From Aphelenchoides besseyi (taxonomy: Eukaryota; Nematoda; Chromadorea; Rhabditida; Aphelenchoididae): DNA of 64,000 nt. The DNA is taken from positions 16,554,001 through 16,618,000 of the forward strand of contig JAMPIQ010000001.1 in the NCBI GenBank assembly GCA_024699855.1, in the 5' to 3' direction. Below are positions 1-64,000 of this stretch, in pieces; position 1 is the stretch's first letter; each line of letters opens with the position of its first letter. The position numbers were made by a program, and so were the translations under genes. The notes below the pieces were generated by a model. It was not told the DNA's origin, ran no database searches, and saw nothing but the letters and a program-made list of their open reading frames with translations.

Positions 1-1419
1 CCGTGGTTGAAGATTGCTTTGCTGTTCATCGAAGCGAACGCAAAACACTCGACAATGCCATTAACGGCCATCACAAGCAAATAGAAAGTGTACATTGAGA
101 GCAGAAGTGCGCCGTTGTTGTTTGTAAGTAAAGACCCTAAAAATGAGTTCATTCGATCTCTCAGCGTCGAAAACTAACCGCCGTAGATTGAAACTGCCAG
201 CGATGAGTACGGGATACTAAAAACGGCAATGACTGTTCCCAATGTAATCAGACAACGACAAAATGCCATGAACAACTGCGCCAACCGTACGGGAACTGTC
301 ACTTGTGAACTTCGACCGAAATGCGAAGCAAAATACACAGCACAGGACTCTTCCAATGGTCGCAATGCAATTCGTGCGACCAACGATCCCAAGCGTTCGA
401 CGGCATCATAAACAGCTGAAAATACGAATACAAAAAGAAATCGATTGCACGCAGTTACCTTGTTCGGTGAAGGTGAGTCGTTGAGTAAAGGTCATAACAT
501 AAGCACTTCCATCGGTTATCAATTGTTTTTGCACAGAATGAAAAAGCAGTGTTCCGATCAACTTCAATCGTTTCCATTCGAAATCCATCGACAAATTGAA
601 CCACGGCGAAAAGTCAATAGCTTTTGTTAGCGACAATTGAGCGTATTTCAGATAATAAATGATGACATAAGCAGCTGATCCGACAACCTAAAACTCCAAC
701 AGTCATAACCCATAATTAGAAGTCTTTGTATACCTGTCCAGCAGTAAGTGCACTAATTGAATCAACGCCGAACAATAGCAGACCGATAGCACACACTTTG
801 TTGACCACCAGAAGTGCCGATTGAGCAAAAGCAAAGAGTCCATGACGACCACTTTTCATACTCGCAATTGCAAACGGCTCAGCCAAACTTTCGAATGCTG
901 CAGCCAAAAGAAAACATGCAATGAGAATCGGATAGGCTTCCGGAATCTCAACATCTTGAATCGGCAATCGACTCCAAATGACGGCAAGAATGGTGCCAAT
1001 TGAAATACAAAGAGGTAATCTAAAGACCATTTAAAACAAACGAAAACGCAGAAAACTTACGATAACCACGAGTATTTGATGGCATCTTGAATATGAAAAT
1101 CGGAGTTCAAACAAACTTTTCGAAGCGGCTCAGTTGATAGGAACGAACAAGTCATGTACAAGAGATTCAAACTGAAAACAAGAATAAAAAACGATCAGAC
1201 AATCGGAACAAACCGAACGTTTACAAGACCCAAAACATTGCCGTCGACATAACGAATAAGATACAAATTGATCAGGAAGGTTGAGATCCGAGCAATAAGC
1301 TAAAATATCATCTAATAGATCCGCAAATCCGTTCGGCTTACTTGTCCACTAAGATTGTACTTGAGAATCCGCGACAACGAAAATGAAGATCCCGAAGGAT
1401 TTGAATCAACTGTCGACAT
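1..1419 (-). CDS. RFT1: RFT1, lipid-linked oligosaccharide flippase family protein (5' part, runs off the window)
   Basis: Multi-pass ER membrane protein of the RFT1 family, which is linked to the Man5GlcNAc2-PP-dolichol step of N-glycosylation. The reverse strand opens with ATG at 1419 (MSTVDSNPSGSS...). Short introns separate exons reading LIARISTFLINLYLIRYVDG, LNLLYMTCSFLSTEPLRKVC and LPLCISIGTILAVIWSRLPI. A block with AYPILIACFLLAAAFESLAE follows; it is the conserved RFT1 stretch around an E-x-x-x-E-P-F motif. Later exons (WFNLSMDFEWKRLKLIGTLL, GSAYVMTFTQRL, RPLEESCAVYFASHF) also match the family in order. The last visible exon reads NGALLLSMYTFYLLVMAVNG and continues left of base 1, so roughly the C-terminal third is missing. 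It is divergent from the ABCC gene, with about 630 bases between start codons. Confidence 0.9.
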
Positions 1420-2049
1420 TGTGGCTCAGAAATAAATAGAAAGACGTAGACAAAGGTGGCAACTCATTTCCATTTGTCGCCTATAAAGTTATGAATAACC
1501 GGACCAATTAACTCGGGAATCGTACGCAACGTTCAACAAAACAACAAAGTTTCTGTCCATTGAATTGGCGGTTCAAAACGAACTACGAGCCTCTCAATTA
1601 AGTGAATTCATCGCAATTCAACCAAACTAATTGCAAAGCAACAAATGAAAACAAGCAACTTGTTCACAGCAATCAACCTCTCAGTCGATTTGTTCGTCCA
1701 CTTGGATCTTCAAATTTCATTGGCTTTCACTTTCCATTTTACCGCATCGAAAAACCCACTCGTCTGTTGATACTACAAAAGAGCGAAACGATAAGATAAG
1801 CCAAACGTTAACTTTCGCAAATCAACTCATGATTGCAAAGAACAACGAGTTCGAAAGGCTCATGGACGTGAATTAAACAACCGAAAATTCGTAGTTGTTA
1901 ATCAAAACGCCGCCGAAAAGTTGCGGGTTGTCCACGAATTGTTTGGAGTTCGATTCGCAGAAGTTTTTGTCTTCAAGAACTGATTGTAAGGTCATTGACA
2001 TAGAGTTTCAGAAAGCAACCAAAACTGCAGACGATTGAGATTAAGGCGT
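1420..2049. promoter_or_regulatory. Divergent intergenic region between RFT1 and the ABCC gene
   Basis: No coding exon is recognisable in these 630 bases. Open frames here have no family resemblance. The stretch lies between two divergent start codons, so it must hold both promoters and the leaders. No specific element could be picked out by eye. Confidence 0.4.
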
Positions 2050-7745
<5,696 letters not shown>

Positions 7746-8438
7746 CTTCAAGAACTTTAACAACCTCTTACGATTTCAAATAAACTAGAGACTTTGCAAG
7801 TTTGCCGAGCAGCTTAATAGCGCCGATCGGAGATGATCTGCTTTCAAATCGACTTCCGGAGTTCGTTAATGAAAACGATTCGTTTGCTATCACCTATGGT
7901 TGTTCTTTTGTGGAGGTCAGCGGTCAAAAACGAAGTGCAAACAACCGATGATTTGTGTTTTCAATTGCACGAGTTCGCACTTTTGATTCAAGCCCACGGC
8001 TACGCTTTTCATAATCTCCACTGTCCTTCAATGCGCAACGTCGCCAACGATCATTGGGAGCAAAACCGCGCTCCTCCGACGATCGCAACGCCGCTTATGC
8101 GCAAAAAATTGAGCGCATTGCTGTTAATTCGCTTGATCAGCTTCTGAAGTGTACGCGGTTTTCCTCTAATCAATTTGACGGCCTCTCAAGCAAAGTGGAG
8201 GAACAACAACAAAACTTTTGTATCTGAAGACGCTTAGTCTCCAAAAAACTGAGCGTCTTAATAATCGGAACGAAGAACAAAAAACTGTTGAGTAATCAGC
8301 TAGTGTCCTCAACATTCCACGTACTTTGAAATCGATCGTTGTTCAACGAAGGATCGTAGCTCTTCGATCTTCACGTAATGCAACGAAGTCAACCGACGCG
8401 GTTATTTGACAGTCAACGGTAAACTGCGGTTAATCGAA
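7746..8438. other. Intergenic stretch without a recognised gene
   Basis: Holds the 3' end and polyadenylation signal of the ABCC gene (AATAAA near 7779) and the upstream region of the next gene. A 104-codon open frame at 7833-8147 has no family resemblance and no usable splice partners, so it was not called. Confidence 0.5.
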
Positions 8439-11400
8439 ATGAACGTGTGTTGTCGACTAATTTATTTGTTTATTCTACTTTTTTATTGTCTTAACTATGT
8501 TCAAAGTAGGTTACATTTATTCTTCTTTAACACGTGCAATCTTCAGCCAAAGTTATTCCCGAGTCATCAGCTAAAACCCAGTCAACGAACGTTGATAAAC
8601 CGGATCCAGACGTCGATAGACACACAACCAACGCTAAATCGTCAGTCGACAATTCAACTTCCGATCAACAACCTCCGCGTTATTGGCAAGCGATTCTCGG
8701 CGACATCTGCCAACTCCCCGGTTTTCCACGTGCTACTGCCGATCCAACTAGATATCTGGAGTGTGTAAGACAGAATTTGGCTACTGACCGGTTAGTTCAA
8801 AAATCATTCACTTTTGTAATCTCCACTTAAGAAAAGATCTTGGCATATGGACTTTACGTGATTGTGCCGAGGGTTTTCATTTCGTTGCTGCAGCTCGGCG
8901 TTGTAAATCGATACGTTCGATTAAGCGGCAGGAAACCATTTGTTCGGGTTCGAAATCAACGGAATACGATTTCTGTCCATCCGATTCGGCCGATGAGGTA
9001 AAACCGTTGATTTTGCTTTAAATCATATGTTTTAGTTTGAAATCCACGAAACACGATCAGGTTTGTCAACGAAACCATTTCGACCAACACTCATTTAGAG
9101 CCTCGACGATGCTCTTGTCCCGATGGCAAAGAAGATTGTTTGTGTGCTCGACCCGAAATTCTGGAGCCGGTTAAAGTCATGCGACGTACTCGGACCACAC
9201 AAACCGCCATTTTTGTTGATGATAAAGCAGCTGAAAACGACGAAAGTAAAACGGAAAACGGAGTCACTCCGGCAATTCGTTTCCAGTCTTTTCAAACCAA
9301 CACCGGAACACAACGTTGCCAACAACTATGCAATCGGAGCAACAATCTTTGTTGTCAGAATTCGGCATGTACTTGTCCAACAACGAGGGTTGGTTTCGTT
9401 TTCCATTTGACTTTGCTTAAATCACTTTTCCCACCTTCTCGGGCTTTTAAATTCAAACCAATTCAGACATTATCGACTCGGCAACAACTGATTCCCTTCA
9501 CTCAACGACCATCTACACAACAACAACTGCCAACTCCCAACAATGAACCTCCGTTTCAATCTTTTCAACAACCACCTCCCAATTTTCGTAACGAACAGAA
9601 CAATCGAAATAAAAACTTCAACGATGGAAACGACAGACAATCGCCAAATCAAAATCCATTCAATGGATTTCAACAAACTAACGGAGATTTAAGTTTTGGA
9701 TACACAAATGGTCCACCAAGTAGTCAACATCCAAATGGAAATAATGATCGAAATAGTTCGCCACAACAAATTGGTTATAGTACTCAAACACCTAACAACA
9801 TAAATGGATACAACCAACCTCAGCAATCAAATGGCTTTAACGGACCTAGTGGCGGTTGGAATGCTCCACAAGGAAACGATTTCAATCGACCACAACAGCA
9901 AGAAATTTTCAATGGAAGACGTCCGAATAACCAAGAAAATGAATTTAACGGCCCACCTCCATTCAACGGCAACTTCAATGGACCGCCAAATAACGAGAAT
10001 CGTTTCGGCAATCAACCTCAAGCTTCTCAGCAGACTCAACAGTTCGATCCGAACTGCAATCAATGGAACGGTCAGCCGCAAAGAAACTCGTGGAATAAAG
10101 ACAACGCAAATTTAAATCAAAATCCAGACTTTGCCAACAGAAATCAAGGACCTTCAAATCAACGGCAAAATTGGAATCCCGACTCCCGATCTCAATTCGA
10201 ACAAAATCAGTGGCCGCTAAACAGCCGACAAAACGGATCTCCGAATCAACAACGAAACTTCGACTCACAATTTCAACAAAACAGCGACCGAGATCAGCAG
10301 TTCAATGGACAGAGAAATCAGTGGAATCCAAATGATAGACCACAATGGGACATAAATAATTTTAACGGACCTCAACAACACCGAAACGACTTCAATAATC
10401 CAGACAACGTGCCTTCATTTAATCAACCTTTGCCTAACAATTTCAATCTAAATAATCGACAACAACTGAACTTCGTAAATCCAATTGGACCTCCCAATCA
10501 GTTTAACGGACAATCTCAACAAAACGATTTCAACGGACCACAGCCTCCAAATTTCGGCTCACCAAATGAACCGAATCCAACTCTGATGGCAATCGACGAT
10601 AAAATGAGACAAATGGAACAAGTTCTTGAGAAACAGAATCAACAGCTGAATCGCCAACAGCAACTTCTACTTCAACAAACCAAAGTTTTACAACACGAAA
10701 GAGAAAGCAATCAACCGCCGCCAATGCCACAGCCAATTCCAATTAACAGAATCGATAATCAGCAACGAAATTTGCCTTTTGAAACAGCAACTCCATCATC
10801 TCCGGTAATCGACGTGTTCAATTTGATGGTGAAGGAAAATAGACGGGAGTTAAATTATGAGTTTAATGTGTGCTATTAACATTAACATTTCAATTGCTAA
10901 TAACGATCGCAATCCTTTTGAACTATTCAACTGTTGAATTTAGACCTGTCAATTGACCACAACTCAACAACAATATTGTCCGAGAAAAGACCAACAAGCC
11001 GTCATTCAACCTCAACCCTGTGCTTTGGTTCAAGGAAGCGCAACGAATGCACGTTACCAAGGAATTTGCTCGTGGATGTTGGATCCGTTGGCTTGTGATC
11101 CCGAATCTCGTTGTCATTTTCTTCAATGTATGTTCTTAACTTTAAGTCTTCATCCGATGTTTTTAGGTCAACCGGCAAGCAACAATTTGTATTGCGGTAG
11201 GTAGACGCTATTTGTCGACTGAAACATTTTGCAGGTCGATGGCAACGAATGCCGTGTGCTCCTGCAACCGTGTTCGATGCAGCAGCTCAAATTTGTGTTT
11301 GGGACACTTGTTAGTCGTTCTTATCAAAACAACTGTGAAGTATCGGTTTTCAGCTGCTACACCCGGACCTCTTCCATTGCCAACTCCCGCTCCATCGTCT

Positions 11401-11931
11401 AGTACTTTGGCACCAAACATCCAATTCAGCGGAAATCAAAGTCCCAATTTGGTCAAAAATTTCAACAACATCGGGAATTTGTTCACAACCGCGAACTCGT
11501 ATGTTGATGCACAATCGAGTTTCAACGGACAATTCGGAAACAACGGTTTTGGCACAAATAATCCTCAACCGACAAACAGTCAACAGAATCTGGGCGGGGG
11601 GTTTCAGCAAATGAACAACATCGGTGGTTATTCGAATTTCGGTCAACCAAACTTGGGATTCAACGGAAACAACCAACCATATGGGCCCGGAAATTCAATC
11701 GTTGGCCAAGGATCATGTTTTGCAAACGGTCAATTGAATCAAAATCTATGTCGAGGCGGAGTTCAAATCGGTTCTTGCAGTTCGACATTTCAATGTCCCG
11801 GCCAATCGGTCTGTCAAATTGGACAAATGACAAATCGAAGGGTAAGTGACAAAAGTTGTGCGAACTCATCAGCGTTCTACTTTCAGCCGTGTACTGTTTG
11901 TTGCTACTACAGAAGTTTGCTAATGGATTGA
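8439..11931 (+). CDS. Secreted chitin-binding (CBM14/peritrophin-like) protein with long Asn/Gln-rich middle
   Basis: Start ATG 8439 gives a signal peptide (MNVCCRLIYLFILLFYCLNY), spliced to TKVIPESS. The N-terminal domain looks like a chitin-binding type 2 module: CQLPGFPRATADPTRYLECV, then WTLRDCAEGFHFVAAARRC. A second Cys cluster (RRCSCPDGKEDCLC; CQQLCNRSNNLCC) follows. From about 9470 to 10850 there is a low-complexity region rich in N, Q, F, G and P with repeated FNGP and FNG units, ending in a Gln-rich coiled stretch. A third module, TCQLTTTQQQYCPRKDQ to NLYCGRWQRMPCAPATVFD, again resembles the C-terminal half of CBM14. The end is a small Cys-rich tail (GSCFANGQLNQNLC ... PCTVCCYYR). 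Probable role: extracellular matrix or eggshell/cuticle chitin binding. This is inferred from domains only. Confidence 0.75.
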
Positions 11932-12052
11932 TATCGCTTTGGTTGTTTCACAATAAATTTTTATCATTGTGTCATTCGAAATTATACGACAACTAACTCA
12001 GCGGTTATTTACAATAGTTAAATGCACTACCCAACAGATTCGACTCTCTCGA

Positions 12053-14023
12053 TTACTCGGCCTTCGATTTGCTGACGTAGTCTTTGGATGATCGATATTT
12101 CAAGAGTCCGGTTCCTTGTCCAAGCAAGTAATCCAAACGGACGTTCAAACTGAAAGCAATTGAAACCGATCTAACATCTCGACTTACCGTAAGAACTCGA
12201 ACAAAGTGAAGAAGCAGGATTTCTGTTTATACGCACCGGGATAGTCGGCCATAACCTTGCGTAGTGCCGCTGTTGCTTCAATCAAATGGTAATGTGGAAT
12301 ACGAGTAAAGAACATGTGATGAGCTACGTGTCCGTCCGAAATATGATGCAAAGCGGTATCGATACCCAAACCATAGTATCGATCGATTGTCTGTGATTGT
12401 CCTTTAACAAAATTCCAAGTCGACTGCTCGTAAATTTCGATCTCTTCATCTTGATGTTGCAAATAGGTGATCATAACCATCCAAAGCGATTGAAAGAGCA
12501 GCGGTACGTAATAATATTTGACGAAGTTATAGACGCTGTAGTCACAAAGAATGAAAGCAGTCTGAAATCGCTCAGTTAACGTTCCGTGCCCGCAAACTCA
12601 CATATGAACAGAAGGCACATGCCGCACCGCTAACAACGCACTGCAATCGTTCTTTGTTGTTTGTGAAGAGCGGAGAGAAGGGCCTAAAACGATCTTGTTT
12701 GTAGTAAGGATTTTAATTTCAACTCACCAGAAGTGAGATCCATCCGGCAGTCCGACAAACGTGTAAATTGGATTCCATCTGAAATTCAAGCGATTACTTT
12801 GTTTTCAATACAAGGTTTGTATGTTGATTTCGATCTCCACCACCCATGTTGCTGAGTCATATTATGATAGAAGACTGCAATCACTCCACCAACAAGCACA
12901 GATGGTCTCATTTTTTGGTCAATGGCTCGATTGGGCGGAACGCAGAAAATATTTCGGGAAAACCCGCTGCTCCGTGCTGTTCTTCACGTGCAATCAATCT
13001 GTTCGCCTCGTTTAGTTTGTGTTTTGATAAAAACGGAACACCGACTTTGAAAAGGCGCAGCGAAAAGAACTTTGTTTTTCAACGACAAACGACAGTAAAA
13101 ACTCAGAAGTGAAAGGTCAATTTTTGTGAAATAACCATCACGAGGACTCCACAGATTCTTTACAGTAGATTTGATGTTTACCTGAACAGCCCGGAAATCG
13201 GGACTTTGCAGAAGTTTCGACTAATCCAATTGGTGTTTTCGTAGTCGTCTTTCGTGACCCACGGATGACCCTTGTCTTTTGTGAGATGGGATGTGAATTG
13301 ATGATGTTGACGATGACTCTTTTGCCACGGCCAATAAGGAGCTGAAATTGAGGTTTTTATTTCTCGTTTCGAACACTAACTTGCCCATTATTGGAGCATG
13401 TGCAAGATGACCGCAAAGGTCATTGACCCACGTATAATTGGAGAAGGTTGTGTGGCCGCAGTCATGTCCAATAATGAATAGCGACGACATGAACATGCCT
13501 GTTACATAGTACCAAACCAGCAATCCAGGCCAACCCAGATACTTCTCGACTGTTGGCAAAGCGAAATACAAACCCGCAATAACCGCATAATCCCAAATCA
13601 AATATGCCAACGATGTTGGAAGCGACTTCTCAAAACATTGTGGTGGAATCGCATTTCGAAGTTGTTCGTATGTTGGCAACACTGGGACCTATAATAAGAC
13701 AAATACTTTGATGTAACATAACTAAAAGAGCAACTGACTAATCGAATTAAAAAGTTGGGAAATAAATTTTTGTTCCACTAATTCAATCAACTTTTACCGT
13801 AAATTAACTACATTTGCTTAACTGTCTTAACAGTTCTAAAGGAACAGAATAACTACCGTGTTTGACTAATTAAAGACAAGTAACATTGAAGGTTCGTTCA
13901 GTTATAAGAATCAATGAACAGAAAACTCACTGCTTCTTTGTTTTTCAAAGTTTCCGTCTTGTATTCGTTGGAAGCCGTCGATTGCGCGTGAACTTCTTCG
14001 GTTAAAGTCGTTGATTCGACCAT
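12053..14023 (-). CDS. fat-2: Delta-12 fatty acid desaturase, FAT-2-like
   Basis: ER membrane desaturase that inserts the omega-6 double bond into oleoyl chains, the entry to polyunsaturated fatty acids. Start ATG at 14023 (MVESTTLTEEVHAQS) is spliced to VPVLPTYEQLRNAIPPQCF. All three histidine boxes are present: HDCGH in FIIGHDCGHTTFSNYTW, HRQHH in WPWQKSHRQHHQFTSH, and HVAHH in ISDGHVAHHMFFTRIPHYH. Other blocks follow Caenorhabditis FAT-2 closely (YLGWPGLLVWYYVTGM, FILCDYSVYNFVKYYYVPLL, MITYLQHQDEEIEIYE). It ends NVRLDYLLGQGTGLLKYRS...KAE. One intron has a GC donor (13383-13384): only this junction keeps the frame HAPIM|APYWPWQ. An intron of about 400 bases (roughly 12785-13180) is the longest in the gene. 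The C. elegans enzyme also has delta-15 activity only as FAT-1, so delta-12 is the safer call. Confidence 0.95.
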
Positions 14024-16490
14024 TTCGATTGTCGTTGCGTTGTCGTATCGCCCAAGTGTTGTTTGTTAACCTAAAATTCACAGTAAAAGTGTCGCATTCA
14101 ACAACACGGCCACCTCTATCGACTCGCGAAATAACCATTGACTATCGCCAAGAGCTTAAAATTCGTTTCCTTCAACTCCGAGCTCCGCCTCCTCTTTCGA
14201 TGGTCGTTGCCACAGGTGAACGACATTGTCTGCCGACTAAGAAACGGCTGAGATTGGGCGGAGTCTAATCGCTTGAGCTAATTCACGGTTTTGTATGGAA
14301 CGAATTTGATAGAATGGTGAGATGATGCAACGAATTTGGTTTACGGTGATTGTCGAAATACGGTAATGATTGCGGTTATCAATCAACTTCTCGTAGTCTA
14401 TCCAATTTGATGTTATTTCTCGTTTCAAACCGATGGCGTGATTTGAACGAACCGGTGCATCACAAACGGACGATCAATTTCCGTCCAGCGCTCTTCGCTT
14501 TTAATCTCAACGTTAACGAGCAGACTGCCGATGTCAAAGTACAAACCACAGAACTCGCAATCCGGTCGGCTTTTCAAACAAGGTACACGGACAAAGCCGA
14601 AAAGACTAACGCCATGAGGTAACATCATTAAACTCGATGGAGTATTTTGTCCATTAACTCAATTGTAAATAAAATTTTCTCACCAATTCTGTTCGTCTGC
14701 TCGACTACGAACAGCAACCGCTAAGTTTCGACCGAGCGTTCCACTCTCGTTCGTTTTTATTCGCACCTCCAAAACAAAGACCCGACTAATCCAACAGAAG
14801 TGTCAATTCCGCAGAAACCAAAACGTGAATTTCAGCTGAAAATGTTTTGGACGCGAACAAAAATAGTCTATGGTATTCGTGGACCTGAAAGTTCCTGACA
14901 TTTAAACGAGTCTACGGTTTGCGGAAAACTACTTCCGCTCTATCCTGTACTTTGCCCTCAACACAAGCAAAGAAATTGCAATTCAAGGTTTCGAAGGACA
15001 ATGTTCGAAATCATTTTTGATAAGCAAACGTAGAAGATACAATTGGCTAAAACAACCATCAACTTTGGGTTTTAATTTCTCCGACAAATTCACTTCAGAC
15101 ATCGTAGACCACCCAGCTTGTCAGTGAAGTTAAACGGCGTGTTAAACTTTCAATCTTGTGTTTTACAGTTCAAATCAGACCACACGATTGAACCTCGTGA
15201 ACTGAAGAGCATTTCGATAAGACAGACATTATGTTCTGATCTTCTAAAAACGAAGAGTTCACATCAATCACTCGATCGTAAAGTTTTCGTATTCCTAGTG
15301 AAATGATTGCTGAAATCAAATTCGAATTAAGATCGATCGACGAAACAAATAGACAGCTAAAGCAAAGTATAAAATCACGAATTCATCAGTTTCGTTATTT
15401 CCGTACCACTCAACCACAAAGTTCCTAAGCCACTTGGATCGGTGTGTTGACCGTCTTCGTGATGGAATTTGAAGTCTCAGACAGTACAATGAACAGAACA
15501 AAAGATAAAATGATCGGTAAGTTGTCCACTTGAAACCAAGTCTAATTACATTACTTAGTCTTGGGAGCCAAGAAGAACTGCAATCGTCCATGAAGCTTGT
15601 GTTCACTAGACGGCAATTGAGCTGAAGTTTCTATGATCGTTTTTTGGTTATACGTACCGTTTGAATGAAACAATGTTGTAACTGAAATGCTAATTTGACC
15701 TCAACTGTTTCACGTCTTTGTTTCTAATTGGCCAGGCTTTTTGTTAATTGAATTGATTTTGCCAATCTGTGTTCGAGATTGGAACCAATATTTACAGCAC
15801 TTTAAGATTCAAAGGCACCTTGTCAACCCAAAAGCTGCGTGACCGCTCGTATTCACGACTCAACGTACGTAATTGGCCGACTAAACGGCCATTAGCTGCG
15901 CAAAGAATAGTGACACATCACACAAGGTTAAGATTCAACCCGAGAAACAAATTCCAAGTACATTGAGATGATCTGTATCGATGAAAACAATCAACTTAGT
16001 TCAAATCAGATTGTTTGGTCAACCTAATGAACACTAGATCAAGATCTCACAGGAAACCTTATATTCTAAAGAGCTCATTGACTTGAAGTCATTCTACCAG
16101 CCACATGTGGTCTTCTTTTCTGTAAGATAGAATGATAAGCTTAGCAATTGGAATCTGATCTCATAACAAGCTTGTGGCCCATCGCTTAACCAACTAACGA
16201 GAATATCTGATCCCAATCTAAACTTCAAAGGCAGCTGCGGTTTTGTTTTGTGTGCTTGTCGACTCGTTGGCTGCCAATCTGTTATTTCTACTCATGGCAA
16301 AATTGAAGAAGAAAACATTATTGCGCGTTTATGGGAAAACGCGGAGACTTTGTCGCCATCTGGTTTCCGCGATGATTTCGATAGAAGGCAAGTGCCCGAA
16401 CTTTGTTGTGTTTCAGCTGAATGTCGATGTTTTCCGTGCTTGCATTTTGCCAGTAGTAAATGAGTGTTTTTCTAGATCCTTCTTCTCGCG
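14024..16490. other. 2.5-kb stretch without a confident gene
   Basis: No recognisable protein family, tRNA or repeat was found. One weak possibility on the plus strand is a mini-ORF from 15462 (MEFEVSDSTMNRTKDKM), which can be spliced over GTAAGT...TTACTTAG to a short tail ending near 15592. At 29 residues it is too short to call. A 96-codon frame on the minus strand (15316-15606) lies over the same bases and lacks family resemblance. Confidence 0.4.
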
Positions 16491-18034
16491 ATGCAATCGA
16501 TCTCAACTTTTGACGATCCAAACGTTGCGGTTTGGCGAGTCGACAACTTTGCCGAATCCTACGAGCAGTCGATTGCGGGAGATCGAATGGCAAGCGAACC
16601 GTATGCTACTGACCATCCCGAATTTGGAGAAATCGGCTTTTATTTCAAATTTGACCGGAGAACGATCTCCGATCCACATTCTGCTCATTTTCGCATGCAA
16701 CTTATGAACGTTCCCTCTGAACTCTCGACTACTATGAAATGCAGTTCGTGCGTCGAAACAGTCGACAAGAAACGTACTAAAACAAAGAGTAAGCGAGGTT
16801 TTTTGCTTATATACTGTAGAGTTTTAGATGTGGCTGTTTCGTTTGACACGAACTCAGCGTTCAAATACCTCTGCTCTTCTTCTTCCGGACAATTGGCCGA
16901 GTTTTTACATTCAACGACCGTCTTCATTTGCTGTCGTTTGCCATATCCGATCAAGTCAAATGGCTCGATATCAACGAAGAACACTTTGTACCGTTGGCCA
17001 ATCCCTGATTTCGAGTCTCGCTTCAACGTTGAGCAATTTGGAAAACCATGGCATAGTGATCAATTCGAAGTTCCTGAATTTGAAGACGTCAAATTTTCTG
17101 TTGGATTTTATCCAAAAGCTGACAGAGAAGAAGGCAAAGATTTTTGTGCTGTCTTCCTGCATGCCAGAGATCTCGCTGGTCATTCAAAAGCGCCAATCCA
17201 TTGTGATTTGTGGATCGAAAATGCGGAAAACGACTCCGAAGAGTTGGTGAGTTATTCTTTTGAACATTGTTTTACTATTTTAGGATTCAACTACGTATTT
17301 TCCACTCCTGGAGGTTATGGATGTTCGTATTATGTGGACAAGAAGAACTCTGCAAGTTCGCTGAAAACGGTTTATTTACTATTGCTGCGATGTGCGAGCA
17401 ATCACTGATCCCGTTCCATTTCCCCATTGGATGTCATTTCAAAGTGAACTTGCATCTTTGTTCAACGATCCATACTTCTCGGCCGCTGAAATTCGTGTGG
17501 ACGGCCAAGTTTTCAAGGTCAGGCTCCTAATGTTCTTTTGTCAACATCTTTTTCTTTAGATCAATAGAGCGATCACCTATTGCAAGTCGCCTGTTTTCCG
17601 CGCGATGTTCGACAAAGAAAGCGAAGAGCAGAAAAGTGGAGTAGTTACGATCAAAGGCTTTGAAGCTTTGATAGTCGAAAAGATGCTCATCTACATCTAC
17701 AAAAACGAAGTCGTGAACTTGAAAGTAAGTGCTGCTCAGCTCTTAGAAGTTGCCGATTATTATCAGGTGAACTCTCTTGTGGTTAGTTTCTTACTGTTAG
17801 ACTTTTGAATTGACTTGTTTCAGAAGAAGTGCACCGGTTCGATTCTCGCAAACTTGGCTCTCGACAACTTGCTCGACACCTTAGAATTGGCGTTTAAACT
17901 CGAACATCTCGAGCAGTTCAAGAATCGTGAAGTTTGCATTTGAAAACCGCAAAGAAATGCGACAACTGTCGGCGTACAAAGATGTGTTGAAGAAAGTTCC
18001 GGAGATCGCCATCGAACTTCTAGCACTATGTTGA
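16491..18034 (+). pseudogene. MATH-MATH-BTB gene with frame breaks (damaged gene or assembly indels)
   Basis: MATH-BTB proteins act as substrate adaptors of CUL3 ubiquitin ligases. The first MATH domain starts VAVWRVDNFAESYEQ (ATG 16491). A second runs YRWPIPDFESRFNVEQFG to CDLWIENAENDSEE. The BTB domain is RVDGQVFKINRAITYCKSPV...FRAMFDKESEE, followed by YIYKNEVVNLKVSAAQLLEV and a BACK-like tail IVKFAFENRKEMRQL...EIAIELLALC. The frame does not hold. Near 17335 one base is missing relative to the paralogue at 49811-50764, between GYGCSYYV and QEELCKFAENGLFTIAA. A further shift lies near 17400 before DPVPFPHW; a poor intron could excuse it. Another lies near 17925, where QFKN and VKFAFEN sit in different frames. 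Upstream exons and splice sites otherwise look normal, so recent damage or base-calling errors are equally possible. Confidence 0.65.
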
Positions 18035-18559
18035 TGTAACTGGAAGATGGTTTTTTGTTGTCTGTTGACTCTTTTTATTGTAATAAAAACTGTTGTTGTT
18101 AATTTGTTTCCGATGGAAATAACTTGGTTGATTCGCTGCTTTCATCAAGTGTTGTACTTGTAAATGTGAGAGAAGTTGCATCTTGTAAACAAAAGTCAAC
18201 AATGAATGGAGAATAATTTACTAACCAAAGTATTTACACAACAATCTAGTGATATGACAAAAACGTAAAGTGAAATGCCATCGGCTATTCAGAGCTCGGA
18301 TTTCGATAATTTCGGTCCCGGTTTCGTTTTCTTTTGATGTTCGGACTTCTTCTCTGATTCTTTCTTCACTTGGGTGTGTTCTTGATTCTATCAACGCCTA
18401 TGAGTTTACGTCTGGATTGTGATCTCTTTAATTCTTTTAAAAACTAAACCTCTTTGTCACTGGAATTCCGATTAAGAAGTTAACTTTGATTGGAGCTCCA
18501 CATCGATTTCCACTTCTGATCATCGAGAAGACTTTCGGTTTTCAGCTTCCCTTGTCGTA
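18035..18559. other. Intergenic stretch between the MATH-BTB gene and tRNA-Gly
   Basis: Contains the polyadenylation region of the upstream gene (AATAAA near 18081). On the minus strand around 18290-18380 there is a Lys/Ser-rich open end (KKESEKKSEHQKKTKPGPK...SEL, stop at 18293), preceded by a possible acceptor, but no convincing upstream exon joins it in frame. Bases 18212-18244 match 63739-63771 at 31 of 33 positions. Confidence 0.35.
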
Positions 18560-18630
18560 GCATCGGTGGTTCAGTGGTAGAATGCTCGCCTGCCACGCGG
18601 GCGACCCGGGTTCGATTCCCGGCCGATGCA
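18560..18630 (+). tRNA. tRNA-Gly (anticodon GCC)
   Basis: The 71-base sequence folds as a standard cloverleaf. The acceptor stem GCATCGG pairs with CCGATGC and a trailing A follows. The D arm contains GGTTCAGTGGTAGAAT, which fits box A. The anticodon stem CTCGC/GCGGG encloses the loop CTGCCAC with anticodon GCC. The T arm CCGGG-TTCGATT-CCCGG fits box B. A TTTT run at 18637-18640 serves as pol III terminator. No intron. Confidence 0.97.
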
Positions 18631-18862
18631 ACCTCCTTTTGCGGCCGCCATTAGCTTTCTGGAATTTTAGTTCTGTTTAGATTTTGCTTGAAGTTGTTGG
18701 CTATTTGATGGTATTTACCAAACACAACATTCGAAAGCTTTTTTTGATTCGGTCGTTATTGCAATTAAAAGCTTAGCGTTCAATGCATCCGCTTCAGCTG
18801 TTCAAACAAACTCACCAGCAGATAATCAACAAATGAATTGAATTCACGTTTTTTGGTTTCAA

Positions 18863-21522
18863 ATGTCAGTCATCAATTTTTTCTTGTTTTTTCTTCTTCT
18901 CACATTAACTGGTGCCACAAACTCATCCCTTCGCGATGTTCCATTCTTTGGACCAGTCAATCGACAGTCAAATTTCAACAAATGCAACGTCAATGGAGCG
19001 ATTGTTGTGACGATTCAAGGCGAGTGTAAAGTAGCAATCAACGTCTGAGTTCACTTTAGCATGCCAACAGATTGGTGGATTTCAAGTGATAGAAAATGGA
19101 GTTCCGAACACTTTCAATCCCGTCAGTCAACAAGCCGGAACCTTCTGTCCCTTCGGTTCAACTTCACTTCAACGATTTTGCAATCAGCCATCAGATTGCG
19201 GTCAGAACCTCGGATCGGTTCAATGTATTAGCAATTCCTGTTGTTTGTTTTCATTTCAAAGTGGGTGTTCGAATGGCGGACAACCGTTGGGTCGACAATG
19301 TCAATCTTCGCCCCAATGTTCGTATTCGACCGTTCAAGGCGTTGTGATCGGTGATTGTATCTTGGGTTCGTGTTGTACACGCCCAAATAACGGACAATTG
19401 CAACAATGTCAAAATGGAGGAATACCACAGGTAACAACTGAATTCATTTCGAAGTCAACTCGTCATTAGGGTCGTTCATGTAACACGCACTATGACTGTT
19501 TCAACGGCTATCAGTGCGTTTTCAACCAATGCTGTTCGAGTGCCATTGATACCGGAACTCAATGTCCACAGGGAACAACTCAATCGCCTCAGTTCACTTG
19601 TTTCTCGGGACTTGATTCGGAATGTCGACTCCAACAACAAGGAGGTCAATCACTGATCGGTTATTGTCGTTCTCAACGTTGTTGTATGCCATTTAACAGT
19701 GGAAATCAACCTCAATGCATAAATGGCGGTCAGCCAATGGGTTTGCCGTTCTGTTCATACGATCAGCAATGTGTTGACCGGTTCACGGGATCCCTACGAC
19801 AGGGACGATGTATTCAGGGAGTTTGTTGCACTCAAGGCGGAATAATCGGAGGTATTGTTTTGGATTTGTACGTTTAGTTTACTGATTTCAATGTTGTAGG
19901 ACAATGTCCATTTGGTCAGCAAGCACTTGGTCGTTCATGTCAATCGAACTTCGATTGTTCATTTTTCGATCCCAATACAAGACAACAACAACAGGGACAA
20001 TGCTATCAAGGAACTTGTTGTGGTCAAGGAAGTATAGGTGGTGAGCAATCAAGTTTCAAATTCGGCATCAGGCAAATGAACTTTTTTTAGGACAATGCCC
20101 ACTTGGTCAAAGAGCTTTGGGGCGCTCGTGTCAATCAAGTTTTGACTGTTCATTTTTCGATCCTAATACAAGACAACAACAGCAAGGGCAATGTGTTCAG
20201 GGATCTTGTTGTGTTCAAAACACCATATTTATTGGTTAGTTCATGAAAGAAGTTGGCAACAAATCCAATTTTAAGGTCAATGTCCCGTGGGTCAGCAATC
20301 ACTTGGTCGTTCATGTCAATCGAACTTCGATTGTTCATTTTTCGATCCGAACACAAGACAACAACAACAGGGTCAATGCTATCAAGGAACTTGTTGTGGT
20401 CAAAGTTCATTTGTCGGTGGAGTTTGTACGACCATCGGAATGAGTTCAATGAATCGAGTGTGTCAATCATCCAATGATTGTGCTTATTATGTTGGAACAC
20501 AATATGTAAGTCGTTTGTTTAAACATGAGATTGTAAAATTATTTTAGCGAAATGGATTTTGTTATCAGAATCAATGTTGTCAGAATGGAAATCAAAATCA
20601 ATGTTCTAATGGAAGACAAGATTTGGGCGTTTCGTGTTCCTACAACCAACAGTGTCAATTCAACGCCGTTTGTGAGAATGGTCGTTGTTGTGGTTCCAAC
20701 GGCTTATCAAATTGTCCTCAGAATACTCGTCCAATTGGTCGTTCTTGTACAAGTCAATTTGAATGTACGTATTCAGAAGGAACAACCGTAAGACAAGGTC
20801 AATGCTACAACGGAAACTGTTGTTCTGCTTCGTCGTTCTCTGGAACCGATCAATGCTCAGTCTATGGAATGAGACATACCGGTGAATTTTGTCAAACATC
20901 TAACTTGCAAGTGTGTCAATCGGCTGCCGGCAACGTCCAATGTATCAACGGTTATTGCTGCACAAGTGGTTTGAATCCACCAATTGGCTCAGGAATAGGT
21001 TTGTTTTGCTCTCAAACTTTACCTAAGCTCCTGTTTTAGCTTATTGTTACGATGGAAATTTGTCTCAGCGAACATGTCGCCGATCTTCAGATTGCCAATC
21101 AAATCAAAGTTGTATGAACGGTTTATGTTGTACAACCACCGGAAATGAATGGAAATGTATGGGGGAATAGTCGTTATTCATTAGTGTGTTATTTAGTTGC
21201 TTGTGCTGGAATTGGGGCCGTTGCTTCGTGTTTTACTGATGGCACTTGTGTTCGCGGATTACCGTGCGTTCCATCGAATTATTGTTGTGAATGTGAGTTT
21301 GGACAATCAGTTGGTCAATGCACACATGTGAGTTGTATAGTTTAGTTTTGAACGTTTGCTTTCTTTTAGGGTTGCCCACCAAATTACCAATGCACCCGAA
21401 ACTTTTGTTGTCCACGATGTCCGAACAATCAACAGCCACTTGGTTCGTGCTATGAAGGACGATGTGGAAACGGTTATCAATGTGTTTCTGGTAACATTTG
21501 TTGTCCAGCGACTTTCGGTTAA
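18863..21522 (+). CDS. Secreted EB-module cysteine-rich protein
   Basis: Start ATG 18863 gives a clear signal peptide (MSVINFFLFFLLLTLTGATN). The rest is a string of nematode EB-like modules of the form G-x-x-C-x(5-6)-C...GxCxxGxCC. Examples are GRQCQSSPQCSYSTVQG, GRSCNTHYDCFNGYQC, GRSCTSQFECTYSEGTT and CRRSSDCQSNQSCMNGLCC. It ends CVSGNICCPATFG with stop at 21520-21522. Three consecutive exons (about 19899-20415) are near copies of one another. The first intron uses a GC donor at 19020-19021, the only junction that keeps the frame TIQ-A-CQQIGG. About ten short introns interrupt the modules. It is likely extracellular (cuticle, pharynx or secretion). No enzymatic motif is present and the function is not known. 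Confidence 0.85.
19899..20415 (+). repeat. Triplicated EB exon-intron unit
   Basis: Three direct copies of about 185 bases each start near 19899, 20090 and 20278. All code QCP-G-Q--LGRSCQS and then FDCSFFDPNTRQQQQGQC ending in CC. Copies one and three share extra features (QSNFDCSFF and CYQGTCCGQ) and are more alike than either is to the middle copy (QSSFDC, CVQGSCCVQ). Each copy carries its own short downstream intron, so whole exon-intron units were duplicated. Confidence 0.85.
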
Positions 21523-21733
21523 CAGTGTAATGAACCATAACAACAAACTTCTAATCCGGGTTAATAAACTGGTCCACTTGTATTTACGGAGAAACATATT
21601 GCCAAGCAGTATTTACCTTTTTATTCAAATTGATTTCTAAGTTTGCATAAATTGTGGTTTCGAATTTGCATATTGAAGACTTTCGGTTTGTGTTTTCAGT
21701 TTTCAGTCACTCGATTGAGTTGTTTTCTCCGAG

Positions 21734-23099
21734 ATGGTTGCCTACAAGTTTTCTCTCTTTGCGGCAATGGACAAAAGCTTCGGCTCTGGAGTTGTTGTTC
21801 GTATGTTGGCACTTCTGATCGCTGGCATGGTTGAGGCGAAGTGTCTTGACGAGAAGTGAGTTTGCAAACAGTCAATCTGAACTAACAGCTTTGAACTTTC
21901 AGAAAGATCACTGGAGTCTGTAAGGACTTTTCTCTTCAGGTAAAGAGCGATTCCGCCGAGATCAACGCGACAATAAAGCTCAGAGAAAGTGTCAGAGGAA
22001 CGTTGCTTCGGTAAGTTTCATCACAAACATTCAATCTTATTGATTGTTCATTTCAGTGGAAACATTACGATCGAAAGTTACACGATTGGTGGCACTTTCA
22101 AGTCGTCCGTCAACATCGTCGCAAATTCCGCCGGAATGACGGTGCAACAAAACTCCTATATCGGTTTGCTCCACTTCACCGTTCCAACTTGGCACTGACG
22201 GTGAAGCGACGACTAAGTTTGCGGTCCACATCGATCGCGCCGACTTGGTCGAATTCGAATTGGTTTGTTTTCTGTCCGGCATTTGAATCATGCAAATTTC
22301 AGAACCCAAATGTCCGAGTCGTTTCGTCAAATGAAGTTAAGACGAACTACTGGATTACCATCGGTATTACGGTTGGAGTGTCAGTGTAAGTCCAATCATC
22401 TTATCTTTATTATCTTTCTAGGCGTGCACTGGTGCTCTCGTCGCTTGTTGGACTTGCATTTTACAGCTGCGAAGAGAAGCCGAAAGTGAGTTAGCGACTT
22501 TCACATCAACTGGACTTCTTTAGAAATAAGAAGCTCCAGCAAAAAACGAAAACCACTCGCGAAAGTCGTCGTTACACTGTCGGACAGAGAAACTCCAAAG
22601 GTAACAAACACAAGTGGTTGGTTGTACGCCAAAAACGCAATGATGTAAGTTTTCTCTCACCAACGTTGAGATCAAGTTCTTCTTCAGCGCATGTTCGTCT
22701 TCGCGAAACAGAGAGTCCTACCAGTTTGCCAAAACGCAAGTCTCTGCATCAAACTAATCGCAGCATCCACCAAAAGAACTCGGCCAACGCTTTGAAGAAA
22801 ATGAAGGCAACGAAGGCAAAGCGCGAAAACACGAAGAAGGTCGCTGAACGTTTGAACAAAGAATTGGTCGACGCAAAAAGAAAGTCAGTGCAGAGATTGC
22901 GGCGTTGGATGCGACTACTCCAAAAGTCAAGTCCAAGTCGCTCAAACTTGAACCTACGCAATCCGAAACGTTCACTGCTCACGATATCTCGACTGCTACC
23001 ACCACGAAAGCGACCACGAATCGTGCAACGACCGATGCTACGACCGAAGAAGCACTCACTGAAACACAAACCACTGATGACACTCGTTCCGGCATTTAA
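21734..23099 (+). CDS. Predicted type I single-pass membrane protein, Lys/Thr-rich tail (two frame breaks)
   Basis: Family not recognised. ATG 21734 (or the in-frame ATG at 21803, MLALLIAGMVEAKC) supplies a signal peptide. An ectodomain follows with ESVRGTLLRGNITIESYTI and VNIVANSAGMTVQQNSYI. Next come one membrane helix (NYWITIGITVGVSVRALVLS SLVGLAFY) and a basic, helical cytoplasmic part (ALKKMKATKAKRENTKKVAE). The tail is Thr-rich and ends TTDDTRSGI at 23099. Two single-base breaks were seen. Near 22186 the frame HFTV must continue as QLGTDGEATTKF; one extra T in GTTCC explains it. Near 22875 ELVDAK must continue as KKVSAEIAALDA; one A missing from the A5 run explains it. Homopolymer-type breaks suggest assembly error rather than decay. 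AATAAA follows at about 23131. Confidence 0.55.
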
Positions 23100-23307
23100 A
23101 AGCCGCTGATTTTGTTTGTTGGAGTGTCTGAATAAAGTTCCATTCATGTGTTTGACGCAAATGCAACTCAATTTTCAATTCATGAAACAACCATTGAGTT
23201 GACAGCATTTGGCACGAAGCTCATGGATTATGTGATTGAACAAACACATTTGAATATATCAGTTAGTGAATGAATCAGATGGAAAGTTCATTTTGCTTGA
23301 ATGTTTT

Positions 23308-23409
23308 ATGTGCTCAGTCAGTGAAGACCGAGCATTCCAAAATTTGTGTTGTTCGACCACAATGGTTGGGTCGAAACCTGAGCTAACCTCAAACTTGGGT
23401 TTATAAACC
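23308..23409 (-). ncRNA. Spliced-leader RNA gene, SL1-like variant (copy A)
   Basis: Read on the minus strand, bases 23409-23388 form a 22-base leader. It begins GGTTTATAAA and ends with the invariant SL1 3' half CCCAAGTTTGAG. A splice donor (GTTAG) follows at once. Downstream there is a stem with arms TTCGACC and GGTCGAA, then an Sm-type site AAATTTTGGAA (23335-23345). A strong terminal hairpin comes last (TGCTCGGTC / TGACTGAGCA, about 9 pairs around a TTCAC loop). This order of leader, donor, stem, Sm site and 3' hairpin in about 100 bases is that of nematode SL RNAs. The leader differs from SL1 only in the AT-rich positions 6-10. Expression and the 5' cap site are unproven. Confidence 0.85.
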
Positions 23410-23699
23410 GACGATGTTGACTGCTCTCCGTCTCTTTAGCTCTCACACTGCTGGGAAGTTTATGGGTCAAACGGCTCTCAGCAGACACCTTCTGCTTTCC
23501 TCTCACCCTATTACTTTCTCTCGATCTTTTCGCGATAACACCGCGGGGCTTCTTACTACAGACCTCTCGCAATCTTTCTAGTTGTCGCGTGAGTGAGAGA
23601 GACATCTTGACAAACAGAACATGAGCATCGAAAACCGTCCTACCCAGCGGTTTTGTGGAAGTTGTGGAGCAAAAGAGACAAAGATCCGTCAACATCGCC
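23410..23699. promoter_or_regulatory. Shared upstream region of the two divergent SL RNA genes
   Basis: The two SL RNA genes are head to head with about 290 bases between their first nucleotides. Just upstream of each leader the same block occurs in inverted orientation: AAAGAGAC, a few bases, then GTCAACATCG immediately before the leader. A further pair of similar blocks (CCCAGCAG..GTG and CCCAGCGG..GTGG) lies 50-70 bases upstream. This is where snRNA-type proximal sequence elements are expected. The element identity is inferred from conservation between the two copies. Confidence 0.6.
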
Positions 23700-23808
23700 G
23701 GTTTATTAACCCAAGTTTGAGGTTAGTATTAAGTTCTAGCTCGGTTTTAAGCTGTGGCTGAACACTCAACAAATTTTGGAACGTTCGACCTTCACTGGCT
23801 GAGCACAT
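23700..23808 (+). ncRNA. Spliced-leader RNA gene, SL1-like variant (copy B)
   Basis: Bases 23700-23721 form a 22-base leader beginning GGTTTATTAA and ending CCCAAGTTTGAG, followed by the donor GTTAG. The Sm-type site AAATTTTGGAA lies at 23771-23781, about 70 bases into the RNA, and is followed by a terminal hairpin (GTTCGACC / GGCTGAGC with loop TTCACT). Compared with copy A, the internal stem differs in sequence and the terminal stem shows a T-A to C-G compensatory change, so both copies look constrained as RNA. Copy B differs from copy A in one leader base. Confidence 0.85.
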
Positions 23809-23809
23809 A

Positions 23810-24554
23810 GTTGAAAGAGAAACGTTAAAGGCTTGAGTCTTCGTTGTTAGTCTGCAGTCGCTGTGAAAGAACGTAAACTCTAAATTTGCTTGTTACTGGC
23901 TGTCGAACAAATTCAAGAACCTCAACAAACGACAAGTAGATGCTCGTCCACTCTGCCAACTCATCTGTTCGACCTGTAAAGTTAAGATCTGCATTGAAGA
24001 TTTAACTTGTGCAACGGTTATAGCTTTTAAGCTATCACTTTGAATGTTCAGATTTTTATTATTAACCAAACGTTACCCAACAGATCCATCAGATACATGT
24101 GTTCAATCATCGAGTCCACGCGTATCGACCGAATCAGCACTAAGCATTGTTTTGAAGCATTGATGTTCTCTGAACGTTCACGTGATTTATGAAAGCGATT
24201 GAAAAACAACTTTTAGCAAATGAAACGTGTAATTGATCGGGGATTGCATTTGGAAAGTCGAAAACAATTTTTGTTGAAATAGTCGAATCAAAACCAGTGA
24301 TCCAATATAATCGATGGCTTTTTAAGTCGCACGACCGCATTGAGAGTTCATTTCAGGATCGTAAGCCAATTGCATAGCCATCACTTTTGCGGTAATTATC
24401 TCGAAATTCGCTTTCGCTTCACGTGCAATTGTTTGATCTCCGCCTTTCATTCACACGTGAATTACGTGACATCCAAACAATTAACTCTCGATACCCAATC
24501 AATCGGCTATTCAAAAGCCGAGTGGAATCGTTGTAACGAGTCAGTTTGAGCAAA
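23810..24554. other. Intergenic stretch without a recognised gene
   Basis: About 745 bases follow SL RNA copy B. No 5S rRNA, further SL copy, tRNA or convincing exon was seen on either strand. The 3' end is presumably the promoter of the next gene. Confidence 0.45.
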
Positions 24555-25340
24555 ATGCACGTAAAATTGGTTGTCGGAATTGGTCTTCTACTTTTGGTCT
24601 TTACGACTTCTGCGGAGGGTAAGAAAAGCGATGATCAATGGTGGTTTTCTACAAGAAGTTAGTTCGATTCTCAAAATTGATTGCTTTGATGTTCTTCTTT
24701 CTCATTTACACTCTTTCAGCGTATCCGAAAGAACAACGAGCAAATGGCGGTGGAACCCAAATGCCTCCAGATGCAATGCAAAAACCCGCAAAAAGATCGG
24801 CTGAAGTGACTGCAAAAACCGAAGAACCCGAAACAGATGTCGACGAGGAATTAGAACCGGCCATAAACGAAACGGCCGCTGCTCGAGTACTGGACGAAGC
24901 AAAAGACGATGCTTCACGACTCAAAGGCGGCGTCGACGATCCGCCGGCTGATTTGGCGGAACGAGCGGCCGAAGCGAAGAAGAGCGAAGCCACTGAAGAA
25001 CAAGAAAAAGAGGACAAAGAAGAACAACCTGCCGAAGACGAGAAACAAGAGGAATCCGAGGTTCCGAATTCGAAGGGCACCGAAAATGGAGACAATGAAG
25101 AGAAACGTCGTCGCCGTCAAACCTCTGAAGATGGACGTAATCCACCGCCTGCAGTTTCCGAACGTAAACGTCGAGGAACATCAAATGGTATGCAGAAAGA
25201 TCGTATTGTTAGCTAAACAAACTGTTCCAGAACAACAACCCGAGGTCGTGAAATCGCGCAGTCGACGTCACACGAACAGTCACAAATCACACGTATCTTC
25301 GGCGGCTTCGCACGGAGTTACAACCACTGAAGCTCCATAA
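24555..25340 (+). CDS. Secreted Glu/Lys-rich protein with multiple dibasic cleavage sites
   Basis: Family not recognised. ATG 24555 gives a signal peptide (MHVKLVVGIGLLLLVFTTSA) split by an intron (GTAAGA...TTTCAG) that rejoins at EAYPKEQRANGG. The mature part is strongly charged: ETDVDEELEPAINETAAARV, ERAAEAKKSEATEEQEKEDK. It carries several basic clusters that could be proprotein-convertase sites (KRS, KRRRRQ, RKRRG, RSRRH). A second intron rejoins at SNEQQPEVVKSRSRR and the protein ends GVTTTEAP. No cysteines are seen in the mature region. The arrangement of acidic spacers between dibasic sites resembles the larger proprotein at 53803-55852. It could be a neuropeptide-like or matrix precursor; the sequence does not decide. 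Confidence 0.7.
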
Positions 25341-25734
25341 TCCTAAGCTCATTTGTATGTTGAGTGTTTTTTCGTTGTCAAGTTTGCTACAATAAACAAG
25401 TTGGTGAAGAAATAGAACAAGTAATCAAAATCTTTGGCACACTCATTTGTGACGTTTGAAACCGTCAGAATGTTTGACCAATTGATAACCGAATGTCTGC
25501 ATACTACATCGACGAATTTAAAACTATCCCATTTGATACTCGTAAGTAGACAAACAAACACTCATCGAACTTTGTCATTGATTCATCCATGATGTCAACA
25601 AATTTTGAGCACCTCCAACATTTCTCGACCAAAAAACCGCATTTATTGCCACGCCTCTGTTTTGACTGATAAAAAGAAAGTGTATTGATAGGAAGACTTT
25701 AGACACAGATTGTTCATTCATTGTTGTTTTCATA

Positions 25735-28412
25735 ATGAACTATATTCCCTTGTTAGTGCTAACCTCTTTTGTTGCTATTGCTAAGGTTCAACTACTCAAT
25801 GTTCGTCAACTCACAACAAGCGGCGATCACTCGTATCCACGATTCAGGTAAATTCGAAACATTGCCTATAAACTTTACTATAGTTACGAACACAAATCCA
25901 TCTATTTCACAGCGAAAGGTGGCCAATACGAAACGAATTGTGAGCACGTCTATCGATTCGATCTTCGCTCGTCGCCTCAACCCATTAGTTTGGTTTCAAT
26001 GGGCGTTGGAATCGAGAAGGGCGAACTTTCCGTCTTCAAAAATGGTAATAATCGTAAAGACATTTCCACTAATGGTTTTTAGATTCCGTTATCGCCGTTG
26101 CAACTGCCGGTTTGAATGTAAGAGTTTCGTTCTCTTCTAACCAATTGTTTGCGTGTTTAGCTCTTACAATCGTCATCTTCAAACTTCGTGAACTTGAACA
26201 GTTTTTGCCAATCAAAAGTTTGTGATCGAAGCGACTTGAGTGCTTCGACCAAGAAGTTTTGTTTACAACCATACGAAGAACGTCAACAATACACGAGACC
26301 AGTGGCCTTTGACACTGAGGGTCGTATAAGAACTTCGTATAACGCCGACATGGCTGGTTGGCAAAATCTACCATTTTACGCGGACAACAAACGAATTGCC
26401 GTCTTGTCGAGTCAAAATGGCGAAGTTCTAAATTACACAAGTAATAACGTTAACGTACGAGTATCCTTTTCGATTCGCAATAACTTCTATTGTTTAGACG
26501 CTAATCGAAGTGGAAGGTTGGATTGGAGGTTTTGATAAAACGGACATTCAACCACTTCTTTTTCATGGGACCTATTTGGGCGTCGGTGATCGAATTTCCG
26601 TTAGGTCGGTTGCCTTCGATGATCTTTTTACTGATTATTCTTTAGTGAAGGAGTGTTGCCATTGACAAATACAGGGATCTTGAAAGCAACTTTCGCAGAT
26701 CTTGAACAGTCGAAGTTGAATCTTCAAAACTACGTTGTTCCACCAACTAGTGATGCTTTTTTTTTGAATCCGAAGTACGTACGCGATGGAAACAACAACA
26801 ACTTTTTCTACACCAAAGTCGATATTAACAGCGGCAAGAATTCGATTTATATGCATGTTGGAGATCAAGACGTACGTTTGGAGGGAAGTTAGTTACATGA
26901 GTGTTTAGATCCTTGTACGTGATCGAGCGAAACAAATCGATTCCGTTCGAATAAACAACATCAACTACGTTACTTTCGTTGCTCAAGACGGAATTTCTTC
27001 TGACTATCAAATCTATTTGGCCACTTTGAATTCAAACGCTGATTATCCAACATACCAAGGTATCTCTTTAGGGATATCCGTGATTATAAAAACTGTTTAG
27101 GAAAGCCGAGACAACGTGGAAGATCGCCATCTTTGTACGTTCAAAATTCTGAAAAAATCACAACAAGCTTATTGGGTTGGGGTCCAGAGCAAATGAAAAT
27201 CAGGTTAGTGGTTTTGGCCGAGTTGTAACAAAAGTTTTTAGTAAAAGTGGTCAATGGTTGATGTACGTCATAGGCAACCAAGTAAGCCATTTAGGATCTT
27301 ATTTCAACCTTTAATCCTTTTAGATCTACCAATTGGATTTACGTTCAAACTCATCGGATGTGATTCGTAAAATTTCAACTGGAGGTGACTTCTTTTCAAG
27401 TCCGTGCTTCACAACCGAAGACGGTGGAACCGGCGATATTCTCGTTGTATCCTCCATTTCTGAAAGCAGCGTAAGAGTTATACGCATTCATTTAAACATT
27501 CTCTTCAGAAATGTATTGCTGACAAGCTCAACAACCTTTGTCTGCACATTTTGTGTTTGGATGAAGATACAAAAGACTTATGTCAAATTCGTAATCATTA
27601 TTACCTCTCTCCGTACAATCAAATTTACCGCATAAATCAATTTGGAACAATCAAAGACCGACTAATCAACGACAATTTCCACTACGGAGAATTGGCCATT
27701 TCTCCCGACTTTCAGAACGTGATCTTCAGTTCCAATCGTGATGGAGATTTTGATCTTTACTATGGTCCAGTAAACTCCATCAAAGACGCTAAATCTGTAA
27801 GTAGACATCAGCTAAATTCGTTGACGAAGACGTTTAAGATCGTCAGAAAGGACGGTTGGGAAGGAGGAGTTCAGTTTGCACCGAATGGAAAATCATTTGC
27901 GTTTTACGCGTGGTACCCGGCCGACGAAACGGAACGTGCACTTTATCAACGAATGGTAAAGAATAACGCCGTTGATATGAATCATCTGAATGTGTACCTC
28001 TTTGATTTCAACACCAAAGCCATCACTCAACTCACGTATTTCAAAGATGAAGCAACGTGGCCGGTGCAATTCGCTTTCAATACAAATGGCGATACGATTT
28101 ACGTCAAACGAAATGCCGATTTCTTCAGCATCGATGTGGCTACCAAAAAACTAACCCAGGTAACTCAACTGCTAATTGAGAGCTAATATTTAAAGTTTCC
28201 AGTTGTTGTCGCTAGAATATGCTGGATGGTTCAAATACTTTGCATTTGCGCCAAACAACGACATTTTCGTATCGGTATCAGACAGCCTCTATCGCGGTCA
28301 ATTCAATGCGAACCCACCCTTTGTATCAACGACTCAATCGAGCGCTTCACATACTTCGTTTGGTCTCCTTGCCCTTTTCATGGCGATTTTCATTCCTCTC
28401 AAGGTCTCCTGA
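25735..28412 (+). CDS. Secreted or GPI-anchored WD40-like (PD40/TolB) beta-propeller protein
   Basis: ATG 25735 gives a signal peptide (MNYIPLLVLTSFVAIAKVQL). Blade motifs of the PD40/TolB type recur: QLTTSGDHSYPRFSYEHKSI, ELAISPDFQNVIFSSNRDGD, GGVQFAPNGKSFAFYAW and PVQFAFNTNGDTIYVKRNA. Between them lies an insert with conserved cysteines (SFCQSKVCDRSDLSASTKKF). The C-terminus (SHTSFGLLALFMAIFIPLKV S) is a hydrophobic end typical of a GPI-attachment signal. No peptidase catalytic domain follows the propeller, so it is not a DPP/POP enzyme. About twelve introns, all GT-AG, keep the frame open. Probable role: a surface protein binding a ligand through the propeller. AATAAA lies near 28479. Confidence 0.75.
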
Positions 28413-28892
28413 AACATTCATTGTGTGTTGATCAATCCGTCTTTTCATGTCCCCAATGTTAATCGTGTTTTTGTTCAATAAACAATTAATTCAACGTTTA
28501 TAAAAGTCATTCTTACAACACTTCAAATCTTTTGGATGATTAGAGTAATCTTGAAATAGGCTTGTTGTTATACGTTGACGACGTCGAGTTGTTCGCTCGA
28601 TTCATAGCTTTGGCTCTTCAGTTCTCCTCAACTTTTTAGATGATTCACCTTCCGGCTAAATTGAGTATCGATTCTTCAACTCTGTTATTAGTGGCCAGAT
28701 ATCTAATATAACTCTAAGCTTTGCATTCATAGAAATTTGTCGCGGTCATTCAAATGATGCAGAAAAAACTCTGATAAGACCGCTACTTATAGTCTTGGAT
28801 ATTTTTATTATACATAGTTACAAAAAGAATAGAAAGACTTCGAAAATTACGCGAGAAGATACCATGAGCCCAAATTGAAGTGAACAGACGAC
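28413..28892. other. Convergent 3' intergenic region
   Basis: Lies between the 3' ends of the propeller gene (plus) and UDP-galactopyranose mutase (minus). A plus-strand AATAAA near 28479 and a minus-strand poly(A) signal near 28802 are visible. Nothing else was recognised. Confidence 0.5.
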
Positions 28893-30576
28893 TTAACCAC
28901 GTTTCTCTGTGACAGTACCAGTACGGTAGAGTTTTTCGTCGATGTCCAAAACCAAACGATCAGCCAATTCTTTTCCTTGAATGAAACAATGGTCTTGATT
29001 CGAGACTTCGTATTTCCATCCACCGAAACGACCGCGCGAATAAATGGAATGTGATTCGAGAGCACGATGTGCACGCGCCAATTCGGCATCACGACTGACC
29101 GTCGGAATCGGATAACCGTAAGGCAATGTAGTATAGTAGACGCTAACGATTTGATCACGTTCAATAATCGACTTTGTAATCAGTCCTTCAACGGCAAGAT
29201 CACGTATTTCTTCAGCGGTAATCTAAACATTCTTTTTTAATTTCAATTAACATCTTTCCTCTACCGTATCGTCGGGTGTCCTTGCACATTCACACATCAC
29301 TGACCAATATTTTGAAGAGTCGGGAGTTACTTCACCGTAGCCTTTAAGTTGCCAATGACGGTGAATTGATTGGTTTCGAGAACTTACGAGACAAAAATGT
29401 GACGCGATAGAAAGGAACATTCGGATCGGGAAAGTAAAGCCAAGTGTACGGTTTCATACTCTCGGGCATCGGCAACTTCAAACCAACACCAACAATAAAA
29501 ACCTGAAGGTTGAAAGGTGAAAAGATCGAATCGTTTGGATTACTTGGTTGTGTTCCAAATTGAGTTCCGGACAAATTTTCGTCTCCTTAATCAACTGATC
29601 GATAGGTGCCGTGTTCAAGAGTGCATCGTATTTCAACTCCACTGATTTCTCATCCTCACCATAAACATATCGAATGGTTTTGGCTTTCGGATCGACGTTA
29701 ACAACTCGACTACCGTAACGAAACCAACGTTGCGGCAACTTGTCAGCCATCTGCTGCCAAACAGCTCCAGTACCACCGTATTTGGGAAATGAAAACGAAG
29801 CGTTTGGTCCCCATCCAAAATCTGCTTTCTAAACGAAAGTGCTCAATACGCAGAGACGAGTGAAACTGACCTCCAACTCTTCGGGATCCATTGCACACAA
29901 TGACTCCAATTTCTCTTGTGGTAGTTTTGCAACTCGCGTACCAACCCAATTCGGCGACATTTTGGCCGTGTCAACGGTCCAAACTTTTCGAGTGTACGGT
30001 TTGAAGAAACAATTCAAAATCGTTGGACCGAAATGATTCAAAATCCATTCCTCGAAATTCTCGGCTTTGTGTTCGGGTGGATGTTCATAACGTTCCTTCA
30101 AAACTCACATAAGAATCGATCCCGTTAGACTCACTTTCAAATCAACCAAACACTGTTTTTTAATGTTGTCGGGGAAAAGTGGAACGGCGAATTGAGCGGG
30201 ATAGGGAACCAAATGAATTCCCTTCTTATCGAACAAATAATTCATGTCGACTAAACAGTTACGTTGCAAACTATTCCACTCGTCAACGGCCCATCGAGTG
30301 GCCTTTTCGTAGTATGGAAAGTTGTGACTGAACGTTATATGACCACCCATGTCCCAAAGAAATCCTGCTTCATCGGTGACCGTACACGACAAACCACCGG
30401 GAACCGACTCCTGAACAGATGTGTGAGTGAACACAAAGAAATCGAACTACTTTTTCCAAGACAATAAGCTCCACATCTTTGGCCTCTTCGCTTTCCTCCT
30501 GTTGCAGTTCGCGGAGTCGATAGGCGAATCCCAAGCTCGTTGGCGCGGCACCAATCGCAACAATCCGAAAAACCAT
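28893..30576 (-). CDS. glf-1: UDP-galactopyranose mutase (flavoenzyme)
   Basis: FAD enzyme that interconverts UDP-galactopyranose and UDP-galactofuranose. It is needed for nematode surface glycans and absent from vertebrates. The reverse strand starts at 30576: MVFRIVAIGAAPTSLGFAYR is the FAD-binding start. Eukaryotic UGM blocks follow in order: ESVPGGLSCTVTDEAGFLWD, MGGHITFSH, KPYTRKVWTVDTAKMSPNWV, WGPNASFSFPKYGGTGAVW, FIVGVGLKLP, WLYFPDPNVPFYRVTFLS, GYPIPTVSRDAEL and SRGRFGGWKYEVSNQDH. The last contains the conserved flavin/substrate Arg and Asn region. Stop at 28893. Seven or so short introns. The FAD motif is GAAPTSLG rather than GAGPTGLG. It is divergent from PXMP4. Confidence 0.93.
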
Positions 30577-31190
30577 TTGGATGTTTCCAACAAAAGTGCC
30601 TGAAAAAAAGGTACCTGCAAGGTCTGAGGATGTTAAGAACTAAGTTGATAAAAAGAGCGAAAAAATTTCCTGTCGTTAAACCATCGAATTTAACGGTCAG
30701 TCGCAACCCCCGATGACATCCGCCGACGGCAAACTTCGATCGCCAATTTCGCTTATCAATTTGTCAGTGCAGTTTTTGTGTCGTTGGCGTTTATCCGCTG
30801 CATCGTGAGAGTCCGAAGTTTGTCGGTGGTGCCGTCAACGATTCGCGAACGAGTTTTTTTCGTCTGATGCGAACTTCGCGGCCTTCGATGTCTTGACTTC
30901 ATCGCTTATCGGGGTTATTGTGTCAACGATCGTCATTTATGTTCAATTGATAATTGATCGGATTGATCGCTTGTTGAAAATGTGACAATTCAAATTTACC
31001 ATTCGGGGCTTCGTTTCTGAGCCACAAACGCAACAGCAAGTCGCACAAATTTGTGGTGGGAAAACAAACTACAGGTCTCGTACTCTCTTCCCCAGCTGAT
31101 TAGTTGGCGGCCGACCGAAGAACTTTGCGCTCAAACTCACAAAAAATCGGACGATTCACGAGCGTTTTCGAGTTGCTGTTCGACGAAAAA
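30577..31190. promoter_or_regulatory. Divergent promoter region of glf-1 and PXMP4
   Basis: About 610 bases separate the two divergent start codons. No exon is convincing here. The region should contain both promoters and leaders, but no defined element was recognised. Confidence 0.4.
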
Positions 31191-31971
31191 ATGGACTTAA
31201 TCGAGAGTTTGGAAGGCTACGGGAATACTGTTCTCAACTCGTTGAACGGTCAACACGATCTGTTGGCCGCAATCAAAGGACTACGAAATGGTTTGATGTA
31301 AAGAATGTTTGTGCTTGTGAATTTCAATTTCGAGTTTACAGCTATGGAGCACGAATACGAGCACCACACGCACTGGTTATGGTCTTTCTTTTCGGTAGTG
31401 GAACGTGAGTTGAATCGGCACCAGAAACCTTATTGACGACTCTATAGTTTCGTTCAGAAACTATACACGGTCTTTCAATTGACGAAAACTCACGCCTTCA
31501 ATTTGGGTCGTTTTGTTTTCGGCTACAAACTCTTGTGTGCCGTTCTATCACGAATCGAAGGCAAGCAATCGCAAATTCATTCTTTTGTTTCCGCCTTTTC
31601 TGTTGGCTATTTGGTTTTTGGCAAAGAAAACGGAGTGAACACTCAGGTAATTGGACTCATGATATCTTCTACTTTTGTGTTCAGATCAACCTCTACCTTC
31701 TGTCCCGAATCATTTACGGTCTCGTGAAATTGGGTGCCGAAAAGGGAGTGATTCCAACGCCAAGTAAGTTCGCTTCATTCGATTGGGTTTATTGTTTGCA
31801 GACTTTCATTTTTTCCCGTGGTTTGCTGCTGCAGTTTGGGGAGTTGTTTTGTGGCTGTTCGAGTATCATCAGCACGTTCTTCAGGGGTCACTTCAATCTT
31901 CTATGACATACTTGTATCATGACTCCAATTTATGGACCGGAATTCGAGATTTTCTGATCAAGAATAAATAA
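31191..31971 (+). CDS. PXMP4: Peroxisomal membrane protein 4 (PMP24) family
   Basis: Small multi-pass peroxisomal membrane protein of the Tim17/PMP24 group. Its transport substrate is not established. ATG 31191 gives MDLIESLEGYGNTVLNSLNG, then LLAAIKGLRNGLI. An intron rejoins at YGARIRAPHALVMVFLF, a hallmark block. Later exons read RFVFGYKLLCAVLSRIEGKQ, VFGKENGVNTQINLYLLSRI, EKGVIPTPKTF, AVWGVVLWLFEYHQHVLQ and GSLQSSMTYLYHDSNLW. They end FLIKNK with TAA at 31971. About 205 residues, the usual family length. Five exons with short introns. Confidence 0.94.
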
Positions 31972-32342
31972 ACGTGTTCTATCGATCACAAAGACTCCTT
32001 TTGTTGTATAATACTAAAAATATACGGGCCATAGAAAGTTGGGCCAATAACTCAGAAACAGTTAATTGAACGTTCTCATAAAAGAAGGTTGAAGACCTTT
32101 CAATTCATGTATTAACTGGCCATTAACAACCACTGGTAGTTTCAATGTTGTAAAGGATATATGTCATTTACTTTCAAATACAATTTCTATTATTGTTAAC
32201 GTAATTTTTATCGTAGTCCAACTGACAAGGAGTGCTTGTCATCGATCATCGCTGTAATTTGACGTCGTTGATATCAATGGACGCGTTTCAATGAGCTGAG
32301 AATTACTGTAAAGTCATTTTTCCCCACGGGCAGAATTGACAG
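31972..32342. other. AT-rich intergenic stretch
   Basis: Follows PXMP4. No gene, tRNA or clear repeat was seen before the palindromic element that starts near 32343. Confidence 0.4.
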
Positions 32343-32853
32343 ATTATCGTGATGTGGTCCGTTTATTGTTATCTCACTTCTTTATGGAGATATTGGCCGT
32401 TTTATTTGGGCAAAATTCATTCCGCGTTATGGTCCGCTAGTGTTCTCTCGGAAGTGTGAGCTGCAATAGTCGGGTGAGTAAGTGATGGGCTTGCAAACTC
32501 TTTTGGAGGTTGCGGGTTCAATTCTCTCTGTTGTCGAATGCAATTTGATGTCTTGTATCCACAAAGCAAAAAGAGTGAATAGTAGTTGACTACGAGGGAT
32601 CCAATCGACTTTTTTTCTCACTCTTTTTGCTTTGTGGATACAAGACATCAAATTGCATTCGACAACAGAGAGAATTGAACCCGCAACCTCCAAAAGAGTT
32701 TGCAAGCCCATCACTTACTCACCCGACTATTGCAGCTCACACTTCCGAGAGAACACTAGCGGACCATAACCCGGAATGAATTTTGCCCAAATAAAACGGC
32801 CAATATCTCCATAAAGAAGTGAGATAAAAAGAAACGAACTTTACCACGATAAT
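32343..32853. mobile_element. Near-perfect inverted dimer of a tRNA-derived (SINE-like) sequence
   Basis: Two arms of about 235 bases face each other around a short centre (about 32579-32612). From TTATCTCACTTCTTTATGGA (left) to its complement (right) I found one mismatch in roughly 205 bases (CCGCGTT against CCGGGTT). The outer 30 bases match more loosely. Inside each arm lies a tRNA-like head. It has GTCGGGTGAGTAAGTGATGG (box A-like), GGCTTGCAAACTC like an anticodon arm, and GCGGGTTCAATTC like box B with two differences from GGTTCGANTCC. The whole can fold into one long hairpin. It encodes no protein; open frames across it are symmetrical artefacts. Confidence 0.75.
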
Positions 32854-33421
32854 CAGCATAATCGATACTACGGTTTTAGCTATTTCAGTGTTTTAGTTTT
32901 TGGCCAATTCTGCGATTGGCAAAAACGAGCATGATATTCAAATCAACATAAAATTGCGCGTAGACTGATATATAATTCAGCCAGTACTGGCGGGAACCAC
33001 TTAGGGCCTCTGCTTGTCAGTGAATTTCAAGTCAAATATTAGTATCAACAGTTTAAAAGTAAAGTTACAGACACTATAGATGGGGCTTTAAGAGCACATT
33101 CATTTGTTGTTTAAAAAGATTTTTCTGAACAGTACACGTGCACTTTTCAATGAGACCAAATCCCATTATTTAAAAAGCATTTGCAAAGTCCATGAGGCTG
33201 AAAGTCCAGAAATAATCATTTCCGATCGCTTTGTTCTCAACATAATCCACAAAACCACAAAGTAAGTTCAACGATCTTTCCATTAGGTCTAATCACTTAG
33301 TTTAGGGAAATCGAGTTTGTTTGGTCAAAGCGTACGAGAAAACGGTTTAGTAATGAAATGAAAGAAGCCGAAGTTTGTTGAAATTTGCGTTGGGACAGAA
33401 AATCATTTCGATATTAAGAAC

Positions 33422-34270
33422 TTAACTGAAGTACATGCAAACTCCGTGTTCTTTGGTTTGTGATCTGATTTCCACTTCTGCTTCTCGTATTCGTTCGTTT
33501 CTCACAATTTCTCCTAAATCTGTTTCCCATCTCATCGCTTTCATATGCCTACGATTTGAGAAGCACATGAGTAAAACGGTGCGATGTGTTTCGACGGAAA
33601 TATCCGAAATCATGGTCTCTTTTATTGGCTCAATTATTTCCAACACTTCGTTCGCATTGTCAGCTTTTTATTTAAAGTCAACTCGCATGTCTTTAACTTT
33701 ACACCATCGAATCAAGTTTGTTGCCGTTGTTCTATCAATTGACAATGGCAGATGCTCGCAAATCCAACGATGATGATCGATGCAGATTTCGAACTCTTCT
33801 AAAGCAAATTCAGTGGGAAGTTAGTGAACTTTTATAACTCACGTTAAACATGTGGAGTGTCATTTCTTTTTAATGGAATACTCCATTTTCCGAGAGAAAC
33901 GAGTCGACTAACGACTTGAAATGCCGATTCACAGTTCGCATTTCAAGTAAAGAACCGAATCGAACATTTTGTTCTGCAATCCGAACGTGTCGGTATTTGC
34001 ATTCTATTTCACTATTGGCAGCCGATTTATGGCTATACAGCGATTAGAAGAGTGAAGTACTTGAGACTTACACAATCTCTTTTTGAACTTGAATGGGCAG
34101 TTTGATTAGTCATGAAATCGGTTTTGGTTTCAACTTCTCAACGTTGTTGTCTTCAATGTGGTTTATCATGAACTTGCGCGTAGAATGAGCTGTGGAAAAC
34201 AATCTGTGCAACTGATCTGGTAACTCTAACTTAATCCCAATTGAAGGAGGTAATTATATTCTTCGATTAC
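33422..34270 (-). pseudogene. Possible decayed F-box-like gene
   Basis: Read on the minus strand, coding-looking fragments occur in one order but not one frame. They are IKLELPDQLHRLFSTAHSTR (about 34235), SLLEMRTVNRHFKSLVDSFL (about 33950) and EEFEICIDHHRWICEHLPLS (about 33790). The last runs into a TAA at about 33672 and then stays open in the same frame through EVLEIIEPIKETMISDISVE to FSNRRHMKAMRWETDLGEIV and a stop at 33422. LPDQL and VNRHFKSLV resemble the ends of an F-box. Family assignment is weak, and the internal stops argue for decay. Confidence 0.3.
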
Positions 34271-34400
34271 GAGATGCTCTTTGATTTTCAGATACTAGAT
34301 TCTCGCATTTTTATTGCACATACAATCCACGTAAAAAAATCAACGCCAATGGTCTTTTATTTCTTGTCAACAAAGAAAAACCGACGCCATGGATTTTCGG

Positions 34401-34640
34401 TTAGAACGACATGAGCCATTGGATCTTTTCTAACATTTTTTCACATTCTTTTCGACTTTCGTTTTCGTAGCACAACACAAGAGACCCACTAATCCATTGC
34501 AGTTTAAACGAATCGTTTGCTATGCTTATTTGTGGACGAAAACATTGCTTGCAGTAATCGGTAAAAAAACCTAAAACATAGCGAGGAAACAGAATTTGGG
34601 ATCGAAATCTCTGATTGTCCTCAACAATTCCAACAGACAT
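34401..34640 (-). CDS. Small 79-residue protein, possibly Pcc1/LAGE3-like (KEOPS subunit)
   Basis: An uninterrupted frame starts with ATG at 34640 (MSVGIVEDNQRFRSQILFPR) and ends at 34401. The pattern of an early FP motif, a middle segment ending in SGSLVLCYENESRKECEKML and a helical end EKIQWLMSF resembles the compact KH-like Pcc1 fold (I-x-FP..., then L-x-V/L...A/E-x-x). Pcc1 subunits are usually 80-100 residues. The match is by pattern only and several Pcc1 hallmarks (LR-x-S near the end) are missing. It is divergent from the BED gene with 171 bases between starts. Confidence 0.35.
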   Translation of the reverse strand: MSVGIVEDNQRFRSQILFPRYVLGFFTDYCKQCFRPQISIANDSFKLQWISGSLVLCYENESRKECEKMLEKIQWLMSF

Positions 34641-34811
34641 TCAACAAAGAAATTTAAGCAAAAGACCCCAACACTCTAATCTCAAAATCCAAATCGCCCG
34701 CCAAAGCGCTTAAGAGTGACGCTCGATGTGACAGTCGTGAGTTTTGTTGGCTTTACGAAGCGCAGTTTGCGTCCTTTTTTCTGTTCTCGTGCAACCGAAT
34801 TTTTCGTCCAA

Positions 34812-35818
34812 ATGCCCTCCAAGAAGTGGTCTAGTGTTCACGATCATTTCCACGAAATAACCGACTACGGACTGCGCTGCAATCATTGTTATGGCACAAT
34901 AACGTCCGGAAACAAGACGAGTAATCTGAAGAACCACTTGAAATATCGACATCCACAGGAGTATGGTGAGTTCATTTTCCACTCATTCCTTTTGCCATTC
35001 GATTCTTTAGCTCAAGTCAATGATGCGGATCGAAGACGCAAAGATCGTGGTAATGTTGTTGAGGAAGAGCCGGTGAATCGATCGCTCGTGACCACACCGA
35101 CCGTAAGATTTACCGTTGAACTTGATTTCCAGTTTCCGACTTTTAGATTCAAGAAGCTGTTCAAGACGGGTTGTTGATTTATGATCCCGTGTTTACGCTC
35201 AGCGGCGAACAATCGGCTTCAACGGAAATTGTCGCTCCGACGGTCGTGGAAAATTATCTTCAACATCGAGTGGAGCCGAGCAAATCACTTCGATTAAACG
35301 ATACGAATCGGAAGCGGAAAATCGAAGAAAATGGAAACGAAAAAGTAAGTCACTCCTACTGATTTGTGGTTATTCTCGGTTTTTAGTCGTTGTACAAGCA
35401 AAAGTGTATGGACCTTCAAATCCAACTTCTCGAGCAGAAGATTGAGTTCAAAAAAGCAGCATCCGAATACACGAAATTTATGTTGTTTCGCGGTAAACTC
35501 GAGCTTGGAATGAACTGCACTTACGAAGACGATGGGATTCGTTATGTTGGCCGCAATCGCAAAATCACATCGAAACCCATCGAACCAGTCGTTCTTGCTG
35601 ATGATCAAACCAACCTCGACAATCATCAATCCAATACGGCCAACAATCAATCCAGCAATTTGACTGTCGGACCGACTGCTGAACCTTTGAATTCAACGCC
35701 CATCTTGGTGAACGAGGAGGATCAGTATGCGAATAGCGGAGGTTTCGAGATTGCGAATAACGAAGAATCGAGAATAACAACAAGATCTCGACGGCAATCT
35801 AATCGGAAGCGAAAGTAA
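34812..35818 (+). CDS. BED-type zinc finger protein
   Basis: ATG 34812 gives an N-terminal BED finger: MPSKKWSSVHDHFHEITDYG, then LRCNHCYGTITSGNKTSNLK and NHLKYRHPQEY. This supplies the W...F, CxxC and H-x(4)-H elements. Introns rejoin at AQVNDADRRRKDRGNVV, IQEAVQDGLLIYDPVFTLSG and SLYKQKCMDLQIQLLEQKIE. The last region forms a coiled coil (QLLEQKIEFKKAASEYTKFM). The tail is Asn/Glu-rich and ends in a basic cluster (TTRSRRQSNRKRK) that fits a nuclear signal. There is no transposase (hAT) domain, so this looks like a stand-alone DNA-binding protein. It ends only 57 bases from the convergent TAB1-like gene. Confidence 0.8.
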
Positions 35819-35875
35819 TTTTTGTTGAGGTTTATTCAATAAACAAACATGAATACAGAAATGCGATTGATATGA

Positions 35876-37391
35876 CTAGAAATGCAGTTGATGTTCGTAA
35901 TGATCATCGGTCTCTTCAATGCTCGTGAGTTTTTTGCGTTCTTGATAAAACTGTTTCAACGATTCGATCTTTGCGATCACCTCATCTCTCAATTCACTGG
36001 TGTCGAATTCGGACCAATCGACTTCCGATCGCACTCTTTCGGCCGTGTCCCACGAACTTCGCTGATCATTGCTGGCATCTTCGCTCGAGGTTTGACGTTG
36101 AAATTCGTCGGCATTCAAGTCGTTTTCCAGTCCAATATAAGCCATCGAAAGCAAGTTGACGGATTGACCGGTCGGCGCCGTTCGATTGTACTTCTCCTGG
36201 AGTTTCTCCATTACACTTTGCAGTGATGCCGAGATGTTTCTGAAGAATTGCACTTATTGATCGGTTGTCTGCTGTGCGATTACCTCAGTTTTTTCTGCTC
36301 ATCCAAGTACATCGAACACAAGTGAGTGGTTGCCGAGCTCAGACTGTTCGGATTGCACAAGAACGCGATCTTCATCAGATTCGGCGATGCGAGAAGAATG
36401 AATCGTAGAGTTTTGTCCAACTGAATGGATTGCATCGGAATAAAGGGTTCCGTTGTTTGCAGTGTATTGGAGTCGTATTTCTCCAAGTAAACGCCGAAAC
36501 ATCGAAACGGAATCGTGTTCATTAACTTCATTTTCTCGGGATCTTCGTGAGTTTCGCTCACTTGAAACAAAAATGTTTCTGGGGGTTCAGCTAAACAAAA
36601 GAAGTTGAAGTAACCAACTTTACGGGCATACCGTCCAGTTGCTTGGCGAGAATCGCTCTGAATTCAAACGAGATTACGTTGTCGAACTGTTTCAAAACTT
36701 ACACCGAATGGCCGACATTGGCAACATATAGCAGGTCTTCAATGATCAGACATAAAATCGCTGTGCAGCCATCACTGAACGTGTTGTCCGAAAGTCTCAA
36801 ACTGCCGAACGAGTCGCCCGAAACGACAGACACATCGTCGTCTGCGGATCGACTTGTACTCACGTGTCTCGCCTTCTTCTCCATTTTTGCTTTCAATTTC
36901 TCGTAAACATCCAAGTCGGTGTTAATGAAAGCACCTCTCAAAAGTGCTTGAACCTAAACAGCAAGAATGCAAAACGAATTTGAAAGAAACCAACTTGTTG
37001 ATCGATTGACGTCATTTTTGCATCTTTTCCAAGTTCTCTCGTGCGTTTGAACTCGGCGACAATTCGCTCCAGTTCGGTCGAGTAGATGATTTGCGGAACC
37101 AGAGTCTGAACAACCAAATCCAAAAGCGTTGTGTTGTTGGACTGACCGAAGCCATTGAAAAGAGCGTAGGCATACACACGAACACCTTGCTTCTCAATGC
37201 TAAACGTCAACTATGACTTCTAATCAGAAACTAACCACAAACCTTCTGAATATCCAACGGTCTTTTGTTTCGCGTGCATTCGAACTTCCGAGCGTAATCA
37301 ACGAAGCCGATGAAGCCGACGACGGAGATTGAGTGGTCGGACGCTCAAAGACTTCGAAGAATGGCGTCGACCACGACGGTTGCCCGTGCAT
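35876..37391 (-). CDS. tap-1: TAB1/TAP-1-like PP2C pseudophosphatase (TAK1-binding protein)
   Basis: TAB1 is an inactive PP2C that binds and activates the MAP3K TAK1 (MOM-4 in C. elegans). I chose ATG 37391 because MHGQPSWSTPFFEVFERP aligns with the TAB1 N-terminus; an in-frame upstream extension is possible. The intron rejoins RWIFRSIEKQGVRVYAYALF, then NGFGQSNNTTLLDLVVQTLV, where PP2C has a DGHGG metal-binding loop. Later blocks are VQALLRGAFINTDLDVYEKL, FSDGCTAILCLIIEDLLYVA and NVGHSVAILAKQL (PP2C SGSTA...VANVGDSRA), and LDKTLRFILLASPNLMKIAF. Metal-binding aspartates are replaced, as in TAB1. The C-terminal helix (SEVDWSEFDTSELRDEVIAK) contains VDWSEF, close to the VDF-x-EF core of the TAB1 TAK1-binding segment. 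It lies 290 bases downstream of the G6PD stop on the same strand. Confidence 0.82.
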
Positions 37392-37680
37392 TTCCTTCAA
37401 ATTCAACGTAATCGAGAGAAATAGCAGGAAACTCAAGAGCCAAGCAAACGCACTTTTAGACCAATCGATTGATCGATCGAGAACCGAAGTGCTCGACACT
37501 TTTCGGACAATTTGATTTGCAGTTTCTATTTCAATTGATTCCAAATACAAAGACATCAAATGAGTTTATTATCCACACCTAAAACTTTCAATCGAGCTAA
37601 CAAAAGGTTGTCTAGTAAATAAAACAAGGATACGAAATGCACTTGACTCTACAGTGTGTTCTTTTTAACCGTAAATGCGT

Positions 37681-39758
37681 TTAAAGTTTGTGTGGTGGAT
37701 TCCACTTGTAGGTTCCGCTGAATACGTAGCCGTGTTTCTGCATCAACTGATCACTCGACTCGGGACCACGACTTCCATACACGTATTGTTCCGGCTTCAC
37801 GTGCTCTTTCTCGATCTGTTTCAACAGTGGAGTAAAAATTCGCCATGCGTGTTCCAACTCATCAGCACGAACGAAATTGTACTGTTCACCAGAGAAGAGA
37901 TCAAAGAACAAACGTTCGTAAGCATCAGGTAATCGAAGATCCTAAACGCTCGGTTTAATTAGACACTAGTTCGAAGCTCATACCTTGAAACGAGAGTTAA
38001 AAGTCAAGTCGAGTTCCGTTTCTTCGGCTTCGAAATGAAAACCCGGTCGTTTGGTATTCAGTTTCATGTAAACCGCTTCGTTCGGCTGCACACGAATAAC
38101 CAATTCGTCTCGTTTCAGTGCGCCCGATGGAAAGATGTCGCCGGCAACTTCTTTGTATTGGATTCGAACTTCGGCTTTGCGTTCATTCAACGCTTTTCCG
38201 CATCGCAAAAAGAACGGTACGCCCTCCCAACGTTCATTGTTCACGAACAGAACAGCTGTCGCATAAGTGGGAGTAACCGAATCGTTCGGAACCGTCGGAT
38301 CATCCAAATAGCTGGTACGTGCATCTTCGTCTAAAAAACGACTCGTAAAACATTGAATTTGAAAGGTTTACCTTTTCCATTGGGATCGGCAACGTATTGA
38401 CCGAGAACGACGTCTTTCAGTTCGACGGCTTTGATGTTCTTGAGTACTTTCACTTTTTCGTTTCGAATGTCTTCGGCCGACAAAGATGCGGGCTTTTCCA
38501 TTGCAACGAGCGTCAGGATCTGCATCAAATGGTTTTGCATAACATCACGAATGATTCCACTCGAATCGAAATAGCCACCGCGACCTTGAGTACCGAAGTC
38601 TTCTTTGAACGAAATCATAACCGAAGCGATGTGATCACGATTCCAAGACGGTGCAATGAAACGATTGCCGAGTCTGGAAATGAAATGGCCATTTAACATT
38701 GATGGGTGTGAACGAACCGTAAAACAACCAAATTTTGTACCATCTCTTTGCCCAAATAGTGATCGATTCGATAGATCTGCTCTTCGGTGAACAGTTTGGC
38801 CAAATGATCGGACAATTTGGCTGATGAATCGAAGTCGTGTCCAAACGGTTTTTCAATGACAACGCGAGTCCATGAATCGCTGAAATCATCAGTTATTTCA
38901 AATTCCAAACTTAACTCTTACCCTTTGTCCATGCAATGCTTCTTGATGTGAGTGGCCACCGGTTCGAAAACATTTGGTGGAGTTGCCATGTAAAACAAGC
39001 GATTTAATGGCTCTATAATCAACATAAACATCATTCCAATTTCACCACTTACTTTTTAACTTCTCCTGCATCGCATCCATAGACGCCTTCAATCGTTGGA
39101 ATCCATCGTCTTTGTCGTATTGTCCGGAAATGTAAGTGATTCTTTTAATGAACTCCTCGAACTTCTTCTGCTCATTCTCACGAACTTTGCAGAACTTTTC
39201 GAACGATTGGCGCAGTTTCTCCAACGTCAAATCCGAACGAGCGTAGCCAAAGAAAAAGATCTGATCGGGCAACAGACCGTCACGAAACAACCACCACAGA
39301 GTTGGGAAAATCTTCTTCTTCGATAAATCGCCCTGGAAAAGTTCGTAGCGTGAACGGATTCCCTCGTAGTTTGTAAAGCAAAAAGTTTCTTCATCGCGTT
39401 CCACTTCCTCTCTCGACTTACCGACGCGCCAAAAACGACGAAAACGTGCGGCAACGCAAATTTGTCGTGTCGATGAAGTTCCTTTTGAATCAAATCGATG
39501 GCTTCGGGCAATAGCGGTTCGGACGCCGAGTACGTGCGTTGACGTTCCATCTCCTCGTCCTCCAACTCCTTTTGAGTTTTTTGGTCTGAAAACGAAGTTT
39601 TTGGCGTTTTCCACACGAAAACTCTCGAGCAAAAGATACGCAGCAAGAAAAAACTCACGACCACCGGTGTCGGAATTCGGCGTGAGCAAAAAGCCGTTCG
39701 ATTTCGCGGTCGCGTTGTCGCGACGACCGTTGGACTCATGATGACGATCGTTGCTCAT
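37681..39758 (-). CDS. G6PD: Glucose-6-phosphate 1-dehydrogenase
   Basis: Cytosolic NADP enzyme for the first, rate-setting step of the oxidative pentose phosphate pathway. ATG at 39758 gives a charged leader ([20 protein letters not shown]). The core follows: HVFVVFGAS spliced to [19 protein letters not shown] (NADP site), [30 protein letters not shown], the active-site motif [18 protein letters not shown], and [15 protein letters not shown] with the catalytic histidine. [37 protein letters not shown] and the C-terminal [20 protein letters not shown] complete the protein. Stop at 37681. The intron inside the GAS|GDL motif spans about 39325-39420. Five to seven short introns. Length is close to the animal enzyme plus a short N-terminal extension. 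Confidence 0.97.
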
Positions 39759-41022
39759 TGCGCTAATGGGCGGTGCTCTCGACGCGAGTGCAGAATCAGC
39801 CGATGGAACGGTCGTGGAGTTGAAGAACAGACCGCAAAAGTCGACGAGAAACGACGTGATTAATGAGATTTGGCAACGAATTCGAGCTGAAAACTATGGA
39901 GGTTTAAGACGACACACTTGTTGTTATCGCGGAAACGACGTGTGTCCCGAGTGGCCTGATCGACGGTGTTCTTATCGAAATGGAATCAGAAACGTTGTAA
40001 AGTTCACGCTTATAAAGCGGCCATACACTTCGAGAAATGGTTCGATTCCTGCACTTTCCGATCGTTTACAATTCATAGCCGTAAATGAAATCGAAATTCG
40101 TTTTATGACAATACGAAACTTAGCGTCTTTGCAAAGGTTTCCGACCTTCTTCCCCACCAATACAAGCAGAACTCCGTGGATTCGCCTCAAACACAGGCGG
40201 TACACGAAACTACAAACTAGAACGGAGCCCATTCGTCCACAACAACCGTTTCATTTCGTGCACAACAAAGTGGTTACAAACTGAAGAAACGGCGAATTCA
40301 ACGGGAAAACAAACTTCTTATCATTTCAAATCCATTGATCGTAAATGAAAGAGTGGATTATAAGAAATGATGACTATTGGAAGCGCTTGTTTATTTCACT
40401 TCGGAGCCACTTATCGAACGTCAAAGGTCGTCAACAGCGTTTTAACTTTCGATTTCGTTTTATACTCCAAACTCAAAAGCCAATTAACCGTGAACTCCTA
40501 AACCTGCGACCGCCTGTTTACGTTGGTCGAAACAGTACGATGAATTCAATCATCAAAATCGAAAAAGTGCTTTTAGGCAAAAATCCGAACGCCAATTGTT
40601 CGCAACCAGTGGACTCGAATGTCATCATGGGTGGTCGTTTATTGCAATCGATCAGAAGCGTATGGATGGGCCTCACATCTCTTGGACCAAAAATCAAGTG
40701 ATGTCCCCAATTGAATGCACATTAACACGCGCCTAGACTTCTTGAGAAGTGGGTTCCGTTAACGAGAACGCAAACAACTCACGATGATTGCGCAGTTTGT
40801 TTGTGTACTTTCATGTTGGTCAACTAACCTTCTTGATCGAAATTGGTGGCTAAATAACGTGAATTAACGTAAATGTAAGCAAAAAAAGCAATTAGTCGAT
40901 AACGGCGGTTAGATTCAGAAGAAGATGTCCATTACCATAGTACGCAAACCGACTTCCCCAACCGTTTATTCTGAGTCGTAAACAACAAAGCGCATTACAA
41001 CAAGATGAGTTCAATCGACTGT
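39759..41022. other. Intergenic stretch upstream of G6PD
   Basis: About 1.26 kb separates the start of G6PD from the end of PFDN4. Two plus-strand open frames (39751-40284 and 40345-40701) have arbitrary composition and no family resemblance, and the first overlaps the G6PD start. No tRNA was accepted here. It should contain the G6PD promoter. Confidence 0.45.
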
Positions 41023-41459
41023 TTAGTCCTCGGTTTCCAGTCCGATGTTGTCGCCGAACTTCGCGTACAACGACGCTTTCAATTCGCTATGTTTCTGTTG
41101 AGTGTTTTCGATTCGAAGTTGAATGTCGTCGATTGCTTTTTGGATTTTATCCTTCGAATACTCCAGACGTTCGGCGGTTTCTTCGGGTGTGAAGTAGATA
41201 AACGATTCGCCAACTTGAAACGGTACCGAGCCATCAGCTTCATCCAACAGAAGCACTTCGTCCGCAGCTTCCGCGTAGTTTTGAAGCTCGTTTGTAAGAA
41301 CACGAAGTTCTGCCTAGAAGTCGAGAACATAAACAATTCTACTTTCAATGAACATACTTTTGCTTCAGTCAACCGTTTAAAGACACGAGCGAATTCGTTG
41401 ATTTCCTGTTGATCGGCCGCCGACACGGAGCTTTTCGGCGTGAACTTCGAAGTGCTCAT
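41023..41459 (-). CDS. PFDN4: Prefoldin subunit 4
   Basis: Beta-type prefoldin subunit of the hexameric co-chaperone that hands actin and tubulin to CCT. ATG 41459 gives MSTSKFTPKSSVSAADQQEI, then NEFARVFKRLTEAK. One short intron rejoins at AELRVLTNELQNYAEAADEV. The hairpin region LLLDEADGSVPFQVGESFIY and FTPEETAERLEYSKDKIQKA leads into the second coiled-coil helix and SLYAKFGDNIGLETED, the family's conserved C-terminus. About 130 residues, the usual length. It is the last gene of the cluster ARPC3-RBM19-PFDN4 on this strand and lies 149 bases after the RBM19 stop. Confidence 0.95.
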
Positions 41460-41466
41460 TCTGAAG
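41460..41466 (-). promoter_or_regulatory. Candidate trans-splice acceptor just upstream of PFDN4
   Basis: On the minus strand the bases CTTCAG end one base before the PFDN4 start codon (CTTCAG-A-ATG). With only 149 bases to the RBM19 stop and no upstream coding exon, this is what a spliced-leader addition site in an operon looks like. It is inferred from position and consensus. Confidence 0.6.
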
Positions 41467-41608
41467 TCGAATTACTCAACAAAACTGAATCAAATCAAAG
41501 TAAAATTGTGGTCGCAAACCAGTTAACTTATTCTTCAATTCTAGTAAAACTTTATTCTTATTGATAACAACGAACAAATTTAACAATCAGAAAACAAATA
41601 TTGGGAAC

Positions 41609-43982
41609 TTATTCTTCTTTTGATTCCTCGGCATCGTCATTCGACCACTCCAACACCAACCGTCGACCGTACAAGTGAGTCGAATGGACGAGGGCGTCGA
41701 ATGCCGACTTTGCGGCTTCAGCGGACATAAAATCAACAAACCCAAAACCACGATGTGCTCCTTGACCACTGACCTAATCAACCAGATCATCACCATTCTA
41801 CAGCTAAACACTTACCTTCAACGGTAATCGCACAGTTTTGAGTTCACCAAATGCAACAAATAGCGATCGAATTTCCTTCACTGACGCCTGGAACGGAATG
41901 TTGCGAACGAGAATCTTCGTTTTCAACGGTTTTCGTTTCTTCTTTGCCGGTTCATCATCTGCTTTTTCCTCCTCTTTCGCTGCATCTTCTTCTTCAACTT
42001 CTTCTTTCAGTTCTTCTTTTGGCGCCTGTTTAACCGGAGCATTGGGATCAAAGGCATCAGCCGGAGCCCATTCCAAGTACAACGGTTGAGTTCGAAGTCG
42101 TGAATAAGCTAATGAACTGAACGCTTTCTTCGCATCAACACGATTCTGCATCTCGATCAACGCTGTGACTTTGCATTCTAAACCACTGAATTCAAAGATT
42201 TGTAACGTAAGTGCTGACTTACGCGGTGGTAAGAGAAATCGTTTGACTGGTCCAAACTTTTCGAACTTTTCTCTCAATTCCGATTCCTCGATTCCAGTCG
42301 GCAAATTCTTCGCAAGCATTACCGTGTCGGATCGTTTGGTTGGCGGTCGAGCGAACGCGTCCAAGACTACACCGTTGCGAATCAGAAACTCACGGGTCTC
42401 ACGTACCAACCGAGTTTCGGCCAAAGACATACGAATTCCAGCACTGAAATACCGAGATGTACAAGTCACCAGCGTACTCTCACCTTAAGTCTCGATCGCC
42501 CTCCAAAAAGTCCGATTTCTCGACGCCCATCTGCTCGGCTAACGTTTCAGCGACCGTATTGGCGCCCATGAACAACGTGTTCCACGAGTAGGTGGCAGTT
42601 TGACTTTTGGATTTTCGTTCTGCTTCACGTTTCTTTTGAAACTCCGACAATCCTGTGGGTCTTTTTGGTTCTTCTTTCGTTTCTTCGGGTTTCTCTTTGC
42701 CGGGCAAAATGTGCAGCATTCTTCCTAAACACACAAAATCGAATTGATTGGCACAAGCGAACGAACCTTTGAATATCGTGCCATCCAACTCTCGATACGC
42801 GTCGACAGCTTTCTCCGGGAACATGAACGTCAACACTGCGAATCCTTTGCAGTTTCCACTCTTTCGATCCACGACGCATTGACAGTCGTTGATGTCGCCG
42901 AAACGCTTGAAATGATCGATCAAGTCCGATTCGGTGCAAATGTACGGTAAGTTTCGTAGAAACAATCGGCCGGTATCGAGAATTTCGGTTTCGATTTTCT
43001 TCTTTTCCGCTTCGACATCGAAATCTTCCACCGTTTCTTCGGCCTTCGGTTTCTTCTTCTCAACCGACTGTTCAGGAAACTTGCAAATTCGTACCTAAAA
43101 CTCAGTGAATACGGTCATAGATTGAAGAGTTACCTTGAAACCGCCAAGAAATTGATCGGTTCGTTGAAGAGCTTTCCGTTGATCTCCGGGTCGATTGAAC
43201 GTGACAAAAGCGAAGCATTCCGTGTCAGAGTGAATCAATTGCATGAAGTTTGTTCGAATGGGACTCAGCCATTCCTTCAAGTTGGTTTGTTTCAACGTCG
43301 AAGGCAGACCACGAAAAATGAGCGAAAGTTGACGGTCGCCTGAATGAAAGCCGATTCAAAGGTGTGAATCCAACTACTAACCTTTGAAGCCCTCAACTGC
43401 TTTGAGTAACACGTGGGTCTCATCTACTGGTTCTTTTTTTTCTTGTTTCTTCGGCTGCTCATCGTCTTTGACTCCACGGATTTTAAGGAAATCGGAGAAG
43501 TTCGGATCGTTCGCATATTTCGAGTTCAAGGTTGAATCTTCAATTTTGGCGCGTTTTGCTCCTTCAGTCAAAACCGTTTCATCACCATGAAGACGTTTGT
43601 AGGCACTGAAATCAACGACGCAATTCATAAACATGCAATGCAAACAAAAACCTTGAGCCTTTGGTATGTTTACTCCATGGACGAACTTTTTCTTTCTCTC
43701 CGATCGGCAGACATTGTTCCAACTAAAAAAGAGTATGATAGATATTGAGGCTTATAGTCTTACCGTTATTCTCGTGGTGCCAAAATATGTGTTGTTGAAG
43801 AAATTGATCGCTTCGTCCGCTGCTCCTGGAGCACTGAATCCGACGAACGCAAACTTTCGGAACACACCTTCTGGAGTGTATTTCAAACTGACGTCCGTGA
43901 GCGGTTCAAACTTCTTGAAGTGTTTTCGAACTTTTTCTTCAGTGCAATTCTTCGGCAAATTCTTTACGATCAGCCGTGACAT
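41609..43982 (-). CDS. rbd-1: RBM19/Mrd1-like multi-RRM pre-rRNA processing protein
   Basis: Nucleolar RNA-binding protein needed for 18S rRNA maturation. ATG 43982 begins RRM1 (MSRLIVKNLPKNCTEEKVRK). Further RRMs are DRQLSLIFRGLPSTLKQTNL, GRLFLRNLPYICTESDLIDH, VMLAKNLPTGIEESELREKF and the C-terminal TKILVRNIPFQASVKEIRSL with GAHRGFGFVDFMSAEAAKSA and STHLYGRRLVLEWSN. The linker before RRM3 and the block FMGANTVAETLAEQMGVEK are typical of the family. Five RRMs are visible. Where human RBM19 has its fifth RRM, between LYLEWAP and TKILVRN, there is only an acidic Lys/Glu linker (EELKEEVEEEDAAKEEEKAD). About nine short introns. A 3' splice site (GGTTCAG) abuts the start codon. Confidence 0.92.
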
Positions 43983-43989
43983 CTGAACC
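43983..43989 (-). promoter_or_regulatory. Candidate trans-splice acceptor abutting the RBM19 start codon
   Basis: The minus-strand bases GGTTCAG are followed directly by ATG. The upstream gene ARPC3 ends 181 bases away. No 5' coding exon is needed, so the acceptor most likely receives a spliced leader. Inferred from position and consensus. Confidence 0.6.
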
Positions 43990-44163
43990 GTAAAGTTACT
44001 TCAACCAAAAGGACAAACAAAAGGTATAAAAAGGTGTTAAAACCTTTGCGTCGATTGCACTCATTTTCTTTAATCAGTTTATGATACAAATTAAAAGATA
44101 CAATAAGTTAAAAGCGTTCAAGTTAAGGAATCGTACAACGTCAAGGCACTTGAAGACTGAGAC

Positions 44164-44907
44164 TCAATGAGCTCGTGACAGAGCTTTGTCCATGAACTTT
44201 CGACGCGAAAAACAAAGCCACCACTAAGATTGAATATCAAACGTAAACATCAAAACGAATACAAACCTTTGATGCATCGTCCGAACTTCCGTAAACCGCT
44301 CCAATCAAACGTCTGCCGAGTTCCTGTCTCAGTTGTTGCAAATAGGCCCGCATTTGTTCTGAACGGTTATGCTAACAATCAATGATTACTAGTTACCTTC
44401 TTCGTGTGGATTAGCCGGCGGTTTGAACATTCCACCAAACGGGAAACCGCTTTCTCCGGGAATCGGCAACTTTGAGTTCAGTGCCATCGTGTCCATCTCT
44501 TTGACGGCTTGAACACGTCGTACACCCTGAGAAACACGTATTAGATTAGCACAATCGCTTCTCTACCTTATTCAAACATTTCAAACACTCTTGAATGTAA
44601 AGGAAAAGATAGATCAACGTCCGATCTGCGGCGCCTTTAATGTCGTATTCGCGAAAGAAAACGTTCGGTTTGAAGTATTGCAACGCTTCGTCGATGATGT
44701 CGACTTCATTGCTGTCTGTAAAGACAAAGTTCAGAAATGTTTAAAGAAGAAAACCGAACCAAAAGTTGGTGCCGGACCTTTGCAATTCGTTCGCAACGGC
44801 AGAATCGCCATATTTCCAACGACCGTCTTCGACTCCTCGTTGAACTTGGAATGATATGCCTAAAAACAGACGATCAAAGAAGACAAGAACTTTGAGCTTA
44901 CCGGCAT
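44164..44907 (-). CDS. ARPC3: Actin-related protein 2/3 complex subunit 3 (p21-Arc)
   Basis: Subunit of the Arp2/3 complex that nucleates branched actin. The first exon is only ATG CCG (44907), followed by an intron and [20 protein letters not shown], giving the family start MPAYHS. Next come [103 protein letters not shown] and finally [17 protein letters not shown] ending at 44164. About 180 residues, full family length. It is the first gene of the minus-strand cluster and lies 206 bases from the divergent MRPL55 start. Confidence 0.95.
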
Positions 44908-45113
44908 TCTTCTTGGCCAAACTCTCAATTGAATCCAATTTCTGGAGAAGATCAACGGAAAAGGCCAATGAATCAGCAGCCAAAAGAACTTTGTGACAAC
45001 CAAATGAACTCAATCGATTCGTACGAGACAGATGAAGTATATTGAACGTTGCAAGTTGGCCAGAACAATCGTTTGTGTGAGAAACTAATCAAAAATCAAC
45101 TGTGATTGAAATA

Positions 45114-45554
45114 ATGTTCTTAAAACTTTTACCTCCAAAATTTTCCACAATCGAGATCATCAGCCGAATTCACACGTCCACAGGTTTGTTGTTGCTTTTC
45201 GAATTCAATTGATTTCGTTTGTTGTTTTAGCTCTTGCCAACACTTATCGTGCCTGTTTGGGTAGACCGACACGACAATTGTATCGCAAAGAGTATCGTGT
45301 CACGCTTATGCAGCCGGACGGCTCAACGATCCACGCTCGTCTCAACGAACCGCGTTGTTTGATTCAAATGCCCGTGGACTTGCGAACCGCAACCGACGAC
45401 GAAAAGCGTCGACGAATGGCTCTACGAAAACCTCAAAGCAAACAAATCAAAGACGTAAGTTCAAATTTACGAGTTCATTTTCCACGCTCACTTTCAGGAC
45501 ATCGTCGACGACAACTTTGATGCTACCGACTACTTAAAGATGATGAAGAAATAG
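45114..45554 (+). CDS. MRPL55: Mitochondrial large ribosomal subunit protein mL55
   Basis: ATG 45114 gives a presequence-like N-terminus rich in basic and hydroxylated residues (MFLKLLPPKFSTIEIISRIH TST). It is spliced to ALANTYRACLGRPTRQLYRK, then EYRVTLMQPDGSTIHARLNE and PRCLIQMPVDLRTATDDEKR RRMALRKP. These match the single conserved mL55 region (QDGSTIHIRYREPR...MPIDL). A second intron rejoins at DIVDDNFDATDYLKMMKK with TAG at 45554. About 115 residues. AATAAA lies near 45584. DPM1 begins only 133 bases after the stop, so the two may be co-transcribed. Confidence 0.9.
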
Positions 45555-45639
45555 ACTTTTTGTTATTACTGTTTACTTGTTGTAAATAAACAGGATTTAC
45601 GACACGAGTGTTTGTTTTAGTTTGTTTTCGATCAACTAG

Positions 45640-46533
<894 letters not shown>

Positions 46534-46600
46534 GTTTATGTGTTGAAAACGGTTATTTATTCAGTAAAAACGATCAATTAGCAATAAATTAGTTGGATAT

Positions 46601-47231
46601 TCAATAGAAACTCGTCGGTGGAGGCGGATACTGTTGAGTAGGATTGGTGGTGAAAGGATTCGGTATCGTGGTCGTTGGGTTCGAAGAGGCAGTTGGCGAG
46701 GAATGTGCATGTCTTAAACAAAAAAGTTGAGTTACAAATCAAATCGACTGACCTTGTGTTAAAAGCCATCACAGCGTAAACGATTCCCGAACCTAAGATC
46801 AGAAAGCCGCCGAAAAATGTGTGCCACCAAATGCAGAGAAAGAAGGGAATAACAGGTGAACTGAAAACTGGTGATTGTAATGTAAGATCAACTTACATGC
46901 AATAGAAAACCGCCTTTTGCCAATAAGGTCGTGAACTCGAGAAGTTGGCAATCGGTTTGGCAAAAGAAAGAAATGAAAGGAAGAAAGCTCCTTCTAAAAC
47001 GATTATTGCCACGGCAAGACCTCTGAAACTCTCATTCTTAACGTAGCTGACTATCAAACCTTACAACATTGTAAGTGCAGCGATCATACAGAAAACATCG
47101 ATTGTAAAGAATCCGATAAAACCCATCAGTAAGGCCAGAAAACCGCCAACCAGACCGAGAATTCGCGCCAACAACGCCAACCGATTGCCCGTTGATGCAA
47201 CTCGTGCCCACCAAGAAAGTGGAGCATTCAT
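46601..47231 (-). CDS. CACFD1: Flower-like (CACFD1) four-pass membrane protein
   Basis: Flower proteins are small synaptic-vesicle and plasma-membrane proteins implicated in calcium entry, endocytosis and, in flies, cell competition. ATG 47231 gives MNAPLSWWARVASTGNRLAL, then helices LGLVGGFLALLMGFIGFFTI and AALTML/GLAVAIIVLEGAFFLSFL. The hallmark block SFAKPIANFSSSRPYWQKAV with FYC aligns with the Flower RxWQKAVFYC segment. The acidic residue in IVLEGAFF sits where the proposed selectivity-filter glutamate lies. The fourth helix is FGGFLILGSGIVYAVMAFNT. The cytoplasmic tail is Thr/Pro-rich (PFTTNPTQQYPPPPTSFY). It is convergent with DPM1, 67 bases apart. Confidence 0.85.
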
Positions 47232-47931
47232 TTTAATCAAACGAATAAGCTAATCGACAGTCGTTGGTTGTTTGTAATTCGCTATTGAAACAGTCACTGC
47301 AGCCAAAAACCGTTCGAATTGAAATTTGTTGGCAAACACAGAAATTTTTCTTTCTCTTCGATTGGCCGTTGGAAAACTTTTCGTGCGTCTTTTTTTGCTG
47401 AACCCATTCGTTTGTCGTGAGTTGTTGATAACCGCAACGGATTGAACGTGTGAATGAGAAGTGAGTCAAATTGATCGTGCAAGAAAGAATTCGTCTTGTC
47501 TTTGGTTTAGTTGAGCTCCCAAGAGCTCGCTAAAAAAGTTTGGGGCCAAAACCGGAGATTCGTCATCTGTTGTTTGAGTTAACATCTTGAACTACGAATC
47601 TCGTTGATTAGTGCGACTTGTATCTCAGTCAAGACCATGAAATTGAACTCAAATGCGTAGTGTTTTTCGAACAATCGTAAGCCAACCGGTGTTACTGATT
47701 ACACGATTTAATGACTATGTTTTAAGGTTGTGAATAAAAACAGAAAATGCAGACGAGTGAATTGAAAACTAAACGACTAGAATATAAAGCTCGGATTCCA
47801 TTGTAATGAGAAGCAAATGGTTACGAGCATCGGAAATTGAACTTTGCAACTAGCAAATTTCGATTTCAGTTCGGAATTTCTACAAGAGTGTTGTGTTTGG
47901 GCACGGCAAAAGAAATGGAGAGACAAGATAG
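47232..47931. other. Intergenic stretch without a recognised gene
   Basis: About 700 bases between the Flower-like gene and the next minus-strand gene. Short open frames on the minus strand (47233-47482) overlap each other and have no family resemblance. Confidence 0.45.
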
Positions 47932-49165
47932 TTAGAGTAGAGTGTTTTTCAAGTTGAAAGTTTCTGGCAGCTTGCTGAGGACAAATTTGTATAACGATGG
48001 ATTAACATTGAACATCTTATTTAGTTGTAACCAAGCCAACATAGAGAGCTTCTCCGGTCCATCCCTAAAACAAACGTAGAGCGCTATGAAACTTGCGAAC
48101 TTACATCACAAATCGGTAGTACTGGACAACCGATGGATCTTCTGAATGATTCGTTTGCACACGCGCTATCAGCGTCCGAGTTCTATCGCTTATGAGCTGG
48201 TCGATATGTCCGTTCAACGTGACCATTTTATTCCACTCCAAAGATTCGGTATCCAACGAAACAAGAAAACTCTTGTTATCCGACTTGGAATGGAGGTATT
48301 TGAAAACAAGTTTTCCGACAAGAGCACCAATGTTCCACATGCGCAACTGAAATCAAGAAATTAAAAATGATGTTCAATTGGAACTCACGTTTTCACAGTC
48401 GATAGCTTTTAGCTCTTCCCAATAGCTTGTTGGTTGCTGGATGAGCTTTCCGCCTGTTGAAAGATTAACTGTCACCAAATCTATTCCAATCAGCTGTCTA
48501 TCTGCTGTTGTACGATCTTCCAGTCCGTATACAAACTCGTTTGTTACCGCAAAAGCTTCCATATCTTCAGGTATTTCCATATCACTATTAAGTCTGAGTG
48601 AACCGTGCTCATCGGTTCGTAACAAAATGTAACCGTAGCGACAGGGATCTCTAAGTAACCCTCGACATAGTATTCCATTTCTTAAATCCGGCGGAAAGCT
48701 TAACGGTACCCAACTATCTTCGAACAAATGGCTGTTGTAGTACGTTGATTGCTCGATAATAACCGCCGAGTTTTTGTACTCTATACGACCAACACCCAAA
48801 TAGAGAGAAGAATGATACTTGTCATAGGCGCTGTATCTCAAAATCACACTGTCGAGGTTCAGCGGATAGAAATTAAAAACTGATGGTTTGCTCATAAATG
48901 CGGCCACATGCCCATTGACGAGCGATGGAGACAAAAATTGGTAATCGAAAAGCCTAATGATTATGCATAAATGAAGCGGAAGATGTTAAACAAACCGTGT
49001 TTTCGAGTGAAATATGTCGGAGATTTGAAGGTGGGTACGAGAGGAAGAGAACAAGTAACGTCCCTCAACTGTGTAACGACAAGGATACTTTAATGTCGTT
49101 GGTATGTTTATTGACTGTAATCCATTATTTAATTCCATCTCAGCATCTACACATGAAATGCTCAT
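47932..49165 (-). CDS. Unrecognised protein, probable beta-propeller-like repeat architecture
   Basis: ATG 49165 gives MSISCVDAEMELNNGLQSIN, then RYTVEGRYLFSSSRTHLQIS. A splice rejoins RLFDYQFLSPSLVNGHVAAF, and the long exon contains SVFNFYPLNLDSVILRYSAY, YILLRTDEHGSLRLNSDMEI and TNEFVYGLEDRTTADRQLIG. Two more introns rejoin at LRMWNIGALVGKLVFKYLHS and at DGPEKLSMLAWLQLNKMFNV. It ends LPETFNLKNTLL at 47932. The alternation of hydrophobic strands with LIGIDLVTVNLSTG and SFLVSLDTESLEWNKM resembles kelch-like blades of nematode F-box partners, but no hallmark motif was found. A separate upstream frame (49162-49428) ends with TGA overlapping this ATG. Its segment KETLLSLFATVDLNKVFELG looks faintly like an F-box, so the true N-terminus may be longer with one frame break. 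Confidence 0.6.
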
Positions 49166-49810
49166 TTTCTAAGAGCTGAACTACTTTTGTACGGACAAAA
49201 TTCCCGGCTATTGAAGCCAAGCTCAAAGACCTTGTTTAAGTCCACCGTAGCAAACAAGGACAGTAAAGTCTCCTTGATTATTGTGGAAGTTGTCCTAGTG
49301 AACGCAAAAACAGAAAAGGTTGTCGAATTTGAATGCCGATCATCTACGATTTCTGTTCGATTAATCTCCTTCTCGATGCTAAAGGTGGTATCAGTGATTG
49401 TTGTTATTTTCATTTGACTACTATTCACACTCCTACAATTCGGAATAGTGATTGGTCAACGTGAGTTTACCGTGGAATGGCTTGATTTCATGCAATCAAT
49501 AGATTGAATTCGGCTACGAAATGACCTTCTTTGACATCTCGGCTTTCTTTCTTTGTTCAAGTAAAATACCTTTAAATGAAATATTTAGTAAACGTTTGAA
49601 TAGGTTTGATATTGAAAAAATTATGGGTAAACGATCTCGACTCGATTAATTTTTCTATTTTAGATGAAGCTTCATATACCTTAGTTGTTAAAAAAATAGT
49701 ATCTAACCCTCGGCTATAGAACGATTTTTCGTCAGAAACAAGTTAACAACAACAAACTTTATTTTAACAAGAATTAACAGACAGCAAAAAACAACCTTAT
49801 TCAGGTAACG
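49166..49810. other. Intergenic stretch with an upstream minus-strand open frame
   Basis: Bases 49162-49428 hold the open frame noted for the neighbouring gene (MKITTITDTTFSIEKEIN...SSALRK). The rest (49430-49810) is AT-rich with nothing recognisable. Confidence 0.35.
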
Positions 49811-50764
49811 TTAAGTTAGTGCTAGAAGTTCGATGGCAATCTCCGGGACCTTCTTCAGTACGTTTTGTAAAGATTACTTGTCCTAAATACATCACAAATC
49901 CATAGCCTTTTTCGGTGTAAATCACGTGAGTAAGACCTAAAAAAGTAAAACAATCGGCAAAAGAACGACTCACCGGTTTTGGATAGTCGAGTTTCCGCAT
50001 TTTTGATCCACAAATAAGATTGGAATAACACCTTTGAATGTTCGGCAAGGTCTATGACATGCAGATAAACAGCATAGAAATCTGTATAATCTTCTGTTTG
50101 CCCTTTTGAATAAAACTGAAGCATGAATTTGACGTCATCAAACTCAGAGACCACGAAGTAATCGCTCCGGAATACTGTTCCTAATTACGCAGAGTTGAAA
50201 CGAGTCTGTAAATTAGTAGTAGGCCAACAAAACAACTTTTTCTTCTTTGAGAGTAAGCCAGTTGATTTGACCGGATAAGGTAAACGGCAGCAAACGGAGA
50301 CGATCGTTGATATGAAGAACTCGGACATCTCCTCGAAAGATAAAAAAGCGCCAGTCGCTAAATTGCGTACTTTCATGAAAAGACATTTTTTGAACTAAAA
50401 CAGTTAATTTAATGACTAGAAAACATCGCTTACTCTTCGTTTCACTTCTTTTGTTGTTCGTGCTTTCCATCGATGATTCGCATTCCATGGAAATTAAAGA
50501 TTCAGAAGGAGGATCAAAGAGTTGTATGTGAAGACGAGCAGAATCTGGATCGTCAATTGTTTTCGGTTTGAATCGTAAACAGTATTCGACTTCAGCAAAA
50601 TTGGTGTGTTTGAGGACGAAAGGTTCGCTCGCGATGATATCTCTGATCATCGATTGATCATAAAACTCCGAGAACCCGTCGATGCGCCAAATCAAGACGT
50701 TTGAATTCTCAAAAGTTGAGTTCCGGCCGAAGAAAGATCTACACGAAGACTCATTAATTACCAT
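49811..50764 (-). pseudogene. MATH-MATH(-BTB) pseudogene: nonsense codon plus internal loss of the BTB domain
   Basis: A paralogue of the gene at 16491-18034. It starts at ATG 50764 (MVINESSCRSFFGRNSTFEN) and its first MATH domain reads VLIWRIDGFSEFYDQ. After an intron at the same place as in the paralogue it continues VCCRLPYPVKSTGLLSKKKK and TRFNSA. There the codon matching a Gln in the paralogue is TAA (about 50188). The same frame then continues SDYFVVSEFDDVKFMLQFYS to LWIKNAETRLSKT and GLTHVIYTEKGYGFVMYLGQ. After that the sequence jumps to the far C-terminus (VLKKVPEIAIELLALT, stop 49811). Roughly 640 bases holding the BTB and BACK parts are absent. Two independent lesions make a functional product unlikely. 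Confidence 0.85.
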
Positions 50765-51332
50765 CAAAATTCGAAGACGAAAAACGTTGAAAGTTCACTG
50801 CAACAATTCACAGCGAACCCGACCACTCGCTTTCAACCAAATGAAGTGAATCTTCGCGTTTTCCCAAAAACAACCCAAAGTGTTTTTTGCTCGAATTGTC
50901 GCGTCTGAATTGGTTTTTGAGAAACGACTTGTAAACCGCCCACAAGTTTTCGATGTTGAAGTTTATTCTCAAAATTGACTTGATACGTCGAATTGAACGA
51001 CGATTACACGATAAAGCGTTACAGTAATAAGAAACACAACGTTTACAAACAAGAAAACACGGAGGTAATTTCAAACGGAGAACGAGCGACGTCAAAGCGT
51101 CTACTCCAAAGAATGAAAGTCGCGTGAACTGCGCGACTCGATCGGCCGCCGTTCTACGAGGGCGACAAAGAAATGGCATTCAAAAACAAAGAGGTGATTC
51201 GCAATTCCGGAGGTTTCCTCGCAACGCGACAATTTTCTGCGTCTTAACGAGTTCTGTAGCTAATTTGAATATTCAGCCAACTTATTGACATGCACCAGGT
51301 AGTTTATTCGACACAAAAACCAAACATTTTGT
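50765..51332. other. Intergenic stretch without a recognised gene
   Basis: A 123-codon minus-strand frame at 50808-51179 is basic and of arbitrary composition, with no family resemblance. Nothing else was seen. Confidence 0.4.
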
Positions 51333-51684
51333 TTACAATGCGGCAACCGTAGCGCAGTTCATGACCGTTATAAGAGCTAAAGTATCCTTCTCCTCTTTCG
51401 TTCGTTCTTTCTTGGTAATGAGTCGAGTAGCTGGTTGTTGGACAGCAGAAGGATTGGTAGACGCCTGTTCGGGTTGTTGCCAAATCACAAGTCCAACTAC
51501 AATCGAAATGAGCAGACCAACACCTACGACGAAACTCTAAAAGCGAACATAAGAACAGAAAGCAGTGAAGTTGCCCGATAATTCCAAGAGCGATCACTGC
51601 GTTTGTTTTAGACAATTGAGGGTCCTTGAAGCGTCCATTATACCGAACAGAACCACCAGAAAATTGGGAAATGAGGATCGTCAT
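51333..51684 (-). CDS. Small predicted single-pass membrane protein (about 105 residues)
   Basis: Family not recognised. ATG 51684 gives MTILISQFSGGSVRYNGRFK, then DPQLSKTNAVIALGIIG. The only junction that yields a sensible product joins this to FVVGVGLLISIVVGLVIWQQ, forming one continuous membrane helix. It uses a GC donor (51573-51574) and an acceptor ending TTTTAGAG. The tail reads PEQASTNPSAVQQPATRLIT, then KKERTKEEKDTLALITVMNC ATVAAL with TAA at 51333. Without the splice the frame continues into low-quality sequence, so the splice model is preferred. The topology cannot be decided. Confidence 0.5.
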
Positions 51685-52573
51685 TTTAAGAGACTTTTTT
51701 AATGTGACGAACTCAGTTTGTTCATTTGCTTTAAACTGAACGATCGCTTTGAAGATGATGAGGTCGAAACGAACCAAATCAAAAAGGATTGAGGGCGATT
51801 ACTGTGGCTTTTGTCGTTGTGTTAAAAACGTCAATCACATCTTTTCGACTACGAAGTTTGAGATGTTAGAATGATGATAAGCTTCTTCTGGTATAGACGC
51901 TCAAGACCATTGAACTCGAGTGAAATAAGTAGGTGGAAGTGACTCTGTTCTGTGTTCGATTAACGAGGAAATTATGTTTGGTTTATTCTGGAACTCAATT
52001 TACGCAAACAAAGTTGTCGTCTATTCAGTTTGAAAGCGAGTCAGTGGGCTTGTCACATGTAAGAGCTCAGAAGACGATTGAAGTCAAACTATGAGCTGAA
52101 TTGTTAGGAGATTGTTCTTCTACAACAACAATCAAATTGGCGCCTATTGTAATTTGATGACTAACGGTTAAGATGGATAGAATATCTCGACGAGAAAGTG
52201 CAATGGTACGTTCTGAACTAAACAATTCGACGTCAAATTTTGTTTCGATTTGAATTTTTAAAGAAAACGTCAGTTGATTGAAAGTATCAATTTCAAAATG
52301 AACCAAATTTGTAGTTCATTCATAGAACCAAAACCGGCTTGTTCAAATCATAGTCACTTGTTGAATGTTTTTGTACTGTAATCATTATTCAACGAATAAA
52401 AGTACAACTCTTCCTCATTCCTAGTGTTCTGTGTGATTTGTGTTCTGTGAGAGAAGTGGTTTTTATTTCACACACTTTCTCTGTTCCGCGTTCTTTCTGT
52501 TAATATCAGACAGAAAACTTCAGTTTGTAGTTATGATTATTCGTCATATCGTACTTTCAGACACCACATTCAC
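51685..52573. other. Intergenic stretch without a recognised gene
   Basis: About 890 bases between two divergent genes. Only short arbitrary frames were seen. A plus-strand acceptor (TACTTTCAG, about 52559) lies 14 bases before the receptor ATG and could be a leader or trans-splice site. Confidence 0.4.
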
Positions 52574-53672
52574 ATGTCAATTGAATCAATGTACTCGAAT
52601 TTCCAACAGAATTTTACGATGTTCATGGCTTCGAATGCCATGCTTCGAAGTCAATTTGTAATTGAATTCGTTTTCTATTTCATTGCCATGTGGATTCAAA
52701 TCAGTTTGTTGTATCGAATCTACTCGACTTCACTATTCAAACAGTTGTCTACAAACTTGATTATTAACATTGTCTTCTGGATTCTCGTATCAGCAGCAGG
52801 GTCATTGCACACCGGCTACATGATACGTTTCTTTAAATTTGGTATACTGCAATGTCGGTGATCGTTTCATTTTGAGCTTTAGGACCGCCGTACTGGGGAC
52901 CTGCAGTTCTGTGGACAGGAGCTTTTTATTACGCCGCGTTGACATCAGTTTCTATTTCCATATTCTTTCTACTTCTCGATCGAATCTATTCGCTGAATGC
53001 ACCAGTTTCTTACAGTAGACATCGCAAACTTTTCGTTCGTTTAACAGTTGGAGTGTCACTTGGAGTTGGAGCTCTTGTTCAGTTCGTTGTGCCACTTTTG
53101 GAGCTACCAATTGAACAGACAACACGTAAATGATCTTTCAAGAAAGTAGCAAACCGACTTTTTAGTTTGTCCCGTTTTCACTTGCCTGCTTGTCAAGCAT
53201 CGTGGTTATTTGATGGTTGCACCTCGAGTCATTTGCGGCATCTTCAACGTCTATTTGGCGTACATTTGTTGGAGAAAGATTGCTGTGTATCGTCAGAGTA
53301 GTGGATTACAAAGCAACTTTCGACGCGTAAGTACTTTCTTTTTTATGAATATCGTAATTTGTTTTTTAGAGTAATTTTATTTCGACAATTGCCATCTACA
53401 CAGAACTGATTTTGAATTTCCTTCCAACTGTTGTTTATATTTCGCTCCAGTTCTTTATTGTCGATCAGTGGAAGTACCTGGGAACTTTTTCTTTTGTATT
53501 CTTCTCCACTGATGCTCTTGTTACGTCCGTTCTCTATCATATCGTTGTGACACGACGTTGGTCAAAGATCGAACCGAATCGGTCGTCTTCGCATCGACAA
53601 ATTCAACGTGCCGGTCTCACTACCACTTTTCCAACTACAAATACGTTTCAAACAAATACAAATCTTTATTAG
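52574..53672 (+). CDS. Nematode serpentine (7TM) chemoreceptor-like protein
   Basis: ATG 52574 gives a short extracellular start (MSIESMYSNFQQNFTMFMAS). Helices follow: FVIEFVFYFIAMWIQISLLY, LIINIVFWILVSAAG, AVLWTGAFYYAALTSVSISI with FFLLLDRIYSLNAPVSYSRH (a D-R-x-like end of TM3), RLTVGVSLGVGALVQFVVPL, APRVICGIFNVYLAYICWRK, YTELILNFLPTVVYISLQFF and LGTFSFVFFSTDALVTSVLY. The tail is Thr/Ser-rich (TTTFPTTNTFQTNTNLY) with TAG at 53672. Seven helices, a short tail and small introns match nematode chemoreceptor families. The class (Srbc, Srx or other) cannot be fixed by eye. Confidence 0.7.
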
Positions 53673-53802
53673 AATGAATTGAAATTTGATAACATGGCAA
53701 TTTTGTGGGCAATAGAAAGGTTACTTGATTGATTAATTTGAAGAATATGAACAGGTTACGAATAAGCAGATTGTTTTTGCGTGTTCGACACGATCTTTGT
53801 GT

Positions 53803-55852
53803 TTAGGCTCCAGTGGCTGGACAACCGTTTCCGCGTTCGCCCGGTTGACATTTGCAATCGGAGTCTTTCATGCGACGTTCCGTAAGGTCACGACCGTTTC
53901 CATCTACAAAGCGAAGTTGATTGAGCAATTTGTTTGGCTTATGACTAACCCTTTCCAATAACACAAAGACAACCCTTTGGTCGTGGGAAGCAACCTTCTT
54001 TCAATCCACGGAACTTGTCTTTCAACTCATTCAAGACAGCTTGATAGTTTTGAGCGGCCTTTTCACGTACCGGATCGCGGACATTTTGATCCAAATTCTC
54101 GTGTTGATGTTTCGCGCCATAGACGCCGTGACCAGCCGTTTGAGGTCGATCGTGTGTTTGAACGGCTTCGCGTTTCACAACGCGAGCAGATTCATCGATG
54201 TGTTCGGCAACTTCGCCCATCACTTTAGCTTCAACTTCGGAACCGATTGGAGCGCCGTGAGGACGATCTTCCGGTTTCGGAACTGTAGATGGATGAATAG
54301 AACCTCCTGAAGCAGCACCAGACGACGCCTCGTGAGCGGTCGCGTCGGCACCGCCGGCTGGAATGGCAGAAACATCGCGTTTCGATCGAGACTAAACACA
54401 TTCAATTAGTCAGTTGATTTCTGATGAACAAACTTCGGAATGTTTTTCGTGATTATGACCATCTCCTTCGTGATGTTCTTCTTTTCCGTCGTTATCGTGG
54501 CGCTTGAAACGAGCATTATCGCTCACTGCAGCTCCTTCTGGCCGAACCTTTGCACCCACGGGTTCTTTGTGTTCGTGACCGGCATGTTTTGACGCATCTT
54601 CACCTTCTTTGTGATCGTGACGACGTTTACGCGATTGCTAAATCACAATCTTACTAATGGAGAATCAAACGGATCAACACAGCAATGATCGTTTCAAGCT
54701 CCAATTGAAACTTCAAAGCTCAAAAAGAAATGAACGAAAATCTCTTGGAATTTTCAGCTCAAGTTTGAATTACTCTTGGTAACTGACAATAAACGTTCAA
54801 TTACATAAAGTCCACAAACACAAGAAGATCAGCAATCAAATTTTATTAAGCGACAGACAAACAAAAGCAAGAGAAATTTAGGTAGAAAAGCAAAAGGATT
54901 TGCACAACACTAAGCTCAGTTATTGTTGGCTCACCTCGTCTTTGCTATGATCGTGTCCATCGTCATTGCCGGTGTGGACCTACAACAAAATTCAGTTTAT
55001 CATTTGGGACTAAAGTGCTTACGTGGTCCCCAGCATGATGTTCAGCTTTTCCATCATCTCCATGTCGCGGCACTCGCTCAGAATCGTCGGTTTCACTCGC
55101 ACCACCCGCAGCCGCTTTTTTGACTTCATCTCCAGGCGGACTTTCAATTGCTACCGAAGACTCTTGAACTTCAGGTTTGGCATCTTCAGCTGAGATATTG
55201 GCATCACCACGCTTTCGACGACGGCTTTGTTCAGCTTCTGGTCCTGCAGCAACAGCGCCTTCCGGACGTACAGCACCGCCGATCAATTCGTTGTGAGCTT
55301 TACCATCACCGGCGTATTTTTCGTCTGCACGATAAGCTCCGCCATCACGTTTCTTGCGCTCCACTGGCTCGGCATCGGTACGGCATTCCGCGTCGGTTTC
55401 ATAGATCTTCGCAACATCGTGACCAGTCGAATCCTTTTCGGTGCATCGACAACCGATGTTCGATGGTCGTGGGTAGCAGTTTTCTTTCAAGTTCGCAACA
55501 TCGGTCTAAATGTCGAAGTGAGTACCTTGTTAAGAACCCACTGAACTTACTTTCAATTCATCCAACACCGTTTTTTTGTTTTCGATTTGTTGTGGATCGT
55601 GTTTTAACGTGCACTCCGCGGTCGTTTCGTACAATTTGGAAACCTCTTTTCCGTCTTTGTCCTTCTCAGCACAACGACAACCATCGGACTTCGGACGTGG
55701 GAAACAGCCGTCGCGAAGACCGGCCGTAGCATCTCGTCGAACCTACGGAACGTTCATAACATCAATGAAAAGTGACTTACAGTGGCGCTCAAACCGAGTT
55801 GAATGAGACAAACGAACAAAATCAAATTGCGGATCATTTTGATCCCAGACAT
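53803..55852 (-). CDS. Secreted His-rich proprotein with three repeated cysteine modules and many furin-type sites
   Basis: Family not recognised. ATG 55852 gives MSGIKMIRNLILFVCLIQLG LSAT (signal peptide). Two N-terminal modules are alike: GCFPRPKSDGCRCAEKDKDG with KLYETTAEC, and NCYPRPSNIGCRCTEKDSTG with KIYETDAEC. A third at the C-terminus is GCFPRPKGCLCVIGK...KDSDC with KCQPGERGNGCPATGA after it. Between them lies a long spacer with repeated VRPEGA motifs and basic cleavage clusters (ERKKRD, SRRRKRG, SRKRRH, RSKRD). It also has His/Asp/Glu-rich stretches such as GNDDGHDHSKDE, DGKEEHHEGDGHNHEKH and RHGDDGKAEHHAGDH. The His-rich segments could bind zinc or copper and the basic sites could release peptides; both are inferences. 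Nine or so exons, all joined in frame. Confidence 0.75.
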
Positions 55853-57134
55853 ATTGTTGAGTTGTTTTTGGTTCTAACTGAAAGTTCATTTTTGAATATA
55901 CACTGAAAACGCGATCGGGAAGTTTCATTGAATGAGAACGCGAAAAAGATAATCTATTTTCAATTCGCAGTATTCATGTCGATTAACAAGCAACACGAAA
56001 GTGGTTCTACAACAAAGCAGATGTCAATGGTTGTTGGGACTCAAAAGCTCAAGAATTCAAAACGGGATGAAGAGGTGACTGAAAACACCCGTGTATGGAG
56101 CTCTCGACTGATCGCGGTATCCACTCGACTTTTTGGATTCGCATTCTGATCGTTTTATGTGCATCGTGGAGCCCGAAAATAAACACCACGGACTCCGCCC
56201 TTTAACTCACTGCGATGTCCAACTGTTTGCCGTTTCGTTCACTTGACAAATCGAAAACAAATCGAACAGCTCACGTTGTTCGTCAAGAAGGAACGCGAAG
56301 AAAAGGACATAAATCTTCTCTTCCGTGTGTTGACAACACCAACGACTTTGCACATCTGCTCACCGACTTTTATAGACAGCAACTCGTTCTTTCCGGGGCA
56401 AACGATCTTTGAGCTTCACGATCTTCGAAGTACGTTGTAACCCGGTTCTCACGGCGGAATTATATTTCGCGAAAAACAAATAATGAAGAGCGGGAATTGA
56501 AAGCAATCGAAAAAACAGTTTTCGAACCCACGCACAACAAACCGAACATTTCTCTCGGTGTTCGTAGAGGAAGTCAACTGACCTTGAGAGTCATTTGTTA
56601 TGACCCGAGGACGCTGAGATTACTCACTCAGTTGATCTTTGAACAGAAACGTGTAACGCGAAGATTTGAATGAGGACAAGCGATGAGTCACCGTGGAACA
56701 ATTGCGACAAGATTGTTGGCATTCGATTTCTGACTGGAAGGTGAATCAACTCTGAGGATGTTGAAGACAAAACAAATGAAATGGTGACCGTAGGATCGTA
56801 GACATAAATTTCGACTGTTTATGTGGATTCAAAGTCTTCCTGCTTGTTTATTTGGCCGATCATTGGAAACTGATGGAGAGGACAAAACAATGAAATTCCA
56901 ACACAAAGTAATCTGATATCTTCAATCGCATTCGACTTTATTCTTGAAAGCACTATAAACAAAATAAACCATATGGTTTTTGGTCTTTCAATTTGAACTT
57001 TCAATTGCACAAGATTACATTGATAAAACCTTTTGAATGATAGATCTTCAATTTGATGTTTATTACTGGATTAGCTGCAATGATATCATTTGTATAAAGA
57101 CCTTGAATTACAAAAATAATGTTTTGAATGAGAT
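55853..57134. other. 1.28-kb intergenic stretch without a recognised gene
   Basis: Short plus-strand frames near 56215-56440 overlap each other and lack family resemblance. The right part (56740-57134) is AT-rich. No tRNA, repeat or exon was identified. Confidence 0.45.
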
Positions 57135-57962
57135 TCATAAAACAACCGGTTCTTTACCCTGTTCGACGGCCAGTTGGTTGATCAAATCGCAGTAGAAGAC
57201 ACGCCGACTGATCGCCCAACGATCGTCGATTCCACTCAAATCGGCTTCTTGGAGTCGTTGACCACCATTTCGAATGTACTGAAAGAAGACAATTAACGAG
57301 AAGTAAAAGAGTAAACGAACCTTAAAGATGCTGTTCAGGTACTCAACGACGTAGATTCCACAACTTCCGTTCATCGACATCTTTGGACAGGGCATCACTC
57401 GATAGTCGTCGTGAAGATAGGTACGAATTCGCGTAAAGAACTTAAATTCGATTTAAACAAGAGGATCTGAATATGAACTTACGGCTAAGCAATGCATCGG
57501 TCGAATATCAAAAATTGGATCAAATTGAAAAAGTGTGTTTTGAAACGGTGCATGGACAAGTAACGTCCAATGGGTACCGCCGGAGACTGCCGTAGGATCG
57601 GAATTGTCGTTCAATAGAAAGAAACACCATTTGTCGGGTTGAACGTTGACGGATTGTAGAAGCTCACGAATTTCGTCTGTGCTTTCCGGATTCGTGTATT
57701 TAACCATTTCGCACAAAAACGCGTAAACGAGCGAAACCTAAAGAACCGCAATCGTATAACCGGAACTCCAAAGGCCACTTACTTTCTCATCACCTTTGCC
57801 GATAATCTCGTCTTTCAGATATGAAGCTGCAAAATTGACAGCCGTATCGGTCAACCAAGACGAGTTAATAGAACGAAAATCCGAATCGAAGATAGTGAAG
57901 TCTTGGTATGTACAAAGCTTGCGATCGCAGACCTTGCGATCCGGACCGGTTTTCCGATACAT
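57135..57962 (-). CDS. SENP8: SENP8/DEN1-like NEDD8-specific cysteine protease (Ulp1 fold)
   Basis: The family processes NEDD8 precursor and removes NEDD8 from cullins and other proteins. ATG 57962 gives MYRKTGPDRKVCDRKLCTYQ, then IFDSDFRSINSSWLTDTAVN, matching the SENP8 PPSWLND...F start. Later blocks are KWCFFLLNDNSDPTAVSGGT with HWTLLV (catalytic His), NTLFQFDPIFD (catalytic Asp), VMPCPKMSMNGSCGIYVVEY (catalytic Cys) and RWAISRRVFYCDLINQLAVE. About 230 residues, close to human SENP8 (212). Odd point: the position six residues before the Cys, normally the oxyanion-hole Gln, reads Met (codon ATG, about 57382), and the usual Asp before Cys is Ser. Four exons. Confidence 0.88.
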
Positions 57963-58230
57963 TTTGCGACTCGAAAGAAAGTCGTGAATAAAGAGCTCAC
58001 GGCGAATAAACAACAAATTTCGCGTGCCATCCTCTGCGATTAACGGCCATCCACAGACGCGTCAAGTTTGTTTTCCAGGTCAAGAGTCTCCGAGAGATGT
58101 TCACCGATTGATATCCGATCATTTCAATCAGACAATTCGTTTATTTTCAAACATTACGCACAAAACATTTCGGAGGGCCAACGCGAATTCGTTTCGACTG
58201 CTAGTTAGCAAAAGGTTATGACAGAGAAGT

Positions 58231-60904
58231 TTAAGCAAATCGGAAACGACCGGTGGTCTTGTAAAGACGTCGAAGCGCTTGAGCGTCGTTGTACGAATGT
58301 GGATTGGACGGAACGTACGGAACGTTGACTTTGGCGCCGTAGAACATCGAACGATTGAAGGCGTAGTCGTGCGGTTTGTGCCATTCGTATGCGGTATGAA
58401 CGTACTGTTGTCCGAAATCGTCGGCCTTCAATCGCGAGTTCACGTAGCGATCCAAGTACTGTTGCGACTGGCGAAGATACGATTTGTAGGGTTGAGCACG
58501 CTGAAAGTGTATTCGTGATTAATAATCGCGAGTTTGTGTTTTATAGTTCGCGTAATCGAACTTTCCGAAAAAAGAAGCAAAAGGAATTTGTGTACACAGA
58601 GAAAAACTCGTCTATTTGGTTTCTTTTCCACAACCTTTCTCTCATTTCTTATCGAACTGCTCGATTCATTCTTTTGATTTGGACTTTTGCAGACCGAAAA
58701 TATGTCAACGGATCCAACGAAACGACTATATCTCGGCATCGATTTGGGCACCTCATCGGTCAAAGCGGTGCTTATCGATCGAAGTGGAGCGGTTCGATCG
58801 ACGGCAACAAGTCCGCTGACCGTTCAACATCCACAACCCCGATGGTCCGAACAAGATCCCGAGTCGTGGTGGAAAGCGACGGAAGACGCCGTGACAAAGG
58901 TTCTTCATTCTACGGGTATCAGTTCGCAGGACGTCGCTGCAATTGGACTCTCAGGTCAACAGCACGGTGCAACGTTGTTGGACGCTGAAGACCGTGTTCT
59001 TCGACCGGCAATTCTCTGGAACGACGGACGATCGGATGTTGAATGTGCGGAGTTGGAGCGAATACCCGAATTTCGCGAAATCACCGGCAATTTAGCGATG
59101 CCCGGCTTCACAGCTCCAAAATTGTTGTGGGTTAAGAAACACGAGCCGAAAGTCTTTAACGTAAGTTTAGAGTTTAGTTCATTCCAATTTTTGTTGCTTA
59201 GAAGATCGCCAAAGTGCTTTTGCCAAAAGATTACCTTCGATTTCGTTTAAGTGGCGCGTACATGAGCGACGCTTCGGATGCTGCCGGTACTTTGTGGTTG
59301 GATGTTAAGAAGCGAAAATGGTCGAAACAAATGCTTGAAGCCACCGGCCTCAAGGAATCTCAAATGCCAGAAGTACGCGAAGGCTCGGAAGTTGCGGGTT
59401 ATTTGAGAGATGAATTAGCGATTCGCTGGAAGCTTCCGAAACAAATTCTGATTGCGGCGGGCGGTGGCGACAATGCGGCCGGAGCGGTTGGTGTTGGGAT
59501 CGTAAACAATGGTCAGGCAATGTTGTCGATTGGAACATCGGGAGTCTACTTTGCGGTATCCGACGGTTTCAAAGCTCTACCGGATGCGGCCGTTCATTCC
59601 TTCTGTCACGCTTTGACGGGCACATGGCATCTAATGAGCGTGATGTTAAATTCGGCCAACTGTTTGGATTTCACCGCAAGACTCACTGGTTTCCCCAATG
59701 TTTCTGCCTTGTTGGAAGCCGCGGAAGAACGCGGACTTCAACTCAATGGACCGCTTTTTCTCCCGTATCTGACCGGAGAACGAACACCACACAACGATGC
59801 TCATTTGCGTGGCTCATTTACTGGTAATCTCTTGACTGAACAATAACAATTCGGTTTTGAGTTTTAGGACTCGGACCAAAAACCGATCGCGCTGATTTAG
59901 CAAATGCAACACTCGAAGGTGTTGGTTTGGGTCTACTCGACGGGTATTTGGCTGTTGAATCGACCGGATGTCATGCCAAAGAAATCACGGTAATCGGCGG
60001 AGGCTCACGATCCGCCTACTGGACACAAATGTTGGCCGACATTTTGGGTCGACGTTTAGTGCTTCGAGCTGGTGGAGAAGTTGGTCCGGCTTTGGGAGCT
60101 GCTCGATTAGCTCGTTTGGCTGTCGAACCCGAAACCCCAATCGATGAAGTGTGTCTGATGCCGGAGATTAGTGCGATTCGTGAGCCGAATACCGAACGAC
60201 ACGAATACTTCCGAAACATTCGACATCCGCTCTTCCGAAGAGCTCACGCACAACTTCAACCGCTCTACGCTCAACAATCTAACGAACAAGTTTAGAAATT
60301 TGTGCCTCAATGAGTGCACTTGTTACGAATAAACTCACCTCCTCAAAGAAGATTCGTTTGGCTTGCAAGGAAAAATAAGGGACGTGAGTGAAACGTTCGT
60401 ACGGTGGAATTTCCTTTCGAAGTGGTCGATTGATTTCACGTTGAGTATCCTGAAAACTCGATTTCATATATAAATCAATTGAATTTAACTTACCACATAT
60501 CGCGCCGTACTGTACGCGCCGTTATACCAATTGTGGATCATTGGTTTGTAGACGGGAGTTGTATGGACGATACGCTCAGCTTGTCGATCGTATTGCGGCA
60601 ACAAACCCAGCGATGGAGCCAAGATACTAACCGATTCACTGCGTTTGATCGGATAGTCGTGAACCGTTTCCTTGATGTGCATCATATTCGTGTAGGAAGC
60701 CGAACGACCCAAACGTTTCGGTTTTGACCAAACATCGCTGATGAAGTTGGAGAACGTGGTTTCTGCTTTCGCCAAAGTCGTGTATTTGCTTAAAATTTGA
60801 ATGATTGAAAAGTTCGAAAGGCCGTGAACGAACTGTGTCGGATAGTCGTTCCACCATTTTGTTGCCGAATCCACATCGTCGCCGATAGCCGAATAGCGAC
60901 CCAT
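58231..60904 (-). CDS. Unrecognised Tyr/Arg-rich protein; hosts the xylulokinase gene in an intron
   Basis: Minimum model: ATG 60904 (MGRYSAIGDDVDSATKWWND). The frame is open further upstream (FPILFFETFAQNQKRRDLAL) after an acceptor at about 60976, so a 5' exon may be missing. The long exon continues YPTQFVHGLSNFSIIQILSK, NFISDVWSKPKRLGRSASYT and RSESVSILAPSLGLLPQYDR to NWYNGAYSTARYV. The next exon reads TQREINRPLRKEIPPYERFT with SLQAKRIFFEE. A GTGAGT donor at about 60339 opens a 1.8-kb intron, closed at about 58503 (TTTCAG). The last exon is RAQPYKSYLRQSQQYLDRYV, LKADDFGQQYVHTAYEWHKP and PSNPHSYNDAQALRRLYKTT, stop 58231. There are no membrane helices or enzyme motifs. The aromatic and basic composition suggests a structural, filament-associated protein, but this is a guess. 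Confidence 0.65.
58685..58692 (+). promoter_or_regulatory. Candidate 3' splice site in the xylulokinase leader
   Basis: TTTTGCAG lies nine bases before the xylulokinase ATG (58702) and follows a long T-rich tract. No coding exon precedes it, so it could accept a spliced leader. Inferred from position and consensus. Confidence 0.45.
58702..60295 (+). CDS. xylB: Bacterial-type xylulokinase (XylB), nested in an intron of the opposite-strand gene
   Basis: FGGY-family sugar kinase converting D-xylulose and ATP to xylulose 5-phosphate. ATG 58702 gives MSTDPTKRLYLGIDLGTSSV, then LSGQQHGATLLDAEDRVLRP, AILWNDGRSDVECAELE and LAMPGFTAPKLLWVKKHEPK. After an intron it reads KIAKVLLPKDYLRFRLSGAY, MSDASDAAGTLWLDVKKRKW, GGGDNAAGAVGVGIVNNGQA (catalytic Asp), MLSIGTSGVYFAVSDGF, LPYLTGERTPHNDAHLRGSF and, after a second intron, VIGGGSRSAYWTQMLADILG with GEVGPALGAARLARLAVEPE. 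About 500 residues. The blocks follow E. coli XylB almost without gaps and are quite unlike animal XYLB. Two short host-type introns (about 59161-59202 and 59824-59867) show it is part of the nematode genome. Confidence 0.93.
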
Positions 60905-61229
60905 TTTGAGTCGAAGAGCTAAATCACGACGTTTTTGATTTTGCGCAAAAGTCTCGAAGAACAAAATCGGAAACTAAAAAGAACGAAATCAAAAAGTAAA
61001 AATTGGCCCCCCAAAGGCAACAGCCGTCGCTCTCAATTCGCCATTCGATTTGGATCTCGGCGGGCTCTTGATTGAGAAGCAGAAGGTCGTGGTCCTCCGA
61101 AGACGATCGCCCCCGCTTTTCGTCTCCAATGGCGTCTCCGATTCGTCCTGTTCGCTCAAATGACGTACGCAAAAGAGTGCAACGTTGTCTATAGATTAGT
61201 TTATTTTATACAGAAAACGAATACATAAT

Positions 61230-63144
61230 CTAAGAGTTTTTGATTCGTTCGAATCCCTCGTGAACTTTCTGTCTCAGATTCTCTTCGCCCAAAACGAAAT
61301 CGGTGGCCAAACGTACGAAGCCGTCGTGAATAGTTAGTTTGGGGTCGATGAAGGTAATCGAGTCTTTGAGCGGATATGGAAGTCCCTGTTTCAGACCACG
61401 AGATAGTTGAGGTCCAAGAAAAGTTTTAGCTAATGGGGCCAATTGTTCGATCGATTCGGCTGAGATGCCACCAATTGCGCTGCGATGAAGTCGGACGTTC
61501 AGTTTTCGCAGTTTCAAGTCTCCACTAAATTTGCCGTCGTCGGCGTTCAATTTGATGTCAGCAAGACCGTCGGCTGAAGAAACGAGAATCTGTCGGTCTT
61601 GGCCGCGATCATCGACGTATGTTAGAATACGTGCTATAAATTGGTTATCGAAATGGTTCTAAACAACTCACTTCTAATGTCCATTGATGCGTATTCATCG
61701 ACAAACTTCACTTCCGGAATACCATGACTGAGCAACGCAAATTTGGTCGTAGTGTTCGGGAAGTGCTCTTCGATGTTGGGAATCAACTTTCCAACGCAGA
61801 TGGACGACAAAAACTCATGATCAGCCCCACCAGCGGAAACGGGCGTCGAATCGGAACAAGAAGTTCGCACAAAACCACGATACATACTGGGCAACGTGCT
61901 CTGTTCAATCTGAAACAAAGATCGATTACTGAAACTAAACAATAAAATCAGACCTTAATCATAAGACGATCGGACTCATAAGCGTGATAGAGTAATGAAT
62001 TCAAAGTGTATTCCGAACCATACAAATACAGCATTCGATCTGAGTCGTGATCCACAGGAATCGGTCGAGGGAAGAATGGAGCCGAACCGATGGTGTGATT
62101 GTATTTCAATTCGCCTGAAAGTTGAAAACAGGAAATGAGATAGTAAGAAATAACTGACCACTTTGTTGAGTTTCAAAATACTCGTTCGTGACAACTGGAT
62201 CCGCAATTTGATGACCATCAATGTACAAACCGGCAGTAAAACGGCGAATGAAACTGTAAAGAATGATTGGGTTAGTAAGTTGAGATCTACAGCTAACTTT
62301 TCGATTACTCCGTCATTGTTGAAGTTTTTGAAATGTTCGGTTAATTGGGCTCGATTTAGTCGTTGAAACAAAGCCGGAGAGTTTTGTTCGATTATGTTCG
62401 TGAGACCTTGACAGAAGATACCCGGAATACGTTGGCGAATTAGATCATTGATTTGAATTTCAAAGGCCTTTACGAGGGTGCTCAGAGGTCCTTCGGGCGA
62501 CAGAACGAAGTTACTTTGCTGAATTAAAGTTGTGCAATTGATTACATTGACGGCCATCGTTCCATCAGGAGTCACACGGAAAGATGTAGTTAACGACACA
62601 CTCATTCCGCTAAGCTGCGCATTCATTTGACCGGGCACCGAAAATAGTCCCGAATCCGAAACGCCAAGAAACCGTCCGGCCAACGAAATTGCCATGTTCT
62701 CGATGGCAAATGTGATGAACGAAGGAGCAGCGAACTCGATCTTCGAATGACTGGGCGGTTGATAACCCAAAGTTCGAATGTCATTGACGTAGATCCAACC
62801 ACTCAGTCCCGGTTGTTGGAAGAAGTGCTGAAGTTTAAGAATTTTACAAAAACCATATTTAAAAAATTTGAAAGTGAATCAGCGAATTACCTGAACTCTA
62901 AATCCCTGCAGATTAGCGAGCTGCTCGGACAGGAGTTTAACACCAACTTCTTTCACATGATCAGCACCTTTACGTGTCAATCGGAGCTTAACTCCCGGAT
63001 TGCCTAAACAAGCAAACTAATGAAGATGCTTTGACAATTCTTACCGGCATGTGGAAACCAGTTGGTATTGTGAACGAGAACAACACGAGAGAAAGTGAAA
63101 GCGATTTGAATAAGAAGCAAACTCAAGGCGAAGAGTTGTGCCAT
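61230..63144 (-). CDS. BPI/LBP/CETP-family lipid-binding protein
   Basis: Secreted tubular lipid-binding protein of the BPI superfamily, which binds LPS or other lipids. ATG 63144 gives a signal peptide (MAQLFALSLLLIQIAFTFSR). Intron junctions lead to NPGVKLRLTRKGADHVKEVG and VKLLSEQLANLQGFRVQ, the typical BPI start (NPG...RLT-KGL-Y). Next are KIEFAAPSFITFAIENMAIS, PGQMNAQLSGMSVSLTTSFR with VTPDGTMAVNVINC, and LVKAFEIQINDLIRQRIPGI with FCQGLTNIIEQ. Then come the C-terminal barrel with ATDFVLGEENLRQ and DIKLNADDGKFSGDLKLRKL, and QLSRGLKQGLPYPLKDSITF. The two cysteines of the N-terminal barrel (VINC, IFC) are at the conserved positions. Stop 61230. Nine or so exons. C. elegans has several such proteins, so the exact orthologue is open. 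Confidence 0.85.
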
Positions 63145-64000
63145 GAAGATCGTTAGCGATGAATGGATTGCGCAATAAAAAGTAAACAAACTGAACGGGC
63201 GAAGACTGGGAAAGAGAGAAATGAGTAACAAAGAAGGGAGGAGAATAGAAAGTTTTTACAACGTGAAATAAAAAACGAGATCGATCGTTACATCGCCGCC
63301 AAATGACCAACGGTCAAGAAGGCGGTTGCTTGAATTCGCGGGATGTCACGCCGCTTTCATCCCATCGGTTTGTTCGCTGTCTCGTTGTCGACAGGCTTCG
63401 TGTGGTCGTTGATGAGCAAAGTAGAGACGTCGGAAAAACGCTTCGACTTACGGAATTGTTTTTTGCTCGTGAACTCAACGATCATCATGGAATTTGTTTA
63501 TAAACCCAAAAGACAAACAGACAAACTTTTGGGATCTACTTGATTCGAACTTGCGATATTGGCGTTCTTTCAATCCAATTACGAGTTATGAAATGCACCA
63601 GTTAATCTCAATTAATCATCACGCCAACCGACTCTCGAGAGAGAAATGAAGAAGCAGAAGAGCGCAACTAATTCGATTTGTGTTCGTGAGCGAAATCACG
63701 CAATTTGCCGTCGATTCGAGCTAACTACTCGACTGGTTAATAATTTACTAACGAAAGTATTTACAAAACAAATGGACTGTATTGCATTGGAATGCTAATT
63801 CAACATACAATCACGGAACAGAGTCGGGCTTTTGAAGTTAGTCCTCAAAAGATTTCGCTCATGGTTAGAGGCTCTTGAATCCTTCAAATCGTGTTCTACG
63901 TTTTCAGCTGACGAACTTACTATAATGCTTGTCATTGTCCTATCTTATAGAGGATGTTTCGATATTGACTAGCAGTTAAATTGCTGTATACCGAGATTGA
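63145..64000. other. Window end, no recognised gene
   Basis: Upstream region of the BPI-like gene and beyond. No exon, tRNA or repeat was identified, except that 63739-63771 matches 18212-18244 at 31 of 33 bases. Confidence 0.4.

Follow-up and report, generated by a model that had tools for sequence, protein, structure and literature searches.

A divergent pair of putative spliced-leader RNA genes in Aphelenchoides besseyi and copies of their altered leader in BEL/Pao-like repeats

In the window, by which we mean the whole 64,000-nucleotide stretch of the Aphelenchoides besseyi assembly that was analysed (contig JAMPIQ010000001.1), positions 23303-23813 read as two spliced-leader (SL) RNA genes pointing away from each other (Table 1). 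An earlier note on this DNA had placed such a pair here, and the placement was confirmed by the anatomy of both copies and by a covariance model, termed R1, built from 22 SL genes of the same genome; R1 scores 115.1 bits on the plus copy and 106.5 bits on the minus copy, values that are not independent, since the plus gene itself supplied one of the 22 rows and another row, L005, is the same as the minus gene from the leader through the terminal stem. The 22-nt leader, the immediate GT donor, the Sm-type site and the 3' hairpin described in the note are all present in both copies. Its statement that the leaders differ from SL1 across positions 6-10 had to be corrected, the actual changes being at positions 7 and 9 in the plus leader and at 7, 8 and 9 in the minus leader. 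In both genes the Sm site begins within 20-60 nt of the donor (49 and 42 nt), the range that the available part of PMC7986045 gives as the SLIDR default, and the RNA of the plus gene would end near 23804-23809.

Table 1. Coordinates of the putative SL RNA gene pair in the window and of related features
Feature	Position	Strand	Evidence or remark
SL RNA gene, plus copy	23700..23813	+	Own covariance model R1 115.1 bits; Rfam SL1 32.2 bits at 23700-23807
22-nt leader GGTTTATTAACCCAAGTTTGAG	23700..23721	+	GT donor 23722-23723
Stem-loop II region, plus gene	23733..23763	+	Single-sequence fold
Sm-type site AAATTTTGGAA, plus gene	23771..23781	+	Begins 49 nt past donor
Terminal stem-loop III, plus gene	23783..23804	+	8-bp hairpin; one A-C mismatch
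PSE-like block CCGTCCTACCCAGCGGTTTT, upstream of plus gene	23635..23654	+	Promoter role inferred
CAACATCG block, directly upstream of plus leader	23690..23697	+	Upstream comparison
SL RNA gene, minus copy	23303..23409	-	Model R1 106.5 bits; Rfam SL1 28.6 bits; fold z -3.70
22-nt leader GGTTTATAAACCCAAGTTTGAG	23388..23409	-	GT donor directly after
Stem-loop II region, minus gene	23351..23377	-	Single-sequence fold
Sm-type site AAATTTTGGAA, minus gene	23335..23345	-	Begins 42 nt past donor
Terminal stem-loop III, minus gene	23312..23333	-	Fold and covariation; 8-bp hairpin
PSE-like block CCGTTTGACCCATAAACTT, upstream of minus gene	23456..23474	-	Promoter role inferred
CAACATCG block, directly upstream of minus leader	23412..23419	-	Upstream comparison
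290-bp inter-leader region with both upstream blocks	23410..23699	.	Between leader starts
Segment with inverted copy about 122 kb off at 16.70 Mb and partial copies elsewhere	21786..23809	.	97.7% over 2026 nt; extent as far as compared, left edge near end of compared sequence
Leader-flanked Pao elements	C1:1363824/1370754 (L092, L093), C1:15304477/15312527, C2:17715114/17721965, C3:3187804/3195001, C3:8455898/8462607	same strand	PF05380 match inside

The leader core alone is weak evidence, because the two sites at which CCCAAGTTTGAG occurs in the window with at most one mismatch, which are just the two leaders (0.29 expected), were equalled in number in 5 of 100 shuffles. Unlike the core alone, the whole genes can be taken as strong evidence for SL RNA genes. 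The fold of the minus-strand RNA beats all 200 shuffles, and that of the plus strand is by itself unremarkable (z -1.44, equalled in 18 of 200 shuffles).

Across the 22 aligned genes, standard pairing is found in 96.9% of 286 cells, and it falls to 19.5-48.3% when the partners are slid by one to three columns. In a shuffle control that leaves relatedness in, with the structure taken from the same alignment and the genes being copies in few groups, both-side changes in 8 of 13 pairs were reached in 2 of 500 shuffles and the covariation score in none of 500; the number of further pair types is ordinary, with 104 of 500 shuffles as good. Both-side changes affect 7 of the 8 pairs of the terminal stem, and covariation is strong for stem III and weak for stem I, stem II being derived from single folds only. 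The compensatory change in the terminal stem that had been proposed is real (C-G versus U-A), but the adjacent pair of the plus copy is an A-C mismatch, unique among the 22 aligned genes. This mismatch is one of two steady places at which the plus copy deviates, the other being a C at -2, where T is found in 27 of 30 upstream sequences.

These 30 distinct upstream sequences come from 43 of the 44 catalogued genes, one gene with an odd leader having been dropped. C at -56, G at -3 and C at -1 occur in 30 of 30 and C at -57 in 29 of 30, and a steady block spans about -65 to -50. In the SL genes of other nematodes the PSE lies near -60, and the steady block here may be the PSE. The inverted blocks AAAGAGAC...GTCAACATCG, pointed out earlier as candidate shared promoter elements, are present between the PSE-like block and the -3/-1 letters, but the steadiest upstream letters are those at -57/-56, within the PSE-like block, and at -3 and -1.

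The check with a nematode SL covariance model, suggested in the note, gave a divided result: Rfam SL1 (RF00198) produces the two highest bit scores at the locus, but these scores, 32.2 and 28.6 bits, lie under the gathering score of 75, a test that addresses the canonical SL1 model and not SL RNA generally. Rfam SL1 is therefore absent from the window at the gathering threshold, and the SL RNA genes are not filed as RF00198 under Rfam's rule. With nematode SL1 RNA they share a 22-nt leader ending in ACCCAAGTTTGAG, the GT donor, the Sm site and stem-loops I and III (II by single folds), and they differ from it at leader positions 7 and 9 (and 8) and in scoring below the Rfam cut-off. Genome-wide, among the 50 of 10971 candidates that were scored, Rfam SL1 has 37 matches at E ≤1, a loose threshold that gives matches in 2 of 14 control genomes too; the best reaches 44.2 bits and none reaches 75. 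With R1, 46 matches at E 1.7e-5 or better, 22 of them the model's own rows, were obtained from 32 sequence sources that had been selected for containing matches, and five weaker matches (E 0.098-0.68, two inside the window) are taken as noise.

The assembly (47.4 Mb, 31 contigs) contains at least 46 SL RNA genes (44 catalogued; 46 R1 matches), and a pattern match indicates one further likely gene at C1:10943811. Genes entered the catalogue if a leader-like stretch and a donor were followed by the Sm motif AATTTTGGA; this motif, being the selection criterion, is invariant in 22 of 22 aligned genes. Eight leader strings are found in the 44 genes, one of them dominant: 27 genes carry GGTTTATTAACCCAAGTTTGAG, the plus type, four carry the minus type, further strings are shared by groups of 3, 3, 3 and 2 genes, and two are odd and of uncertain frame. 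Exact SL1 has no match in the assembly, the closest sites among the 100 of 122 matches listed having one mismatch. Several leaders per genome are likewise found in Globodera (PMC4054857) and Trichinella (PMC7986045), for which the available parts of these articles describe variant leader sets; five leader strings of the present genome were not found in print in the open literature.

Among the 46 genes, 28 form 14 pairs less than 5 kb apart, every one divergent, with leader starts spaced by 260, 283, 291, 333 or 343 bp; these are not 14 independent events, because many are mutual copies (four or five pair kinds). Several relatives have no partner gene. At C1:4361910/4362243 and in four similar pairs at 4.55-4.85 Mb, the bodies within a pair are near-identical and the upstream parts different, and both copies of the 4.36-Mb pair share one variant that is missing from the other four pairs, as if the arms convert each other. 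The pairs at C1:10419849/10420132 and 10719905/10720165 and their copies have clearly different leaders within a pair, one of them ending in GTTAAAG or ACTTAAG. SL1 genes in other nematodes lie in 5S-linked arrays; compared with these, the genes here are dispersed and often stand as divergent pairs. The assembly has at least 47 dispersed 5S rRNA matches, and the distance from the 44 genes to the nearest listed 5S is at minimum 2.5 kb (pair at C1:10.61 Mb), 11 kb at the next locus and about 265 kb at the median, one pair having a listed 5S rRNA gene within 10 kb. For the window pair this distance is about 147 kb, on which ground 5S linkage was rejected. The earlier note was right in seeing this pair as standing away from 5S genes, but the arrangement that it regarded as unusual is common in this genome. 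No paper on head-to-head SL genes in nematodes was found by title in the open literature; for Brugia, the available part of PMC7181701 contrasts extra SL1 copies with 5S-associated or arrayed ones.

Very probably, then, the locus comprises two SL RNA genes, functional now or until recently, that diverge from one 290-bp region, each with its PSE-like block, and the sequence evidence supports this reading. Each gene would be transcribed into a capped RNA of about 100-110 nt, Sm proteins would bind this RNA at AAAUUUUGGAA, and its first 22 nt would be donated to pre-mRNAs via trans-splicing. Both genes would be members of a dispersed family, at least 46 in number, with divergent pairs common and with the main leader GGTTTATTAACCCAAGTTTGAG replacing SL1, which would mean that SL RNA genes can be organized as dispersed divergent pairs under a leader departing from nematode SL1. 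The copies of the leader in retroelement LTRs, described below, may serve as an indirect sign that RNAs carry it.

The pair could instead be a decaying duplicate, that is, two SL RNA pseudogenes in a genome where other copies supply the RNA. The duplication of the segment elsewhere at 97.7%, the two steady places at which the plus gene is off and the unpaired state of several relatives would fit such decay, which we nevertheless consider unlikely, as leader, donor, Sm site, stem and upstream block are intact in both copies. Moreover, the alignment with the pair at C1:16.15 Mb (L008) takes in the genes and the sequence close upstream of them (88% and 96%) but not the intervening 23422-23597, as expected if selection holds the genes. 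It is highly improbable that the locus is an artefact of foldback or assembly, or that it encodes a long hairpin RNA, for example a miRNA precursor. The inverted repeat is evident in two pairs of arms (23383-23442/23667-23726, 60 nt, 88%; 23307-23347/23769-23809, 41 nt, 88%), and Rfam MIR5048 matches weakly over the foldback (22.3 bits, gathering score 160; its E of 0.0064 is slightly better than the 0.0071 of SL1 on the minus copy), but the arms have different bodies and leaders, the spacer lies outside the inverted repeat, and a pair with the same two unequal bodies is found again at C1:16.15 and 16.70 Mb. The foldback or miRNA reading was rejected on these unequal arms and this recurrence, and the resolution of the apparent foldback into two SL genes, as in the note, stands. 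It is still harder to believe that the window genes are the LTR ends of a leader-carrying retroelement: the main leader has 78 exact copies, 27 in SL genes and 51 outside the catalogued ones, but the 70 leader-only sites that were examined have no SL RNA body, 54 having an AATAAA by the leader, and in the window pair the bodies are complete and the upstream blocks present.

These 70 sites comprise all 51 exact copies and 19 altered ones, the latter drawn from lists that show 100 of 122, 100 of 126 and 100 of 154 matches. L050 was set aside, its match being confined to the 12-base core. With the leader masked they fall into 22 flank families. At one site per family, the frequency of the commonest base is 0.49 upstream (-60 to -9), 0.38 downstream (+31 to +89) and 0.99 in the leader, the last value being partly selection because the sites were found via the leader; 16 of the 22 representatives have the host's leader exactly. 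The leader thereby presents itself as a conserved island between unalignable flanks. The AATAAA lies at -8 to -5 or +22 to +36, bounds set after viewing the data, against a frequency of 1% in shuffled flanks. Directly past the leader, 16 of the 70 sites repeat TTTGAG (14) or GTTTGAG (2), in 8 distinct contexts, and three families with this repeat also include members without it. The six extra bases are what trans-splicing at an AG within the leader (CCCAAG/TTTGAG) would leave, with slippage as the rival source; the seven-base form is unexplained by such splicing. The minus leader has eight exact copies, namely four SL genes, two LTR-like sites (L032, L143), at which it could be a chance mutation, and two more at C3, C3:8208388 (-) and C3:8210529 (+), on opposite strands 2.1 kb apart. 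The leader ending in GTTAAAG was found in no LTR, all five exact copies of ACCCAAGTTAAAG being SL genes, and leader-like strings gave no matches in viral contigs. An origin of the leader-only sites as processed mRNA copies is disfavoured, because families share upstream flanks and some copies are same-strand pairs with primer-binding sites.

Five same-strand, same-family leader pairs, 6.7 to 8.1 kb apart, enclose a same-strand match to the Pao peptidase (PF05380); four are in family 0 and one in family 1, and both families account for 27 of the 70 sites. With a BEL/Pao match thus bracketed by two copies of one family, the leader lies in LTRs in these five cases, and the likeness in layout suggests the same for the other 43 sites. 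Among the sites listed, 9 of 45 Pao matches (50 rows with five split pieces merged) lie within 7 kb of a leader site on their own strand, where random positions give 0.54 and a maximum of 4 in 1000 sets; 4 have an opposite-strand site, and 36 of 45 are without a same-strand site among those listed. For Gypsy, 3 of 41 matches (46 rows less five that are split pieces or on another contig) have such a same-strand site, none has sites on both sides, and Gypsy elements are not supported as leader carriers. The copies at C1:13881839/13890599 were rejected as two ends of one element because, despite a Pao match between them, their flanks belong to different families. One of two primer-site patterns follows the leader in 11 of the 70 sites, eight being of the tRNA-Gly type, and at one site (L043) the LTR ends TGTCAG...CAAACA are visible. 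The window contains a tRNA-Gly (GCC) gene (18560-18630, +); with CCA added, its 3' end complements the primer-site pattern seen in the largest of the families that bear the leader.

Some of the leader-bearing repeats appear to be mosaics that switch at the leader's edges. L096 (C3:178774) and L097 (C3:227325) are identical from -100 through the final base of the leader and have nothing in common after it. The alignment of L104 with L127 starts at the base preceding the leader (91% over 113 nt) and that of L054 with L055 runs from -7 to +71 (96%), neither continuing upstream; L105 and L116 align solely from -4 onward (84%). L144 aligns with L098 from -100 to +33 (84%) and with L099 just from the first base of the leader to +56 (83%), and L055 aligns with L136 from -74 to +57 (81%) and in another block farther upstream. 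One flank is high and the other low in 60 of 2415 site pairs (47 upstream-high, 13 downstream-high; 33 sites involved), a count that reduces to few independent mosaics, at least four of them clear, because most pairs repeat few cases and some short LTRs end within the 70-nt stretch.

We propose, giving the idea about an even chance, that the host SL acts as the R repeat of BEL/Pao retrotransposons, is rechecked in each cycle, follows the host leader and yields U3/U5 mosaics joined at the leader. The element RNA would gain its 5' end by SL trans-splicing, and the LTR-encoded leader near its 3' end would complete R, the same 22 nt being required for the first strand transfer. With each cycle R would be replaced by, or tested against, the host leader and so track its evolution, and a common R would let strong-stop DNA jump between such elements and give rise to mosaics of unrelated U3 and U5. 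The main alternative is that the leader is encoded in the DNA where transcription starts and has been retained for translation or on some other account. If the proposal of a trans-spliced R is true, a class of retrotransposons would depend on SL trans-splicing for an essential repeat, LTRs would keep a genomic record of host leaders, and both the SL1-Pao association in Brugia and the exchange of control regions between unrelated elements would be accounted for.

In Brugia malayi, according to the available part of PMC7181701, 120 SL1 copies lie outside SL RNA genes; 60 of these copies have a PAO element no more than 1 kb away, and sometimes two same-strand copies flank one Pao element. The authors of that paper propose that leaders were added to expressed PAO RNAs, which then integrated. 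Leader copies outside SL genes near Pao elements, at times flanking one on the same strand, are thus common to both species as far as that text goes. The Brugia leader is there the canonical SL1, identical to that of C. elegans, whereas here it is the host's changed leader, situated inside the LTR in the checkable cases, at a fixed distance from AATAAA and at mosaic joints. What may be added to the Brugia report is the leader as R, following the host's own leader and joining unrelated U3 and U5. In C. elegans, the part of PMC3315495 available describes a 2.4-kb message of Cer1 with and without SL1 and an 8-kb RNA that is not trans-spliced at that site; Cer1 is likewise an LTR element whose RNA receives SL1, with the difference that it is of the Gypsy type. 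Older work on SLs in LTR elements, for example those of Ascaris, may exist beyond the mostly open literature covered here.

Elsewhere in the window, a xylulokinase (FGGY) gene extends from 58702 to about 60296 (+) and matches NCBIfam XylB. The best PDB match of its first exon piece is the xylulose kinase 2itm (E 1.3e-54), presumably the E. coli enzyme. The gene is possibly of bacterial origin; a short intron is likely at 59161-59201, and the splice-acceptor-like TTTTGCAG stands 9 bases 5' of the ATG.
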